Shown in pieces: positions 1 through 64,000 of a stretch of DNA of 64,000 bases. Under the pieces are notes generated by a model, which had not been told where the DNA came from, did not search any database, and saw nothing but the letters and a program-made list of their open reading frames with translations. How positions within the stretch are numbered: the stretch's first letter is position 1; the number at the start of each line of letters is the position of its first letter. A program made the translations under genes and the position numbers. The stretch lies in assembly GCF_014495845.1 (NCBI RefSeq), contig NZ_CP061080.1, positions 3,958,001-4,022,000 of the forward strand, in the 5' to 3' direction. This DNA comes from Aquibium microcysteis (GTDB lineage: Bacteria; Pseudomonadota; Alphaproteobacteria; Rhizobiales; Rhizobiaceae).

Positions 1-791
1 TCATCCGCTCGGTCTCGGGCGAGATGGTGCCGCTGTCGGCCGTTGTCTCGGTCTCGACCAACGCCTCGCCGGCCTCGATCGAGCAGTTCAACCAGCTCAA
101 CGCCGCGACCATCTCCGCCCTGCCGCTGCCGACCGTCTCCAGCGGCGACGGCCTCGCCACCATCGAGAACATCGCCCGGCCGCTGCTGCCGGACGGCTTC
201 TTCATCGACTATTCGGGTCAGTCCCGACTGGAGAGCCAGCAGGGCAACACGATCGCCATCGCCTTCGCCCTCGCCGTCGTGGTCATCTATCTGGTGCTCG
301 CGGCGCAGTTCGAAAGCTTCCGCGACCCGCTGATCATCCTGATGTCGGTGCCGCTCTCGATCTTCGGCGCCATCCTGCCGCTCAATCTGGGCATCGGAAC
401 GCTGAACATCTACACCCAGGTTGGACTGATCACGCTGGTCGGCCTCATCACCAAACACGGCATCCTGCTGGTCGAGTTCGCCAACCAGCAGCGCCACGCG
501 CACGGCTATGACCGGCATGCAGCCATCATCGCCTCGGCCAAGGTACGCCTGCGCCCGATCCTGATGACCACCGCGGCCATGGCGCTGGGCGTGGTCCCGC
601 TCATCCTCGCCTCGGGCGCCGGTGCCGCGGCGCGCTCCGCCATGGGCATCGTCATCTTCGCCGGCCTGATGGTCGGCACCATGTTCACGCTGTTCGTGGT
701 GCCGATGTTCTACACTTTCCTCGCCGCCCGCGATCTGCCCGCGGAGCCGGAAAGCCCGAATTTCGGAAAGGCGGCGGCGCCCGCGGAATAG
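1..791 (+). CDS. RND efflux permease, HAE1 family, C-terminal part (5' end outside window)
   Basis: This is the C-terminal 260 or so residues of an inner-membrane AcrB/MexF-type proton-driven multidrug exporter. The reading frame is open from base 3, so the first ATG inside the window (24) is internal. Visible are the end of the periplasmic pore domain and the second block of transmembrane helices, with the family signature around GLITKHGILLVEFAN and the RLRPILMTT segment. The gene ends at 791 and is followed by a strong intrinsic terminator, so it closes its transcription unit. Its adaptor and outer-membrane partners would lie upstream of the window. Substrate cannot be inferred. Confidence 0.93.
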   Translation, partial: IRSVSGEMVPLSAVVSVSTNASPASIEQFNQLNAATISALPLPTVSSGDGLATIENIARPLLPDGFFIDYSGQSRLESQQGNTIAIAFALAVVVIYLVLAAQFESFRDPLIILMSVPLSIFGAILPLNLGIGTLNIYTQVGLITLVGLITKHGILLVEFANQQRHAHGYDRHAAIIASAKVRLRPILMTTAAMALGVVPLILASGAGAAARSAMGIVIFAGLMVGTMFTLFVVPMFYTFLAARDLPAEPESPNFGKAAAPAE

Positions 792-818
792 AAGCGGACC
801 GCTTCGCCCATCCTCCTG

Positions 819-844
819 AAACCGCCTTCGGGGCGGTTTTTCTT
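819..844 (+). terminator. Intrinsic terminator of the RND pump gene
   Basis: An 8-bp stem (819-826 with 832-839, AAACCGCC/GGCGGTTT) around a TTCGG loop runs into a T-rich tail. It lies 28 bases past the stop codon of the efflux permease. Confidence 0.85.
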
Positions 845-1555
845 TGATCTCCAGTCGAAGTCAGGGAGGAGGGCATCGCCTCGGCAGCCGTCGCCACCCT
901 GTTTTCCTCGGGGACACCTCGCTCCGGCAGACGCCCTTCCCGGCTGAGGTTGCGGAAATCGTGATGATGGCCTTCGCGGTCGGCCGGGAGAACACGAGGT
1001 CGCCCGCGTACCGGGCATGGACATGCAGCAGACGTTGCCTTGGTCCCGGCCCCAACGCACTGGGATAAGAGTGACGCACTATGGCGGTCAGGGACGCCGA
1101 AGGGTTCGGCGCGGCCGGCATCTTCGTCGGCCGTCCCGGCGTCCGGCAGGTCGTCCCGCCGGACACTTTCGTCCGACGCCACTTCGACGTCCTCCCGCAT
1201 CCTCACCGACGCCCGCAGGCTGACGCGAGGCCCGCCGCGGCCGCGTCGCGCACGTCGCCCCCGCCCAGTCCCCCCGCTCTCGAGAACGCCGATGCGAGGA
1301 ACGGCGTCCTCCGCTTGCCCGGGGCGCCGGTCGGAGGCGCGGTGTCCGGCCGGATGAAGACACACCGGACCACCGCGAGGCCGTCGTACGCGACGGCTCG
1401 GACGGCCGACGGCTGACCGGTTCGACGGCGCGGAGCAGATCGCGCCACCCCGCCCCGGATCCGCTCGATAGCCGCGTGCGGGGTCGGGGGCACCTGCGTC
1501 TCCGGCGGCGGCTGGATGGCGCGGCACGCCACCGGCCTGGCAACGGGCGCACGCA
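845..1555. other. Long stretch without a supportable gene
   Basis: About 710 bases between two convergent terminators. Several frames are open on both strands, as expected in GC-rich DNA, but their translations are Arg/Pro/Ala-rich, lack recognisable motifs and have no good ribosome-binding site. I found no tRNA, RNase P or tmRNA signature. It could be a decayed gene; in related genomes glmM often follows ftsH, but nothing here resembles GlmM. Confidence 0.5.
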
Positions 1556-1590
1556 CGAAAAAAGGCCGGGAGCATGTCCCGGCCTTTTCA
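1556..1590 (-). terminator. Intrinsic terminator downstream of ftsH
   Basis: Read on the minus strand, AAAAGGCCGGGA pairs with TCCCGGCCTTTT around a 5-base loop and is followed by a T run. It begins 22 bases past the ftsH stop, so ftsH is the last gene of its transcript. Confidence 0.85.
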
Positions 1591-1611
1591 GTGCATCGGA
1601 TCTTCGAAGGC

Positions 1612-3549
<1,938 letters not shown>

Positions 3550-3663
3550 CTTTGGGTCCCGTACGCACCTTCTGGAGGCGCGCGTCCATCGTGGAGAACT
3601 CGGCTTAACATAGGGTTGGTGCGGGACCTTGCCAAGCAGAAGCCCGCCGTTCGGTTAAGCAGC

Positions 3664-5019
3664 TTATGCGGCATTGTGACTGTCCCAAGGCGAAGCCGGA
3701 AAAGAATGGCCGTCGAGCAGTGCGCGCAGCGCCTCCGCAGGCGCCAGATCGAAGCTCGGCAGGTAGCGCGCATAAGGCGCCGCCACGCGCCGGAGCAACA
3801 GGCCGTCGCGCCGGGAGCCGGACAGATCGAGGCTGGCTGCCGCTCCGCGCACGTGCAGCAGCGGCTCCGCCGCCAGGGCCGCACGCACCAGTGCGGGTGG
3901 CGCCGCGGTATCGGCCGACGAACGCGCCCTGGCCTCCGCCAGCGTCCTGCCCGCGGCCTCCACGACCGCGTTTGCGGGGAACGGCCGTTCCGCGAGCCGG
4001 AAACGCCCATCCCAGACGGCGCCCGCAACGGCGGGGGCAGCCCCGGTCCATCCGGCCCGGATCTCCCGGTGCAGGTAGAACGCCCCCTTGCGCCGCTCGG
4101 CGACGGCGCCGCCGAGCGAACCGCGCCCATGTCCGCTGGCGAGGCGTTCGAACAGGCCTCGCGCGCGGGGGGCGTCCGGAAGATGCTCGCGCCCGCCGAC
4201 GGCTGCGACCAGCAGCCGGAACGCCAGCCGCGCTGCCGCCGCGTCCTGCGCCGCAAGAAGTCCGGCATCGACGCGCACGAGCCCCGGCGCGGCGAGGCCG
4301 GCGTGGCGCTCGATCAGCGAACCGGCGCGCCGCCCGAGGTCGACCCGCTCCAGCGCCGCAAGCCGCCCCTCTTCCAGCAGTGCCCCGACGATCCCTTCCT
4401 CGCCCGGACCCGCGAGCGCGCGGCGCGCCCGCGCGCGCTCGTAAGCCGTCTGCTCGTTGGTCGGATCCTCGATCCAGGTGACCCCGGCGCGCGCCAGCAT
4501 CCCGCGCAACGCCGAGCGCGCGTGCGAAAGCAGCGGTCGGACGAACCACGTCGCACCGTCGTAGAGCGTCGCGGGCGCGATACCGGCCAGCCCGCGTCCG
4601 CTGCCGCGCGCGCGGCGCATGGCGATCGTCTCGGCCTGATCGTTCGCGGTGTGGCCGGTGAGCACCATGGCAGCATCGAGCGACCGTGCGGCTTCGGCGA
4701 GCAGCCGGTGACGCGCCTCGCGCGCCGCGGCCGGCACGCCGGACGACGGCTTGCTGCCCTCCCAACGGAGGGTGCGGTGAGGAATGCCGTGCGAATCACA
4801 GAAGGCGGCAACGCGATCGGCCTCGTCTGCCGCTTCTGGCCGCAGGCCGTGATCCACGGTCATCGCCACGAGGTCGCCGAACGGTCGGCGGACGAGAAAG
4901 GCCTGGAGCAGGACCAGCAGCGCCATCGAGTCGCTGCCTCCGGACACGGCGGCGACGACGGGGCGCCCGGGCGGGAAGGACAGGCCGGAAAAGATGCGGT
5001 CGGGCTGGATGTCGTCGAT
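3664..5019 (-). CDS. tilS: tRNA(Ile)-lysidine synthase TilS, apparently with an ATC start codon
   Basis: Converts cytidine 34 of the CAU-anticodon isoleucine tRNA to lysidine, using ATP and lysine, so that AUA is read correctly. The PP-loop SGGSDS is intact (residues 26-31 from the start chosen here), followed by the N-type ATPase core (HGLRPEAADEAD, TGHTANDQAET region) and a divergent C-terminal domain. The only ATG/GTG/TTG codon near the N terminus is the GTG at 4947, immediately before the PP-loop, which would delete the first strand. Family-like sequence (PDRIFSGL..RPVVAAV) continues upstream without ATG, GTG or TTG, but an AGGAGG lies 8 bases before an in-frame ATC at 5019-5017. I therefore place the start there. 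A sequencing error is the alternative. Between cpoB and ftsH. Confidence 0.88.
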   Translation of the reverse strand: MDDIQPDRIFSGLSFPPGRPVVAAVSGGSDSMALLVLLQAFLVRRPFGDLVAMTVDHGLRPEAADEADRVAAFCDSHGIPHRTLRWEGSKPSSGVPAAAREARHRLLAEAARSLDAAMVLTGHTANDQAETIAMRRARGSGRGLAGIAPATLYDGATWFVRPLLSHARSALRGMLARAGVTWIEDPTNEQTAYERARARRALAGPGEEGIVGALLEEGRLAALERVDLGRRAGSLIERHAGLAAPGLVRVDAGLLAAQDAAAARLAFRLLVAAVGGREHLPDAPRARGLFERLASGHGRGSLGGAVAERRKGAFYLHREIRAGWTGAAPAVAGAVWDGRFRLAERPFPANAVVEAAGRTLAEARARSSADTAAPPALVRAALAAEPLLHVRGAAASLDLSGSRRDGLLLRRVAAPYARYLPSFDLAPAEALRALLDGHSFPASPWDSHNAA

Positions 5020-5027
5020 CGGACGCC

Positions 5028-5033
5028 CCTCCT
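5028..5033 (-). promoter_or_regulatory. Strong Shine-Dalgarno that decides the tilS start
   Basis: AGGAGG on the minus strand, within AAAAGGAGG, with an 8-base spacer to the ATC at 5019. No ATG, GTG or TTG occurs in the tilS frame from here down to the GTG at 4947. Confidence 0.6.
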
Positions 5034-5120
5034 TTTGCCGACAGGCCGGTTGCCGGTACGCTGCAGCACCCAGGTCCCGGGCGTGCGCGGCGATGGACCG
5101 GCGGCAGCGCGGTCTTCGTG

Positions 5121-6098
5121 TCAGCAGCCGGCGAGCGCCTGCTCTGCCCGCACGCGCTCCTTGAGCGCGGAGGAAACGTTCTTGTAGCGCTTGCCGATCT
5201 CGGCATAGGTCGCGCAGGCGACGTCGCGCTGCTGCAGGGCGGCCAGCGAGACGCCGAGCTTCAGCAGCATGTCGGGCGCCTTGGACGAGTCGGGGAATTC
5301 GCGGTTGGCCGCCAGGAACGTCTCGGCGGCGCTGCGATACTGCTCCATGCCGAGCAGCGCCTCGCCGAGCCAGTAGCGCGCGTCGGAGGTCTTCGGATCG
5401 TTGGGGAAGCGTTCGATGTGCTCGCGGAAACCAGCCTCCGCGGTCGGATAGTCGCCGGACAGGATGAAGTTGTAGGCGTTCCGGTAGAGTTCCTCGGGAT
5501 CGTCGGTCGGCGGCAGTGCCGCCACCTTCGTGTCGTCCGTGTCTGCCCCGCCCTCGTCCATCATCGGCGCGGCCGCGCCTGCCACGCCCCCGTTGGTGTC
5601 CAGGGTGCCGCCGGTCGGGTTGCCGTTGGCGTCGAAGGTCACGGTTCCCAGCGTCCGGGGCGGGGTCCCACGGGCCGGTGCGTCCGGCTGGACCGAGGGT
5701 GCCGCGGGCGTGGCCGGGTCGGCCGCCGCGACCCGGCTGCCCGTGCTCCCGGCCGCATCGCCCCGCTTCTCTTCCAGCTGCTGCAGGCGGAACTCGTTGT
5801 CTTCCTGCATCTTGCGCATCTGGTCCTGCATCTGCAGGAGCAGGAAGTTGAGCTCCTCGACACGACCGGTCAGGTCGCGCAGCTGCTCCTCGAGCGCCGG
5901 GATGCGCGGGTCGCCCGTCTGGGCGAGCTGAACGGTCGCGGTGTCGTTCGACCGGCCGAGCCAGTTGGGTGGAAGCAGGCTGCCGATGCCGCCGCCCTGC
6001 GTCCCGGTCTCGGCCTGGCCGAAGGGAAAGGCATGCGCACCGCCCGTCAAAAGCAGGGGCACGACGACGGCCGCACGAAAGAGTGTCTTCAGTCTCAT
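5121..6098 (-). CDS. cpoB: Cell division coordinator CpoB (YbgF), Tol-Pal associated
   Basis: Periplasmic protein that links Tol-Pal function to peptidoglycan synthesis during constriction. The 325-residue product starts at the ATG at 6098 with a signal peptide (MRLKTLFRAAVVVPLLLTGGAHA). A coiled coil rich in Glu/Gln/Leu (about 50-105) is the trimerisation segment. After a disordered Pro/Ala/Gly linker, the C terminus carries three TPR-like units beginning around PEELYRNAYNFILSGDY. The frame stays open upstream of 6098, but that stretch is Arg-rich and not family-like. Order pal-cpoB-tilS is standard. Confidence 0.93.
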   Translation of the reverse strand: MRLKTLFRAAVVVPLLLTGGAHAFPFGQAETGTQGGGIGSLLPPNWLGRSNDTATVQLAQTGDPRIPALEEQLRDLTGRVEELNFLLLQMQDQMRKMQEDNEFRLQQLEEKRGDAAGSTGSRVAAADPATPAAPSVQPDAPARGTPPRTLGTVTFDANGNPTGGTLDTNGGVAGAAAPMMDEGGADTDDTKVAALPPTDDPEELYRNAYNFILSGDYPTAEAGFREHIERFPNDPKTSDARYWLGEALLGMEQYRSAAETFLAANREFPDSSKAPDMLLKLGVSLAALQQRDVACATYAEIGKRYKNVSSALKERVRAEQALAGC

Positions 6099-6224
6099 CG
6101 AGAATCTCGCTTCGGGAAATGCGAAAGGACGGAGCGCTGGCGCGCCCCGGATTCCGATCCTATCAAGACTTGCGACTTCGGCCAAATTTTGTTTCGCGCG
6201 CGGCCGTGATGCCTTCGCGCAGCC

Positions 6225-6247
6225 CCCGGCGCCCCCGGGACGCCGGG
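6225..6247 (-). terminator. Hairpin after pal
   Basis: A 7-bp stem CCCGGCG/CGCCGGG (6225-6231 with 6241-6247) just downstream of the pal stop. No T tract follows, so it may only slow transcription or protect the pal 3' end. Confidence 0.3.
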
Positions 6248-6259
6248 TCGCCGGCCGGA

Positions 6260-6778
6260 TCAGCTTCCGGCGCCGCCGAGCAGCGTCACGGCGCGGCGGT
6301 TCTGAGACCAGCAGGAAATGTCGTCGCAGACGGCGACCGGACGCTCCTTGCCGTAGGAGATGGTCCTGAGGCGATTGCCGGCGACGCCGCGCGACACCAG
6401 GAAGTCGCGAGCGGCCGCGGCGCGGCGTGCGCCCAGCGCGATGTTGTATTCGCGCGTTCCGCGTTCGTCGGCATGGCCCTCGATGGTGATCGAATAGGAG
6501 GGATACTGGTTCAGCCACTGCGCCTGACGGGCGAGAATCTGCTGGGCGTCGGCGCGGACCACGGACGAATCCGTGTCGAAGAAGATGCGGTCGCCGACGT
6601 TGACGGTGAAATCCTGCTGCGTTCCCGGCCGCGCCGCGCCGCCTGCGCCGGCCCCGGCGCCGAGGCCGATGTCGGCCGCGCTGTTGGGAATCTTCTTGGA
6701 CGCGCAGCCCGTCACGGCAAGCGCCATGACCAGTGCGAGAACGGCGGGATTGCGGGTCAGTGCTGCGATACGGCGCAT
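6260..6778 (-). CDS. pal: Peptidoglycan-associated lipoprotein Pal
   Basis: Outer-membrane lipoprotein that binds peptidoglycan and the TolB propeller, tethering the outer membrane at the division site. The start at 6778 is preceded by GGAG and gives 172 residues. A longer frame begins at 6847 but adds a non-signal-like extension. The lipobox LAVTGC places the lipidated Cys at residue 25. The OmpA-like domain contains the peptidoglycan-binding region GHADERGTREYNIALGARRA. It is separated from tolB by 280 bases with palindromes, so it probably has its own promoter. Confidence 0.96.
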   Translation of the reverse strand: MRRIAALTRNPAVLALVMALAVTGCASKKIPNSAADIGLGAGAGAGGAARPGTQQDFTVNVGDRIFFDTDSSVVRADAQQILARQAQWLNQYPSYSITIEGHADERGTREYNIALGARRAAAARDFLVSRGVAGNRLRTISYGKERPVAVCDDISCWSQNRRAVTLLGGAGS

Positions 6779-6821
6779 GCGCCACTCCTTCGCATTTGCG
6801 TTGTTCCTTTGACCTTCCAGT

Positions 6822-6863
6822 AACCACGTCGGGGTTAACCGGCGCACAATGAACGTGGTTAAC
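6822..6863. promoter_or_regulatory. Palindrome cluster upstream of pal
   Basis: AACCACGT (6822-6829) pairs with ACGTGGTT (6853-6860). Between them is the self-complementary GGTTAACC (6833-6840), and GGTTAAC recurs at 6857-6863. The cluster sits 44-85 bases upstream of the pal start codon, a position suited to an operator or promoter. Confidence 0.3.
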
Positions 6864-7022
6864 GAAGTGTTGCCGATGCCCCGGCGGCGCGATTCCCGGA
6901 AGGTGGCGCCATGGGCACACTAGGTCCAATTGCGGCGGAAACGGGACGCCGCGCCGCCGCAATCGCGGACTTGCGCCGGAGAGCACCTCGTCCGCGAAGG
7001 AAACCGCAACCGAAACGAGTTT

Positions 7023-7043
7023 GGCGGCGGGACGTCCGCCGCC
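7023..7043 (-). terminator. GC-rich hairpin after tolB
   Basis: A near-palindrome centred on GGACGTCC with GGCGG/CCGCC arms, starting 16 bases past the tolB stop. It has no T tract, so termination is uncertain. Confidence 0.3.
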
Positions 7044-7058
7044 ACCCGCGGCACGGCG

Positions 7059-8375
7059 TCAGTCGAGCAGCGGCGACCAGGCCGGATCCGAAGCGAAATT
7101 CGGGCTCGCGATGGCCTGTTCGTTCCGGCCGGTCAGGTCGATCGAGTAGAGCTGCGGGCCGGGAGAGCCGGCAGCCTGCCGGAAGAACATCAGGACGCGG
7201 CCGTTGGGTGCCCAGGTCGGTCCCTCCTGGCTGAAGCCCGAGGAGAGGATCCGCTCGCCCGAACCGTCCGTGCGCATCACGCCGATCTGGAACTCACCGC
7301 CCGTCTGCTTCGTGAAGGCGATGAGGTCGCCGCGCGGCGACCAGACCGGGGTCGAATAGGTGCCCTCGCCGAACGAGATGCGGCGCTGGTTGGAACCGTC
7401 CGAGTTCATGACGTAGATCTGCGTCCGACCGCCGCGGTCGGAGGTGAAGACGATCTGCGAGCCATCCGGCGAATAGGATGGCGAGGTGTCGATCGCATTG
7501 GAATTGGTCAGCCGCGTCGTGGCGCGGCTGCGCAGGTCGAGCACGTAGATGTTGGAATTGCCGTCGTCGCGCAGCAGGCTCATGATCACCTTCTGGCCGT
7601 CCGGCGAGAAGCGCGGCGCGAAGGTCATGCCGGGGAAGTTTCCGACCAGTTCCCGCTGGCCCGTCTCGAGCTGCAGCAGGTAGACCTGCGGCTGCCCGCC
7701 CTCGTAGGACATGTAGGTGATCTCCTGCCGGCTCGGCGAAAAGCGGGGGGTCAGCGCGATCGACCGGCCGTCGGACAGGAAGCGCGCATTGGCACCGTCC
7801 TGGTCCATGATGGCGAGGCGCTTCATCCGCTGGTTCCTCGGCCCCGACTCGTCGATGAAGACGATCCGGGTGTCGAAATAGCCCCGCTCGCCGGTCAGGC
7901 GCTCGTAGATCGCGTCGGAGATGATGTGCGCGACGCGGCGGACGTTCGACTGCGAGGCGAAGAACTGCTCGCCGGCGAGTTGCTGACCCGCGAACGTGTC
8001 CCACAGCCGGTACTCGGCGCGGACGCGGCCGTCCGCTTCCCGGGTCACCCGGCCCGTGACCAGCGCCTGGGCGTTGATCACCTTCCAGTCGTCGAAACGC
8101 GGAGCGGCGTCCGGATTGGATATCTTCTCGATGAACGCCGCCTTGGCGATCGGCGCGAACAGCCCGGACCGCTGCAGGTTGGCCGACACGATTCCGGAAA
8201 TCTCGGCACCGAGTGCGTCGGCGGACAGGAAGTCCGTGATGGCGATCGGCAGCGGCTCGACGACGCCCTTGTTGACGTCGACTTCGAGGACGGCCCGCGC
8301 CGGAGCCGTCATCACTCCCGACACCGACACCGCGACGGCGGCTGCGAGGAGGAAGGCTTTGAATGTGAAATTCAT
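7059..8375 (-). CDS. tolB: Tol-Pal system translocation protein TolB
   Basis: Periplasmic beta-propeller that shuttles between Pal and the TolA energy arm. The 438-residue product has a signal peptide (cleavage near APARA, about residue 28), an N-terminal alpha/beta domain, and repeated WD40-like blades of the type [24 protein letters not shown] and [11 protein letters not shown]. It lies 50 bases downstream of tolA on the same strand. Length and architecture are normal. Confidence 0.98.
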
Positions 8376-8425
8376 GGCATGACCTTAATTCGTGACTTGC
8401 GGGGCGGACTAGCCGCGAATCGTGC

Positions 8426-9496
8426 TCAGAACATGTCGCGGGGATCGAAGTTGACGATCACCTCGGCCCAGGTGTCGTACTTGTCGGCCGGAAGATTGAA
8501 CGGCTCGCACTTCTGGACCGCGCGCACCGCGGACTCGGCCGCGATGCGACCGGCGCCGGAGCTCGAGCCGCCGGCCACCACTTCGGGACGGCCCTCGAGA
8601 TTGCCCGAGCGGTCGAGCCGGAAACGGACCGAGACACGCAGCGCATCGCCGTCCTCGGCGCCCGCCGGGATGCTCCAGCACGAGCCGAGACGCTGGCGCA
8701 GCGCATCCATCTCGCTCTGCGACAGCTTCTCGCCCGTCGTCCTGCGCTCGCCGCCCAGGGCGGCCTGCTCGTTGGACCGCTTCGCGCCGCCGCCAGAGGC
8801 CTTCTCCTTGTTGAGGAGCGCCGCCACGTCGTCGAGCACGTTGTCGTCGGCCTTCTCGGCCGTCTTCTGCGCCGGCTGCGTCACGGGCTTCTGCGGCTTC
8901 TCGGGTACCTTCCGCTCGGCTTCCTTCGCGGGCTGCGGCGGGCGGGGCCGCGCCTCGGGCCGGGGTGCCGTGTCGGGCAGCGCAGGCTCGGCCGCGACCG
9001 CGGTCTCGACCGGCTTGGGCTCGGGTTCGGGCGTCGGTTCCGCCTTCGGCGCGGGTTCGGGCACGGGGGCGGCCTCGACGGGCGGCGCGGGCTCGGGGGC
9101 TGGCGGCGGAACGGGCGCGGGCGCGGGCGCCGGTTCCGCCACCGGCTCGGGCCGCGGTGCGGGCTCCGGCGACGCCTGCGGCAGCGCTGCGGTCTGCACT
9201 TCGCGCGGCTTCGGGTCGGGCGTCGGCGGCGCCTGCGTGTCCTGCGAATTGTTGCCGAAGCGCTGGGCGTCCGGAACGACGGACGGACGCGTGGTGGGCG
9301 TCGGCGCGGGCGTCTCCGCGACGGGTGCCTTCTTGTCGCCTTCGAGGACGCGCGTGATCTCCTCGATCGGCACGATGTCGATCGGCAGGGACTCGACGTC
9401 GATCACGTCGTGCGGCTTGGGCGACGACAGGGACACCAGTCCCGCGCCGATGACGAGAACGTGCAGGACCGTTGAAGTGACCACTCCGAAACGCAT
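8426..9496 (-). CDS. tolA: TolA, energy-transducing arm of the Tol-Pal system
   Basis: Inner-membrane protein that transmits the TolQR motor's energy to TolB/Pal. It has a single N-terminal transmembrane helix (about 6-23), a long Pro/Ala/Glu-rich spacer (about 60-260) with PEPAP-type runs that should span the periplasm, and a C-terminal TolA/TonB-like domain from about 265 (SEMDALRQRLGSCWSIPAGA to FNLPADKYDTWAEVIVNFDP). The low-complexity spacer diverges strongly between species, so identity rests on position and the C-terminal domain. It starts 5 bases after the tolR stop. Confidence 0.95.
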   Translation of the reverse strand: MRFGVVTSTVLHVLVIGAGLVSLSSPKPHDVIDVESLPIDIVPIEEITRVLEGDKKAPVAETPAPTPTTRPSVVPDAQRFGNNSQDTQAPPTPDPKPREVQTAALPQASPEPAPRPEPVAEPAPAPAPVPPPAPEPAPPVEAAPVPEPAPKAEPTPEPEPKPVETAVAAEPALPDTAPRPEARPRPPQPAKEAERKVPEKPQKPVTQPAQKTAEKADDNVLDDVAALLNKEKASGGGAKRSNEQAALGGERRTTGEKLSQSEMDALRQRLGSCWSIPAGAEDGDALRVSVRFRLDRSGNLEGRPEVVAGGSSSGAGRIAAESAVRAVQKCEPFNLPADKYDTWAEVIVNFDPRDMF

Positions 9497-9501
9497 CTGC
9501 G

Positions 9502-9951
9502 TCAGCTGTCCTGCTCCTGCAGCGTCACGAGGCCGAGATTGCGGAAGCCGGCGGCCGAGATGCGCGCCATGACCCGCATGACCGTGCCGTAGTCCGCGTT
9601 GCGGTCGCCGCGCACGTAGATGCGCTCCTCGTAGCCGGTCTTCGATATGGCCTCGAGCTTGGGCACCACTTCCTCGATCGGGATCTCGGTCTCCTGGAGG
9701 AAGATCCGACCCTCTTCGTTGATCGATACGGTGATCGGCTGCGTCTCGGCGTTGAGCGCGCGCGCCTGCGTTTCCGGCAGGTCGATGGGAACGCCGACGG
9801 TCAGCAGCGGCGCCGCCACCATGAAGATGATGAGCAGCACCAGCATCACGTCGACGAAGGGCGTGACGTTGATCTCCGACATCAGGGCGTGCTTGCGCCC
9901 GCGGCGCCTGTGTCCGCGACCGCCGCCGCCTGTTCCGACCGACATGCCCAT
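9502..9951 (-). CDS. tolR: TolR, Tol-Pal motor subunit
   Basis: ExbD/TolR-family protein that, with TolQ, forms the proton-driven motor powering TolA. Of 149 residues, the N terminus is Gly/Arg-rich and cytoplasmic. One transmembrane helix (VDVMLVLLIIFMVAAPLL) carries the conserved proton-carrying Asp in PFVDVMLVLL, and the periplasmic domain contains VYVRGDRNADYGTVMRVM. It is separated from tolQ by 12 bases and from tolA by 5, consistent with one transcript. Confidence 0.97.
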   Translation of the reverse strand: MGMSVGTGGGGRGHRRRGRKHALMSEINVTPFVDVMLVLLIIFMVAAPLLTVGVPIDLPETQARALNAETQPITVSINEEGRIFLQETEIPIEEVVPKLEAISKTGYEERIYVRGDRNADYGTVMRVMARISAAGFRNLGLVTLQEQDS

Positions 9952-9963
9952 GGCGTTGCTCCG

Positions 9964-10674
9964 TCAGGCGCGTTGCGCGACCTTTTCATCGATCTGCCGC
10001 GACAATATGGCGGAGAACTCGTCGGCGAAGCCTTCCATCCGCGAACCCAGCTTGCTGGCGTCGGATGACAGCTTGTTGTAGGCGATGACCGCAGGAATGG
10101 CGGCGAGCAGGCCGATGGCCGTGGCCAACAGCGCTTCCGCGATGCCGGGCGCCACGACGGCGAGGCTGGTGGATTTCGACCCGGCGATGGCCTGGAACGA
10201 CGTCATGATGCCGACCACGGTGCCGAACAGGCCGATGAAGGGTGCCGCCGAGCCGATGGTGGCGAGGAAGCCCAGCCGGCCCTCCAGCTTCTCCATCTCG
10301 CGGGTGAGCGCGAGGTCCATCGCCTTGTCGATGCGCGTCTGCAGACCCATCGGCGCCCGGGCGCCCTTCTCGAAGCTCTTCTTCCACTCGCGCATGGCGG
10401 CGACGAAGATCGAACTCATGCCGCTGGTGCTGCGGTCCGCGAGGGTTCGGTAGAGCTCCTCCAGCGACTGCCCCGACCAGAAGGTCTTCTCGAAGCGGTT
10501 GAGCGCGACCTTCATGCGGCCGAAGGCGACGACCTTGTCGATGATGATCGCCCAGGTCCAGACGGACGCCAGGAGCAGACCGATCATGACGAGCTTGACG
10601 ATGAGGCCCGCCTGCATGAAGAGGGCCCAGAGCGAAACGTTGGCGTGCGGCTCGATGAGAGCGGTGGTTTCCAT
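9964..10674 (-). CDS. tolQ: TolQ, Tol-Pal proton channel subunit
   Basis: MotA/TolQ/ExbB-family inner-membrane protein, 236 residues. Three transmembrane helices are visible: residues about 17-40, and two around ATIGSAAPFIGLFGTVVGIM and GIAEALLATAIGLLAAIPAVIAY, which contain the conserved ion-channel Gly/Thr/Pro positions. It is the first gene of tolQRAB. The 218 bases between ybgC and tolQ contain a palindrome and may hold a second promoter. Confidence 0.98.
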   Translation of the reverse strand: METTALIEPHANVSLWALFMQAGLIVKLVMIGLLLASVWTWAIIIDKVVAFGRMKVALNRFEKTFWSGQSLEELYRTLADRSTSGMSSIFVAAMREWKKSFEKGARAPMGLQTRIDKAMDLALTREMEKLEGRLGFLATIGSAAPFIGLFGTVVGIMTSFQAIAGSKSTSLAVVAPGIAEALLATAIGLLAAIPAVIAYNKLSSDASKLGSRMEGFADEFSAILSRQIDEKVAQRA

Positions 10675-10849
10675 CGACGTCCAATCCTAGGGTGTGTGCG
10701 GCGGCCGGTCGGTGCGGCCCCTTTGCGGAAGCCCTTCCCGGTGACGATCCGGCGATCACCCCGGCTTCGCCGCCTCGGGGTTTATCCGGTGAATCTTGGT
10801 CAAACGAAGGCGTGCCCGCCCGCTTGCATTTTCCCGAACGAATTCATGA

Positions 10850-10867
10850 ATGATTATGGTTAATCAT
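10850..10867. promoter_or_regulatory. Palindrome upstream of tolQ
   Basis: ATGATTA (10850-10856) and TAATCAT (10861-10867) form a 7-bp inverted repeat with a 4-base centre in an AT-rich patch between ybgC and tolQ, the most AT-rich part of this operon. Confidence 0.35.
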
Positions 10868-10892
10868 CCGTTAGGAAAGACCGTTGCCGCGG

Positions 10893-11354
10893 TCAATCCC
10901 GCGCCGGCAGGAATCGCCCCGTCCAATCCTTGGGAAAGCGCCGCGGCCGGCCGTTCATGCCGATGATCGCCGCTTCCACGCGGGCTTCGATCAGCAGGTC
11001 CGCGCCGCGCAGGATCCGCTGTGCCATCACGATGCGGGCGCCCGATATCTCCGCTGTGCGCGTCTCGATGGTCAGCACGTCGTCCATCCGTGCGGAGCCG
11101 CGAAAGTCGATCTCCATGCGCCGGACCACCCAGACGATCCTCTCGCCATGGGCGCCGTCGGCCAGTTCCGTATGATGGACGCCGCACAACCGCAGATAAT
11201 CCGACCGACCGCGTTCCAGGAACTCCAGATAACGTGCGTGATAGACGACGCCGGAGAAGTCGGTATCGGCATAGTAGACCCGCGCCGAGAGACGGTGTCC
11301 CTCCCGCGTCAGTTCGCCGGAAAGGCCGGTCACGATCTCACCATCATCCGCCAT
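10893..11354 (-). CDS. ybgC: Acyl-CoA thioesterase YbgC (Tol-Pal associated)
   Basis: Hot-dog-fold thioesterase of the 4-hydroxybenzoyl-CoA thioesterase class, encoded just upstream of tolQRAB in most proteobacteria. The 153-residue product shows the catalytic Asp motif in YYADTDFSGVVYHARYLEF and the hot-dog helix after it. Substrate in this organism is unknown; family members act on short or long acyl-CoA and acyl-ACP. Its start codon is only 29 bases from that of a divergent secreted hydrolase gene. Confidence 0.95.
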   Translation of the reverse strand: MADDGEIVTGLSGELTREGHRLSARVYYADTDFSGVVYHARYLEFLERGRSDYLRLCGVHHTELADGAHGERIVWVVRRMEIDFRGSARMDDVLTIETRTAEISGARIVMAQRILRGADLLIEARVEAAIIGMNGRPRRFPKDWTGRFLPARD

Positions 11355-11383
11355 CGCGCTTCCCTTCGCAGGTCATCTCTGCC

Positions 11384-12676
11384 ATGCGTCGCCCCATGTT
11401 GCGACATTCGATCTCGATTGCATTTCGGTCTTCCTCGATCAAGGCACGGTTCGCCCGGGTCCTCGCGCTGGCTCTTCTGGCGGCGGGTCTCGTCCTGCCC
11501 GCCGGCGCAGCCACCTTCGAGGCCAGGCGCGGTCTCAACCTCGACATCTGGGTCACCTGGCCGGAGGAGCGCCTCTGGCACGAGGAGGACGCCATCCTTC
11601 CCTTCCCCGAATGGCGCCGGTCCCTCGACGAAGCGGGTCTCGCCCGCCTGAAGGCGGGCGGCTTCGACTTCATGCGCATGCCGGTCGATCCCTCGCCCTT
11701 CCTGTCGCCGGCTGCGGCGGCGTTTCACGACCGTCTGTACGAGGAGGTGCTGGAAGCGGCCCGCACGGTCAACCGCGCCGGCCTCAAGGTGATCGTCGAC
11801 CTGCATCTCTTCCCGGCCGGCACCAACCGCTCGATCGGCATGAGCGAGGTCATGGACGATCCCGCGCTGTTCGATCGCTATCTGGAGGTGGTGCGCCGCC
11901 TCGCCGCGACGCTGAAGCGCGAGGATCCGGCGATGCTGGCGCTGGAACTGATGAACGAGCCGGTGATCGACTGCGAGCCGGGAGAGAACGCCTGGCCGGA
12001 GCGCCTGCGCCGCCTCCACGCAGCCGCCCGCTCCCAGGCGACGCGCCTGACGCTGGTCCTGTCGGGCGGCTGCTGGGGCTCGGCCGAGGGTCTGGCTGCG
12101 CTCGACCCGGCCGCGATCCCCGACGACAACGTGCTGTGGAGCTTCCACTCCTACGCGCCCTTCCTGCTCACCCACCAGGGCGCGACCTGGACGGGCGACT
12201 TCATCCCCTACATCACCGGCCTGCCCTTCCCGCTGCACGCGGCGGGCAAGGCCGAGCTGGACGCTGCGCTGAAGGCCATCCGCGACCGGATCCGGGCCGA
12301 GGCACCGCTCCTGCGCCAGCCCGGGCTGCTCGCCTATCTCGACGAGCAGGTCGCCACCGTGGATACCGAGGAGAAGCTGGAAGCCGTGATGGACGAGCCC
12401 TTCCGCATCGTCGAGGACTGGGCCCGCCGGCACGGCATCGACCCGGGCGACGTCCTGCTCGGGGAGTTCGGCATGATCCGCCAGGAATGGCAGGACGACC
12501 ACGTCATGTCCCCCCGCTCCCGCGCCGCCTACTACCGAACCATGATCGCCCACGCCGAACGCCACGGCTTCGCCTGGTCGATGTGGAGCTACGGCGGTGC
12601 GTTCGGCGTGGTGGAGGAATTCGAGGGCCGGAAGGCGGAGCCCGACGTGCTGGAGATGGTGCGGGGGCTACGGTAG
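11384..12676 (+). CDS. Secreted glycoside hydrolase family 5-type protein
   Basis: A 430-residue exported protein resembling GH5 endoglucanases/beta-glycanases. A signal-type hydrophobic stretch lies at about 25-43 (VLALALLAAGLVLPAGA). The TIM-barrel shows LELMNEPV with the probable acid/base Glu192 and LLGEFGM with the probable nucleophile Glu361, plus SFHSYAPF between them. The start may be ATG 11384 or ATG 11396; neither has a strong ribosome-binding site. It is transcribed against the surrounding ruv and tol genes and sits between ybgC and ruvB, which are normally adjacent. Substrate is not predictable from sequence; a role in polysaccharide export or remodelling is possible. Confidence 0.85.
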   Translation: MRRPMLRHSISIAFRSSSIKARFARVLALALLAAGLVLPAGAATFEARRGLNLDIWVTWPEERLWHEEDAILPFPEWRRSLDEAGLARLKAGGFDFMRMPVDPSPFLSPAAAAFHDRLYEEVLEAARTVNRAGLKVIVDLHLFPAGTNRSIGMSEVMDDPALFDRYLEVVRRLAATLKREDPAMLALELMNEPVIDCEPGENAWPERLRRLHAAARSQATRLTLVLSGGCWGSAEGLAALDPAAIPDDNVLWSFHSYAPFLLTHQGATWTGDFIPYITGLPFPLHAAGKAELDAALKAIRDRIRAEAPLLRQPGLLAYLDEQVATVDTEEKLEAVMDEPFRIVEDWARRHGIDPGDVLLGEFGMIRQEWQDDHVMSPRSRAAYYRTMIAHAERHGFAWSMWSYGGAFGVVEEFEGRKAEPDVLEMVRGLR

Positions 12677-12686
12677 CGAACCAGCG

Positions 12687-12778
12687 GAATTGCGGGTACA
12701 GCTTATGTAACTCGGCTGTTCTCCGCCGCGCCGAAGGTCGAGGCCGACGCTTAGTTGCGTAAATTGTCCCCGCAATTC
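12687..12778. repeat. Imperfect inverted repeat, REP-like (GGGGACA type)
   Basis: GAATTGCGGGTACA (12687-12700) is repeated in inverse orientation at 12765-12778 with one mismatch. Weaker similarity continues inward over about 12 more bases (TTAxGxAACT). It fills the gap between the convergent GH5 and ruvB genes. The inverse copy reads GAATTGCGGGGACA, a motif resembling other GGGGACA hairpins in this window. Confidence 0.45.
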
Positions 12779-12789
12779 TGCCCCCCGAT

Positions 12790-13827
12790 TCACTCCTCCT
12801 CGAACAGCCGCCCCTGCACCGCCGCCATGCTGCGCGGCGGCTCCAGGCCCATGTGGGTCCAGGCATTGGCAGTGAGCACGCGGCCGCGCGGGGTGCGCTG
12901 GATGAAGCCCTGCTGGATGAGATAGGGCTCGATGATGTCCTCGATGGCGTCGCGCGGCTCCGACAGGCCGGCCGCGATGGTCTCGATGCCGACCGGGCCG
13001 CCGCCGAAGTTCCGCAGGATCATCGACAGGTAGCGCCGGTCGAGATTGTCGAGGCCGAGCGCGTCGACCTCGAGCCGGAGCAGCGCCTCGTCGGCGATCG
13101 TCCGCGTCACCGTCTGCGCACCCGCCACCGTCGCGAAGTCGCGCACCCGGCGCAGCAGGCGCCCGGCGATGCGCGGCGTGCCGCGGGCGCGCCTGGCGAT
13201 CTCGGTCGCACCGTCGTCGCTCATCGGCAAGCCGAGGATGCGCGCGCCGCGCCGCACGATCAGTTCCAGTTCCTCGACGGTGTAGAAGTTGAGCCGCACC
13301 GGAATGCCGAAGCGGTCGCGCAGCGGGTTGGTGATGAGCCCGAGCCGCGTCGTGGCGGCGACCAGCGTGAAGCGCGCGAGGTCGATCTTGACCGACCGTG
13401 CCGCCGGTCCCTCGCCGATGATCAGATCGAGCTGGAAATCCTCCATCGCCGGATAGAGGATTTCCTCCACGGCGGGCGACAGCCGGTGGATCTCGTCGAT
13501 GAACAGCACGTCGCGGTCTTCGAGATTGGTGAGCAGCGCGGCGAGATCGCCCGCCTTGGCGATCACCGGGCCGGAGGTGGAGCGGAAGTTCACGCCCATC
13601 TCCTTGGCCATGATCTGCGCCAGCGTCGTCTTGCCGAGCCCGGGCGGGCCGACGAAGAGAACGTGGTCGAGCGCCTCGCCGCGGCCGCGTGCCGCCTCGA
13701 CGAACACCTTCAGGTTCGCCCGCGCCGCCGCCTGGCCGACGAACTCGTCGAGCGTCTGCGGCCGCAGCGTCGAATCGACGTCCTCGCCGCGCTTTTCCGA
13801 CGAGATCAGGCGGGGGGACGTGGTCAT
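12790..13827 (-). CDS. ruvB: Holliday junction branch-migration helicase RuvB
   Basis: AAA+ motor that drives branch migration with RuvA in recombinational repair. The 345-residue product has Walker A GPPGLGKT (60-67), Walker [10 protein letters not shown], the arginine-finger region [18 protein letters not shown] and a C-terminal winged helix (GLEPPRSM near the end). Its ATG at 13827 overlaps the TGA of a VapC-type toxin gene in an ATGA junction, so translation is probably coupled to the toxin. The direct ruvA-ruvB junction usual in this group is thus interrupted. Confidence 0.98.
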
Positions 13828-14222
13828 GTCAGCAGCCTCATGCCTGGGACCGCCTTCGCCGCCGGCGCATCGAGCGTATAGGTGAAATCGCAGCCCGCCT
13901 CGAGGTTGATCTGCGAAATCACCAGGTCCGAATAGTCGCGGTGGCCGCTCGCGAGCGTGTCGGCCCAGTGGCGAAACGGATTCGTGTCGAGCACGCGCAG
14001 TTCCTCGCTTTCGAGAAGCCCGGCAAGCGTGGATCGCGCGGTCGTCCGGTCCACGCCGGCCTTCCTCTCGAGGACCCAGAGGCTCTCCGCGACGACGACG
14101 ACGTTCACGAGGAGCGGGTCGTCCGGAGAGGTCCGCCCGATCAGCGCCGCCGCCCGCTGGAACATCGCTTCGTCGTCCCTCAGCAGCAGCCGCACGACGA
14201 CGTTGGTGTCAATCCCGATCAA
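13824..14222 (-). CDS. PIN-domain toxin, VapC type
   Basis: Predicted ribonuclease toxin of a type II toxin-antitoxin pair, 132 residues. The PIN acidic residues are present: Asp5 in GIDTNVVVR, the Glu in [10 protein letters not shown], the Asp in DYSDLVIS and the final Asp in TLDAPAAK. The start overlaps the antitoxin gene by 14 bases, and the end overlaps the ruvB start by 4 bases. The pair therefore sits inside the ruvA-ruvB transcription unit. The toxin looks intact. Target RNA is unknown. Confidence 0.9.
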
Positions 14223-14478
14223 GGTGCCGCTCGTCCCGCTCCATGGCGGCGATCGCCCCTGCCGACTTGATGTCGGCCTGGGTCAGCGGCTTGCGCCCGG
14301 GATCGTGCAGTGCGCCCGCGAAATCGAGCGCCGAGCGCCGCGGCCTGGCTTCGAGGACGTACTGGCCGTCCTGCTTGCGGAAGACGAGCCGATCGCCGGG
14401 CCTGAGGTTCAGGTCCTCGCGCACCTGCTTCGGCAGCGTCATCTGGTTCTTGGAAGTCAAGGTGGTCGAGGGATGCAC
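14209..14478 (-). CDS. AbrB/SpoVT-type antitoxin (VapB-like)
   Basis: An 89-residue protein with an N-terminal AbrB swapped-hairpin DNA-binding domain (TLTSKNQMTLPKQVREDLNL, then GDRLVF) and a C-terminal tail that should wrap the PIN toxin. The start is GTG at 14478, preceded by AAAGGAG. It begins 53 bases after the ruvA stop and overlaps the toxin gene, the usual antitoxin-first order. Autorepression by the complex is expected for the family. Whether the pair has its own promoter in the 53-base gap cannot be seen. Confidence 0.9.
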   Translation of the reverse strand: MHPSTTLTSKNQMTLPKQVREDLNLRPGDRLVFRKQDGQYVLEARPRRSALDFAGALHDPGRKPLTQADIKSAGAIAAMERDERHLDRD

Positions 14479-14531
14479 GCCGAACTCCTTTCACGCACAG
14501 GATAGTAAGGAGAGAGCGCTCACGCAAGGCA

Positions 14532-15152
14532 TCACCGTGCCAGCTCCTTCAGGCCGGCCCGGATCAGCTTCGACGAATCCGCGCCGTCGCCGGCCGTCTT
14601 CAGCGCCGCGGCGACCGCGGTGGCGGCGACGTCGCGCGAATAACCGAGGTTGACCAGCGCCGACACCGCGTCGGCCACCGGCGCGGGCGCCACGCCTTCG
14701 CCCAGCTCCTGCTTCAGGCCCATCGCCGCGGCGGCCTCGCCCGTGTAGGCGGGTGCCTTGTCGCGCAGCTCGGTGACGATGCGCTCGGCGACCTTCTTGC
14801 CGACGCCCGGTGCGCGCGCGACCATGGCGATGTCGCGCAGCGCCACCGCGTTGGCGAGTTCGGAAGCGGTCAGCGTCGACAGCACCGCCAGCGCCACCTT
14901 CGCGCCGACGCCGGGAACGTTGTTCTGCAGCAGGCGGAACCACTCGCGTTCGAGGGCGGAGCCGAAGCCGTAGAGCCGGATCATGTCTTCGCGCACGTAG
15001 GTCTCTATGTGCAGCACCACCGCCTCGCCGATGCCGGGGAGCTTGGACAGGGTGCGGGCGGGGCAGTAGGCGACGTAGCCGACGCCGTGCACGTCGACGA
15101 CGCAGTGGTCCTCGGCGATCTCGTCGAGCGTTCCCTTGAGCTTCCCGATCAT
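14532..15152 (-). CDS. ruvA: Holliday junction branch-migration protein RuvA
   Basis: Tetrameric junction-binding protein that loads RuvB. The 206 residues have normal length: an OB-fold domain starting [16 protein letters not shown], two helix-hairpin-helix motifs ([12 protein letters not shown] and [14 protein letters not shown]), and the C-terminal domain III that contacts RuvB ([12 protein letters not shown]). ruvC, usually directly upstream, is absent here; an MFS transporter gene lies 88 bases away instead. Confidence 0.98.
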
Positions 15153-15240
15153 CGAATCGATCCCGCGCGGTGTTGGAGACGTTCGACCGCTGTATCACCG
15201 GCGCCGTGCTTTCGGCAAAGCGCAGGTCCCCAGGCTCAGC

Positions 15241-16470
15241 TCATGCCGGGAAGCGCGGAATCGACGGCGGCTCCGGCAGCAGGCGCCAGACCAGCCAGGA
15301 CAGGATCGCCATGAACCCCATGGCGGGAATGACGGTGGCGGCGGCCGTCACCGGCTCGCCGATCATCGCCGCCGCCGTGCCGCCGACCAGACCGCCGGCC
15401 ATCTGCATGAACCCGGAGATCGAGGAGGCGGCGCCGGCGATGTGCGGAAACGGCGCGATGGAGGCCACCATCATCGCCGGCATGATGAAGGCGATGCCGA
15501 AGGCGAAGAGCCCGACCGGTGCCATCACCGACAGGAATGTCGGCGGCGCCATGCGCAGCAGCACGGCGAGCAGGATGCAGGCGACGGCGACGCAGGCGAG
15601 GCCGAAAGGGACCAGCCGCGACGCCGGCATCAGCTGCAGGCAACGGCGCACGATCAGCGAGCCTGTGAAGAAGCTTCCGGACTGCAGCAGCATGCCGAGC
15701 CCGAACTCGGTCGCCGACAGGCCGACCCGTTCCATGAGCAGGAAGGGCAGCACCGTGGCCAGCGTGTAGAGCGAGCCGACAGTGCCCGCTATGACGAGGC
15801 TGCACAGCACGAAGTAGGGACTGCCGAACAGCGTCGCGTAGGATTTCGCCAGGGCCGCGGGCCGGATCCGCGACATGTCGCGCGGCACCGTCTCACTGAG
15901 GCCGAATTGGACCACCAGCACGACGACCACGCCCAGCGCCACCATGGCGAGAAAGATCGCGTGCCAGCCGGCGGCGATCATGATGAGGCCGCCGATGGTG
16001 GGCGAGAAGGCCGGACCGACGGCGAGCACGATCGCCTGGAGATTCATGATGCGCGCCGCCCGGTCGTCGTGGAACAGGTCGCGGATCAGCGCCCGCGAGA
16101 TCGCCACGCCGACGGCCGATCCGACCCCCTGGAAGAAGCGGGCCGCGATCAGGATCTCGACCGACGGCGCCACCAGCGCCACGAGGCTGGCGATCAGGTA
16201 GATCGTCATGAAGCCCAGCACGACCGGCTTGCGGCCGAAACCGTCCGAGAGCGGACCGCACACGAGCTGCGACAGCGCGAAGCCCGCGAAATAGAGCGAC
16301 AGGCTGAGTTTCACAGCCGCCTCGGTGCTGCCGAAGGCATGCACGATCTCCGGCATCGCCGGCGTGTAGAGCGCCATCGACACCGGACCGACAGACACCA
16401 TCAGCGCGCCGATCAGGCCGACGCGGCGTTCGCTCATCACGACGGGCGGGCGGGACAGAGGTGCGTTCAC
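15241..16470 (-). CDS. MFS drug efflux transporter, Bcr/CflA family
   Basis: A 409-residue inner-membrane major facilitator protein with about 12 predicted helices. The motif between helices 2 and 3 is GPLSDGFGRKPVV, and the helix 4-5 region RFFQGVGSAVGVAISRALIRD is typical of Bcr/CflA drug:proton antiporters. The start is GTG at 16470, overlapping the TGA of the marR gene (GTGA), so the two are translationally coupled. ATG 16434 is an alternative start. Likely substrate is a drug or small metabolite controlled by the adjacent MarR regulator. Confidence 0.93.
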   Translation of the reverse strand: MNAPLSRPPVVMSERRVGLIGALMVSVGPVSMALYTPAMPEIVHAFGSTEAAVKLSLSLYFAGFALSQLVCGPLSDGFGRKPVVLGFMTIYLIASLVALVAPSVEILIAARFFQGVGSAVGVAISRALIRDLFHDDRAARIMNLQAIVLAVGPAFSPTIGGLIMIAAGWHAIFLAMVALGVVVVLVVQFGLSETVPRDMSRIRPAALAKSYATLFGSPYFVLCSLVIAGTVGSLYTLATVLPFLLMERVGLSATEFGLGMLLQSGSFFTGSLIVRRCLQLMPASRLVPFGLACVAVACILLAVLLRMAPPTFLSVMAPVGLFAFGIAFIMPAMMVASIAPFPHIAGAASSISGFMQMAGGLVGGTAAAMIGEPVTAAATVIPAMGFMAILSWLVWRLLPEPPSIPRFPA

Positions 16471-16940
16471 GCCGGTTCTCCCGGCCGCGGCGCTTCGCCC
16501 TTCATTGCGGACAGATCCTCGCGCAGCGCCTTCAGCAGGCCGATCAGCTCGTTCCACCGCTCGGCGCCCAGGGTGCGGGTCAGGTCCTGGCGGATAGCCG
16601 CGCCGATCGAACGCACTTCGGCGAGCACGTCCTCGGCCTCGGGCGTCAGTTCCACCAGCTTCGCACGGCGATCGGCCGGATCTGCCGCCCGGGTCACGAG
16701 CCCGCGGCCTTCGAGCCGGTCGAGATAGCCCGACAGCGTCATCGCCTCGACGCCCATCCGCTCGGCGAGCACGTTCTGGCGCACGACGCCGCAGCGCGCG
16801 ATGTTGGCGAGTGCCCGTCCTTCTCCCGGCGTCACCGCCACGCCGGCGGCCGCGATGCGACGCTCGATCTCGGCGCGAACGAGGCGCGCGACGTCGGAAA
16901 TCAGAAACCCGAGCGAATCGGGATCGGCAGGCAGGGTCAT
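16467..16940 (-). CDS. MarR-family transcriptional regulator
   Basis: A 157-residue winged-helix dimer. The recognition helix region NVLAERMGVEAMTLSGYLDRLEGRGLV and the beta wing DPADRRAKLVELTPEAE match the MarR family. It precedes and overlaps the MFS pump gene, the classic layout of a ligand-released repressor of its own operon. A 5-bp palindrome in the AT-rich leader is a candidate operator. Confidence 0.95.
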   Translation of the reverse strand: MTLPADPDSLGFLISDVARLVRAEIERRIAAAGVAVTPGEGRALANIARCGVVRQNVLAERMGVEAMTLSGYLDRLEGRGLVTRAADPADRRAKLVELTPEAEDVLAEVRSIGAAIRQDLTRTLGAERWNELIGLLKALREDLSAMKGEAPRPGEPA

Positions 16941-16955
16941 GTCGGACAGACCTAA

Positions 16956-16994
16956 ATTGATAAGGCGAACTTATAATAAGGTGCACGTATCAAT
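16956..16994. promoter_or_regulatory. Candidate MarR operator/promoter
   Basis: AT-rich patch upstream of marR containing ATAAG-gcgaa-CTTAT (16960-16974) nested within ATTGATA (16956-16962) and TATCAAT (16988-16994), an outer inverted repeat. It lies between divergent marR and the M3 peptidase gene. Confidence 0.45.
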
Positions 16995-17071
16995 CGGGCG
17001 CTGCGCCGTCAATCCCGTTGCGCGCGGGCCGGGACCGCCTTACATCCGGGGCTGGCCCGAAGGAACCCCCC

Positions 17072-19123
17072 ATGACCGACACCGCGTCCGCGCCCGTCCC
17101 CTCTCCGCTCGTCCGCTGGACCGGCCCGATGGGACTTCCGGACTTCGCGCAGATCACCGACGACGCCTTCGAGGCTGCCTTCGACGCGGGCTTTTCGGCG
17201 CATGCGGCCGAGATCGAGGCCATCGCGGCCGACGCGGCGGCACCGACCGTCGCCAACACGCTCGCTGCGCTCGAACGCGCCGGTGAAGCGCTCAGCCGCG
17301 TCTCGGCGATCTTCTGGTGCAAGGCGGGCGCCGATACGAACGATACGATCCAGGCCCTGGAGCGCGCCGTTTCGCCGCGCATGGCGCGGCATTATTCCGC
17401 GATCGGCATGAACGAACGGCTCTTCGCCCGGATCGACGACCTCTACGCGCGCCGCGCCGACCTCGATCTCGACCCCGAGACCGCCCGCGTGCTGGAACTC
17501 ACCTGGAAGGGCTTCGTCCGGTCCGGCGCGAAGCTGGGTGACGCCGACAAGCAGCGTCTCGCCGCCATCAACGAGGAACTGGCCTCGCTCGGCGCCCGCT
17601 TCGGCCAGAACGTGCTCGCCGACGAGCGCTCCTGGGCGCTGTTCCTCGGGCAAGACGATCTCGCGGGCCTGCCGGACTCGCTGCGCCGCGCCATGGCCGA
17701 GGCGGCGGCCGCGCGCGGCCGCGAGGGCGCCTTCGCCGTGACGCTGTCGCGATCCATCATGGAGCCCTTCCTCACCTTCTCCGATCGCCGCGACCTGCGC
17801 GAGACGGCCTTCCGTGCCTTCGTGGCGCGCGGCGAGAACGGCGGCGACACCGACAATCGCGGCATCGTGGCCGAGATGCTGCGGCTGCGGCAGGAGAAGG
17901 CCCGGCTGCTCGGCTATCCGTCCTATGCCGCGTTCAAGCTCGACAACACCATGGCCAAGACGCCAGACGCCGTGTCGCGCCTGCTCGACCCGGTCTGGGA
18001 AAAGGCGCTGGAGAAGGCTGCTGCGGACCAGGCCGAACTGACGCGGATCGCGGTCGCGGGCGGCCTCAACGCGCCCCTCGCGCCCTGGGACTGGCGCTAC
18101 TACCAGGAGAAGCTGCGCGCGGAACGCTATGCCTTCGACGAGCAGCAGCTGAAGCCCTATTTCCGGCTCGACAACGTCATCGCCGCCTGTTTCGACGTCG
18201 CCGGCCGCCTCTTCGGCCTCGGCTTCGAGGAGAGGCAGGGCATCGCCGCCTGGCATCCCGACGTGCGCGTCTTCGAGGTGAAGAATGCCGACGGCACCCG
18301 TCGCGCCGTCTTCCTTGCCGACTATTTCAACCGCCCGTCCAAGCGCTCCGGCGCCTGGATGAGTTCGCTGCGCGGCGGCTGGTCGCTCGGCGACGGATCG
18401 AGCCCCATCATCTACAACGTCATGAATTTCGCCAAGGCGCCGAAGGGCGAGGCGGCGCTGCTCTCGATCGACGAGGCGCGGACCCTGTTCCACGAGTTCG
18501 GCCACGCGCTGCACGGCATGCTGAGCGAGGTCGTCTGGCCCTCGGTCTCCGGCACCGGCGTCCCGCGCGACTTCGTCGAACTGCCCTCGCAGCTCTACGA
18601 GCACTGGCTGACCGTTCCCGACGTCCTCGAGAAGCATGCCCGCCACGCCGAAACCGGCAAGCCGATGCCGCGCGACCTGATGGAGCGGATGGAAGCCTCG
18701 AGAACCTTCGGCGCCGGCTTCGCGACCGTGGAGTTCGCCGCCTCCGCGCTGATCGACATGGCCTACCACTCCGCCGCAGAAGCGCCCGCGGACCCGATCG
18801 TCTTCGAGCGGGAGACGCTGGCGCGGCTGAAGATGCCGGACGCCATCGCCATGCGCCACCGCACGCCGCACTTCGCGCATGTGTTCTCCGGCGACGGCTA
18901 TTCGGCCGGCTACTATTCCTACATGTGGTCGGAGGTGCTGGACGCCGATGCGTTCTCGGCCTTCGAGGAGACCGGCGACCCCTTCGACCCGGAAACGGCG
19001 GCGCGGCTGCGCAGGCACGTCTATTCCGCGGGCGGATCGCGCGATCCCGAGGAGCTCTACACCGCCTTCCGCGGCAAGATGCCGTCGCCGGAGGCGATGA
19101 TGCGCAAGCGCGGCCTCGCCTGA
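17072..19123 (+). CDS. M3-family metallopeptidase (oligopeptidase A / Dcp type)
   Basis: Cytoplasmic zinc oligopeptidase, 683 residues, that cuts short peptides left by other proteases. The start at 17072 follows CGAAGGAA. The helical N-terminal half leads to the catalytic zinc site HEFGHALHG (HEFGH at 474-478), with the downstream Glu-bearing helix and the substrate loop HVFSGDGYSAGYYSYMWSEV, all typical of M3. No signal peptide is present. OpdA/PrlC and Dcp cannot be separated with certainty by eye. It stands alone between divergent marR and an aldo/keto reductase. Confidence 0.94.
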   Translation: MTDTASAPVPSPLVRWTGPMGLPDFAQITDDAFEAAFDAGFSAHAAEIEAIAADAAAPTVANTLAALERAGEALSRVSAIFWCKAGADTNDTIQALERAVSPRMARHYSAIGMNERLFARIDDLYARRADLDLDPETARVLELTWKGFVRSGAKLGDADKQRLAAINEELASLGARFGQNVLADERSWALFLGQDDLAGLPDSLRRAMAEAAAARGREGAFAVTLSRSIMEPFLTFSDRRDLRETAFRAFVARGENGGDTDNRGIVAEMLRLRQEKARLLGYPSYAAFKLDNTMAKTPDAVSRLLDPVWEKALEKAAADQAELTRIAVAGGLNAPLAPWDWRYYQEKLRAERYAFDEQQLKPYFRLDNVIAACFDVAGRLFGLGFEERQGIAAWHPDVRVFEVKNADGTRRAVFLADYFNRPSKRSGAWMSSLRGGWSLGDGSSPIIYNVMNFAKAPKGEAALLSIDEARTLFHEFGHALHGMLSEVVWPSVSGTGVPRDFVELPSQLYEHWLTVPDVLEKHARHAETGKPMPRDLMERMEASRTFGAGFATVEFAASALIDMAYHSAAEAPADPIVFERETLARLKMPDAIAMRHRTPHFAHVFSGDGYSAGYYSYMWSEVLDADAFSAFEETGDPFDPETAARLRRHVYSAGGSRDPEELYTAFRGKMPSPEAMMRKRGLA

Positions 19124-19225
19124 TCGGTCGGGGCGGGCACGGCACCGCCGCGCCTCGGCGCCGCTTGCGTGAACCCGTCCGCCTGCTATGTCGCCTCCAA
19201 CGAATCCGGCAATGGGAATGACAGA

Positions 19226-20209
19226 ATGAAACGGCGCGCACTCGGCAGGAACGGTCCCATGGTCGGCGCGGTCGGCCTCGGATGCATGAGCTTCGCGGGC
19301 GCCTACGGCCCGGCCGACCGGCGCGAGAGCCTGGCTGTCCTGGAGCGGGCGCTCGATCTCGGCGTCACCCATCTCGACACGGCCATCATCTACGGCAACG
19401 GCCTGTCCGAGGAGATCATCGGCGCGTTCGTCCGCGATCATCCCGGCCGCTTCACCATCGCCACCAAGGCCGGCATCCGCACGCAGCCGACCCGCCACTT
19501 CGACAACAAGCCCGGCTACCTTCGGGAGGCGCTGGAAGGCTCGCTGAAGCGGCTCGGCGTCGAGCACGTCGAGCTGTTCTACCTGCACCGCCGCGACCAG
19601 GAGGTGCCGATCGAGGACGCGATGGAGACGCTCGTCCGCTTCAAGGAGGAAGGCAAGATCGGCGGCATCGGCTTGTCGGAGATCGCTCCCTCCACGCTGG
19701 AGCGCGCCTGCGCGGTGCATCCCGTGATGGCCGTTCAGAACGAGTATTCGCTGTGGACGCGCCTGCCCGAACTCGGCCTCATCCAGGCGTGCGAGCGGCT
19801 GGGCGTGGCCTTCGTCCCCTTCTCGCCCGTCGGGCGCGGCATCTTCTCGGATGCGCCGGTCGATCCGTCGACCTTCGGCGAGACCGACTTCCGGAAGGCC
19901 AATCCGCGCTTCATGGAGCCGAACTTCTCCGCCAATGCCCGCTTCGTCGACCGCTTCCGCGCCTTCGCGCAGGAGCGCGGCTGGTCGGTCCCGGCGCTCG
20001 CCATCGCCTGGACGCTGCACCGCGGCGACCACCTGATCCCCATCCCGGGCACCCGCACCGTCCGCCACCTGGAGCAGGACGCCGCCGCAGCCGACATCGT
20101 TCTCACCGCGGAGGACATGGCCGCGATCGAGCGCATCCTGCCGGCGGGCTTCGCCCACGGCCCGCGCTATTCGGACGCGCAGGCGGTCGGACCCGAGAGC
20201 TACTGCTGA
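19226..20209 (+). CDS. Aldo/keto reductase
   Basis: NADPH-dependent oxidoreductase of the AKR superfamily, 327 residues, most like the YakC/AKR13 group. The start chosen is MKRRALGRNG at 19226, matching the family N terminus; an upstream ATG at 19169 adds a non-family extension. The catalytic Asp and Tyr lie in HLDTAIIYGNGLSEE, the Lys in IATKAGIR, and the His in LFYLHRRDQEVP. The cofactor region reads IPIPGTRTVRHLEQD. Substrate unknown. Confidence 0.92.
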   Translation: MKRRALGRNGPMVGAVGLGCMSFAGAYGPADRRESLAVLERALDLGVTHLDTAIIYGNGLSEEIIGAFVRDHPGRFTIATKAGIRTQPTRHFDNKPGYLREALEGSLKRLGVEHVELFYLHRRDQEVPIEDAMETLVRFKEEGKIGGIGLSEIAPSTLERACAVHPVMAVQNEYSLWTRLPELGLIQACERLGVAFVPFSPVGRGIFSDAPVDPSTFGETDFRKANPRFMEPNFSANARFVDRFRAFAQERGWSVPALAIAWTLHRGDHLIPIPGTRTVRHLEQDAAAADIVLTAEDMAAIERILPAGFAHGPRYSDAQAVGPESYC

Positions 20210-20269
20210 GGTCTGGCCGCGGGTCCCGGTCGGCGCTATTCTGATCGCCGGGAACCAGGGAGCCGATCC

Positions 20270-20533
20270 ATGGGCGACATTCTGATCAGGAACCTCGACG
20301 ACGAGGTCATGGCGAGCTTCGAATGGCGCGCGCGCATGTCCGGCCGCTCGCTGGAAGAGACCATCCGGGTCGCGCTGGCCGCCGCCGCGCCGCTCACGTC
20401 CGAAGAGCGCGTCGCGCTTTCGGAACGTCTGCGTGAGGGGATGCCGAAGATGGACAACGACGTTCTTCGCTATATCCGCATGGGCCGTGACGACATGATT
20501 GAACCGGATGCCCCCCTTGATCCGGAAGGATAG
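20270..20533 (+). CDS. FitA-like ribbon-helix-helix antitoxin
   Basis: An 87-residue protein with an N-terminal ribbon-helix-helix (ILIRNLDDEVMASFEWRARMSGRSLEE) as in FitA/StbC plasmid-stability antitoxins, and a flexible acidic C terminus for toxin binding. It is followed 3 bases later by a PIN toxin gene in the same orientation. Expected to repress its own promoter; the 60-base gap after the aldo/keto reductase is too short to judge that promoter. Confidence 0.87.
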   Translation: MGDILIRNLDDEVMASFEWRARMSGRSLEETIRVALAAAAPLTSEERVALSERLREGMPKMDNDVLRYIRMGRDDMIEPDAPLDPEG

Positions 20534-20536
20534 GCC

Positions 20537-20965
20537 GTGCCGGTCGTCGTCGATGCAAGTGTCGCATACCACTGGACCATCCCTACCGACCATACCGCGG
20601 CGGCTGTCAGCCTGCTTTCGACGAAGGTTGGACTGATCGCTCCCGACCTGATCATTCCCGAGGTGTCGAATGCCCTGTTCACGACGGCGAACCGCGCCCC
20701 CGAATTCGCGCAGCGGATCGTCGACGGCATCGAATTCCTTCCGCGCTGGTTCAGCGAAATCGCCCCGACGTCGCCGCTGCGCTTCGAGGCCTGGAGATTG
20801 GCGAGTGATCTGAGACATCCGGTCTACGACTGCTTCTACCTGGCGCTCGCCGTTCAACGCGGCGTGAAGATGATCACGCTGGACACCCACTTCATTCGTA
20901 AGGTTGAACAAAATCCCGCGTTGGCCGATACCGTCCTGCATATCGACGAACACCTGCGCGCCTGA
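20537..20965 (+). CDS. PIN-domain toxin, VapC/FitB type
   Basis: Predicted ribonuclease toxin, 142 residues, starting at GTG 20537. The PIN acidic set is complete: Asp in VVDASVAYHW, Glu in IPEVSNALF, Asp in VYDCFYLALA and Asp in TLDTHFIRKV. It pairs with the preceding ribbon-helix-helix antitoxin. The module appears intact and chromosomal; target unknown. Confidence 0.9.
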   Translation: MPVVVDASVAYHWTIPTDHTAAAVSLLSTKVGLIAPDLIIPEVSNALFTTANRAPEFAQRIVDGIEFLPRWFSEIAPTSPLRFEAWRLASDLRHPVYDCFYLALAVQRGVKMITLDTHFIRKVEQNPALADTVLHIDEHLRA

Positions 20966-21049
20966 GATCCTTGCTCGAGGCAGAATGCCGGTGGAGAAAG
21001 GGCATCGCCTGCATCGAGCGGGACGCTGCGTTTCAGGAGCACCCTCCCC

Positions 21050-22135
21050 ATGAAATGGTCATTCCCGATCGGACACATCGCCGGCAGCGAACTGCGGATC
21101 CACCTGACCTTCTTCCTGCTGCTGCTCTGGATCGGCATCGCCGCCTACCGGAGCGGCGGCACGGCTGCGGCCGTCGATGGCATCGCCTTCATCGTCGCGG
21201 TCTTCGCCTGCGTCGTCCTGCACGAATTCGGCCATGCGCTGGCGGCACGCCGCTATGGCATCCGTACCCCGCGCATCACGCTCCTGCCGATCGGCGGCGT
21301 CGCCGAACTGGAACGGATGCCGGAAAAGCCGTCCGAGGAAATCGTCGTGGCGCTGGCCGGGCCGGCGGTCAACGTCGTCATCGCCGCGATCCTGATCCTC
21401 GTGCTCGGCGCGCAGGTCTCCGGCGACACGGTGGCCGCCATGGAGAACCCCTCGGCCGGCTTCCTCGCGCGGCTCGCCTCGGTCAACGTCGTGCTCGTGC
21501 TCTTCAACCTGATCCCGGCCTTCCCGATGGACGGAGGCCGCGTCCTGCGCGCGCTGCTGGCCACGCGCTATTCCCGCGTCCGCGCGACCGAGATCGCCGG
21601 CGCGGTCGGCCAGATCGCCGCCTTCGGCTTCGGGTTCCTCGGCCTCGTCGGCGGCAACCCGCTGCTGATCTTCGTGGCGATCTTCGTCTATCTCGCGGCC
21701 ACCGCCGAGACGCAGGCGATCGGCCTGCAGGATGCGGCCCGGTCGGTGACCATCCGCGAGGCGATGATCACCAGCTTCGAGACGCTCGGTCCCGACGCGA
21801 CGCTCCAGGACGCCGGCGACGCCTTGCTGCGCACGACGCAGCACGAGTTCCCGGTGGTCGATGGTGCCGGTCGCCTGCGCGGCATCCTCACCCGTTCGGC
21901 GCTGGTGCAGGGGCTCGCCCAGGGCGGCCCCGGCACGCCCGTCCTCGACGTCATGACGACGGACATCCCCACCCTCGCCGAGGGCGGCAGCCTGACGGAG
22001 GCGCTCGCCGCCCTGCAGACCGGGCGCCCGCCGGCCGTCGCCATCGTCGGCGCGGACCGCCGGCTGGTCGGCTACGTGACCTTCGAGAACGTGAGCGAAC
22101 TGATGATGCTGCGCGCGGCGGTCGCTTCCCGCTGA
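21050..22135 (+). CDS. Site-2 protease family membrane metallopeptidase with CBS pair
   Basis: Intramembrane zinc protease of the M50B (Rv2869c/SpoIVFB-like) class, 361 residues. Several transmembrane helices hold the zinc site HEFGH (58-62) and the third ligand in NLIPAFPMDGGR (Asp161). The C-terminal cytoplasmic part (about 240-355) is a tandem CBS pair, which in SpoIVFB-type proteases senses ATP or other nucleotides. It is preceded by a weak leader of 84 bases after the PIN toxin. Substrate unknown; such enzymes usually cut transmembrane regulators. Confidence 0.92.
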   Translation: MKWSFPIGHIAGSELRIHLTFFLLLLWIGIAAYRSGGTAAAVDGIAFIVAVFACVVLHEFGHALAARRYGIRTPRITLLPIGGVAELERMPEKPSEEIVVALAGPAVNVVIAAILILVLGAQVSGDTVAAMENPSAGFLARLASVNVVLVLFNLIPAFPMDGGRVLRALLATRYSRVRATEIAGAVGQIAAFGFGFLGLVGGNPLLIFVAIFVYLAATAETQAIGLQDAARSVTIREAMITSFETLGPDATLQDAGDALLRTTQHEFPVVDGAGRLRGILTRSALVQGLAQGGPGTPVLDVMTTDIPTLAEGGSLTEALAALQTGRPPAVAIVGADRRLVGYVTFENVSELMMLRAAVASR

Positions 22136-22154
22136 CGCGCAGCGGTCCCTGCGG

Positions 22155-22436
22155 TCACTTCGGGAAACACACGTCCGGGATGTTCGGCCAGACGGCGCTG
22201 TCGCATCCGGCCCGTTCGCGCAGGCGCTGGTAGGCGGGCGATACGGGTCCCGTCACGATCGGATCGACCCAGGCCATCTCGTCGAGCCCCTTCGATCCGG
22301 ACGACGGTGCGTCGCGCGCCGGTTCATCGGCCTGCCGCGCGCTGCCGCCCACCTGCGAGACGGCAAGAATGCCGGCGGCGAGAACCGAAAGTACCGCGAG
22401 GCGGTAGGTGAGCCTGTTGCTGATCATGGTGACCAT
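22155..22436 (-). CDS. Small exported protein of unknown function
   Basis: A 93-residue product with an N-terminal hydrophobic segment (RLAVLSVLAAGILAVSQVGG) that is a signal peptide or anchor. The polar middle is followed by two Cys residues in RAGCDSAVWPNIPDVCF, which could form a disulfide. The start may be ATG 22436 or ATG 22427. No function recognised. It lies between the convergent site-2 protease gene and divergent typA; the frame continues upstream but into non-coding-looking sequence. Confidence 0.7.
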   Translation of the reverse strand: MVTMISNRLTYRLAVLSVLAAGILAVSQVGGSARQADEPARDAPSSGSKGLDEMAWVDPIVTGPVSPAYQRLRERAGCDSAVWPNIPDVCFPK

Positions 22437-22606
22437 TAACCGCCCGCTACCGTTAATGTTCCGTCTACTCCCGAGAAAATACGCAGGCGAGGGGAAGCGC
22501 ATTCGTGCGTGCCTCTTTCGCAAATGCGAAAAAGCCTGTATGAGCGCGCCCAACACGAACTGCGGAGCGCCGCTGCCGCGCCCGCCATGCACCCCCGAGT
22601 GATTTG

Positions 22607-24433
22607 ATGAACCTCCGCAACATCGCGATCATCGCGCACGTCGACCATGGCAAGACCACGCTCGTCGACAATCTCCTCAAGCAATCCGGTTCGTTCCGCG
22701 AGAACCAGCGCGTGGCCGAGCGCGCCATGGATTCCAACGACCTCGAGAAGGAACGCGGCATCACCATCCTCGCCAAGGCCACCTCGGTCGAATGGAAGGA
22801 TACCCGCATCAACATCGTCGACACGCCCGGCCACGCCGACTTCGGCGGCGAGGTGGAGCGCATCCTTTCGATGGTGGATTCGGCCATCGTGCTGGTCGAT
22901 GCCGCGGAAGGCCCGATGCCGCAGACCAAGTTCGTCGTCGGCAAGGCGCTCAAGGTCGGGCTGCGTCCGATCGTCGTCATCAACAAGATCGACCGGCCCG
23001 ATGCCCGCCATGTCGAGGTGGTCAACGAGGTGTTCGATCTCTTCGCGGCGCTCGACGCAACCGACGAGCAGCTCGACTTCCCGATCCTCTACGGCTCCGG
23101 CCGCGACGGCTGGGTGGCTGCGAATCCCGAGGGGCCGAAGGACCAGGGCCTCGGTCCGCTGTTCGACCTCGTGGTCAGGCACGTGCCGGCACCGACCGTC
23201 CATCCCGGCCCGTTCCGGATGATCGGCACCCTGCTCGAGGCCAACCCCTTCCTCGGCCGCATCATCACCGGCCGCATCGAGTCCGGCTCGCTGAAGCCGA
23301 ACCAGGCCGTGAAGGTCCTGGCGCGTGACGGCTCGCTCGTCGAGAACGGCCGCGTCTCCAAGATCCTCGCCTTCCGCGGCCTCGAGCGCCAGCCGATCGA
23401 CGAGGCGCAGGCGGGCGACATCGTCGCCATCGCCGGCCTGTCCAAGGGCACCGTCGCCGACACGTTCTGCGACCCGGCCGTCAGCGAGCCGCTGCAGGCG
23501 CAGCCGATCGATCCGCCGACGGTCACCATGTCCTTCATCGTCAACGACAGCCCGCTCGCCGGCACCGAGGGCGACAAGGTGACGAGCCGCGTCATCCGCG
23601 ACCGGCTGCTGCGCGAGGCCGAGGGCAACGTCGCGCTGAAGATCGAGGAATCCTCCGAGAAGGACTCCTTCTTCGTGTCGGGCCGCGGCGAACTGCAGCT
23701 CGCCGTGCTGATCGAGACCATGCGCCGCGAGGGCTTCGAGATCGCCGTCTCGCGGCCCCGCGTCGTCATGCAGAAGGACGAGAGCGGCCAGCTGCTCGAG
23801 CCCATCGAGGAAGTCGTCATCGACGTCGACGAGGAGCATGCCGGCGTCGTCGTCCAGAAGATGAGCGAGCGCAAGGCCGACATGGTCGAGCTGCGCCCCT
23901 CCGGCGGCAATCGCCAGCGTCTCGTCTTTCATGCTCCGACCCGCGGCCTGATCGGCTACCAGTCGGAACTCCTGACCGACACGCGCGGCACCGCGGTGAT
24001 GAACAGGCTCTTTCACTCCTACCAGCCCTACAAGGGCGAATTGCCTGGCCGCACCAACGGCGTGCTGATCTCCAACGAGCAGGGCGAGAGCGTGGCCTAC
24101 GCCATGTGGAACCTGGAAGACCGCGGTCCGATGGTCATCGACCCGGGCGTCAAGGTCTACCAGGGCATGATCATCGGCATCCACTCCCGAGACAACGACC
24201 TCGAAGTGAACGTGCTGAAGGGCAAGAAGCTCACCAACATCCGCGCCGCCGGCAAGGACGAAGCCGTCAAGCTCACCCCGCCGATCCGCATGACGCTGGA
24301 GCGCGCGCTGGCCTGGATTCAGGACGACGAGCTGGTCGAGGTGACGCCGAAGTCGATCCGGCTGCGCAAGCTCTATCTGGATCCGAACGAGCGCAAGCGC
24401 TTCGAGAAGCAGCGGTCGGCCGGCGCGGCGTAA
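22607..24433 (+). CDS. typA: Ribosome-associated GTPase TypA/BipA
   Basis: Translational GTPase of the EF-G family involved in ribosome assembly and stress or low-temperature growth. The 608-residue product starts at ATG 22607 (a TTG immediately before is also in frame). G1 is AHVDHGKTTLVDN, followed by the switch ERGITILAKATS, G3 DTPGHADFGGEV and G4 NKIDRPDAR. Then come domain II, the EF-G-like domains and the BipA C terminus ending in a basic tail. Length and motifs are normal. Confidence 0.97.
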   Translation: MNLRNIAIIAHVDHGKTTLVDNLLKQSGSFRENQRVAERAMDSNDLEKERGITILAKATSVEWKDTRINIVDTPGHADFGGEVERILSMVDSAIVLVDAAEGPMPQTKFVVGKALKVGLRPIVVINKIDRPDARHVEVVNEVFDLFAALDATDEQLDFPILYGSGRDGWVAANPEGPKDQGLGPLFDLVVRHVPAPTVHPGPFRMIGTLLEANPFLGRIITGRIESGSLKPNQAVKVLARDGSLVENGRVSKILAFRGLERQPIDEAQAGDIVAIAGLSKGTVADTFCDPAVSEPLQAQPIDPPTVTMSFIVNDSPLAGTEGDKVTSRVIRDRLLREAEGNVALKIEESSEKDSFFVSGRGELQLAVLIETMRREGFEIAVSRPRVVMQKDESGQLLEPIEEVVIDVDEEHAGVVVQKMSERKADMVELRPSGGNRQRLVFHAPTRGLIGYQSELLTDTRGTAVMNRLFHSYQPYKGELPGRTNGVLISNEQGESVAYAMWNLEDRGPMVIDPGVKVYQGMIIGIHSRDNDLEVNVLKGKKLTNIRAAGKDEAVKLTPPIRMTLERALAWIQDDELVEVTPKSIRLRKLYLDPNERKRFEKQRSAGAA

Positions 24434-24456
24434 GCGCGCTCCGGTACCGGCCTCGG

Positions 24457-24473
24457 GCGCGGCGGGGCCGCGC
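24457..24473. terminator. Hairpin between convergent typA and EAL genes
   Basis: GCGCGGC (24457-24463) pairs with GCCGCGC (24467-24473) in a 63-base gap between convergent stops. No T tract on either side; it may act in both directions. Confidence 0.35.
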
Positions 24474-24497
24474 TCGGGGGTCCCTCGGCGGGGCGCC

Positions 24498-25916
24498 TCA
24501 GTCGTAGAAGACCTGCTTGCTGCCGCGCAGCTCGTACCAGCGGTCGAAATCGGCGAGCGCCAGCGCCTTGCTCATGAAGTAGCCCTGCCCCGCGTCGCAG
24601 TCCCAGCCGCAGAGCAGCCTGAAGGCCTCGCGCGTCTCGATCCCTTCGGCCACGACTTCGAAATCGAGGGCGTGGGCGAGCTGGATGATCGAGCGCACCA
24701 GCACCTGCTTGCGCCGGTCCGTCTCCAGTGAGCGCAGCAGCGACCTGTCGATCTTCAGCACCTGCGCCGGCAGCGCCCCCAGCGTGCCCATGTTGGAATA
24801 GCCGCTGCCGAAGTCGTCGATCGCGATCTGGAACCCGAGCCGCCGCAGCCGCGCCATCTGTTCCAGCATCAGGCCCGCGTTCGACGCGAGCGCCCCCTCC
24901 GTGAACTCGAGTTCCAGCAGGGCGGGGTCGACGTCGAAGCGATTGAGTTCGGCATGGAGGAAGTCGACGAAATGCGGCTCCTCCAGATTGCGCGGCGAAA
25001 CGTTGATCGACAGTCTCAGATCGTGGCCGTTCGCCTGCCAGTGCGCCGCGGCCCTCAGGCCGTGGGTCACCACCCAGCGCGTCAGCGAACCGATCAACGC
25101 CGTGGGTTCCGCCAGGGGTACGAACTCGCCGGGCGGCACCGGACCGAACTCCGGATGCATCCACCGCACCAGTGCCTCGGCGCCGGTGCACACGCCCTCC
25201 TGCATGGCGATGCGCGGCTGGAAGTGCAGCGCGAACTGTCCCTCGCCGCGCAGCGCGCCAGGCAGGTCGGAGAGCAGCCGGAAGGCGCGCATCTGCGCGG
25301 CATCGGAACCGCGGTCGTAGACCGCCCAGCCGTCGAAGCCCTTGCGGCTCTCCTGAGCCGCCGCCAGCGCTGCGCGCAGAACCTCGCCCGGCGCTGCGCC
25401 GGGGGTCATCGCGGCGAGACCGACGCCGGCCCGGGTATCGATGGGGATGTTGTTGCAGACGATCGACGGCCGGAAAGCCCGCACGATGTCCTCCACCAGC
25501 GCGGTCGGGGCCGACGGTTTGGCCGTCTCCCGTCCGAACAGCACGAAGGTCAGGAGGCTGACGTGGTAGAGCACCGTGTCCGGCGGCAGCAGCGACTGCA
25601 GTCGTTCCGCGCCGGCGCGGATGAAGTTCTCCGAGTAGGCGTGTCCGAGGGCGCGCTGCAGCTCGTTGAAATGCCGCCCGTCGGCGAGCGTCACCAGCAC
25701 GAGCGACCGGTGGCCGTCGTCGACCGCCCCGGCAAAGTCGTCCATGAACTGCGCCCGCGTCGGCAGGCCGGTGATGGGATCGAAGCGTCCGAGCTGCGCG
25801 GCCGCGCGCTCGCCGGCCGATGCGAGCCTGACGAGGCTTTCGCGCAGCCGAGTCTCGTCGTCGGTCGCGTTGTGCGGATCGGCGATGCGCCGGGCCGCGG
25901 GATCGAACCTGTACAT
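24498..25916 (-). CDS. EAL-domain cyclic-di-GMP phosphodiesterase with degenerate GGDEF domain
   Basis: A 472-residue cytoplasmic signalling protein. The N-terminal GGDEF-like domain (about 45-190) retains FDPITGLPTRAQF but has SLLTF at the GGDEF site (about 120-124), so it should not make cyclic di-GMP. The EAL domain (about 215-465) keeps its metal and catalytic residues: EAL Glu247, Asn305, Glu337, Asp367-Asp368, Lys388, Glu424 and Gln444. It probably hydrolyses cyclic di-GMP. No membrane or sensor domain is present. It is 73 bases from the LysR gene, same strand. Confidence 0.92.
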   Translation of the reverse strand: MYRFDPAARRIADPHNATDDETRLRESLVRLASAGERAAAQLGRFDPITGLPTRAQFMDDFAGAVDDGHRSLVLVTLADGRHFNELQRALGHAYSENFIRAGAERLQSLLPPDTVLYHVSLLTFVLFGRETAKPSAPTALVEDIVRAFRPSIVCNNIPIDTRAGVGLAAMTPGAAPGEVLRAALAAAQESRKGFDGWAVYDRGSDAAQMRAFRLLSDLPGALRGEGQFALHFQPRIAMQEGVCTGAEALVRWMHPEFGPVPPGEFVPLAEPTALIGSLTRWVVTHGLRAAAHWQANGHDLRLSINVSPRNLEEPHFVDFLHAELNRFDVDPALLELEFTEGALASNAGLMLEQMARLRRLGFQIAIDDFGSGYSNMGTLGALPAQVLKIDRSLLRSLETDRRKQVLVRSIIQLAHALDFEVVAEGIETREAFRLLCGWDCDAGQGYFMSKALALADFDRWYELRGSKQVFYD

Positions 25917-25989
25917 GGCATAGTCCCCTGGAGCGCCCGATGCTGCCCGGATTCGCTGAATTTTACCTTAATGCATGCTTCGGGGCGTA

Positions 25990-26871
25990 TCAGACGAAAA
26001 GGCCGCGCGCCTTCTCCACCTCTGCGCCGATGAAGGCCGCGACCGCCTGGATGCGCCGCAGCGGCCGCACCGTCTCGTGGTAGACCAGCCAGTAGGCGCG
26101 CCGGATCGGCGGTGCGGCCGGAACCGGCACGAGTTCGGGATGCATCCGGGCGATGAAGGTGTGCAGGATGCCGATCCCCGCGCCTGCCCGCACCGCTTCC
26201 GTCTGGCCGAGCGCCGACGAGATCTGGAACCGGGCGGACCAGGCGGGATCGAACTCGGCCGCGTAGTCGAGGCTGGGGCTGATCGTCAGGTCGCCGACAT
26301 AGCCGACCAGCCGGTGCGCCGCCAGCGCGGCGGCGTCGGCAGGCAGGCCGTGCGTCTCCGCATAGGTTTTCGACGCATAGAGCCCGAGCGAATAGTCGAC
26401 CAGCTTGGAGGCGACCAGCCGCCCCTCGGTCGGGCGCTCGACGGTGATGGCGATGTCGGCCTCGCGGCGCGACAGCGAGAAGGAGCGCGGCACCGGCACG
26501 AGCTGGATCGACAGGTCGCGGTGGCGTTCGGTCAGCTGGCCGAGCCGCTGCGCCAGGAAGGCGGTGCCGAAGCCGTCGGGCGCGCCGATCCGCACGATGC
26601 CGGACACCGCGTCGCCCTCCCCGGCCAGTTCCGCGCGGGCGGCGATCATGTCGGCTTCCATCCGCTCGGCCACGGCCAGGAAGCGCTCGCCCGCCTGCGT
26701 CAGCTCGCTGCCGGTGGTCAGCCTGCGGAACAGCTTGGTCTTGAGACTGTCCTCCAGCGCCGCCACCCGCCGCGACACGGTCGCGTGGTTCAGCTCCAGA
26801 CGGCGCGCGGCGCCGAGGATCTGCCCCGCGCGCGCGACCGCCAGGAAGATCCGCACGTCGTCCCAGTTCAT
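25990..26871 (-). CDS. LysR-family transcriptional regulator (divergent from mmsA)
   Basis: A 293-residue regulator with the N-terminal winged helix (MNWDDVRIFLAVARAGQILG, HATVSRRVAALED) and a periplasmic-binding-protein-like effector domain from about residue 90. It is divergently transcribed from methylmalonate-semialdehyde dehydrogenase with 177 bases between, the usual arrangement when a LysR protein controls its neighbour. Effector unknown; a valine or inositol catabolite is a reasonable guess from context only. Confidence 0.93.
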   Translation of the reverse strand: MNWDDVRIFLAVARAGQILGAARRLELNHATVSRRVAALEDSLKTKLFRRLTTGSELTQAGERFLAVAERMEADMIAARAELAGEGDAVSGIVRIGAPDGFGTAFLAQRLGQLTERHRDLSIQLVPVPRSFSLSRREADIAITVERPTEGRLVASKLVDYSLGLYASKTYAETHGLPADAAALAAHRLVGYVGDLTISPSLDYAAEFDPAWSARFQISSALGQTEAVRAGAGIGILHTFIARMHPELVPVPAAPPIRRAYWLVYHETVRPLRRIQAVAAFIGAEVEKARGLFV

Positions 26872-27048
26872 CGCCTCGCCTCCCTGTGGGCGGAGCTAAG
26901 CATTTGCACCGCTTCAAGTCCAGAAATGCCCGCGCTCTACTCGGTGCACAACGGATGCTTTGCCCGTCGCATTGCAATCGCGCCCGCGACGCATGACAAT
27001 GCGCACCAGAAAAAATCCGCAAGATCCGCATTCCGAGGGAGCGTCACC

Positions 27049-28545
<1,497 letters not shown>

Positions 28546-28553
28546 GGTTACCC

Positions 28554-28580
28554 CGGGGACGGTTGTAAGACTGTCCCCCG
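28554..28580. repeat. GGGGAC hairpin after mmsA (REP-like)
   Basis: CGGGGAC (28554-28560) pairs with GTCCCCCG (28573-28580) around GGTTGTAAGACT. The reverse strand reads GGGGGACAGTCTTACAAC, similar to GGGGACAatTTACG in the repeat at 12.7 kb. Confidence 0.4.
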
Positions 28581-28601
28581 ATGTCAGCCCTGACCGGGAC
28601 G

Positions 28602-28627
28602 ACGGCCCGCGGACTTCCGCGGGCCGT
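28602..28627 (+). terminator. Strong hairpin downstream of mmsA
   Basis: An 11-bp perfect stem ACGGCCCGCGG/CCGCGGGCCGT with a 4-base loop. It is followed by TCGTCGTCG, not a clean T tract. It could terminate mmsA on the plus strand and the small minus-strand gene ending at 28653. Confidence 0.55.
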
Positions 28628-28652
28628 TCGTCGTCGTGACGCATGCGCGGCC

Positions 28653-28847
28653 TCAGTGCGCGCCGAGCGCGGACGGTGCGACGTGGCAGAGCACCAGCAG
28701 AAGGTAGAGCAGCGCACTCCCGACATAGATGCGGCAGAAATCGCCATGGCCGTCGTGGCGGGCGATCTGCGCGGCAAAGATGTAGTTGCTGGCCAGCGCG
28801 AGATAGACGGACAGCGTGGAGTCGTGAGAAAGAAGAAGCGAGAGCAT
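28653..28847 (-). CDS. Small two-helix membrane protein of unknown function
   Basis: A 64-residue product beginning MLSLLLSHDSTLSVYLALAS. Two hydrophobic segments (about 11-26 and 43-58) are separated by a short polar loop with His/Asp (ARHDGHGDFC). An upstream ATG at 28916 would add a polar Arg-rich extension, so 28847 is preferred, with AAAGG nearby. No family recognised with certainty. It is divergent from the large STAND ATPase gene, 119 bases away, so a functional link is possible but unproven. Confidence 0.5.
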   Translation of the reverse strand: MLSLLLSHDSTLSVYLALASNYIFAAQIARHDGHGDFCRIYVGSALLYLLLVLCHVAPSALGAH

Positions 28848-28921
28848 GTCGTCGGCCTTTCCTGTTCGAGTTGCCGACCACCCAGAAATACGAAGCCGCG
28901 ACCGATTGGGAGACATGCCTC

Positions 28922-28968
28922 GGAAAGGCGGAAACGGGACGGACCGGTTCGGAAAGGTTTGGAAAGGT
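28922..28968 (+). repeat. Three GGAAAGG direct repeats before the STAND ATPase gene
   Basis: GGAAAGG occurs at 28922, 28951 and 28961 in the 119-base gap between the small membrane protein and the STAND ATPase. The middle copy is at Shine-Dalgarno distance (9 bases) from the GTG start at 28967; the others may be binding sites or chance. Confidence 0.35.
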
Positions 28969-31855
28969 GGCCTCGAAGAAACCGCCGACGGGTCGGGACG
29001 AATCCGCGCCGCCCCCCTTTTTCGAATGCCTCGATTTCCATCTGAAGTTCGGAACCCGCCCCGGCGGCTCGCCCGACCGGGCGGGCGTCGAATGGACGGT
29101 GAAGGCCTTCGCGGAGGCGTCCGGCGTCGACGAGCGGACCGTCCGGAACTGGCGAATCGGCGCGACGAAACCGGGTTCCGACGACGTCGCTCGGATGGAG
29201 GGCATTCTCTTCGGCGACGATCCGGCCTTTGCCGAATGGCGAGCCGAATTCCGGACCGCTCCCCGCGTCAGGCGCGTGAAGGCCAAGACGGCTCCGGCAG
29301 CGGCCGCGGAAGCTAAATCCTCACCGCACAAGCCGCGCAACCTCCCCTTCGCCTCCCTCGGCAGCCTGTTCAAGGGCCGCGCGGACGAACTGGCGCGCCT
29401 CCACGCGGCCCTTTCGGCCGGCGGCTCCGACGGCATCGCCATCGCCGGCCATGCGCTGCATGGGCTCGGCGGCATCGGCAAGACGCAGCTTGCGATCGAG
29501 TATGCCCATGCCCATGACGAGGATTATCGCGCGCTGCTCTTCCTTCCTTGCGGCAGCCCGCAACTCGTCGCATCCGGCCTCGCCGCTCTGGCCGGGTCCG
29601 ACGTGCTGGATCTGCCCGAGCAGCACGAGACCGACGAAGCCCGACGGGCGAATGCCGCCCTGCGCTGGCTGAGCGCCAATCCCGGCTGGCTCCTGATCCT
29701 CGACAACGTGGACGACGAGGCCGCGCTGGCCGCGATGGAAGCCCTGCGGCCGAGGCTAAAGGGTGGCAGCGTGCTCATCACCGGCAGGCTGAATGCCTGG
29801 CCGGCCGGCGTGGCCTCGATCGAGCTGGACGTGCTCGACCCGGATTCGGCCGCGGCCTTCCTTCTCGACCGGACCGAAGGCGCCCGCCGGAAGACCCCGG
29901 ATGATGGAGCCCGCGCGGCCGACATCGCACGGGAACTGGACGGGCTGGCCCTGGCCCTCGCCCAGGCCGCCGCCTACGTCTGCGTGACCCGGATCTCGCT
30001 CGGCCAGTATCTCGATCGGTGGCGCAGCCGTCGCGACGAGGTCGCCCAATGGTTCGATCGCTCGCTGGTCAGCTACAACCACGACGTCGGTTTCGCGGCC
30101 ACATGGGCCACTTCCGTGGAGCACCTGTCGGACGCCGGCCGGGCCTTGCTGGAGCGTCTGGCCTTCATGGCCCCGGAGCCGATTCCCGACGTCCTTTTCG
30201 ATGCCGGGGGCGCGAGCAAGGCCCGGGACGAACTCATGCGCTACTCGCTGGTGAAGCGGACGGACCTCAGCGGCGGCACCCTGCCCGGCGTCGGCATGCA
30301 TCGGCTGGTGCAGCAGCAAAGCCGGTCCGCAATGCCGGCTGGGCGCCGAGAGGAGGCCCTGAAGGAGGTACTGGACTGGCTCTTGCCTATATTCGCCTCC
30401 GGCTCGACCGCCAGCGACGCCCTGCCGCTGTTGACGCTGTTGGTCCCGCATGCCGAGGCCGTCACCGCACACCTCGATGCGAGCGCCGGGCCATTCGACA
30501 CCGGCCTGCGTCGCAAGCTGCTGATCCTACACGGCACGCTCGGCGACGTTCATGCCAACCGCGGCAATCTTCGGCAGGCAGCGGTTGATTTCGACCGCGC
30601 CGTACGAGATGCGGAACGACTGGTCGATATCGACCCGGCGAACACCGAGTGGCAGCGCGATCTCTCGGTCAGCCTCAACAAGCTCGGCGACGTCGAGCTT
30701 CGACTCGGCAACGGCGACGCCGCCCTCGACGCCTGCCGCAAGGGCCTCGCCATCCGCGAGATGCTCGCTCTCCGCGACTCGACAAACACCGACTGGCAGC
30801 GCGATCTCTCGGTCAGCCTGAACAGGATCGGCGACGTCGAGCTTCGGCTCGGCAACGGCGACGCCGCCCGCGACGCCTTCCGCAAGGGCCTCGCCATCGC
30901 CGAGGCGCTCGCCCTCCGCGACCCGGCGAACACGCAATGGCAGCGCGATCTCTCGGTCAGCCTGGACAGGATCGGCGACGTCGAGCTTCGGCTCGGCAGC
31001 GGCGACGCAGCTCTCGACGCCTACCGCAAGAGCCTCGCCATCCGCGAGATGCTCGCCCGCCGCGACCCGGCGAACACGCAGTGGCAGCGCGATCTCTCAG
31101 TCAGCCTGACCAAGATCGGCGACGTCGAGCTTCGGCTCGGCAATCGCGACGCCGCCCTCGACGCCTACCGCAAGGGCCTCGCCATCCGCGAGATGCTCGC
31201 CCGCCGCGACCCGGCGAACACCGTCTGGCAGCGCGATCTCTCGGTCAGCCTGACCCAGATCGGCGACGTCGAGCTTCTGCTAGGCGACGGAGACGCCGCC
31301 CTCGACGCCTTCCGCAAGAGCCTCGCCATCCGCGAAGCGCTCGGACGCCGCGACCCGGCGAACACCGAGTGGCAGCGCGATCTCTCGGTCAGCCTGAACC
31401 GGATCGGCGATTTCGATTTGCGGCTCGGCAACGGCGACACCGCTCTCGACGCCTTCCGCAAGGGCCGCGCTATCGCCGAAGTGCTCGCCCGCCGCGACCC
31501 GGCGAACACGGAGTGGCAGCGCGATCTCTCGATAAGCCTTAACAAGATCGGCGACGTCGAGCTTCGGCTCGGAGACGCCGACGCCGCCCGCGACGTCTTC
31601 CGCAAGGGCCTCGCCATCGCCGAGGCGCTCGCCCGCCGCGACCCGGCGAATACCGAGTGGCAGCGCGATCTGATCATCTCGAACGTCAAGCTCGCCGAAG
31701 CTGGCGACCGGCCCGCCGAGCGATACCGAGCCGCGCTGGCGATCGCCGAGGAACTGCAGGGCGCGGGCCGGCTGGCGCCGACTGACGGTGGGATGATCGA
31801 CGAACTGAAGCGGCGGCTGGCCGGTGCCGGCAACAGCCCGGAAGGCAGCGCGTGA
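28967..31855 (+). CDS. STAND (NB-ARC-like) ATPase with N-terminal HTH and 48-residue TPR-like repeats
   Basis: A 962-residue multidomain protein of the signal-transduction ATPase class that includes AfsR-type regulators and bacterial NLR-like defence proteins. The start is GTG 28967; the frame is open to 28643 but that stretch is antisense to another gene and not protein-like. Residues 20-90 form a helix-turn-helix-like domain (KAFAEASGVDERTVRNWRIG). The NTPase has Walker A GLGGIGKT (166-173) and Walker B LLILDNVDD (about 242-250), followed by winged-helix sequence and an MHD-like MHRLVQ (444-449). From 562 to 897 there are seven units of exactly 48 residues starting WQRDLSVSL. No toxic effector domain (TIR, nuclease, protease) is visible. 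Ligand and output unknown. Confidence 0.9.
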   Translation: MASKKPPTGRDESAPPPFFECLDFHLKFGTRPGGSPDRAGVEWTVKAFAEASGVDERTVRNWRIGATKPGSDDVARMEGILFGDDPAFAEWRAEFRTAPRVRRVKAKTAPAAAAEAKSSPHKPRNLPFASLGSLFKGRADELARLHAALSAGGSDGIAIAGHALHGLGGIGKTQLAIEYAHAHDEDYRALLFLPCGSPQLVASGLAALAGSDVLDLPEQHETDEARRANAALRWLSANPGWLLILDNVDDEAALAAMEALRPRLKGGSVLITGRLNAWPAGVASIELDVLDPDSAAAFLLDRTEGARRKTPDDGARAADIARELDGLALALAQAAAYVCVTRISLGQYLDRWRSRRDEVAQWFDRSLVSYNHDVGFAATWATSVEHLSDAGRALLERLAFMAPEPIPDVLFDAGGASKARDELMRYSLVKRTDLSGGTLPGVGMHRLVQQQSRSAMPAGRREEALKEVLDWLLPIFASGSTASDALPLLTLLVPHAEAVTAHLDASAGPFDTGLRRKLLILHGTLGDVHANRGNLRQAAVDFDRAVRDAERLVDIDPANTEWQRDLSVSLNKLGDVELRLGNGDAALDACRKGLAIREMLALRDSTNTDWQRDLSVSLNRIGDVELRLGNGDAARDAFRKGLAIAEALALRDPANTQWQRDLSVSLDRIGDVELRLGSGDAALDAYRKSLAIREMLARRDPANTQWQRDLSVSLTKIGDVELRLGNRDAALDAYRKGLAIREMLARRDPANTVWQRDLSVSLTQIGDVELLLGDGDAALDAFRKSLAIREALGRRDPANTEWQRDLSVSLNRIGDFDLRLGNGDTALDAFRKGRAIAEVLARRDPANTEWQRDLSISLNKIGDVELRLGDADAARDVFRKGLAIAEALARRDPANTEWQRDLIISNVKLAEAGDRPAERYRAALAIAEELQGAGRLAPTDGGMIDELKRRLAGAGNSPEGSA
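30650..31657 (+). repeat. Seven tandem 144-bp coding repeats (48-residue TPR-like units)
   Basis: Trp codons of WQRDLS begin at 30650, 30794, 30938, 31082, 31226, 31370 and 31514 and again at 31658, an exact 144-base period with no indels. Each unit contains GDVELRLG.GDAA.DA.RK.LAI.E.LA.RDPANT, a helix pair like a TPR plus an extra 14 residues. Nucleotide identity between units is high, implying recent duplication or gene conversion. A degenerate unit precedes (about 30530-30649) and a truncated one follows. Confidence 0.93.
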
Positions 31856-32052
31856 GCCCTGCGCCGCCGGGCTGCAGCCCGGTTCCATGTCCATGCGTCA
31901 TCAATTCGTGAACGCGCCGATGGAACGGTGCGGGCCGGTCGCGACTTGATGGGGCAACTCGCCGCCACGGCGAATGGAATCAGACTGAATCGCAACCGCG
32001 CCGGACGGCGCCGCGACGCCGCACACAAGCGCGGCGACAGGAGACCTGTCCC

Positions 32053-32448
32053 ATGAAGCACCTCACGATCGCCGCCGCCTTCACCGCCATCGTCGCCGTC
32101 AGCGCCGCAGCCATTGCCGCGCAGGACGACGCCCGCCCCGTCGGCGAGCCGTCGCCCGAACGTTTCGCCTACACCGAGACGGCCGCCCCGTCCGTCCCCG
32201 CCCCGCCCGCATCGAGCCTGAACCTCTGCGGCGAGCGCGAGCGGATGGTGCGCGATCTCGACCGCGAGTTCCACGAGCTGCCGCTCGCCTCCGGGCTGGT
32301 CGACGAGGACGCGGTGATGGAGATCTTCGTTTCGGCCGCGGGCACCTGGACGATCCTCGCCACCGGCACCGACGGCCTGTCCTGCGTGATGGCAGTGGGC
32401 GAAGGTTTCGACGCGGCTGCCCCGCGCGTGCTGGGCGTCGGCGCCTGA
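32053..32448 (+). CDS. Exported protein of unknown function
   Basis: A 131-residue product with a clear signal peptide (MKHLTIAAAFTAIVAVSAAAIAA) and a ribosome-binding site ACAGGAG 10 bases before the ATG. After a Pro-rich linker, the folded part begins CGERERMVRDLDREF and contains DEDAVMEIFVSAAGTWTILATG and a second Cys in GLSCVMAVGEGF, so one disulfide is likely. Similar short exported proteins occur in alphaproteobacteria, but I know no function. It stands alone, tail to tail with the GntR gene. Confidence 0.85.
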   Translation: MKHLTIAAAFTAIVAVSAAAIAAQDDARPVGEPSPERFAYTETAAPSVPAPPASSLNLCGERERMVRDLDREFHELPLASGLVDEDAVMEIFVSAAGTWTILATGTDGLSCVMAVGEGFDAAAPRVLGVGA

Positions 32449-32569
32449 GAGGATGTGAGAGAACGCCCGCTTCCGCGCAGTCGACCCGGCGATTTCGAGG
32501 ATTTCAGTGGACACTCTGTCGCATCCTCGATTCACACACCCCCACGCGGCGCGAACGCGGAGCGCGCCT

Positions 32570-33226
32570 TCAGCGGCGCGCCGCAGCCTCGGCATGGCCG
32601 CGGATCAGCGCCATGAGCCGGCCCGCCTGCCGCCCCGCCTCGTCCGCGTCGCCGTCGAGGATGGCGCGGATCACGGCCACGTGCCGCTCGGCCGCGACGG
32701 CGAGCCCCGTCTCGGCCTTGTAGCGGAACCAGAAGCGGCGGCTGTGCGTCTGCAGCGGCGCGGCGATCCGCGCCGCGAACGGATTGTCGGCGGCGAGCGC
32801 CATCGCCTCGTCGAGGCTCTTGTCGGCTTCCATGAAGGCGATGACGTTGCCGCTGACCACCGCGCGCTGCATGGCGCTCGCCGCCTCCGAGAACAGGAGC
32901 GCCGCCTCCCGCGTCGCATGCCGGGCGGCGGCGCGTGCCATCGCCACCTCCACGCCTTCGCGCGCCTCCACCACGCGCAGCCAGTCGCCCGGATCGAGCG
33001 GCGCCACCGCGATGCCCGCGCGCGGCCGGATCTCGAGCAACCCCTCCCAGGCCAGCCGCTGGATCGCCTCGCGCACGGGCGTGCGGCCGAGCTGCAGCCG
33101 CTCGATCAGCGCGCCCTCCGTCGTCGTGGCGCCCGGCGCCAGATCGAGGATCACGATCATCCGTTCCAGCGCGCGATAGGCGCGCAGCGCAGCGGTCTGC
33201 CGGGCGGGATCGCGGGTCCGAGGCAT
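32570..33226 (-). CDS. GntR-family regulator (FadR/FCD type) of the hydroxyproline module
   Basis: A 218-residue regulator starting at ATG 33226 with AGGA upstream. The N-terminal winged helix reads ALIERLQLGRTPVREAIQRLAWEGLL, followed by an all-helical FCD-type effector domain (EAREGVEVAMARAAARHAT). It is divergent from the FAD dehydrogenase and epimerase genes. A perfect 17-bp palindrome in between is the likely operator. Probably a repressor released by hydroxyproline or a breakdown product; this is inferred from context. Confidence 0.92.
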   Translation of the reverse strand: MPRTRDPARQTAALRAYRALERMIVILDLAPGATTTEGALIERLQLGRTPVREAIQRLAWEGLLEIRPRAGIAVAPLDPGDWLRVVEAREGVEVAMARAAARHATREAALLFSEAASAMQRAVVSGNVIAFMEADKSLDEAMALAADNPFAARIAAPLQTHSRRFWFRYKAETGLAVAAERHVAVIRAILDGDADEAGRQAGRLMALIRGHAEAAARR

Positions 33227-33292
33227 GGGCTGTCGTCCTGCTCCCCTTGCTCCACGGCGGCGCCCGGTGTTTGACGGCGGGTCATACGCCAG

Positions 33293-33309
33293 ATATATCA
33301 GTGATATAT
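33293..33309. promoter_or_regulatory. Palindromic GntR-type operator
   Basis: ATATATCA-G-TGATATAT is a perfect inverted repeat with a single central base. It lies between the divergent gntR (start 33226) and dehydrogenase (start 33335) genes, 25 bases before the latter. Confidence 0.75.
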
Positions 33310-33334
33310 CAAACCGGGACCGGGTGCGAAAGTC

Positions 33335-34597
33335 ATGGATGCGAGAAGCCCGGCCGCAGCGCCGGCAGGCACGGTGATCGTCGGCGCCGGCATCGTCGGC
33401 ATCTGCACCGCCATCCGCCTCGCCGGCCAGGGCGCCGCCGTCACCGTGATCGACCGCACCGGCATCTGCGAGGAGACGAGTTCGGGCAACGCCGCCGCCT
33501 TTGCCTTCTCCGACGTCCTTCCTCTGGCGCAGAAGGGCATGATTCGCAACCTGCCGCGCTGGCTGGCCGATCCGCTGGGGCCGCTCGCCATCCCGCCTGC
33601 CTATTTGCCGCGCCTGGCCCCCTGGCTCGTCCGCTTCTGGCGCGCCGGCCGCGCCGCGGTCTACGAACCGGCGCTCGCCGCGCAGGCCTCTCTCATGACG
33701 CTCGCGGAGGCCGAATGGATGGCGCTGATGGCCGAGAGCGGCACGCGTCCCATGCTGCGCGAGGACGGCTCGCTCGAACTCTACGAGAGCGAGGCCGAAT
33801 TCGCCGCCAGCCTGCCCGGCTGGGCGGCGCGCAAGCGCTTCGGCATCGAGTTCCGCCACGTCGACGGGGCCGATCTCGCCGCTTTGCAGCCCGGCCTCTC
33901 GCCGCAGTTCGTCCGGGGCACCTTCGTGCCGGGCTGGAAGACGGTCGCCGACCCGAAGCTGCTCGGCAAGGCGCTGTGGGCGCATGCCGAGAGCCTCGGC
34001 GTCCACTTCCGCCCGGGCGAGGCAACGGGCGTCGAGGCGGGACCGTCTGGCGCCCGGCTGACCCTGCGCGACGGCACCGTGATCGCCGCATCGAAGCTGG
34101 TGATCGCCGCCGGCGCCTGGTCGCACCGCCTCGCCCGCCAGCTCGGTGACCGCATCCCGCTCGAGACCGAACGCGGCTACAACACCACGCTTCCCTCCGG
34201 CGCCTTCGACGTCCGGCGCCAGCTCATCTTCTCCGGCCACGGCTTCGTCGTCACGCCGCTCGAGACGGGCCTGCGCATCGGCGGCGCGGTGGAACTCGCC
34301 GGCCTCGACGCGCCGCCGAACTACGCCCGCGCGCAAGCCATGCTGGAGAAGACGAAGCGCTTCCTGCCCGGCCTGCGCACCGAGGGCGGGCGCGAATGGA
34401 TGGGCTTTCGCCCCTCGCTCCCCGACTCGCTGCCCGTGATCGGCCGCGCGTCGCGCAGCACCCACGTCCTCTACGCCTTCGGCCACGGCCATCTCGGCCT
34501 GACCCAGGCCGCCGCCACCGCCCGCCTCGTCGCCGACCTCGCCGCAGGCCGGCCGGCGGCGCTCGACCTGTCGCCCTTCAGCCCGCACCGCTTCTGA
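33335..34597 (+). CDS. FAD-dependent D-amino-acid dehydrogenase, probably cis-4-hydroxy-D-proline dehydrogenase
   Basis: A DadA/DAO-family flavoenzyme of 420 residues. The Rossmann FAD site GTVIVGAGIVGICTAI is at about 12-27, and the C-terminal FAD contact HGHLGLTQAAAT is near 385. DadA-type enzymes oxidise D-amino acids to imino acids and pass electrons to the respiratory chain. Because the next gene encodes a hydroxyproline 2-epimerase, the substrate is most likely cis-4-hydroxy-D-proline. The two genes are 35 bases apart, same strand, behind the palindromic operator. Confidence 0.88.
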   Translation: MDARSPAAAPAGTVIVGAGIVGICTAIRLAGQGAAVTVIDRTGICEETSSGNAAAFAFSDVLPLAQKGMIRNLPRWLADPLGPLAIPPAYLPRLAPWLVRFWRAGRAAVYEPALAAQASLMTLAEAEWMALMAESGTRPMLREDGSLELYESEAEFAASLPGWAARKRFGIEFRHVDGADLAALQPGLSPQFVRGTFVPGWKTVADPKLLGKALWAHAESLGVHFRPGEATGVEAGPSGARLTLRDGTVIAASKLVIAAGAWSHRLARQLGDRIPLETERGYNTTLPSGAFDVRRQLIFSGHGFVVTPLETGLRIGGAVELAGLDAPPNYARAQAMLEKTKRFLPGLRTEGGREWMGFRPSLPDSLPVIGRASRSTHVLYAFGHGHLGLTQAAATARLVADLAAGRPAALDLSPFSPHRF

Positions 34598-34632
34598 GAC
34601 GATCCCGCAACCGAACCTCCGCGAGTCCGCCC

Positions 34633-35634
34633 ATGGCACGCCATTCCTTCCACTGCATCGACGGCCACACTTGCGGCAACCCGGTCCGCCTCGTCGCGGG
34701 CGGCGGGCCGCTGCTCCGGGGCACCACGATGATGGAGCGGCGCGCGCATTTCCTGGCCGAGTTCGACTGGATCCGCACCGGCCTGATGTTCGAGCCGCGC
34801 GGCCACGACATGATGTCGGGATCGATCCTCTATCCGCCGACCCGCGAGGACTGCGACGTCGGCATCCTGTTCATCGAGACGTCGGGCTGCCTGCCGATGT
34901 GCGGCCACGGCACCATCGGCACCGTCACGATGGCGATCGAGCACGGCCTCGTCCGCCCGAAGACCCCGGGCGTGCTGCGCCTCGACACGCCGGCCGGCCT
35001 CGTCGTCGCCGAATACCGCCAGGAGGGCGAATATGTCGAGGAGGTGCGCATCACCAACGTCCCGTCCTTCCTGCATTCGCAGGGCCTGACGGTGGACTGT
35101 CCCGACCTCGGCACCCTGACGGTGGACGTCGCCTATGGCGGCAATTTCTACGCCATCGTCGAGCCGCAGGCGAACTACCGCGACATGGCCGACCACACGG
35201 CGGGCCAGCTGATCGGCTGGAGCCCGGTGCTGCGCCGGCGGCTGAACGAGGCCTACGCCTTCGAGCACCCGGAGAATCCGTCGATCCGCGGCCTGTCGCA
35301 CATCCTGTGGACGGGCCGGCCGACCGTCGAAGGCGCGCATGCCCGAAACGCGGTCTTCTACGGCGACAAGGCGATCGACCGCTCGCCCTGCGGCACCGGC
35401 ACCTCGGCCCGCATGGCGCAGCTTCATGCCACCGGCCGGCTCGCCGTCGGCGAGGACTTCGTCCACGAGTCGATCATCGGCTCGCTGTTCAAGGGACGTG
35501 CGGAGCGCGAACTCGACCTCGCGGGCCGCAGGGCCATCATCCCCTCCGTCGGCGGCTGGGCGCGGATGACCGGCTACAACACCATCTTCATCGACGACCG
35601 CGACCCCTTCGCCCGCGGATTCGTCGTGGCGTGA
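34633..35634 (+). CDS. 4-hydroxyproline 2-epimerase (proline racemase family)
   Basis: Interconverts trans-4-hydroxy-L-proline and cis-4-hydroxy-D-proline, the first step of hydroxyproline catabolism. The 333-residue product starts at ATG 34633. Both catalytic Cys residues are present: Cys90 in PMCGHGTIGT and Cys253 in SPCGTGTSARMA. This marks a two-base epimerase; the related trans-3-hydroxyproline dehydratase has Thr at the second position. Second gene of a two-gene operon; the downstream pathway enzymes (deaminase, alpha-ketoglutarate semialdehyde dehydrogenase) are not in this window. Confidence 0.93.
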   Translation: MARHSFHCIDGHTCGNPVRLVAGGGPLLRGTTMMERRAHFLAEFDWIRTGLMFEPRGHDMMSGSILYPPTREDCDVGILFIETSGCLPMCGHGTIGTVTMAIEHGLVRPKTPGVLRLDTPAGLVVAEYRQEGEYVEEVRITNVPSFLHSQGLTVDCPDLGTLTVDVAYGGNFYAIVEPQANYRDMADHTAGQLIGWSPVLRRRLNEAYAFEHPENPSIRGLSHILWTGRPTVEGAHARNAVFYGDKAIDRSPCGTGTSARMAQLHATGRLAVGEDFVHESIIGSLFKGRAERELDLAGRRAIIPSVGGWARMTGYNTIFIDDRDPFARGFVVA

Positions 35635-35640
35635 GGACCG

Positions 35641-35661
35641 GGCGCCCGTCATGCGGGCGCC
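35641..35661 (+). terminator. Hairpin after the hydroxyproline operon
   Basis: GGCGCCCG/CGGGCGCC, an 8-bp perfect stem with a 5-base loop, 7 bases past the epimerase stop. No T tract. The remaining 260 bases up to livH are a leader without a gene. Confidence 0.5.
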
Positions 35662-35920
35662 ACAATCGGGCCACCGCACGCAATCTTCTTCGAAGGACGA
35701 CGTCGGCTGCAGGCTTTTCTTCCGACTTTCCGCTCGCTGCGACGTTTTTAGGCAAGGACATTGCCATGGGCCAGTGCTAGGGTCCGCGCTGGTCCAGCCG
35801 CTACGGACGCAAAGGCAGGCGGGTGATTTCCCGTTGCAATCGCGATTCTTGGGGCTACGACTAGGGGAACATCAACAAGGTGCGGGCCACGCAGCCAGCG
35901 CCAGGGGAGTCACAGAGACG

Positions 35921-36849
35921 ATGGAATATTTCGTCCAGCAGCTTATCAACGGGCTGACGCTGGGGTCGATCTACGGGCTGATCGCAATCGGTTACACGAT
36001 GGTCTACGGCATCATCGGCATGATCAATTTCGCCCATGGCGACATCTTCATGGTGGGCTCCTTCATCGCGCTGGCGACCTTCCTGATCCTGACAACCGTG
36101 TTCGGCTTCGTCTTCCTGCCCGTCATCCTGCTGATCGTGCTGATCGTGGCGATGCTGTTCACCTCCGCCTGGGGCTGGACCGTGGAGCGGCTCGCCTACC
36201 GGCCCCTGCGCGGCTCGTTCCGCCTGGCGCCGCTCATCACCGCCATCGGCATGTCGATCGTGCTGCAGAACTTCGTCCAGGTCACCCAGGGCGCCCGCAA
36301 CAAGCCGATCCCTCCGCAGATCCAGGGCGGCGTCACCATCATGGAGGGCGTCACCGAGAACGGCCCGATCGCCGTACAGCTCTCCTACATGCAGATCATC
36401 ATCATCGTCACCACCGTGCTGCTGATGATCGGCTTCACGCTCCTGATCAACCGGACCCCGCTCGGCCGCGCCCAGCGCGCCTGCGAGCAGGACCGCAAGA
36501 TGGCGGCACTGCTCGGCGTCAACGTCGATCGCACCATCTCGCTGACCTTCGTCATGGGTGCAGCACTCGCGTCCGTGGCCGGTCTGATGTTCCTCCTGCT
36601 CTACGGCGTGATCGACTTCTACATCGGCTTCCTCGCAGGGGTTAAAGCCTTCACCGCGGCCGTGCTCGGCGGCATCGGCTCATTGCCCGGCGCCATGCTC
36701 GGCGGCCTGCTGATCGGCCTGATCGAAGTCTTCTGGTCGGGCTATTTCACCATCGAGTACAAGGACGTCGCCGCCTTCTCGATCCTCGCCATCGTGCTGA
36801 TCTTCCTGCCCTCCGGGCTGCTCGGCAAGCCGGAAGTGGAGAAGGTCTG

Positions 36850-36850
<1 letters not shown>
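35921..36850 (+). CDS. livH: Branched-chain amino-acid ABC transporter permease LivH
   Basis: Inner-membrane permease, 309 residues with about eight hydrophobic helices, of the LivH subfamily (YGLIAIGYTMVYGIIGMINFAHGD near the N terminus, EAA-like loop RACEQDRKMAALLGVNVDRTI). It pairs with LivM to form the channel for leucine, isoleucine, valine or other amino acids. The start is 35921; the open frame upstream is leader. The stop overlaps the livM start by one base. Confidence 0.96.
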
Positions 36851-38300
<1,450 letters not shown>

Positions 38301-38301
<1 letters not shown>

Positions 38302-39311
38302 TGGTTTCCGCAAGTCAGAGCGCTGCCGCTGCAGCCGCGCCGATGCACGGCGCGCCCCGCAACTGGGACGTCGACCCTGTCCTCACCGTCGAACACCTGA
38401 CCATGCGCTTCGGCGGCCTGGTCGCGGTCAACGACCTGTCCTTCAACGTCGGGCGCGGCGACATCACCGCGCTCATCGGCCCCAACGGCGCCGGCAAGAC
38501 GACCGTGTTCAACTGCGTGACGGGCTTCTACAAGCCGACCGAGGGCCGCACCGTGATGCGCCACGGCGAAGGCCTGCTGCAGGATCTCGTTGAGGAAGTG
38601 ACCGCCGGCGGTCTGCGCTCTGTGCAGAAGGGGGACAGAGCCGTCTTCCTGCTGGAGCGCATGCCCGACTTCGAAATCTCGCACCATGCGAAGGTGGCCC
38701 GCACCTTCCAGAACATCCGCCTGTTCGGCGGCATGACGGTTCTCGAGAACCTGATGGTGGCGCAGCACAACGTGCTGATGAAGGCGTCCGTCTTCACCAT
38801 CGGCGGTCTTCTCGGGCTACCCCGGTACCGGGTGGCCGAGAAGGCGGCGAGGGAGAAGGCGGTATACTGGCTCGAGCGGACGAAACTGATCGACCGGGCC
38901 GACGATCCCGCCGCCGACCTGCCCTACGGCGACCAGCGCCGGCTTGAAATCGCCCGCGCGATGTGCACGGAGCCGCATCTTCTGTGCCTCGACGAGCCGG
39001 CGGCCGGCCTGAACCCGCGCGAATCGCAGGAACTGAACGCGCTGCTGAAATTCATCCGCGCCGAGCACGGCACCTCCATCCTGCTCATCGAGCACGACAT
39101 GGGAGTCGTCATGGAAATCTCCGACCACGTGGTGGTGCTCGACTACGGCGTGAAGATCGCCGACGGCGACGCCTCTGAGGTAAGGAACGATCCGAAGGTC
39201 ATCGCCGCCTATCTCGGCGTCGAGGACGAGGACGAGATCGACATTCCCGAAGTGAAGCAAGATCTGTCCGCCGCTGAAAGGCAGGCCGGGCAGGACGGGG
39301 GCATGGCATGA
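38301..39311 (+). CDS. livG: Branched-chain amino-acid ABC transporter ATPase LivG
   Basis: ATP-binding subunit, 336 residues. Walker A is GPNGAGKTT (about 56-64), and Walker B with the D-loop is LLCLDEPAAGLNP. The signature region LPYGDQRRLEIARA replaces the canonical LSGGQ, as in all LivG. Compared with E. coli LivG (about 255 residues) it has extensions at both ends and an insert of about 25 residues before the Q-loop (LLQDLVEEVTAGGLRSVQKG), which occurs in rhizobial homologues. The end overlaps livF by 4 bases. Confidence 0.96.
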
Positions 39312-40039
39312 ACGGACAGGAGCCCCTCCTCAGCGTCCGCGGCGTCGAGACCTATTACGGCAAGATCGTCGCGTTGCGCGGCGTCGACGTGGATGTCCAT
39401 CCCGGCGAGATCGTGACGCTGATCGGTGCCAATGGCGCCGGCAAGTCGACGCTGATGATGACCATCTGCGGCAGCCCGCAGGCGCGCACCGGGCGGATCG
39501 TCTACGACGGGCAGGACATCACCGCCATGCCGACGCACGAGATCATGCGGCTCGGCATTGCACAATCTCCCGAAGGTCGGCGTATCTTCCCGCGCATGAC
39601 CGTGATGGAGAACCTGCAGATGGGTGCGTCGCTGGTCGCCCCCGAGCATTTCGATGCCGACCTGAAACGCATTTTCGAGCTCTTCCCGCGGCTGAAGGAG
39701 CGCGCCGGGCAGCGGGGCGGAACACTGTCGGGCGGAGAGCAGCAGATGCTCGCCATCGCCCGGGCCCTGATGGGGCGCCCGAAGCTGCTGCTGCTGGACG
39801 AGCCCTCGCTCGGTCTCGCGCCGCTGATCGTCAAGCAGATCTTCGAGGTCATCAAGGAACTGAACCGCAGCGACGGGCTGACGGTCTTCCTCGTCGAGCA
39901 GAATGCCTTCCATGCACTCAAACTCGCCCATCGCGGCTACGTCATGGTCAACGGCAACATCACCATGAGCGGCACCGGCGCGGAGCTCCTGAAGCGCGAA
40001 GAGGTGCGCGCGGCCTATCTCGAAGGCGGGAGACACTGA
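39308..40039 (+). CDS. livF: Branched-chain amino-acid ABC transporter ATPase LivF
   Basis: Second ATP-binding subunit, 243 residues, standard length. Walker A is GANGAGKST, the signature is LSGGEQQMLAIARA and Walker B is LLLLDEPSLGLAP. It forms a heterodimer with LivG. The ATG overlaps the livG TGA (ATGA), and the stop is 2 bases before the next small membrane protein gene. Confidence 0.97.
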   Translation: MNGQEPLLSVRGVETYYGKIVALRGVDVDVHPGEIVTLIGANGAGKSTLMMTICGSPQARTGRIVYDGQDITAMPTHEIMRLGIAQSPEGRRIFPRMTVMENLQMGASLVAPEHFDADLKRIFELFPRLKERAGQRGGTLSGGEQQMLAIARALMGRPKLLLLDEPSLGLAPLIVKQIFEVIKELNRSDGLTVFLVEQNAFHALKLAHRGYVMVNGNITMSGTGAELLKREEVRAAYLEGGRH

Positions 40040-40041
40040 TC

Positions 40042-40392
40042 ATGGAAAAGGAATTCGGTCTCCTGTGGGAAGTCTCGGCCTCCGAATTCGTCTTCGTGAC
40101 GATGATCCTGGCCGGCGGCGCCGCCTACATGACCGGTCGTGCGGCGGCGCGCGGCTGGATGCCGAACTGGCAGCTCGTGATCTACATGGTGCTGCTGGCG
40201 GCCGCGACGCGGTTCATCCATTTCGCGCTCTTCTCCGGGTCGCTCCTGTCGCTCTACTACTATGTGGTGGATCTGGTCGTGATCCTCGTGATCGCCTTCA
40301 TCGGCATGCGTGTGACCCGCTCCGGACAGATGGCGACCCAGTATCGCTTCGCTTACGACAGGAGCGGCGTGCTCGGCTGGAAGAAGCGCTGA
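40042..40392 (+). CDS. Small membrane protein of the liv operon (DUF6867-like)
   Basis: A 116-residue protein with three hydrophobic segments (about 16-33, 44-62 and 69-88) and a basic C-terminal tail (RFAYDRSGVLGWKKR). It starts 2 bases after livF and precedes the substrate-binding protein gene, so it is part of the transporter operon. Proteins of this type recur in rhizobial liv operons and are listed, from memory, as DUF6867. Function is unknown; an accessory or assembly subunit of the transporter is an inference from position only. Confidence 0.85.
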   Translation: MEKEFGLLWEVSASEFVFVTMILAGGAAYMTGRAAARGWMPNWQLVIYMVLLAAATRFIHFALFSGSLLSLYYYVVDLVVILVIAFIGMRVTRSGQMATQYRFAYDRSGVLGWKKR

Positions 40393-40576
40393 GCATAGGG
40401 ACGATATCTGGCCGGCGGGCCAGCGACGAAGTTCGATGCGAAGCCTTTATTTCGGTGCGGAATTGGGCTTTGATGTCGACAAGCGGGAAAGGGAACGCCC
40501 GCACACGACCGGACCGGGACGCCAGAACACCATCCCGGCCGGTTCCCAGAATTCCAAGGTGTTTGAGGGAGTTACC

Positions 40577-41677
<1,101 letters not shown>

Positions 41678-41698
41678 GGACGACCGCCCCTTCGGCGG

Positions 41699-41736
41699 AA
41701 GGCCTGGCGCAGCGATGCGCCGGGCCTTTCTTTTTT
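41699..41736 (+). terminator. Intrinsic terminator of the liv operon
   Basis: A 12-bp stem (41699-41710 with 41717-41728, one mismatch) around AGCGAT, followed by TTTCTTTTTT. Confidence 0.9.
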
Positions 41737-41827
41737 GGCCGGCACGGCGGCCGATGGTTGCACTGCAACATTTTCCGGCACATCATGCGCCGCGATCCCT
41801 CCCCTCTTTTCCCCCCGGAGCCGGACC

Positions 41828-44800
41828 TTGCCCATATCCAAGATCCTCGTCGCCAACCGATCCGAGATCGCGATCCGAATCTTCCGCGCCGCCAACGAAC
41901 TCGGCATCAGGACCGTCGCCATCTGGGCCGAGGAGGACAAATACTCGCTGCACCGCTTCAAGGCGGACGAATCCTATCCGATCGGGCGAGGCCCGCATCT
42001 GGCGAAGGACATGGGCCCGATCGAGAGCTACCTGTCGATCGAGGAGGTGATCCGGGTCGCGAAACTGTCCGGCGCCGACGCGATCCATCCGGGCTACGGC
42101 CTGCTTTCGGAAAGCCCGGAATTCGCCGAGGCCTGCGCGGCGGCCGGCATCGTCTTCATCGGTCCCCGGCCCGATACCATGCGGCGGCTGGGCAACAAGG
42201 TCGCCGCGCGCAATCTCGCCGTCGAGGTGGGCGTTCCCGTCGTTCCGGCAACCGAGCCGCTGCCCGACGACATGGCAGAGGTCGCCCGCATGGCCGCCGC
42301 GATCGGCTATCCGGTCATGCTCAAGGCCTCCTGGGGCGGCGGCGGCCGCGGCATGCGCGCCATCCGGTCCGAGGCCGACCTCGCCCGCGAGGTGATGGAG
42401 GCGAAGCGCGAGGCCAAGGCCGCCTTCGGCAAGGACGAGGTCTATCTCGAGAAGCTCGTCGAGCGTGCACGCCACGTCGAGGTCCAGGTGCTCGGCGACA
42501 CGCACGGCAACGTCGTGCATCTCTTCGAGCGCGACTGCTCCATCCAGCGCCGCAACCAGAAGGTCGTCGAGCGCGCGCCGGCACCCTATCTCGATGACGC
42601 CCGGCGCGAGGAACTCTGCGGCTACGCGCTGAAGATCGCCCGCGCGACCGATTACGTCGGCGCCGGCACCGTCGAGTTCCTGATGGATGCCGACACCGGC
42701 AGGTTCTATTTCATCGAGGTCAATCCGCGCATCCAGGTGGAGCACACCGTCACCGAGCAGGTGACCGGGATCGACATCGTCAAGGCGCAGATCCACATCC
42801 TCGACGGCCACGCCATCGGCACGCCGGAGTCGGGCGTCCCGCCGCAGGAGAAGATCTGGCTCAATGGCCACGCCCTGCAGTGCCGCATCACCACCGAGGA
42901 TCCCGAGCAGAACTTCATCCCCGACTACGGCCGCATCACCGCCTATCGCGGCGCGACCGGCTTCGGCATCCGCCTCGACGGCGGCACGGCCTATTCGGGC
43001 GCCGTCATCACCCGCTTCTACGATCCGCTGCTGGAGAAGGTCACCGCCTGGGCGCCGTCGCCGCAGGAAGCGATCGCCCGCATGGACCGCGCGCTGCGCG
43101 AGTTCCGCATCCGCGGCGTGGCGACGAACCTGACCTTCCTCGAGGCGATCATTTCGCACCCGAAGTTCCGCGACAACAGCTACACGACGCGGTTCATCGA
43201 CACCACGCCGGAGCTCTTCACCCAGGTGAAGCGGCGCGACCGCGCGACCAAGCTTCTCAACTATCTTGCCGACGTCACCGTCAACGGCCATCCCGAGGCG
43301 CGTGGCCGGCCGAAGCCGAAGGCCGACGCAGCCGCTCCCGTCGTGCCCTTCGTCGGCGGCGAGATGCCGGACGGCACGAAGCAGCGCCTCGACGCGCTCG
43401 GTCCGGTGAAATTCGCCGAATGGATGCGCGCGCAGCCGCAGGTGCTGGTGACCGACACGACCATGCGCGACGGCCATCAGTCGCTGCTCGCCACCCGCAT
43501 GCGCACGCACGACATCGCCGGCGTGTCCGGCGCCTATGCCCGCGCCCTGCCGCAGTTGCTCTCGCTCGAATGCTGGGGCGGCGCCACCTTCGACGTCGCC
43601 ATGCGCTTCCTGACCGAGGATCCCTGGGAGCGGCTCGCGCTGGTACGCAAGGGCGCGCCGAACCTGTTGCTGCAGATGCTGCTGCGCGGCGCCAACGGCG
43701 TCGGCTACACCAACTATCCCGACAACGTCGTGCGCCACTTCGTGAAGCAGGCGGCGGCGGGCGGCATCGACCTGTTCCGCGTCTTCGACTGCCTGAACTG
43801 GGTCGAGAACATGCGTGTCGCGATGGACGCGGTGATCGAGGAGAACAAGCTCTGCGAAGCCGCGATCTGCTACACCGGCGACATCCTCGATCCGGCACGC
43901 GCCAAGTACGACCTGAAATACTACGTCTCGCTGGCGAAGGAGCTGGAAGCCGCCGGCGCCCACATCATCGCGCTGAAGGACATGGCGGGGCTGCTCAAGC
44001 CCGCCGCCGCCCGCGTGCTGTTCAAGGCGCTGCGCGAGGCGACCGGGCTGCCGATCCATTTCCACACCCACGACACCTCCGGCATCGCGGCCGCGACCGT
44101 CCTTGCCGCGGTCGAGAGCGGCGTCGACGCCGTCGACGCGGCGATGGACGCGTTGTCGGGCAACACCTCGCAGCCCTGCCTCGGCTCGATCGTCGAGGCG
44201 CTGAAGGGCACCGACCGCGATCCCGGTCTCGACCCGGCCTGGATCCGCCGCATCTCCTTCTACTGGGAGGCGGTGCGCAACCAGTACGCCGCCTTCGAGA
44301 GCGACCTGAAGGGGCCGGCCTCCGAGGTCTATCTGCACGAGATGCCGGGCGGCCAGTTCACCAACCTGAAGGAGCAGGCGCGTTCTTTAGGGCTGGAGAC
44401 GCGCTGGCACGAGGTGGCGCAGGCCTATCACGACGTCAACCTGATGTTCGGCGACATCGTCAAGGTGACGCCGTCGTCCAAGGTGGTCGGCGACATGGCG
44501 CTGATGATGGTCAGCCAGGACCTCACGGTCGCCGACGTCGAGAGCCCGACCCGCGACATCGCCTTCCCGGACTCCGTGGTCTCCATGCTGCGCGGCGATC
44601 TCGGCCAGCCGCCCTCCGGCTGGCCGGCGGCCCTGCAGAAGAAGGCGCTGAAGGGCGACGCGCCGATCGACGTCCGGCCCGGATCGCTGCTGGCCGACGC
44701 CGACCTTCCCGCCATCCGCAAGGAGGTTGAGGCGAAGCTCGGACGCGCGATCGACGAGTTCGAGTTCGCCTCCTCGCTGATGTATCCGAAGGTCTTCGCC

Positions 44801-45289
44801 GACTTCGCCGCCGCACAGGACAATTATGGCCCGGTCAGCGTCCTGCCGACCCCGGTCTATTTCTACGGGATGGCGCCGGAAGACGAGATCTTCGTCGACA
44901 TCGAGCGCGGCAAGACGCTGGTCGTGCGCTGCCTGGCCATCGGAGAGCCGGACGAACAGGGCATGGTCACCGTCTTCTTCGAGCTGAACGGCCAGCCGCG
45001 CCGCGTCAAGGTACCGGACCGGGCGCACGGCGCCGGCGGCGGCAAGGTCCGCCGCAAGGCCGAGCCCGGCAACGAGGCCCATGTCGGTGCGCCGATGCCC
45101 GGCGTCGTCTCGACGCTCGCCGTCGCGGCGGGTCAGGCCGTCATGGCCGGCGACGTGCTCCTGTCGATCGAGGCCATGAAGATGGAGACGGCCCTGCACG
45201 CCGAACGCGACGGCACCGTCGCCGAGGTTCTGGTGCACGCCGGCGACCAGATCGACGCCAAGGACCTGCTGGTCGTCTACGCCGCCTGA
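41828..45289 (+). CDS. pyc: Pyruvate carboxylase
   Basis: Biotin enzyme that carboxylates pyruvate to oxaloacetate, the main anaplerotic reaction in many rhizobia. The single chain of 1153 residues has the full domain order: biotin carboxylase (ILVANRSEIAIRIFRA at the N terminus, ATP-grasp loop KASWGGGGRGMRA, EVNPRIQVEHTVTEQ), carboxyltransferase (TDTTMRDGHQSLLATRMRT), PC tetramerisation domain, and biotinyl domain with EAMKMET (Lys1118). The start is taken as TTG 41828, which gives the family N terminus; the frame runs upstream to 41735 through the liv terminator. Monocistronic, with a hairpin after the stop. Confidence 0.97.
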   Translation: MPISKILVANRSEIAIRIFRAANELGIRTVAIWAEEDKYSLHRFKADESYPIGRGPHLAKDMGPIESYLSIEEVIRVAKLSGADAIHPGYGLLSESPEFAEACAAAGIVFIGPRPDTMRRLGNKVAARNLAVEVGVPVVPATEPLPDDMAEVARMAAAIGYPVMLKASWGGGGRGMRAIRSEADLAREVMEAKREAKAAFGKDEVYLEKLVERARHVEVQVLGDTHGNVVHLFERDCSIQRRNQKVVERAPAPYLDDARREELCGYALKIARATDYVGAGTVEFLMDADTGRFYFIEVNPRIQVEHTVTEQVTGIDIVKAQIHILDGHAIGTPESGVPPQEKIWLNGHALQCRITTEDPEQNFIPDYGRITAYRGATGFGIRLDGGTAYSGAVITRFYDPLLEKVTAWAPSPQEAIARMDRALREFRIRGVATNLTFLEAIISHPKFRDNSYTTRFIDTTPELFTQVKRRDRATKLLNYLADVTVNGHPEARGRPKPKADAAAPVVPFVGGEMPDGTKQRLDALGPVKFAEWMRAQPQVLVTDTTMRDGHQSLLATRMRTHDIAGVSGAYARALPQLLSLECWGGATFDVAMRFLTEDPWERLALVRKGAPNLLLQMLLRGANGVGYTNYPDNVVRHFVKQAAAGGIDLFRVFDCLNWVENMRVAMDAVIEENKLCEAAICYTGDILDPARAKYDLKYYVSLAKELEAAGAHIIALKDMAGLLKPAAARVLFKALREATGLPIHFHTHDTSGIAAATVLAAVESGVDAVDAAMDALSGNTSQPCLGSIVEALKGTDRDPGLDPAWIRRISFYWEAVRNQYAAFESDLKGPASEVYLHEMPGGQFTNLKEQARSLGLETRWHEVAQAYHDVNLMFGDIVKVTPSSKVVGDMALMMVSQDLTVADVESPTRDIAFPDSVVSMLRGDLGQPPSGWPAALQKKALKGDAPIDVRPGSLLADADLPAIRKEVEAKLGRAIDEFEFASSLMYPKVFADFAAAQDNYGPVSVLPTPVYFYGMAPEDEIFVDIERGKTLVVRCLAIGEPDEQGMVTVFFELNGQPRRVKVPDRAHGAGGGKVRRKAEPGNEAHVGAPMPGVVSTLAVAAGQAVMAGDVLLSIEAMKMETALHAERDGTVAEVLVHAGDQIDAKDLLVVYAA

Positions 45290-45297
45290 AAGGCAAA

Positions 45298-45317
45298 GGG
45301 CCGCGCGATGGCGGCCC
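45298..45317 (+). terminator. Hairpin after pyruvate carboxylase
   Basis: GGGCCGC (45298-45304) pairs with GCGGCCC (45311-45317) around a 6-base loop, 8 bases past the stop, between convergent genes. No T tract. Confidence 0.45.
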
Positions 45318-45353
45318 TCCCGAAACGGACGTCGCGCCTCGGCGGGCGCGGGT

Positions 45354-46160
45354 TCACCCGTCGATCTGCTTGCCCATGATGGCGATCGCCTGCTGGTAGA
45401 CGCTGGCGGCGTTCCAGCCCTGGATCGCGCCGTAGTTGGGCTGGCCGGGCTGGTAGCCGGCGCCGGCGCGCCAGCCGTGGGCGCGCAGGAAGTTCGCGGT
45501 GGATGCGAGCGCGTCGGCGCGGGACCGGACGAGATCGATCTTGCCGTCGCCGTCGCCGTCGACGCCGTAGCGCAGAACGCTGCCCGGCAGGAACTGCGTC
45601 TGACCGAGTTCGCCATGCTTGGCGCCGACGGAACTGGTCGACACCACGCCGCGGTCGACGAGCTGCAGCGCCGCCATCAGGTGACCCGTGAAGAATTCCG
45701 AGCGGCGGCAGTCATAGGCCAGCGTCGCGGTGGCCGAAATCAGGTTGGTGTCGCCCATGTAGCCGCCGAACGCCGTCTCCATGCCCCAGATCGCCAGCAG
45801 CGGACCGGCCGGCACGCCGAATCGGGCCTCGAGGTTCGAGAACAGCTGCGCGTTCTGGGCCTTCAGCTTCTTCCCGCGCGAGACGATCGTCGCCGCGCCG
45901 CGCACCTGCATGAACTTCTCCAGCGAATACTTGAAGCTCTTCTGGTTGCGATCCGCCGAAATCGTCGAGCTGGAATAGCTGGCGCCCTGGAGGGCCGCGA
46001 GGCCGCGCTGGCCGACACCGGCCCTCGATGCCTCCTGCGCCATCGACTGCTTCCAGGCGTCGAAGCCCGACGACGTGTTCCCGCACTGCGCTGCGTGAGC
46101 GCCACCGGTCCCCAGCACCACCGCCAGCAGAGCCGACGCGATCAGTTTGCCATTCGGCAT
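45354..46160 (-). CDS. Lytic murein transglycosylase, MltB/SLT_2 family
   Basis: Exported peptidoglycan-cleaving enzyme, 268 residues, with signal peptide MPNGKLIASALLAVVLGTGGAHA. The SLT_2 domain shows the catalytic Glu128 in AIWGMETAFGG, SATATLAYDCRRSEFF and GAKHGELGQTQFLPG, with the Ca-loop-like DGDGDGKIDL. It lacks the lipobox of E. coli MltB, so it is probably soluble in the periplasm. Convergent with pyruvate carboxylase. Confidence 0.94.
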   Translation of the reverse strand: MPNGKLIASALLAVVLGTGGAHAAQCGNTSSGFDAWKQSMAQEASRAGVGQRGLAALQGASYSSSTISADRNQKSFKYSLEKFMQVRGAATIVSRGKKLKAQNAQLFSNLEARFGVPAGPLLAIWGMETAFGGYMGDTNLISATATLAYDCRRSEFFTGHLMAALQLVDRGVVSTSSVGAKHGELGQTQFLPGSVLRYGVDGDGDGKIDLVRSRADALASTANFLRAHGWRAGAGYQPGQPNYGAIQGWNAASVYQQAIAIMGKQIDG

Positions 46161-46453
46161 CGATTTCCATCTCCTTCTCGAGAGCGACCATCGGTGAATC
46201 GGAAAAGCGCGCGGCCGGCCGGCAGGGCCCGGAGACGCACGGTACCGAATCCGCCGACATCAGTAGCAGATCAAAAGCTAGACTATTCTTTGACGCGTTA
46301 ACGCCGGGTTAGGAAATGGGCGATGTTGACGCAGTTGTGATCGGGCCTGGTACACCGCAGCCGCCACCATGAAGAACTCTGCCGCGAAGAAGAACGGCAA
46401 CGTCGCAGCTGCCGCGAGGCGCCTGCGTCCGTGCGGGGCAGCGCGGCGAACGG
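46161..46453. other. Intergenic stretch without a gene
   Basis: About 290 bases between the transglycosylase start and the end of the MarR-GNAT gene, containing an AT-rich patch (46262-46320) likely to hold the transglycosylase promoter. A 64-codon plus-strand frame from 46369 is Arg-rich without a ribosome-binding site and is not accepted. Confidence 0.5.
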
Positions 46454-47413
46454 TCAGGAGGCTGCGGTCGCGGTATCCCGGGAGAAATCGAGGTCGAGAT
46501 CCCAGTTCTGCCCGACGAGATCCCGACCGAAGCTGCGGTGCCGCTCCTCGGCGACCAGCCTGAAGCCGGCCCCCTCATAGATGCGCCGTGCCGAATGCAG
46601 GATGTCGTTCGTCCACAGCGTCATGCGGCGGTAGCCGGCCCCGTGGGCGAAGCCGATCGCCTGGCCGACCAGCCTCCTGCCGACACCGAGGCCGCGGGCC
46701 GCCGGCTCGACGTAGAGCATGCGCAGTTTCGCCGTGCCCTCGCCGGCATCGACGACGAAGACCGACCCGAGCACCTCGCCGCCGCGGGCGGCCACCCAGC
46801 AACCTTCGCGCATCGGGTCGTGCTTCATCACGAAGGCGCCCGCGATCTCGGCGACGAAGCCCTCGAAGCTTCCGTCCCAGCCGTGTTCCTCGTGATAGAG
46901 GACTCCATGCCGCGAAATGATGTGGCCGATCTCGCCGATCCGGAACGGCCTGACGATCACGGGCTCCGCCACGGCGACCGGATCGAGAAGACGTCGAATG
47001 GTGCGCATCGCTCCCACCAGCGCGTCCGTCTCTCGTCCTGCGAGCGGCGCGACCAGCGCTGCGACCTCCTCGTGCGAGGCTCTGTCGAGCGTCTGGAAGG
47101 CAGCAACGCCGGCCGGTGTCAGCGACAGGATCTGCGCGCGGCCGTCGTCGGGGCTGGAGACGCTTTCCACCAGCGCACCGTCGCGCAGCTTCCGCAGCAG
47201 CCGGCTGAGATAGCCGGGATCCATGCCGAGATCCGCCGCGAGGTCGGCCGCCGTCGTGCGGCCGCGGCTCCCCAGTTCGTAGAGCAGGCGGCTTTCCGGC
47301 AGGCTGTAGGGCGATCGCAGCAGCCCTTCGTTCAGCGCGCCGAGCAGGCGGGTGTAGAACCGGTTGAAGCTGCGGATCTCCGCGATGCCCTCGGCATCCT
47401 CCGTCACGACCAT
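46454..47413 (-). CDS. MarR-type regulator fused to a GNAT acetyltransferase
   Basis: A 319-residue fusion. Residues about 10-150 are a MarR winged helix (TAADLAADLGMDPGYLSRLLRKLRDGALV, wing SPDDGRAQILSLTPAG). Residues about 160-315 are a GNAT fold with the acetyl-CoA loop VEPAARGLGVGRRLVGQAI and TNDILHSARRIYEGAGF. Such fusions occur widely in bacteria; ligand and acceptor are not known. No frameshift or stop at the junction. The gene stands between the transglycosylase and a divergent zinc peptidase. Confidence 0.94.
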   Translation of the reverse strand: MVVTEDAEGIAEIRSFNRFYTRLLGALNEGLLRSPYSLPESRLLYELGSRGRTTAADLAADLGMDPGYLSRLLRKLRDGALVESVSSPDDGRAQILSLTPAGVAAFQTLDRASHEEVAALVAPLAGRETDALVGAMRTIRRLLDPVAVAEPVIVRPFRIGEIGHIISRHGVLYHEEHGWDGSFEGFVAEIAGAFVMKHDPMREGCWVAARGGEVLGSVFVVDAGEGTAKLRMLYVEPAARGLGVGRRLVGQAIGFAHGAGYRRMTLWTNDILHSARRIYEGAGFRLVAEERHRSFGRDLVGQNWDLDLDFSRDTATAAS

Positions 47414-47531
47414 CCGTCACCTCCGCTCTTCGAACGATCAGGCACGGGATGGTTGCTTTTGTCAACCATATACGCCCGGAACCGCTTCGACGGTCGCGCG
47501 TTGCCCGCCGTCCCCTTCCCTGGAGCCTGCG

Positions 47532-48527
47532 ATGAAACTGTTCTCCTGCCCGGCCTGCGGCAGCCGCCTCTATTTCGAGAACGTCCGCTGTCTCGCCTGC
47601 GGCACCGACGTCGCGTTCGCGCCCGAAGAGTCCCGTTTCGTCGCGGTCGGCGTCGAGGCGCCCGCATGCCGCAATGCGACCGAGTGCGGCTGCAACTGGA
47701 TCGCCGCGCCCGAGCATGACGGCTATTGCCGCGCCTGCGCCCTCAACCGCACCATCCCCGACCTCGTGGTCGACGGCAACCGGGACCGCTGGGCCCGGAT
47801 CGAGCGCGCCAAGCGGAGGCTGGTCTACGCCTTGCTCGGTTTCGGTCTGGAGGTCCGCCCCAAGGCGGATCCCGACGATGCCGCCGGCCTGGCTTTCGAA
47901 TTCCTCGCCGATCTGCCGGGCGAACGCGTGCTCACAGGGCATGACGGCGGCCTGATCACGCTCAACGTCATCGAGGCGGACCCTGCCGAGCGCGAGCGCA
48001 TGCGCCTTGCCATGGGCGAGCGCTACCGGACGCTCCTCGGCCATTTCCGCCACGAAGTCGGTCACTACTACTGGGAACGGCTGATCCGCGACGACCCCGC
48101 CGAACTGGAAGCCTTCCGGGCGTTGTTCGGGGACGAGCGCGCCGACTACGGCGATGCTCTTCGCCGGCATTATGACCAGGGTCCGGCGGCCGGCTGGCAG
48201 GACGATCACGTCACGCCCTACGCCGCCAGCCATCCCTGGGAGGATTGGGCCGAGACCTGGGCGCACTATCTCCACATCGCCGACACGCTGGAGATGGCGG
48301 ACGCCTTCGCCATTCCGATCGACCGGATCGACGCCGCCGCCAATGCCGACGCTCCACCGCCCCGCGACGGCATCGACGACGTCCTGCGGCGCTGGCTGGC
48401 CTTGACCGAAGTGGTCAACGGCATCAACCGCTGCATGGGGGTGCCCGACCTCTACCCCTTCGTGATCGCGCCGGCCGTTGCGCGGAAGCTCGACTATGTC
48501 CGCCTGCTCCTCGACCGGCAGCGGTGA
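47532..48527 (+). CDS. Zinc-ribbon putative metallopeptidase
   Basis: A 331-residue cytoplasmic protein. The N terminus has a zinc ribbon with Cys pairs CPACG and CLACG (residues 6-24) and further Cys in CRNATECGC and YCRAC. The central domain contains HEVGHYYWERLI (HEVGH at 174-178) and a downstream acidic motif HPWEDWAETWAHYLHI, consistent with a gluzincin-type peptidase site. Such proteins are annotated as zinc-binding metallopeptidases; a substrate is not known. The ATG at 47532 matches the ribbon's N terminus. Confidence 0.9.
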   Translation: MKLFSCPACGSRLYFENVRCLACGTDVAFAPEESRFVAVGVEAPACRNATECGCNWIAAPEHDGYCRACALNRTIPDLVVDGNRDRWARIERAKRRLVYALLGFGLEVRPKADPDDAAGLAFEFLADLPGERVLTGHDGGLITLNVIEADPAERERMRLAMGERYRTLLGHFRHEVGHYYWERLIRDDPAELEAFRALFGDERADYGDALRRHYDQGPAAGWQDDHVTPYAASHPWEDWAETWAHYLHIADTLEMADAFAIPIDRIDAAANADAPPPRDGIDDVLRRWLALTEVVNGINRCMGVPDLYPFVIAPAVARKLDYVRLLLDRQR

Positions 48528-48631
48528 ACCGGCGTCCGGTCGAATCGGGCGGCACTGTTGCAGTCCGGTCCTAGCGCTCGCCCGCGAGGACTGAGACGCT
48601 CCGTCCGACGATCCATCGTTGGGCGAGATCC

Positions 48632-49420
48632 ATGGCACGACATGCTCGGACGGCGCTTCTGGCGCTTTGGGTTCTGGTCGCGGCAACCGCAGGCACGGCA
48701 GCCGGGCCGAAGGTCCAAGGGACCGCGGAAGCGATCGCGACGGCAATGCTGGGCACGCCGGCGCATCCGGATGGACCTGCGTCCGCATCCCGGCTCACGA
48801 AGGCGGTCGATTTCGCTTTCGAGATCGTTCGGCCGGAGCGGCCGGACGGCCGAACCATGGTGCTTCTGCACGGCTCGGGCGGCAACGAGACGAGCCTCGT
48901 CGATCTCGCCCGGCGCATCGCGCCCCGCGCCACGCTGCTCGGGGTCCGCGGCCGCGTCGTCCAGGACGGCCGGTCGCGGTGGTACCGGCGTCTGACCCCC
49001 GTCACCTTCGACCAGGCCGACATCAGGGCCGAATCCGCGGCTTTCGCCGGCTTCCTGAGTCGCACCGCGCCGGCGCTGGGCATCGACCTCGACCGGACCA
49101 TCTTCCTCGGATACTCCAACGGCGCCAATCTGATCGCAGCGACTGCCCTGCTGCATCCCGGACTGGTGCGCAAGGCTGCCCTCCTGCGTCCGATGTCCGT
49201 GCTCGACCAGCCGCCGACGCCGCCGCTCACGGGTGCCAGCCTGCTGATGATCGCCGGCGAGGCCGACCGCACCTATGCGCCGTTCGCGCCGGCGCTGGAG
49301 ACTCTTCTGGAAAGCTGCGGCGCCGTCGTGGACACGCGGTCCATCTCTGCCGGCCACCTGATCGGCGAGGAGGATGCGCGGATCGTGGCCGAGTGGCTGG
49401 CGGCCGCGCCGCCGCGCTGA
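48632..49420 (+). CDS. Exported alpha/beta hydrolase (carboxylesterase/phospholipase type)
   Basis: A 262-residue serine hydrolase with an N-terminal signal peptide (ALLALWVLVAATAGTAAG). It shows the oxyanion HGSGGNET, the nucleophile elbow FLGYSNGAN, the acid Asp in IAGEADRTYAPF and the terminal His in SAGHLIGEED, so the triad is complete. It resembles the phospholipase/carboxylesterase group (YpfH-like), most of which lack a signal peptide. Substrate unknown. Confidence 0.88.
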   Translation: MARHARTALLALWVLVAATAGTAAGPKVQGTAEAIATAMLGTPAHPDGPASASRLTKAVDFAFEIVRPERPDGRTMVLLHGSGGNETSLVDLARRIAPRATLLGVRGRVVQDGRSRWYRRLTPVTFDQADIRAESAAFAGFLSRTAPALGIDLDRTIFLGYSNGANLIAATALLHPGLVRKAALLRPMSVLDQPPTPPLTGASLLMIAGEADRTYAPFAPALETLLESCGAVVDTRSISAGHLIGEEDARIVAEWLAAAPPR

Positions 49421-49477
49421 TCCTCGCCGGCGGAGGGGCAGGAACCACTGCCTTGCGAACGGAAGAACCGGCAAAAC

Positions 49478-49506
49478 TTGACTCCCGGCCCGTTTTGCTG
49501 TCTAGA
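49478..49506 (+). promoter_or_regulatory. Sigma-70-like promoter of a candidate small RNA
   Basis: TTGACT (49478-49483), a 17-base spacer and TCTAGA (49501-49506). A transcript would start near 49513. This is the best-looking housekeeping promoter in the window by eye. Confidence 0.5.
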
Positions 49507-49512
49507 CCCTCG

Positions 49513-49622
49513 CAAATCCGCGACGAGTTGAAGACTCCGAGCAGCCGACCGGGACGCCAAGCGGCATAGATCGATCCCGGAGGCCAACACCCGGCAGCGC
49601 GAAGCGCCCCCGGGTGCTTTTT
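49513..49622 (+). ncRNA. Candidate small RNA upstream of ffh
   Basis: About 110 bases between a consensus-like promoter and an intrinsic terminator, with no start codon plus ribosome-binding site inside. Besides the terminator it can form the stem CCGGGA (49549-49554) with TCCCGG (49575-49580). It lacks SRP-RNA hallmarks (GGAA tetraloop domain) and is not 6S-like by eye. It could instead be a terminated leader of ffh. Not matched to any named RNA. Confidence 0.42.
49588..49622 (+). terminator. Intrinsic terminator upstream of ffh
   Basis: CACCCGG (49588-49594) pairs with CCGGGTG (49610-49616), with an inner GCGC-GAA-GCGC stem, followed by CTTTTT. It lies 168 bases past the hydrolase stop and 112 bases before ffh. 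Confidence 0.85.
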
Positions 49623-49642
49623 GGCTTTGGGCGGTTCGGTAC

Positions 49643-49663
49643 GGGGACAGTTCGCCTGTTTCC
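49643..49663. repeat. GGGGACAG hairpin upstream of ffh
   Basis: GGGGACAG-TTCGC-CTGTTTCC; pairs fully if G-U is allowed. It shares the GGGGACA core with the hairpins at 12.7 and 28.6 kb. Confidence 0.3.
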
Positions 49664-49734
49664 GGCATTTCATCCCGGGCGCGGACGCATTACCTCTCGG
49701 GCATCGTGCCGATGCAAGAGACTGAGGAAACCGG

Positions 49735-51315
49735 ATGTTCGAATCCCTCCAGGAGCGCCTTGGCTCCATCCTGAACGGGCTGACCGGCCGCGGCGCCCTC
49801 TCCGAGGCGGACGTCTCGGCGGCGCTGCGCGAGGTTCGCCGCGCGCTCATCGAGGCCGACGTGGCGCTCGACGTCGTGCGCTCCTTCGTCGAGAAGGTGC
49901 GCGAGAAGGCGGTCGGCGCGGCGGTCCTGAAGTCCATCAAGCCCGGCCAGATGGTCGTCAAGATCGTCCATGACGAACTGGTCGCCATGCTCGGCGAGGA
50001 AGGCAAGGCGATCGACCTCAACGCGCCGGCCCCGGTCGTCATCATGATGGTCGGCCTGCAGGGCTCCGGCAAGACGACGACGACCGGCAAGATCGCCCGG
50101 CGGCTGACCGAGCGCCAGGGCAAGAAGGTCCTGATGGCCTCGCTCGACACGCGCCGCCCGGCCGCGCAGGAGCAGCTGCGCCAGCTCGGCGAGCAGGTGA
50201 AGGTGGCCACCCTGCCGATCATCGCCGGCCAGTCGCCGGTCGACATCGCCAGGCGCGCCGTTCAGGCCGGCAAGCTCGGCGGCCATGACGTCGTCATCCT
50301 CGACACCGCCGGCCGCACCCACATCGACGAGCCGCTGATGGTCGAGATGGCCGACATCCGCAAGGTGTCGTCGCCGCACGAGATCCTGCTGGTGGCCGAC
50401 GCGCTGACCGGCCAGGACGCCGTCAACCTCGCCCGCAACTTCGACGAGCGTGTCGGCATCACCGGCCTCGTGCTGACCCGCATGGACGGCGATGGCCGCG
50501 GCGGCGCGGCGCTGTCGATGCGCGCCGTCACCGGCAAGCCGGTCAAGCTGATCGGCGTCGGCGAGAAGATGGACGCGCTGGAGGAGTTCCATCCCAAGCG
50601 CATCGCCGACCGCATCCTGGGCATGGGCGACATCGTCTCGCTCGTCGAGAAGGCCGCCGAGACCATCGACGCCGAGAAGGCGGCGGCGATGGCCAGGAAG
50701 ATGCAGTCCGGCAAGTTCGACCTGAACGACCTCGCCGAGCAGCTGCGCCAGATGCAGAACATGGGCGGCATGGGCGGCATCATGGGCATGATGCCCGGCA
50801 TGGGCAAGATGAAGGACCAGATGGCCTCGGCCGGCCTCGACGACAGGATGTTCGGGCGCCAGCTCGCCATCATCTCGTCGATGACCAAGGCCGAGCGCGC
50901 CAATCCGGACATCCTGAAGCATTCGCGCAAGAAGCGCATCGCGGCGGGCTCGGGCACCGACGCCGCCGAGATCAACAAGCTCCTGAAGATGCACCGCCAG
51001 ATGGCCGACATGATGAAGGCCATGGGCGGCAAGGGCAAGGGCGGCGGCATGATGCGCGGCCTGATGGGCGGCATGGCGCAGAAGATGGGCCTCGGCGGCC
51101 TGATGGGCGGCGGCCCGATGGGCGGAATGCCGGACCTGTCGAAGATGGATCCGAAGCAGCTCGAGCAGCTGAAGAAGCAGGCGGAAGCGGCCGGTCTCGG
51201 CGGCCTGCCGAAGGGCCTTCCGGGCATCGGCGGCGGCGGCCTTCCGGGTCTGCCGGGCGGACCGCGCCTGCCGGGTCTCGGCGGCGGCTTCCCCGGCCTG
51301 CCGAAGAAGAAGTGA
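49735..51315 (+). CDS. ffh: Signal recognition particle protein Ffh
   Basis: GTPase that binds signal sequences of nascent membrane proteins and docks with FtsY. The 526-residue product follows GAGGAAA. The N domain is followed by G-domain motifs GLQGSGKTTTTGKIA, DTRRPAAQEQLRQL, DTAGRTHID and TRMDGDGRGGAALS. The Met-rich M domain contains the RNA-binding SGTDAAEINKLLKMHRQM, then a long Gly/Pro/Leu-rich tail (about 430-526) that lengthens it beyond the usual 450-500 residues. First gene of ffh - chorismate mutase - rpsP. Confidence 0.98.
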   Translation: MFESLQERLGSILNGLTGRGALSEADVSAALREVRRALIEADVALDVVRSFVEKVREKAVGAAVLKSIKPGQMVVKIVHDELVAMLGEEGKAIDLNAPAPVVIMMVGLQGSGKTTTTGKIARRLTERQGKKVLMASLDTRRPAAQEQLRQLGEQVKVATLPIIAGQSPVDIARRAVQAGKLGGHDVVILDTAGRTHIDEPLMVEMADIRKVSSPHEILLVADALTGQDAVNLARNFDERVGITGLVLTRMDGDGRGGAALSMRAVTGKPVKLIGVGEKMDALEEFHPKRIADRILGMGDIVSLVEKAAETIDAEKAAAMARKMQSGKFDLNDLAEQLRQMQNMGGMGGIMGMMPGMGKMKDQMASAGLDDRMFGRQLAIISSMTKAERANPDILKHSRKKRIAAGSGTDAAEINKLLKMHRQMADMMKAMGGKGKGGGMMRGLMGGMAQKMGLGGLMGGGPMGGMPDLSKMDPKQLEQLKKQAEAAGLGGLPKGLPGIGGGGLPGLPGGPRLPGLGGGFPGLPKKK

Positions 51316-51328
51316 GCGGGAGGAAGGC

Positions 51329-51685
51329 TTGAGCCACGCACACCACACCGACGATACCGCTGCGCGCGCCCGCGAGATCCTCGCCGGCTACCGCGCCTCG
51401 ATCGACAACATCGACGCCGCGCTCATCCACATGCTGGCCGAGCGCTTCCGCTGCACCAAGGCCGTCGGCGTGCTGAAGGCGGAGCATGGCCTCCCGCCCG
51501 CGGATCCGAGCCGCGAGCAGCAGCAGATCGAGCGCCTGCGCCGGCTGGCGAAGGATGCCCAGCTCGACCCCGACTTCGCGGAGAAGTTCCTCGCCTTCAT
51601 CGTGAAGGAAGTGATCCGCCACCACGAGATGATCGCCGCGGCCTCGGCCTCGGCCGACCAGGACAGCGCCCCCGCGGGCGCGTGA
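51329..51685 (+). CDS. Chorismate mutase, AroQ class
   Basis: A 118-residue helical enzyme converting chorismate to prephenate for Phe/Tyr synthesis. The AroQ features are [52 protein letters not shown] split over helices 1 and 2, with active-site Arg and Lys residues. The start is TTG 51329 with GGGAGGAAGG immediately upstream. It lies 13 bases after ffh, a position held by chorismate mutase in many rhizobial genomes. No signal peptide. Confidence 0.93.
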
Positions 51686-51737
51686 CGAACCGGCCGCAAG
51701 GCCATCGAAGACAGACAGGACATCAGGAGAAAGAACA

Positions 51738-52127
51738 ATGTCGCTGAAGATCAGACTGGCCCGCGCAGGCTCCAAGAAGCGCCCCTACTACCACGTCGTC
51801 GTCGCCGACGCCCGCTCGCCGCGCGACGGCCGCTTCATCGAGGCCATCGGCGCCTGGAACCCGATGATGCCGAAGGACGGCGAGCGCGTGAAGATCGACG
51901 CCGAGCGCGCCCAGCACTGGATCGCGCAGGGCGCCCAGCCGACCGACCGCGTGCTGCGCTTCCTCGACGAGGCCGGCATCGCCAAGCGCCCGGCCCGCTC
52001 GAACCCGAAGAAGGCCGAGCCGGGCAAGAAGGCCCAGGAGCGCGCCGCGATGCTGAAGAAGACCGAGGAGGCGCTCGCCGCCAAGATGGCCGCCGAGCGC
52101 GCCGCGTCCGAGGAAGCCGCTTCCTGA
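51738..52127 (+). CDS. rpsP: 30S ribosomal protein S16
   Basis: A 129-residue small-subunit protein. The conserved N-terminal domain begins [20 protein letters not shown] and includes [19 protein letters not shown]. The Ala/Lys/Glu-rich C-terminal extension (about 85-129) is typical of alphaproteobacterial S16. A strong AGGAGAAAG precedes the ATG. In relatives rimM, trmD and rplS follow; here a 12-bp-stem hairpin ends the unit and a toxin-antitoxin pair follows. Confidence 0.98.
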
Positions 52128-52153
52128 TCTTCGACCACCCCGGCCGGACGTGC

Positions 52154-52179
52154 GAACGGCGGGCCTCGGCCCGCCGTTC
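52154..52179 (+). terminator. Hairpin closing the ffh-rpsP operon
   Basis: GAACGGCGGGCC/GGCCCGCCGTTC, a perfect 12-bp stem with almost no loop, 27 bases after the rpsP stop. No T tract. Confidence 0.6.
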
Positions 52180-52286
52180 CCGCGTCGAGGGTCAGGTGCG
52201 GGATCGTCCCGGTCCGGGACGGCACCTGCGTGCATCTTGACGATGGTGGGCGGCAGGACGACTATACGGACGACAGGAGCGCCATC

Positions 52287-52553
52287 ATGACCGTGAAGAC
52301 CGGTGTGAGCCTGACCGAGCGCCACCATGCCTTCGCACTGGCGAAGGTGAAGGAAGGGCGGTTCGCGTCCATCAGCAGCGTCGTCGCCGCCGGAATCGAG
52401 CAGATCATGCACGACGAGGAGGAGCGGGAGATCGCCCTCGATGCGATGCGCGAGACGATCACGCAACGCATGTCCCTTCCGCGAGACGAATGGATCGACC
52501 TCGAGGAGGATGACCTTTTCGAGCAGGCACGGCAGCGTCTCGCGGCCCGATGA
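52287..52553 (+). CDS. ParD-like antitoxin
   Basis: An 88-residue protein with the ParD/CopG ribbon-helix-helix pattern (TVKTGVSLTERHHAFALAKVKEGRF, SISSVVAAGIEQIM) and an acidic C terminus (EWIDLEEDDLFEQARQRL) for toxin neutralisation. ATG 52287 has CAGGAG upstream; an in-frame codon at 52230 is less likely. It is followed 6 bases later by a broken ParE gene. It should still be able to bind DNA. Confidence 0.9.
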   Translation: MTVKTGVSLTERHHAFALAKVKEGRFASISSVVAAGIEQIMHDEEEREIALDAMRETITQRMSLPRDEWIDLEEDDLFEQARQRLAAR

Positions 52554-52559
52554 GCCGGA

Positions 52560-52880
52560 ATGGTCTACCGCCTGTTCCGTCATCCCGACGTGGCACGCGA
52601 CCTGCGCGCCATCGAGGACTTCGTCGCCGGCTAAGCCGGCACGGCGGTGGCGCTTCGCAAGCTCGGCGAGATCGAGCGGTCGTTTCGTCGCCTCGGCGAG
52701 AACCCGCACATCGGTTCGATCCGGAACGAGATCCATCCCGGGCTTCGGGCGATACCGACGGCGCGTAAAGGCGTGATTGCCTTCGTCGTCGACGACGAGG
52801 CACAGGCGGTTTTCATCGTGAGCGTCACCTACGCCGGAGCGGACTGGTTCGCGACCGTCGCAAACCGCGTCGGTCCATAG
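52560..52880 (+). pseudogene. ParE toxin pseudogene (in-frame TAA at codon 25)
   Basis: Translated from ATG 52560, the frame reads MVYRLFRHPDVARDLRAIED FVAG, then TAA (52632-52634), then continues in the same frame as AGTAVALRKLGEIERSFRRL, NPHIGSIRNEIHPGLRAIP and ends VTYAGADWFATVANR. Together this is a complete ParE/RelE fold of normal length (about 106 codons). The stop falls where related ParE proteins have Tyr or Asp, so a TAC/TAT to TAA change is the simplest explanation. No frameshift is present. An internal GTG at 52647 could restart a 77-residue fragment lacking the first helix. Selenocysteine-type recoding does not apply to TAA. Confidence 0.88.
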
Positions 52881-52923
52881 CAGGCCGCTAGGCTCACGCT
52901 CCGGCCTGCCCTCCGCCCCGTTC

Positions 52924-53535
52924 CTACCCCTCCACCGCCAGCGTCACCACCCGCACCAGCCCGCGCGCGGCGCGGCGCTGCTGCTGGGGGTCGGGGATGC
53001 GCAGCTTCATGCCTTCGAGGCCGTCGATCGTCAGCGAGGCGAGGAGGGTCGGCGACAGGTCGCGCGCGGCGAGGTCGACGCCCGTGCGCGCCACCTCCTC
53101 CGCGATCGCGCCGCCGATGGCCCGGCAGAGCCCATCCTTCCAGCGCGCCACGAGATCGGCGGCGAGGTTGTTCTTCATGTCGAGGATGTCGCCCGCATGC
53201 GGCGAACCGGCCAGCCGCTCGTGCAGCGAGAAGACCGCGTCCTCCATCAGCCCGGTGAGCCGTTCGCCGAGGTCGCCCGGCTGCGCCAGCGCCCGTTCGG
53301 CGGCCGCCACCGACTGGTCCATGATGTCGGCCGCGATCGCGCGGTAGATGTCCGTCTTGTTGCGGAAGGAGAGGTAGAGCGCCGGGCGCGACATCTCGGC
53401 TGCCCGCGCGATGTCGTCCATCGTCGTGCGCTGGTATCCGTAGGCGAGAAACACCGACATCGCCCCGTCGAGGATGCGGGCACGCTTGTCGGCCTCGCGA
53501 TTGCCCGTCTCCGGCGGGCCGGCACTGCTGTCCAT
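52924..53535 (-). CDS. TetR-family regulator of the molybdenum hydroxylase operon
   Basis: A 203-residue regulator starting at ATG 53535 behind AGGGAA; an in-frame codon further upstream (53601) would extend across the operator. The N-terminal TetR helix-turn-helix is ILDGAMSVFLAYGYQRTTMDDIARAAEMSRPALYLSF split across helices 1-4, and the ligand domain is all-helical. It is divergent from the iorA-like gene with a 25-bp palindrome between, so it most likely represses that operon and itself. Ligand unknown. Confidence 0.94.
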   Translation of the reverse strand: MDSSAGPPETGNREADKRARILDGAMSVFLAYGYQRTTMDDIARAAEMSRPALYLSFRNKTDIYRAIAADIMDQSVAAAERALAQPGDLGERLTGLMEDAVFSLHERLAGSPHAGDILDMKNNLAADLVARWKDGLCRAIGGAIAEEVARTGVDLAARDLSPTLLASLTIDGLEGMKLRIPDPQQQRRAARGLVRVVTLAVEG

Positions 53536-53563
53536 CACGTTCCCTGATCGTCCATGACCCTCA

Positions 53564-53588
53564 TTGACAAAATGACGATTTTTGTCAA
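53564..53588. promoter_or_regulatory. Palindromic TetR operator
   Basis: TTGACAAAA (53564-53572) and TTTTGTCAA (53580-53588) form a perfect 9-bp inverted repeat with a 7-base centre, between the divergent tetR and oxidoreductase genes. TTGACA also resembles a -35 element on both strands, so binding would block both promoters. Confidence 0.75.
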
Positions 53589-53651
53589 CATGTATCCTCA
53601 TCCAGGGCCGGAGAACGGCCCCGCACGAGACGACAACGAAGGGTATCCCTC

Positions 53652-54113
53652 ATGCGCCTGACAGTCGACGGCAGACCGATCGAGATCGATGCCGACCCGG
53701 AAATGCCGCTTCTCTGGGCGCTGCGCGACCTGGCCGGCGTGCTCGGCCCGAAGTTCGGCTGCGGCATCGCGGCCTGCGGCGCCTGCACCGTCCTGATCGA
53801 CGGATCGCCCGTCCGCTCCTGCGTCCTGCCGGTCGGCAGCGTCGAGGGCGAGGTCACGACGATCGAGGGGCTCGCGCGGGACGGCACGCTTTCGGTGGTC
53901 CAGCAGGCCTGGCTCGACGAGCAGGTCGCCCAGTGCGGCTATTGCCAGGCCGGCCAGATCATGAGCGCGACGGCGCTCCTCGACGAGATCGAGAACCCGA
54001 CCGACGAGGACATCGACAACGCCATGTCGGGCAATCTCTGCCGCTGCGGCACCTATCCGCGCATCCGCGCTGCCATCAGGCGCGCGGCGGCGACCAGACT
54101 GGCGAGGGCCTGA
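53652..54113 (+). CDS. [2Fe-2S] subunit of a molybdenum hydroxylase (isoquinoline 1-oxidoreductase alpha type)
   Basis: Electron-transfer subunit, 153 residues, with two [2Fe-2S] clusters. The plant-ferredoxin-type cluster uses Cys37, Cys42, Cys45 and Cys57 ([12 protein letters not shown]). The helical-domain cluster uses Cys95, Cys98, Cys130 and Cys132 ([18 protein letters not shown]). It precedes the molybdopterin subunit by 2 bases. There is no FAD subunit gene, which marks the IorAB type that passes electrons to a cytochrome. Confidence 0.95.
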
Positions 54114-54115
54114 CC

Positions 54116-56392
54116 ATGGCGAGCCTCGGCACCATCACCCGCCGCGCCTTCCTGATCGGCGCCGCCGCGGTCACCGGCGGCATCGCCGTCGGCTATTATT
54201 ACTACCGGCGACCCTATCCCAATCCGCTGGAAGACGACCTCGCCGCGGGCGAGGCGACGTTCAACCCCTATGTGAAGATCGCGCAGGACGGCAGCATCAC
54301 GGTCATCGCTCCGCGCGCAGAAATGGGTCAGGGCATCTCCACCACCCTGGCAGCCCTTGTGGCCGAAGAACTCGACGTGCCGCTCGCGGCGGTCACCGTC
54401 GAGCATGGTCCCGCCTCCTATGCCTACTACAATTCCGAGATGCTGGCGGAAGGCGGACCCTTCCCCTTCTGGGACGAGAGCATCATGTCCGAGGCCGTTC
54501 GCGGGGCCATGGGTGGCGTGGGCAAGGTGCTCGGCCTGCAGGGCACCGGCGGCTCCTCCTCCACGCGCGACGGGTTCGACCGGATGCGGCAGGCGGGAGC
54601 AGCCGCCCGCCAGATGCTTGTCGCGGCCGCTGCGACGTCGCTCGGCGTCCCCGCCCGCGACCTTGCCACCGGCGGCGGCCGCATCTCCCATGCCGCCTCG
54701 GGCCGCTCCCTCGGCTATGGCGATGTGGCGGTCGCGGCTGCGAGGCTCGACCCGCCTGCGGACGTGGTGCTGAAGCGGCCGGCGGACTGGACGATCCTGG
54801 GCAGAGCTCAGAACCGCGTCGACATGCGCGACAAGGTCACCGGCGCTCCGATCTTCGGCGTCGACGTCATGCAGCAGGACATGCTCTTCGGCACGGTGCG
54901 CATGAGCCCGCGTTTCTGGCAGAAACCCACGCGCGTCGACCTGTCGAAGGCGCAGGCGATGCCGGGCGTGGTCAGGATCGTGCCGATCGACACCACCTAC
55001 GGCAGCGGGTTCGGCGTCATCGCCGACAACACCTGGGCCGCCTTCAAGGCTGCCGAGGCGATCGAGGTGGAGTGGGGCGAAGCCGACTACCCGGTCGACG
55101 GCGCCGCCATGACCGCACGCCTGATCGAGGCGCTCGCCAGCCCCGGCGGAAACGCCGCCCGGGACGATGGCGACGTCGACACCGCCTTCGCCGACGCGCC
55201 GGGCGAGCGGCTGGTCGAGGCCGAGTACCAGGTGCCGTTCCTCGCCCATATGTGCATGGAGCCCATGAATGCCACGGCGCGCCTGAAGGACGGCGTTCTC
55301 GATGTCTGGTCGCCGAACCAGTTTCCGACGATGACGCGGCAGCTCTGCGCGGCCGTCGCGGGTGTCGAGACCGAAAGCGTCAACATCCACACCACCTCGC
55401 TCGGCGGCGGCTTCGGCCGGCGCGGCGAGATGGATTTCTCCCTCTACGCTGCCGCCCTCGCCCGGGAGGCCGACGGCCGTCCGGTCAAGGTCACCTGGAC
55501 GCGCGAGGAAGACACCCGCCACGATGCCTACCGTCCGGCCGCAGCCGGACGCTTCCGCGCCCGCCTCGGCGCCGACGGCCTGCCCGAGGCGGTCGACATG
55601 CGGATCGCTTCGCCCTCCGTCATCGCCGGCATCCTGCGGCGCACCTTCCCGTCGATCTCGCCGATGGGACCGGACAAGGCGATCGTCGACGGCGCCTGCA
55701 ACCAGCCCTACACGATCCCGCACTACCGCGTGACCGGCATCGAGGCGGAACTGGGCGTGCCGGTCGGCTTCTGGCGCGCCGTCGGCAACTCCTTCAACGG
55801 CTTCTTCCACGAGTGCTTCATGGACGAGATTGCCGTTCGGGGGGGCCTCGACCCGGTCGAACTGCGCCGACGCCTGATGAAGGATTTCCCGGCTGCGATC
55901 GCCGTCGTCGACAAGGCGGCAGCGATGTCGGCCTGGGGCGCACCGCTTCCTGAAGGCACGGCGAAGGGCTTCGCCTTCACCCTGTCCTTCGGCTCCTGGG
56001 TGGCCGAAGTGGTCCAGGTGTCGCAGACCGGCGCCGGACTGCGCATCGACAAGGTCTGGATCGCGGCCGACGTCGGCACCGCACTCGACCCGGGCATCAT
56101 CGAGGCGCAGCTCGTCTCCGGCGCCGTCTATGGCCTCTCGGCCGCCATGGGCCAGGAGATCACCTTCGCCGACGGGATGGTCGAGCAGTCCAATTTCCAC
56201 GACCACGATGCCATGCGCATGCACCAGTGCCCGGACTTCGAGGTCGCGATCCTGGAGAACTTCCACAGGATGGGTGGCGTCGGCGAGATCGGCACGCCGC
56301 CGGCTCTCCCTGCTCTCGCCAATGCCGTCTTCGCCCTGACGGGCAAACGCATCCGCAGCTTGCCGCTGTCGAAGGAGGTCGCCTTCGCATGA
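54116..56392 (+). CDS. Molybdopterin subunit of an IorB-type aldehyde/N-heterocycle oxidoreductase
   Basis: Catalytic subunit, 758 residues. The N terminus carries a twin-arginine signal (ITRRAFLIGAAAVTGG), so the enzyme is folded and exported by Tat, probably carrying the 2Fe-2S subunit along. Cofactor and active-site stretches include PRAEMGQGISTTLAALVAEE, TTSLGGGFGRRGEMDF, FWRAVGNSFNGFF and the catalytic Glu724 in GGVGEIGTPPALPA. Annotated homologues act on isoquinoline, aldehydes or nicotinate-like compounds; the true substrate is not evident. The end overlaps the cytochrome gene (ATGA). Confidence 0.94.
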   Translation: MASLGTITRRAFLIGAAAVTGGIAVGYYYYRRPYPNPLEDDLAAGEATFNPYVKIAQDGSITVIAPRAEMGQGISTTLAALVAEELDVPLAAVTVEHGPASYAYYNSEMLAEGGPFPFWDESIMSEAVRGAMGGVGKVLGLQGTGGSSSTRDGFDRMRQAGAAARQMLVAAAATSLGVPARDLATGGGRISHAASGRSLGYGDVAVAAARLDPPADVVLKRPADWTILGRAQNRVDMRDKVTGAPIFGVDVMQQDMLFGTVRMSPRFWQKPTRVDLSKAQAMPGVVRIVPIDTTYGSGFGVIADNTWAAFKAAEAIEVEWGEADYPVDGAAMTARLIEALASPGGNAARDDGDVDTAFADAPGERLVEAEYQVPFLAHMCMEPMNATARLKDGVLDVWSPNQFPTMTRQLCAAVAGVETESVNIHTTSLGGGFGRRGEMDFSLYAAALAREADGRPVKVTWTREEDTRHDAYRPAAAGRFRARLGADGLPEAVDMRIASPSVIAGILRRTFPSISPMGPDKAIVDGACNQPYTIPHYRVTGIEAELGVPVGFWRAVGNSFNGFFHECFMDEIAVRGGLDPVELRRRLMKDFPAAIAVVDKAAAMSAWGAPLPEGTAKGFAFTLSFGSWVAEVVQVSQTGAGLRIDKVWIAADVGTALDPGIIEAQLVSGAVYGLSAAMGQEITFADGMVEQSNFHDHDAMRMHQCPDFEVAILENFHRMGGVGEIGTPPALPALANAVFALTGKRIRSLPLSKEVAFA

Positions 56393-57003
56393 GGCGCGCG
56401 ATATTGCTGACAGTCACTGCCATCCTGCTCGCGGGCGCTGCCGGCGCCCAGGAAGCGGCGTCACCCGCGCCGATGCCGACCGTCGAGGCGTCCCCCGTCG
56501 ATCCTGCCGCCGGACTTGCCGCCTGGGAAGAGATCCATGCCGTCCTGTCCCATCCGCGCTGCGCCAACTGCCACGTCGAGGACGAGCGTCCGCGCTGGTC
56601 GGGCGCCCACTACGGCGCGACCCGCGTGCATGCCTTCAACGTGATGCGCGGTGCCGACGGATCCGGCTTCGGCAATCCCGGCCTGCGCTGCACGACCTGC
56701 CATTTCGAGAGCAATTCCAGCGTCCTGCACGGCCCGCCGGGAGCCCCGGGCTGGCATCTGGCGCCGGTCGAAATGGCCTGGTTCGGCAAGAGTTCGGCTC
56801 AGATCTGCGCCCAGATCAAGGACCCGCAGCGCAATGGCGGCCGGTCCGTGGCGGACGTGGCCGTGCACGTGCGCGACGACGCCCTCGTCGGCTGGGGCTG
56901 GGCGCCGGGACCGGGTCGTGAACCGGCCCCTGGTTCGGCGCAGGAAACCTTCGCCGCGCTGGAGCGATGGAACGCGGCCGGAGCGCCCTGCCCGGTCGAA
57001 TGA
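56389..57003 (+). CDS. Dihaem c-type cytochrome subunit of the molybdenum hydroxylase
   Basis: A 204-residue exported protein with a signal peptide (AILLTVTAILLAGAAGAQ). Two haem-binding motifs are present: CANCH (58-62) and CTTCH (101-105). Its ATG overlaps the stop of the molybdenum subunit, so it is the third gene of the operon and the likely electron acceptor for the periplasmic enzyme. Some databases label such proteins isoquinoline oxidoreductase subunit. Axial ligands cannot be assigned with certainty. Confidence 0.87.
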   Translation: MRRAILLTVTAILLAGAAGAQEAASPAPMPTVEASPVDPAAGLAAWEEIHAVLSHPRCANCHVEDERPRWSGAHYGATRVHAFNVMRGADGSGFGNPGLRCTTCHFESNSSVLHGPPGAPGWHLAPVEMAWFGKSSAQICAQIKDPQRNGGRSVADVAVHVRDDALVGWGWAPGPGREPAPGSAQETFAALERWNAAGAPCPVE

Positions 57004-57170
57004 GTATTCGATCAAGAAAACTGACTGTTTCCCGTCTCCACTTTGGAGTACACAGCGCCACGAAAGTGACCGCGGCGGTTGCGGATTGAACGCGACTGTC
57101 TTCGGCCCCACATGAGGGCGGCGCATGCGTCGAAGGAACGCCGGTTGCGCAGGCCGCGCAGGAACGGGAC

Positions 57171-58316
57171 ATGCCGAAAGTACGTCTGCACAAACTGGCG
57201 GCGCTCGTCGTCCTGGGGGCATCCGCCGCGTGGATCCTGACCGGTGAGTTCTCCTCCGTCGGAAGCGCCCAGTCCGGGAACTCGCCCCCGGCGGCGGGCA
57301 GCCCCGACACGCCGGACGCAGGACAGCGCCCCATCCGCACCGTCGGCGTCGTCACGCCGCCACGTCGCGAGCATGCGCGTGCCATCCGCATTTCCGGCAC
57401 CACGGAGGCAAACCGCCGCTCCACGCTCGCGTCGCGCACCGCAGGCATCGTGGCGGAACTGCCTGCTCGTCAGGGGACGATGGTATCCGCAGGCGACATC
57501 GTCATGCGTCTGGACAGCGAGGACAAGCGTTCGGCGGTCGAGATGGCCACCGCCGTCCTGGCACAGCGACAGGCCGAACTCGATGCCGCCGAAAGGCTCG
57601 CCTCGACCGGCAACGTGGCCCGGCTGCAGCTCGACAGCGCCCGCGCGGCCCTCGCGACCGCTCAGGCACAGCTCGATTCCGCCAATGCCGAACTCGACAG
57701 ATATTTCCTTCGCGCGCCGTTCGACGGCCTCGTCGATCGCGTTTCGGTCGAGGAGGGAAGCGCGATCGCGCAGGGGGCGGAGGTCGCCACCGTCCTCGAC
57801 CTGGATCCGGTTCTGGCAGTCGGCCAGGTGAACGAGCAGGATCTGGACGACCTGAAGCTTGGCGAAGCGGCCGACATACGCCTGGTCGGAGGCAAGGTGG
57901 TGCAAGGCACCCTGCGCTATGTCAGCCGCGACGCCTCCGTCCAGACTCGCACCTATGCCATCGAGGTGTCGGTGCCCAACGCCGACCGCTCGATCCCGGC
58001 CGGCATGACCACCGAGATCACGCTGCGATCCGATCCCGTCGATGCGGTCTTCCTGCCGCGGTCCGTGGTGACCCTGTCGCAGGCGGGCGATCTCGGCATC
58101 CGCATCGTCGGCCCGGACGACGTGGTCGGCTTCGTGCCGATCGACCTGATCGACGACACGCCGCGCGGTCTGGTGCTCGGCGGCGTGCCCCGTGACGCAC
58201 GCATCATCGTCGCGGGACAGGATCTCGTGGTGGAAGGCGAGACGGTCAAGCCCGTGGAGGCGGACGCCGAGACCGTTCGCCGCCTGGTCGGCGAGGCCAT
58301 GGGAACGACGAATTGA
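57171..58316 (+). CDS. RND efflux periplasmic adaptor (HlyD/AcrA family)
   Basis: Membrane-fusion protein, 381 residues, that joins the inner-membrane pump to an outer-membrane channel. The N-terminal hydrophobic segment (KLAALVVLGASAAWILTG) is a signal or anchor. Lipoyl half-motifs appear at SRTAGIVAELPARQGTMVSAGD and RAPFDGLVDRVSVEEGSAI, with a coiled-coil hairpin between them (VEMATAVLAQRQAELDAAER). Beta-barrel and membrane-proximal domains follow. The pump gene starts 16 bases later. No outer-membrane factor gene is nearby. Confidence 0.95.
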   Translation: MPKVRLHKLAALVVLGASAAWILTGEFSSVGSAQSGNSPPAAGSPDTPDAGQRPIRTVGVVTPPRREHARAIRISGTTEANRRSTLASRTAGIVAELPARQGTMVSAGDIVMRLDSEDKRSAVEMATAVLAQRQAELDAAERLASTGNVARLQLDSARAALATAQAQLDSANAELDRYFLRAPFDGLVDRVSVEEGSAIAQGAEVATVLDLDPVLAVGQVNEQDLDDLKLGEAADIRLVGGKVVQGTLRYVSRDASVQTRTYAIEVSVPNADRSIPAGMTTEITLRSDPVDAVFLPRSVVTLSQAGDLGIRIVGPDDVVGFVPIDLIDDTPRGLVLGGVPRDARIIVAGQDLVVEGETVKPVEADAETVRRLVGEAMGTTN

Positions 58317-58332
58317 CGGACGCGCGCTGACC

Positions 58333-61300
58333 ATGGGCCTCGTCGAGTACTCCATACGCCATGCGCGGCTGACGATCTCCATCCTGCTGTTCTTCCTGAT
58401 CGCGGGCACCCTCGCCTATCGCGGCATCCCCAAGGAAGCCGAGCCGGACGTCCAGATCCCGATCATCTATGTCAGCCTCTCCTACCAGGGCATCTCGCCG
58501 GAGGATGCCGAGCGACTGCTGCTGCGGCCGGTCGAGACGCGGCTGAAATCCATCACCGGCATCAAGGAGATGCGCTCCACCGCCTACCAGGGAGGCGGCA
58601 ACGTCATCGTCGAGTTCCAGGCCGGCGCCGATCTCGACAAGGCGCTGGAGGACGTCCGCAACAAGGTGTCGGACGCCGAGCAGGATCTGCCGCAGGGCGT
58701 CGACGAGCCGAGCGTCAACGAGGTCAACATCTCCGAATTCCCGGTGCTGGTCGTGACGCTCGCCGGCGACGTTCCGGAGCGCGCCCTGACGACCGCCGCC
58801 CGCGCCTTGCGCGACCGCATCGAGGAGGTGCCGGGTGTGCTCGACGCAGCCCTCCAGGGTGCCCGCGACGATCTCGTCGAGGTGATCATCGATCCGGTGA
58901 AGCTCTCCTCCTACGACCTGCGCCTCGACCAGCTGGTCGGCGCGGTCGCGGCCAGCAACTCGCTGGTCGCGGCCGGACAGCTTCAGGGAGAGGAAGGCCG
59001 CTACGCCGTCAAGATCCCCGCCCTGATCGAGACGGTGGAGGACGTCGCCAACCTGCCGATCGTCGCCAGCGGCAATGCGGTGGCGCGCGCGCGCGACCTC
59101 GCCACCATCCGCTCGACCTTCAAGGACCCGGTGACGATCACGCGCCTCGACGGCAAGCCCGCCATCGCCATCGAGGTGTCGAAGCGCACCGGGGCCAATC
59201 TCGTCGAGACCGTCGACGCCGTGAAGGCGGCCGCGACCGATTTCCAGCGGCTCCTGCCGGAGGGCGCGACCGTCGCCTTCAGCCAGGACAAGTCCACCGT
59301 CATCCGCCAGCTCCTGGGGGATCTCGAGAACAGCGTTCTCACCGCGGTGATCCTTGTCTTCGTGGTCATCCTCTATTCGCTGTCCGGCCGGGCCTCGATG
59401 CTGATCGGCATGGCCATCCCGGCCTCCTTCCTGATGGGCATTCTCTGGCTGTCGCTCGCCGGCTACACGGTCAACATCGTCGTCCTGTTCGCCCTCATCC
59501 TGGCGGTCGGCATGCTGGTCGACGACGCCATCATCGTCACCGAATTCGCCGAGCGCCGCATGTCGGAGGGCATGCACAAGCGCGAGGCCTTCGCGCTCGC
59601 CGCCCGCCGCATGGCCGGCCCGGTGGTCGCCGCCACCGCCACCCGCGTCGCCGCCTTCTCGCCGTTGCTGTTCTGGCCGGGCATCGTCGGCGAGTTCATG
59701 AAGTACATGCCGATCACGCTGATCGTCACGCTGTCGTCGTCGCTGATCTACGCGCTGCTGTTCACGCCCGCGCTCGGCGCGCTGATCGCCAAGCCGACGG
59801 TCGAGGCGGAGCACCGGGACGGTTGGTACATGCGCTTCGTGCGCCATGCGGTGCGCCACCCCTTCATCGTCACCTTCGCGACGCTGGCGGCGCTCGTCGC
59901 CGTTCCGGCGGCCTATGTCCAGTTCGGCAAGGGCGTCGAGTTCTTCCCCAGCGTCGAGCCGGAATACGGCCTGCTCTACGTCCACGCCCGCGGCAACCTC
60001 TCGCTCGCCGAGCAGGATGCGATCGTCAGTCAGGCGGAGAAACGCATCCTCGGCTGGCCGGGCATCGAGACCGTCTACACCCGCGTCGGCCAGACCCAGG
60101 GCGGCGGGGCGCAGCTCGACGAGGACGTGGTGGGAGTGATCCAGTACGAGTTCGTCGACTGGCGCGAGCGCAAGCCCGCGAGCCAGATTCTCGACGACCT
60201 TCGCATCGCCATGACCGGCATTCCCGGCGCCGAGATCGAGGTTTCGGTGCCCGAGAGCGGGCCGCCCACCGGCAAGGCGATCCAGCTCCGCCTTTCGGCG
60301 GTCGATCCCGCAGGACTCGACGAGGCCGCCCGTGAAACGGCGGCCATGCTGCAGACCGTCCCGGACGTCATCGACATCTCCGACGGCCTGCCGCCGCCCG
60401 GCATCGACTGGGAACTCGACGTCGACCGCACGAGGGCCGCGCAGTACGGCATCGGCCCCGGCTCCGTCGGAACCGTCGTCCAGCTGGTGACCACCGGGCT
60501 GAAGCTCACCGAATACCGGCCCGCGGGATCCGACGATGCGGTCGACATCCGGCTGCGGCTTCCGGAGGACCGGCGCACGCTGTCGGAACTCGACCAGCTC
60601 CGGGTGCAGACCGCGCTCGGCGCCGTGCCGATCTCGAACTTCGTCGAGCGCAATCCGGCGCCGCGCACCGGAACCCTGAGCCGCATCGACGGCGTTCGCA
60701 CCGTCATCGTCGCCGCAGGCATCCGCGAGGGCGTTCAGGCCAATCCGGTCCGCGAACAGGTGATCGCCAACGTCGAGGGCATGAACCTCGACGAACGGGG
60801 CATCCGCTGGCGGCTGGCCGGCGAAGACGAGGAGCAACAGGCGGCCGGCGAGTTCCTGTCGAAGGCCTTCGGCGCCGCGATCTTCCTGATCTTCGTTGTT
60901 CTGCTCGCGCTCCTGAACAGCTTCATGTCGGTGGCGCTGGTTCTATCGGCGGTGGTCATGTCCACCATCGGCGTGTTCCTCGGACTCATGATCATGGGAC
61001 AGCCTTTCGGCGTGGTCATGACCGGCATCGGCATCATCGCGCTCGCTGGCGTCGTGGTGAACAACAACATCGTTCTGATCGAGACCTACGACGTGCTGCG
61101 CCAGTCCGGCATGGACAAGCTCGAGGCGGTGCTCCAGACCTGCCGCGAACGCGCGCGCCCCGTGGTGCTCACCGCCGTCACCGCGATCCTCGGCGTCCTG
61201 CCGATCGCCTTCGGGCTCAATCTGGAGATCCTCAATCACGAGACCACCTACGGCGCGCCGTCCACACAGTGGTGGATCACGCTCTCCAGCGCGATCGTCT

Positions 61301-61512
61301 ACGGCCTCGCCTTCTCCACGGTGCTGACGCTCGTCGTGACCCCGTCCCTGCTGATGATCGTCACCCGAAGCAACGAGTCGCGCCTGTCGGCAAGGCTCGG
61401 CCGGATTCTGCCGTGGCGCCGGAGGCGTTCGGCCGCCTCACCGGAAGGACGCCCCGACGAGGAACCAGCGGGAGCGGACGGCCGCGGCAGCTTCCCGAAG
61501 GCCGCGGAATAA
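58333..61512 (+). CDS. RND efflux permease
   Basis: Proton-driven exporter of 1059 residues with full length and twelve helices expected. The N terminus MGLVEYSIRHARLTISILLF is followed by the porter domain (YVSLSYQGISPEDAERLLLRPVE). Proton-relay Asp397-Asp398 lie in AVGMLVDDAIIVTEF and the C-terminal signature is GIIALAGVVVNNNIVLIETYD. It forms a two-gene pump with the preceding adaptor. The sequence is closer to RND pumps of the VexF/BepE-like group than to AcrB, but substrate is not predictable. Confidence 0.96.
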   Translation: MGLVEYSIRHARLTISILLFFLIAGTLAYRGIPKEAEPDVQIPIIYVSLSYQGISPEDAERLLLRPVETRLKSITGIKEMRSTAYQGGGNVIVEFQAGADLDKALEDVRNKVSDAEQDLPQGVDEPSVNEVNISEFPVLVVTLAGDVPERALTTAARALRDRIEEVPGVLDAALQGARDDLVEVIIDPVKLSSYDLRLDQLVGAVAASNSLVAAGQLQGEEGRYAVKIPALIETVEDVANLPIVASGNAVARARDLATIRSTFKDPVTITRLDGKPAIAIEVSKRTGANLVETVDAVKAAATDFQRLLPEGATVAFSQDKSTVIRQLLGDLENSVLTAVILVFVVILYSLSGRASMLIGMAIPASFLMGILWLSLAGYTVNIVVLFALILAVGMLVDDAIIVTEFAERRMSEGMHKREAFALAARRMAGPVVAATATRVAAFSPLLFWPGIVGEFMKYMPITLIVTLSSSLIYALLFTPALGALIAKPTVEAEHRDGWYMRFVRHAVRHPFIVTFATLAALVAVPAAYVQFGKGVEFFPSVEPEYGLLYVHARGNLSLAEQDAIVSQAEKRILGWPGIETVYTRVGQTQGGGAQLDEDVVGVIQYEFVDWRERKPASQILDDLRIAMTGIPGAEIEVSVPESGPPTGKAIQLRLSAVDPAGLDEAARETAAMLQTVPDVIDISDGLPPPGIDWELDVDRTRAAQYGIGPGSVGTVVQLVTTGLKLTEYRPAGSDDAVDIRLRLPEDRRTLSELDQLRVQTALGAVPISNFVERNPAPRTGTLSRIDGVRTVIVAAGIREGVQANPVREQVIANVEGMNLDERGIRWRLAGEDEEQQAAGEFLSKAFGAAIFLIFVVLLALLNSFMSVALVLSAVVMSTIGVFLGLMIMGQPFGVVMTGIGIIALAGVVVNNNIVLIETYDVLRQSGMDKLEAVLQTCRERARPVVLTAVTAILGVLPIAFGLNLEILNHETTYGAPSTQWWITLSSAIVYGLAFSTVLTLVVTPSLLMIVTRSNESRLSARLGRILPWRRRRSAASPEGRPDEEPAGADGRGSFPKAAE

Positions 61513-61602
61513 ACCCGCTCGAAGCGGCGGACGAATGGAACCCGCAGGTTACTGGCGCATTTCCGGGCAGCATCTGCACCGCTGTCCCGGAGGGCTCAAG
61601 TC

Positions 61603-61761
61603 ATGTCGCTCGGCACCATTCTCATCATCATCCTGATCCTGCTTCTGCTCGGGGCGATCCCGACCTGGCCGCACTCGCGCAGCTGGGGCTACGGACCTTC
61701 CGGCCTGCTCGGCGTGGTCGTGATCGTGCTGCTGATCCTGCTCCTGATGGGCAGAATCTGA
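61603..61761 (+). CDS. DUF3309 small membrane protein
   Basis: A 52-residue protein, MSLGTILIIILILLLLGAIP then TWPHSRSWGYGPSGLLG and a second hydrophobic segment VVVIVLLILLLMGRI. Two short helices separated by the W/H/Y/G loop are the hallmark of DUF3309, common in alpha- and gammaproteobacteria and of unknown function. ATG at 61603 lies about 10 bases after GGAGGG. A strong hairpin follows the stop. Confidence 0.92.
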   Translation: MSLGTILIIILILLLLGAIPTWPHSRSWGYGPSGLLGVVVIVLLILLLMGRI

Positions 61762-61769
61762 CGGCGGCG

Positions 61770-61794
61770 GCCGTCGGCGCGCCGCGCCGACGGC
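61770..61794. terminator. Hairpin between DUF3309 and the convergent reductase gene
   Basis: GCCGTCGGCG (61770-61779) pairs with CGCCGACGGC (61785-61794), a 10-bp perfect stem and 5-base loop, 8 bases past one stop and 2 bases from the other. Probably bidirectional; no T tract. Confidence 0.55.
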
Positions 61795-61796
61795 TG

Positions 61797-62756
61797 TCAG
61801 GCCGCGCTCGAAACCGGCGATCCGTCGAGATACTGCTCCACCAGCCCTCGGCGGATCGCCTGCACCGGATCGGTGACGGGCAAACGACCCACGAGCGCCT
61901 CGAACTTGCGTCCGTCCAGAGAATGCGGCGTGGTCCACAGGTAGGACGCGGCCGCGACCTCGCGCAGCATGGGCATGAAGAGTCCCCCTGCCCGCAGCAG
62001 CGGCCATGGAACGCCGCGCCGCTGCAGGCGCCGTCCCAGCGCGAGTTCGGTGGCTGCCATCACCTGGGCTCCGTTCAACGTGTGCCCGGCGAAATGGAAG
62101 ACGTCGAAGGCCGGTAGTCTGCGCCTCGCTTGTGCCAGACGCACGAAGCCATGGGCGAGATCGGGCAGGTAGGCGAAGGCGCGCGGCGCATCCATCGGGC
62201 CCGGCCAGGTGAAGACGTCCTTCTGCAGCTTCCCGAGGATGAAGAGCTCGAGCCAGTTCCCCAGCTTCGTCCCGCCATAGAAATCGCCCGCGCGCAGAAC
62301 CAGCGTCTGCACGCCCGCCGCTTCGGAACGGCGTCGGAACAGGTTCTCCATCGCGATGTGCACACGCGCCTTCGACGTCGAGGCGACCTGCGGCATCTCC
62401 TCCGTCATCCCGAATCGGAGGCCATGGCCGAAATTGTGAATGTTGCCGGGCAGGAGATGGGTGGCGCCCGTCGCTTCGCAGGCGGCGATGACGTTCTCCG
62501 CCAGCGGCATCGCCTTCTGTTCCCAGTCCGTATTGTCCGGGTCGAGCGCGTTGAGGACGACGTCGGCGCCGGCGCAGGCCTCGATGAGCGCGGCGCGATC
62601 CGCCGCGTCGGCCCTGATCCATTCGACGTCCAGGGGCAGCTGCGCGCCCTTGCGGCCCCGGGCGAGACCCTTGACCTGCCATCCGGCCGAAACGAAAGCC
62701 TGGCTCGCAGCGTCGCCGATACGGCCGGCAGCTCCCAGGATGACGATCGTCTTCAC
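61797..62756 (-). CDS. NAD(P)-binding epimerase/reductase-like protein (extended SDR)
   Basis: A 319-residue protein beginning at GTG 62756 with GGGAAAG upstream; the open frame extends to 62825 but that part crosses the divergent promoter. The Rossmann motif is TIVILGAAGRIGDAASQAF, followed by VVLNALDPDN and a C-terminal substrate region. It belongs to the NmrA/epimerase-like extended short-chain dehydrogenases; the usual YxxxK is not evident, so catalysis is uncertain. It is divergent from a LysR gene that probably controls it. Confidence 0.85.
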   Translation of the reverse strand: MKTIVILGAAGRIGDAASQAFVSAGWQVKGLARGRKGAQLPLDVEWIRADAADRAALIEACAGADVVLNALDPDNTDWEQKAMPLAENVIAACEATGATHLLPGNIHNFGHGLRFGMTEEMPQVASTSKARVHIAMENLFRRRSEAAGVQTLVLRAGDFYGGTKLGNWLELFILGKLQKDVFTWPGPMDAPRAFAYLPDLAHGFVRLAQARRRLPAFDVFHFAGHTLNGAQVMAATELALGRRLQRRGVPWPLLRAGGLFMPMLREVAAASYLWTTPHSLDGRKFEALVGRLPVTDPVQAIRRGLVEQYLDGSPVSSAA

Positions 62757-62810
62757 GAACTTTCCCTTTTCCCGCGCACACACGGGGAGTGGTAGTCTTT
62801 TCGCTCCTGA

Positions 62811-62829
62811 ATGATAATGTCCCAATCAT
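62811..62829. promoter_or_regulatory. LysR-type binding site
   Basis: ATGAT (62811-62815) and ATCAT (62825-62829) form an inverted repeat with a 9-base centre, fitting the T-N11-A pattern, in the gap between the divergent reductase and lysR genes. Confidence 0.5.
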
Positions 62830-62838
62830 GCATCTTGG

Positions 62839-63837
62839 ATGTTCAGAAATGAATGGGTCATGCTCGACATCGACTGGAACCTGATCCGTAGCTTCGCCGC
62901 CGTGGCGGAGACCGGCAGCTTGTCCGCTGCCGCACGGAAACTGCGGGCGAGCCAGCCGACGCTCGGCCGGCACATCACGGAGCTGGAGCAGGTGCTCGAC
63001 GTGACGCTCTTCCGCCGCGGCCGCGCCGGCTACAAGCTCACCAGGCAGGGGGTCGAGCTTCTCGGCCGCGCCCTGGAGATGCGCGAACAGGCGGAAGCCT
63101 TCTCGAGGCTCGCGCTCGGTGCGACGGAAGAAGTCGCCGGCACGGTGCGGATCGCGGCGAGCGAGATGGTCGCCATCTACGTGCTGCCGCCGATGCTCGC
63201 CCTCCTCGCCGCCGAGGAACCGGGCATCGAGATCGAGATCGTCGCCTCGAACCTCGTCGAGAACCTGCTCGGCCGCGATGCCGACATCGCCATCCGGATG
63301 ATCGAGCCGTCGCAGCTCGATCTCGTCGCCAGGAAGGCGGCCGACATCCCGATCGTCGTCTGCGCGGCGAAGAGCTACATCGCGCGCCGCGGCAGACCCG
63401 AAGATCCCTCGCAGCTGCTGCAGCACCAGATGATCGGGCTCGATCGCGCGATGGACATCATCAACGGCTTCCGCAATGCCGGCATCCCCATCGACAGGCA
63501 TGCCTTCCATATCCGCTGCGACCAGCACGCGGTGATCTGGGAGGCGACGCGTGCCGGCGCGGGCGTCAGTTTCCAGCAGCGGCCGATCGTCGAGCGGGCC
63601 CCCGAGGTCGAGATTCTCCTGCCCGAACTGGAGATACCGCTGCTGCCGTGCTGGATCGCCATGCACCGCGACCTGCGGTCGAGCGTGCGCATCCGCCGTG
63701 TCGCGGACTTCCTGATGGAGTATCTGAAGGCCTACTGCGCCGGGCGTCCGCTCTCGCCGGCTGCCTCGAACTCCGCGGCCCGCGCCAGACCCGCCATCAG
63801 GCAGACCACCACCAGCAGGACCGAGACGGCGACGTAG
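62839..63837 (+). CDS. LysR-family regulator with a C-terminal tail overlapping the next gene
   Basis: A regulator of 332 residues, or 325 if ATG 62860 (MLDIDWNLIRSF) is the start. The winged helix reads AETGSLSAAARKLRASQPTL GRHITELE in two adjoining helices, and the effector domain runs from about 95 to 300. After EYLKAYCAG the last 30 or so residues (Ala/Arg/Thr-rich) have no family character and are antisense to the convergent MFS gene, whose stop is at 63732. The overlap is 106 bases. Probably controls the divergent reductase gene. Confidence 0.92.
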   Translation: MFRNEWVMLDIDWNLIRSFAAVAETGSLSAAARKLRASQPTLGRHITELEQVLDVTLFRRGRAGYKLTRQGVELLGRALEMREQAEAFSRLALGATEEVAGTVRIAASEMVAIYVLPPMLALLAAEEPGIEIEIVASNLVENLLGRDADIAIRMIEPSQLDLVARKAADIPIVVCAAKSYIARRGRPEDPSQLLQHQMIGLDRAMDIINGFRNAGIPIDRHAFHIRCDQHAVIWEATRAGAGVSFQQRPIVERAPEVEILLPELEIPLLPCWIAMHRDLRSSVRIRRVADFLMEYLKAYCAGRPLSPAASNSAARARPAIRQTTTSRTETAT

Positions 63838-64000
63838 ACCGGCGCGAAGCCGAAGCGTTCGCCGACGAAGCCGATCGCCGAAGGCGCCACGAGGATGCCC
63901 GAGTAGCCCATCAGCGTCACCGTGCTGAGGGAGGCACCGGACGAGCTTCCCGGCTGGTTTCCCGCCGCCGAGAAGGCGATCGGCACCATGTTGGCGATGC
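63732..64000 (-). CDS. MFS transporter, C-terminal part (5' end outside window)
   Basis: The last 89 residues of a major facilitator protein; the frame is open to the window end (reading IANMVPIAFSAAGNQPGSSS), so the ATG at 63989 is internal. The last two or three helices are visible (VTLMGYSGILVAPSAIGFVGE, VYVAVSVLLVVVCLMAGLA). GYSGILVAPSAIGFV resembles the YbjJ-like group. The stop at 63732 lies within the LysR gene. Confidence 0.85.
   Translation of the reverse strand, partial: IANMVPIAFSAAGNQPGSSSGASLSTVTLMGYSGILVAPSAIGFVGERFGFAPVYVAVSVLLVVVCLMAGLARAAEFEAAGESGRPAQ

Follow-up and report, generated by a model that had tools for sequence, protein, structure and literature searches.

Does the protein encoded at 28967..31855 (+ strand) sense and fight phage, or does it control transcription? 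The gene lies in the window, the whole stretch of 64,000 nucleotides of Aquibium microcysteis DNA that was analysed, and a sequence-only reading had put it forward as an undescribed sensing or defence protein matching no named system. It is an open frame of 962 codons with a GTG start. An alternative TTG start 32 codons 5' of the GTG gives the 994-residue database version (P0001); since the conserved domain begins near residue 17 as counted from the GTG, the choice of start is immaterial to our conclusions. Pfam and an AF2 model (mean pLDDT 86.9, pTM 0.75) place an HTH, a STAND core and a TPR-like sensor in a single chain, which is the architecture of MalT/GutR-type regulators. HTH-STAND-TPR is an already known build, that of regulators of the MalT, GutR and AfsR type, and the statement that no named system matched was too strong. 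The same reading had seen no known effector domain, and Pfam likewise found no enzymatic effector domain in the protein.

STAND core, exchangeable heads and TPR array

The nucleotide-binding core is of the NB-ARC/AP-ATPase type (residues ~128-370; 29348..30076, + strand). The motifs picked out beforehand from the letters are all present: Walker A GLGGIGKT at residues 166-173 (29462..29485, + strand), Walker B LLILDNVDD at residues 242-250 (29690..29716, + strand) and the winged-helix HR motif MHRLVQ at residues 444-449. A DUF7779 winged-helix region spans residues 383-458 (30113..30340, + strand; Pfam 32.6 bits, cut-off 27). D246 of Walker B and R446 of MHRLVQ are each invariant in 46 sequences, and 119/120 listed homologues retain the Walker A pattern, which answers the concern that Walker A/B residues might be lost across the family. 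The protein thus has the P-loop, Walker B, helical domain, winged helix with an HR/MHD-type motif and superstructure sensor that characterise AP-ATPase/NB-ARC STAND proteins.

Relatives with the same core carry other heads. An N-terminal signature assigns DUF4062-like heads to 87 of the 120 listed homologues; all six that were checked match DUF4062 at E 0.0042 or better, and one of these exceeds the Pfam cut-off. TIR_2 heads were found on 4/120 and Mrr_cat heads on 5/120. In the window protein Pfam gave no match to DUF4062 at E up to 1, and an HTH stands in its place.

The C-terminal part had been described as seven exact 48-residue repeats. The seven units (residues 556-891; 30632..31639, + strand; TRF and Pfam) and their strict 48-residue spacing hold up, but the repeats are not exact, with pairwise identities of 73-90% at the protein level and 84-92% at the DNA level, and they are followed by a degenerate eighth unit (31640..31783, + strand; 31-42% identity to the others). 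TRF reports a period of 144 with 7.2 copies and 87% matches, and Pfam identifies the repeats as TPR units (TPR_12, E 9.9e-27; TPR_10, 2.8e-22). Between the window array and that of the orthologue in Aquibium ELW1220, the diagonal identity of 0.857 does not exceed the all-pair mean of 0.864. This lack of positional orthology rules out inheritance position by position and implies that TPR units are exchanged or turn over. Diversifying selection on the arrays was not supported: the uncorrected pN/pS of 0.51-0.61, against a core dN/dS of 0.25 (0.28 uncorrected, same counts), indicates relaxed or faster change with no excess over 1.

The HTH module, its GGAAA repeats and a small membrane protein

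The HTH-like N terminus proved to be a five-helix HTH with the XRE/Cro-C1 fold (residues 17-97; 29015..29257, + strand), with HTH helices at residues 45-52 and 56-64 of the AF2 model; among the folds listed, its structural neighbours are mostly XRE-type DNA-binding proteins. The window module scores 15.6 bits against Pfam HTH_3, under the cut-off of 23, and HTH_3 matches at E up to 1 occur in 9 of 18 module sequences (best E 0.0018). In relatives the module is fused to several STAND cores and to NACHT-pentapeptide, LRR or PAN parts, and in silico sequence comparison marks it as a mobile module. Two module queries gave no match on 72,556 plasmid records. The PAN-domain relatives share both the HTH module and GGAAA repeats, and by our reading have a TM segment.

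A candidate operator at 28922..28965 (+ strand) abuts the GTG start, with GGAAA copies at 28922, 28930, 28951 and 28961; all four are intact in Aquibium ELW1220. Strict GGAAAN4-6GGAAA occurs within 160 bp upstream of the module at 6 of 14 module loci compared with 1 of 423 ORF-start windows; L002, the orthologue of the window gene, had been dropped ahead of the counts. Random windows of the same loci contain it in 0.11% of 20,000 cases. When the strict tandem was counted in wide windows, with L101 added, the ratio was 7/15 loci to 1/338 control genes, control genes throughout being longest open frames and not annotated genes. These loci are partly dependent, L092 and L093 having neighbours in common by our reading and L078, L094 and L096 representing one PAN type; after merging by hand, the tandem is found in 6 of 11 lineages and a small TM ORF also in 6 of 11. 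GGAAA ranks first among tandem 5-mers upstream of modules, and the runners-up overlap it. The copies are helically phased, with 31 pair distances clustering at ~10, ~20, ~30 and ~40 bp (0/5000 permutations); in silico, this matches the phased direct-repeat operator of MalT/GutR-type regulators. L101 (Methylocapsa), found after the motif had been defined, has four GGAAA copies including an identical GGAAAGGTTTGGAAA. A GGAAA scan of the window's own genome for a possible regulon gave 25 matches against 12 in the control.

On the other side of the repeats lies the tiny divergent membrane protein mentioned in the sequence-only reading, which is real and conserved. We prefer a 64-residue form with two hydrophobic segments (28653..28847, - strand; GGAAAGG-8 nt-ATG on that strand) to the 87-residue ORF. 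Homologues lie head-to-head with module genes at five loci in four genera: a profile built from four of the small proteins picks up the fifth (L093, E 4.6e-16), itself head-to-head with a module gene, and the L101 locus encodes a divergent homologue. The profile gave no further significant match in 10,814 translated segments, which took in 45 other loci. A search of 397 genomes returned two matches, both already in the profile and therefore no independent support, and the protein database held two homologues among three candidates. By a hydropathy rule, which misses the homologues in L093 and L101, a divergent small TM ORF occurs at 6/14 loci (window, L074, L075, L077, L092 and L095) compared with 4/104 control genes; at L074, L075, L077 and L095 the resemblance is one of position, size and hydropathy, and these ORFs are at most putative homologues. 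At the level of in silico sequence evidence, the small protein is a conserved partner of module genes. No description of the HTH module, its GGAAA repeats or the small partner stood among the titles and abstract openings listed, which in some cases were a few out of thousands.

Neighbourhood, a candidate switch and its rivals

The gene occurs patchily, in 2 of 81 genomes with its own included; the genome searches score the best first-look candidates per genome, so such counts are lower bounds. The window locus is surrounded by metabolic genes, among them transporter and amino-acid genes. In the congener G003 the flanking ALDH gene and the gene at 32053-32448 are directly adjacent, an empty site that rules out membership of a metabolic operon. 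No conserved neighbour was seen besides the small gene, and no linked sugar operon among the window ORFs examined. Contexts of module genes, read by eye from translations, varied, and the consistent placement in non-defence metabolic operons against which the earlier reading had warned was not found. Integrase- or transposase-like genes were noticed by eye near module genes. The ELW1220 orthologue has CHAT and EF-hand genes nearby, which were set aside as parts of the system because both are missing from the window and the EF-hand gene has the opposite orientation, and an 'ECF sigma' label for one ORF received no backing from Pfam.

The phased direct repeats favour transcription control over defence. 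We put at about even the chance that the protein is a STAND-type transcription switch acting as a two-gene unit with the small membrane protein, and are just as evenly divided on whether it binds the shared intergenic array, regulates itself and drives the two-TM gene when its TPR sensor is engaged. At rest, ADP together with the arm and TPRs would keep the STAND protein monomeric. A ligand, which may be a host stress signal or an invader protein, would engage the TPR superhelix, and exchange for ATP would allow multimerisation. The multimer would then present its HTH heads to a single face of the DNA and bind the phased repeats cooperatively, by analogy with what is described for MalT boxes and for the 11/22-bp SARP repeats. 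When bound across the start region of the STAND gene, it would repress that gene; when bound ~50-140 bp upstream of the small gene, it would switch the small gene on. The two-TM product would be the output, acting either as an effector in the membrane or as a membrane-bound partner with feedback.

Given the patchiness, the empty site and the defence genes beside two module loci, anti-phage defence is plausible, though unproven. A specific form of it we regard as possible if doubtful: the protein would be an anti-phage NLR whose TPRs recognise a phage component, whereupon the STAND core would oligomerise and cell death or arrest would follow from the two-TM protein or from HTH action on DNA, the operator silencing the pair until needed. 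This form accords with the DUF4062-like, TIR_2 or Mrr_cat heads of same-core relatives, with the turnover of the repeat array since the split from ELW1220 and with the genes near modules: the integrase- or transposase-like ones, an Argonaute-associated SIR2 protein and short pAgo at L073, and AbiEi/AbiEii at L080. The PADLOC neighbours at L073 and L080 come, however, from just 10 ORFs picked by eye at three loci, the third yielding one weak match. The window protein itself gave no convincing system match in PADLOC-DB 2.0.0 at E up to 1 (the only hits were JetC1, with E 0.0037 and its best stretch at 673-709, and a generic model for TPRs, with E 0.0084 at 524-599), and its locus sits amid metabolic genes. 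An unlikely extension would make the locus one of a family of two-gene immune switches, each with an NLR-like sensor whose body, TPR, LRR or NACHT, is interchangeable; through a DNA-binding head this sensor would sit on its own phased operator and, on detecting an invader, turn on the back-to-back gene for a two-TM effector of 62-76 residues. The NLR would then confer immunity by controlling the transcription of a membrane toxin instead of through a fused enzyme.

We find it quite improbable that the protein regulates metabolism or stress responses in the manner of GutR/MalT, sensing a small molecule or protein and controlling distant host genes with the small protein as co-regulator. Architecture and phased repeats fit, the PAN-domain relatives resemble membrane-anchored regulators and transporter and amino-acid genes adjoin the locus, but the small gene is the sole conserved neighbour seen, the flanking genes adjoin without the STAND gene in G003 and the distribution is accessory. 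We give hardly any credence to GGAAA as a mere purine-rich translation-start sequence beside an incidental divergent ORF and an ordinary HTH-STAND-TPR protein: GGAAAGG does stand at Shine-Dalgarno distance from both genes, yet the tandem is rare in control genes, its phasing follows the helical turn and not the codon, the L092/L093 copies lie remote from the start and the small protein is conserved in sequence across four genera.

Comparison with known systems

GutR carries an HTH at its N terminus and TPRs at its C terminus, with GutM as its co-regulator, and MalT boxes are direct repeats. The window protein resembles MalT and GutR in combining a DNA-binding HTH, a STAND ATPase and a TPR-like sensor, but has an XRE-type HTH of its own family, an AP-ATPase/NB-ARC core with DUF7779 and a divergent two-TM partner. 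With AfsR (SARP-NOD-TPR) it shares an N-terminal DNA-binding part, NOD, TPR and direct-repeat operators; in contrast to AfsR, it shows no SARP ODB or BTAD (Pfam, E up to 1), is alphaproteobacterial and has a different repeat sequence. Bacterial NLR-like defence proteins have a fused effector domain in the usual descriptions. Avs, bNACHT and CARD-NLR proteins also join a STAND core, a superhelical sensor and an exchangeable head, whereas the window head is DNA-binding and not a nuclease, CARD or other effector, and the PADLOC match is unconvincing.

According to published reports, MalT multimerises and then occupies its MalT boxes cooperatively (PMC4381067), SARP repeats are spaced 11 or 22 bp (PMC10936776), TPR-like repeats occur in LypB of Caulobacter (PMC13236601), DUF4062 is an antiphage NADase, Swarozyc (PMC13174449, preprint), and the AP-ATPase of the FxSxx system has an N-terminal TIR domain (PMC7159879). 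The FxSxx-COOH system TPR protein (NF040586) gave the best NCBIfam score, 198.3 bits with the best stretch at residues 135-501, which falls short of its 300-bit cut-off. STAND-TPR proteins of the DUF4062 (Swarozyc) type share the NB-ARC core, LPFASLGSLFKGR motif included, and DUF7779, but their head is DUF4062-like where that of the window protein is an HTH. One core occurs with heads of the DUF4062-like, TIR and Mrr types and also with a DNA-binding head and predicted operator, the latter accompanied in several genera by a small membrane partner. The two-gene locus is compact, at ~3.2 kb, and the immune and gene-regulatory branches of STAND proteins would be linked inside one family.

Phased GGAAA repeats between two divergent genes

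Repeated GGAAA upstream of genes carrying the HTH module (residues 17-97 of the STAND protein) was first spotted by reading the DNA. In the window, four copies start at 28922, 28930, 28951 and 28961, ahead of the STAND gene (28967..31855, forward strand); all four are kept in the orthologous locus of Aquibium sp. ELW1220 (L002), and the tandem pattern occurs once across the window against 0.05 expected. GGAAAN4-6GGAAA was found within 160 bp upstream of the module at 6 of 14 loci; among ORF-start windows 1/423 has it, and for 20,000 random windows drawn from those 14 loci the rate is 0.11%. In the 160-bp regions upstream of the module, four loci had no GGAAA and two a single copy. GGAAA ranked first among all 5-mers in the tandem test, the runners-up overlapping it. 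With 430-bp windows and the Methylocapsa locus L101 added, tandem GGAAA was present at 7/15 loci versus 1/338 control genes of at least 250 codons (0/112 from module loci, 1/226 from 45 other loci).

The 28 copies counted lie on the gene sense strand, TTTCC occurring only three times in those regions. The 31 distances of at most 63 bp between pairs of copies group near 10, 20, 30 and 40 bp; the ranges 13-18, 23-28 and 32-38 bp are empty, and this phasing was matched by 0 of 5000 permutations. Codon phase was rejected as the cause of the spacing, the score being 0.29 for period 3 and 0.80 for period 10.1. Tandem GGAAA is also seen within the gene in L078, L094 and L096, 383-455 bp past the module start; the intragenic copies of L078 and L096 are identical in letters to the L096 upstream copy.

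Divergent to the STAND gene, a gene with its start codon at 28847 (28653..28847, reverse strand) encodes a 64-residue protein with two hydrophobic segments. Pfam returned only a sub-threshold Rhomboid match (E 0.0026) for a longer, 87-residue form. A profile built from four homologues (window, L002, L092, L101) retrieved a fifth in L093 (E 4.6e-16); the next-best score (L075, E 0.46) was in the expected position, nothing else was significant among 10,814 segments, and the L074 candidate was not recovered. Seven aligned sequences, including the database proteins P0139 and P0140 (no known gene context), share ten invariant residues in addition to the start Met and a Leu, among them H34, Y41, S44, A45 and H55. 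All five genes with known context are paired head-to-head with module genes and have GGAAA copies in the interval between the starts; by our own arithmetic over the loci the array lies ~50-140 bp from the small-gene start. Under a looser rule (a divergent ATG ORF of 45-95 residues with a hydrophobic 19-mer), 6/14 module loci qualified versus 4/104 control genes (Fisher p 1.5e-4).

L101 (genome G1372) was the single new locus from the last genome search, after both patterns had been defined. It carries GGAAA at -90, -69, -61 and -51 relative to the module, among them GGAAAGGTTTGGAAA letter-identical to the window, and a divergent 62-residue homologue of the small protein. Its STAND protein shares only 47% identity with the window protein across 89% of residues 1-560, and the TPRs of the two differ in type.

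An exchangeable module and a changing repeat array

The HTH region of P0009, a database relative, retrieved 21 proteins among 210 candidates; by eye, their cores are of at least three STAND types, and no STAND core is visible in P0133 and P0134. Module profile A1 matched in 2/385 class, 8/397 order and 3/398 phylum genomes and, in three draws, 6/228, 2/20 and 3/74 family genomes; the draws overlap, and our own genome is among the class, order and phylum matches. Pfam, run on 13 module proteins from these searches, assigned TPRs and NB-ARC/AAA-type cores to L074, L075, L079, L092 and L093 (some matches below cut-off), NACHT and pentapeptide repeats to L080, leucine-rich repeats to L077 and PAN domains to L078, L094 and, below cut-off, L096; L073, L076 and L095 had no Pfam match. 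Because the module is joined to differing cores, repeats and domains across loci, it is exchangeable. At most 9/18 module sequences were matched by any one Pfam family (best E 0.00033).

In L077:6609-8930 the module is fused to a long leucine-rich array of very similar repeats, another high-identity array. The PAN-type proteins (L078:2871-4808, L094:6215-7936, L096:4677-5735; weak in the last) have a TM segment by reading, and those genes in L094 and L096 are close to genes resembling conjugation coupling proteins.

Between the window and ELW1220 the core gave dS 0.245 and dN 0.062 (ratio 0.25; HTH 0.23, NTPase 0.21). For comparisons within arrays and from array to array, pN/pS was 0.51-0.61 against 0.28 for the core (both uncorrected), and same-position repeats were no closer than others (0.857 versus 0.864 alike). 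It follows that units are exchanged within arrays and that their protein sequence changes faster than the core. This is compatible with a shifting binding surface or relaxed constraint; positive selection is not proven.

Genomic site and occurrence

The window lies on a single 6.1-Mb contig. An aldehyde dehydrogenase gene precedes the STAND gene in both the window and ELW1220; a 131-residue gene follows immediately in the window and ~4 kb further on in ELW1220. That extra stretch (L002:10866-14870), absent from the window, holds a CHAT-domain gene (E 1.2e-50) and an oppositely oriented EF-hand gene. In the congener G003 the two neighbour genes lie ~0.36 kb apart without the STAND gene, an empty site. 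G001 and G002 (69% complete) likewise gave no match to it; at this position they carry other sequence, 1.5-1.6 kb long. With a cut-off of E <= 1e-20, relatives were found in 2/81 genomes, our own included. In metagenomic P0002 an aldehyde dehydrogenase fragment runs into the HTH-STAND protein and the module's first part is missing, which may reflect either a deletion or an assembly error.

Pfam matched eight of ten flanking ORFs in the window (branched-chain amino-acid ABC transporter parts, proline racemase, FAD oxidoreductase, GGDEF/EAL, M50 peptidase) and left two without a match. An Rfam ffh sRNA match lies at window:49573-49624 (56.3 bits). Outside the window, a CRISPR-like array whose repeated element contains CTCAAACGGGGAAAAGCCCAGA lies near 5182440-5183280 of G000:C1 (L098:12444-13274).

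A proposed transcription switch, or possibly a defence protein

Sequence and model show the domains, predicted fold, motifs, array and partner. Of the readings weighed, the one with most support, which we hold at about even odds, makes the STAND protein an ATP-gated, multimerising transcription switch that would govern itself and the two-TM gene through one array. ATP gating would lead to multimerisation, and the protein would bind DNA at the shared array, controlling both genes; any direction of control, ligand or role of the small protein is likewise conjectural.

That it is instead a defence protein, as the sequence-only reading had allowed, seems less likely; the case for it is made by patchy occurrence, the heads of relatives and known defence genes beside two module loci. 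Querying the protein database with residues 1-560 gave 431 matches from 7994 scored candidates. Among the best 120 of these, an N-terminal signature marked 87 as DUF4062-like, 13 were short or truncated and nine had an HTH signature; the other 11 were P0002 and P0018 (HTH by sequence), four TIR_2 and five Mrr_cat proteins (Pfam labels). Six DUF4062-like proteins tested matched DUF4062 in Pfam at E 5.5e-6 to 0.0042, one above cut-off. Of the same 120, 119 retain Walker A, 117 have a Walker-B-like pattern and 111 show the HR motif. DUF4062 is reported as an antiphage NADase in a preprint (PMC13174449).

PADLOC was run on ten neighbouring ORFs that we chose from three module loci. L073 has an Argonaute-associated SIR2 protein (E 0) and a short pAgo (3.6e-144) at L073:14083-18383, besides a type II methyltransferase; the module gene near this pair encodes 507 residues without Pfam domains. 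L080 has AbiEi/AbiEii, and L076 PDC-M24B alone (E 4.4e-5).

The HTH-STAND-TPR build is already known. HTH domains in effector position are mentioned for conflict systems (PMC7159879), and a Caulobacter CARD-NLR-like system bears TPRs (PMC13236601). Among the titles and abstract openings that searches of open-licence papers listed, none described the module family, its phased repeats or the head-to-head small protein. In layout the GGAAA array matches what is described for SARPs, whose repeats are spaced at 11 or 22 bp (PMC10936776), and it agrees with the way MalT binds cooperatively (PMC4381067).
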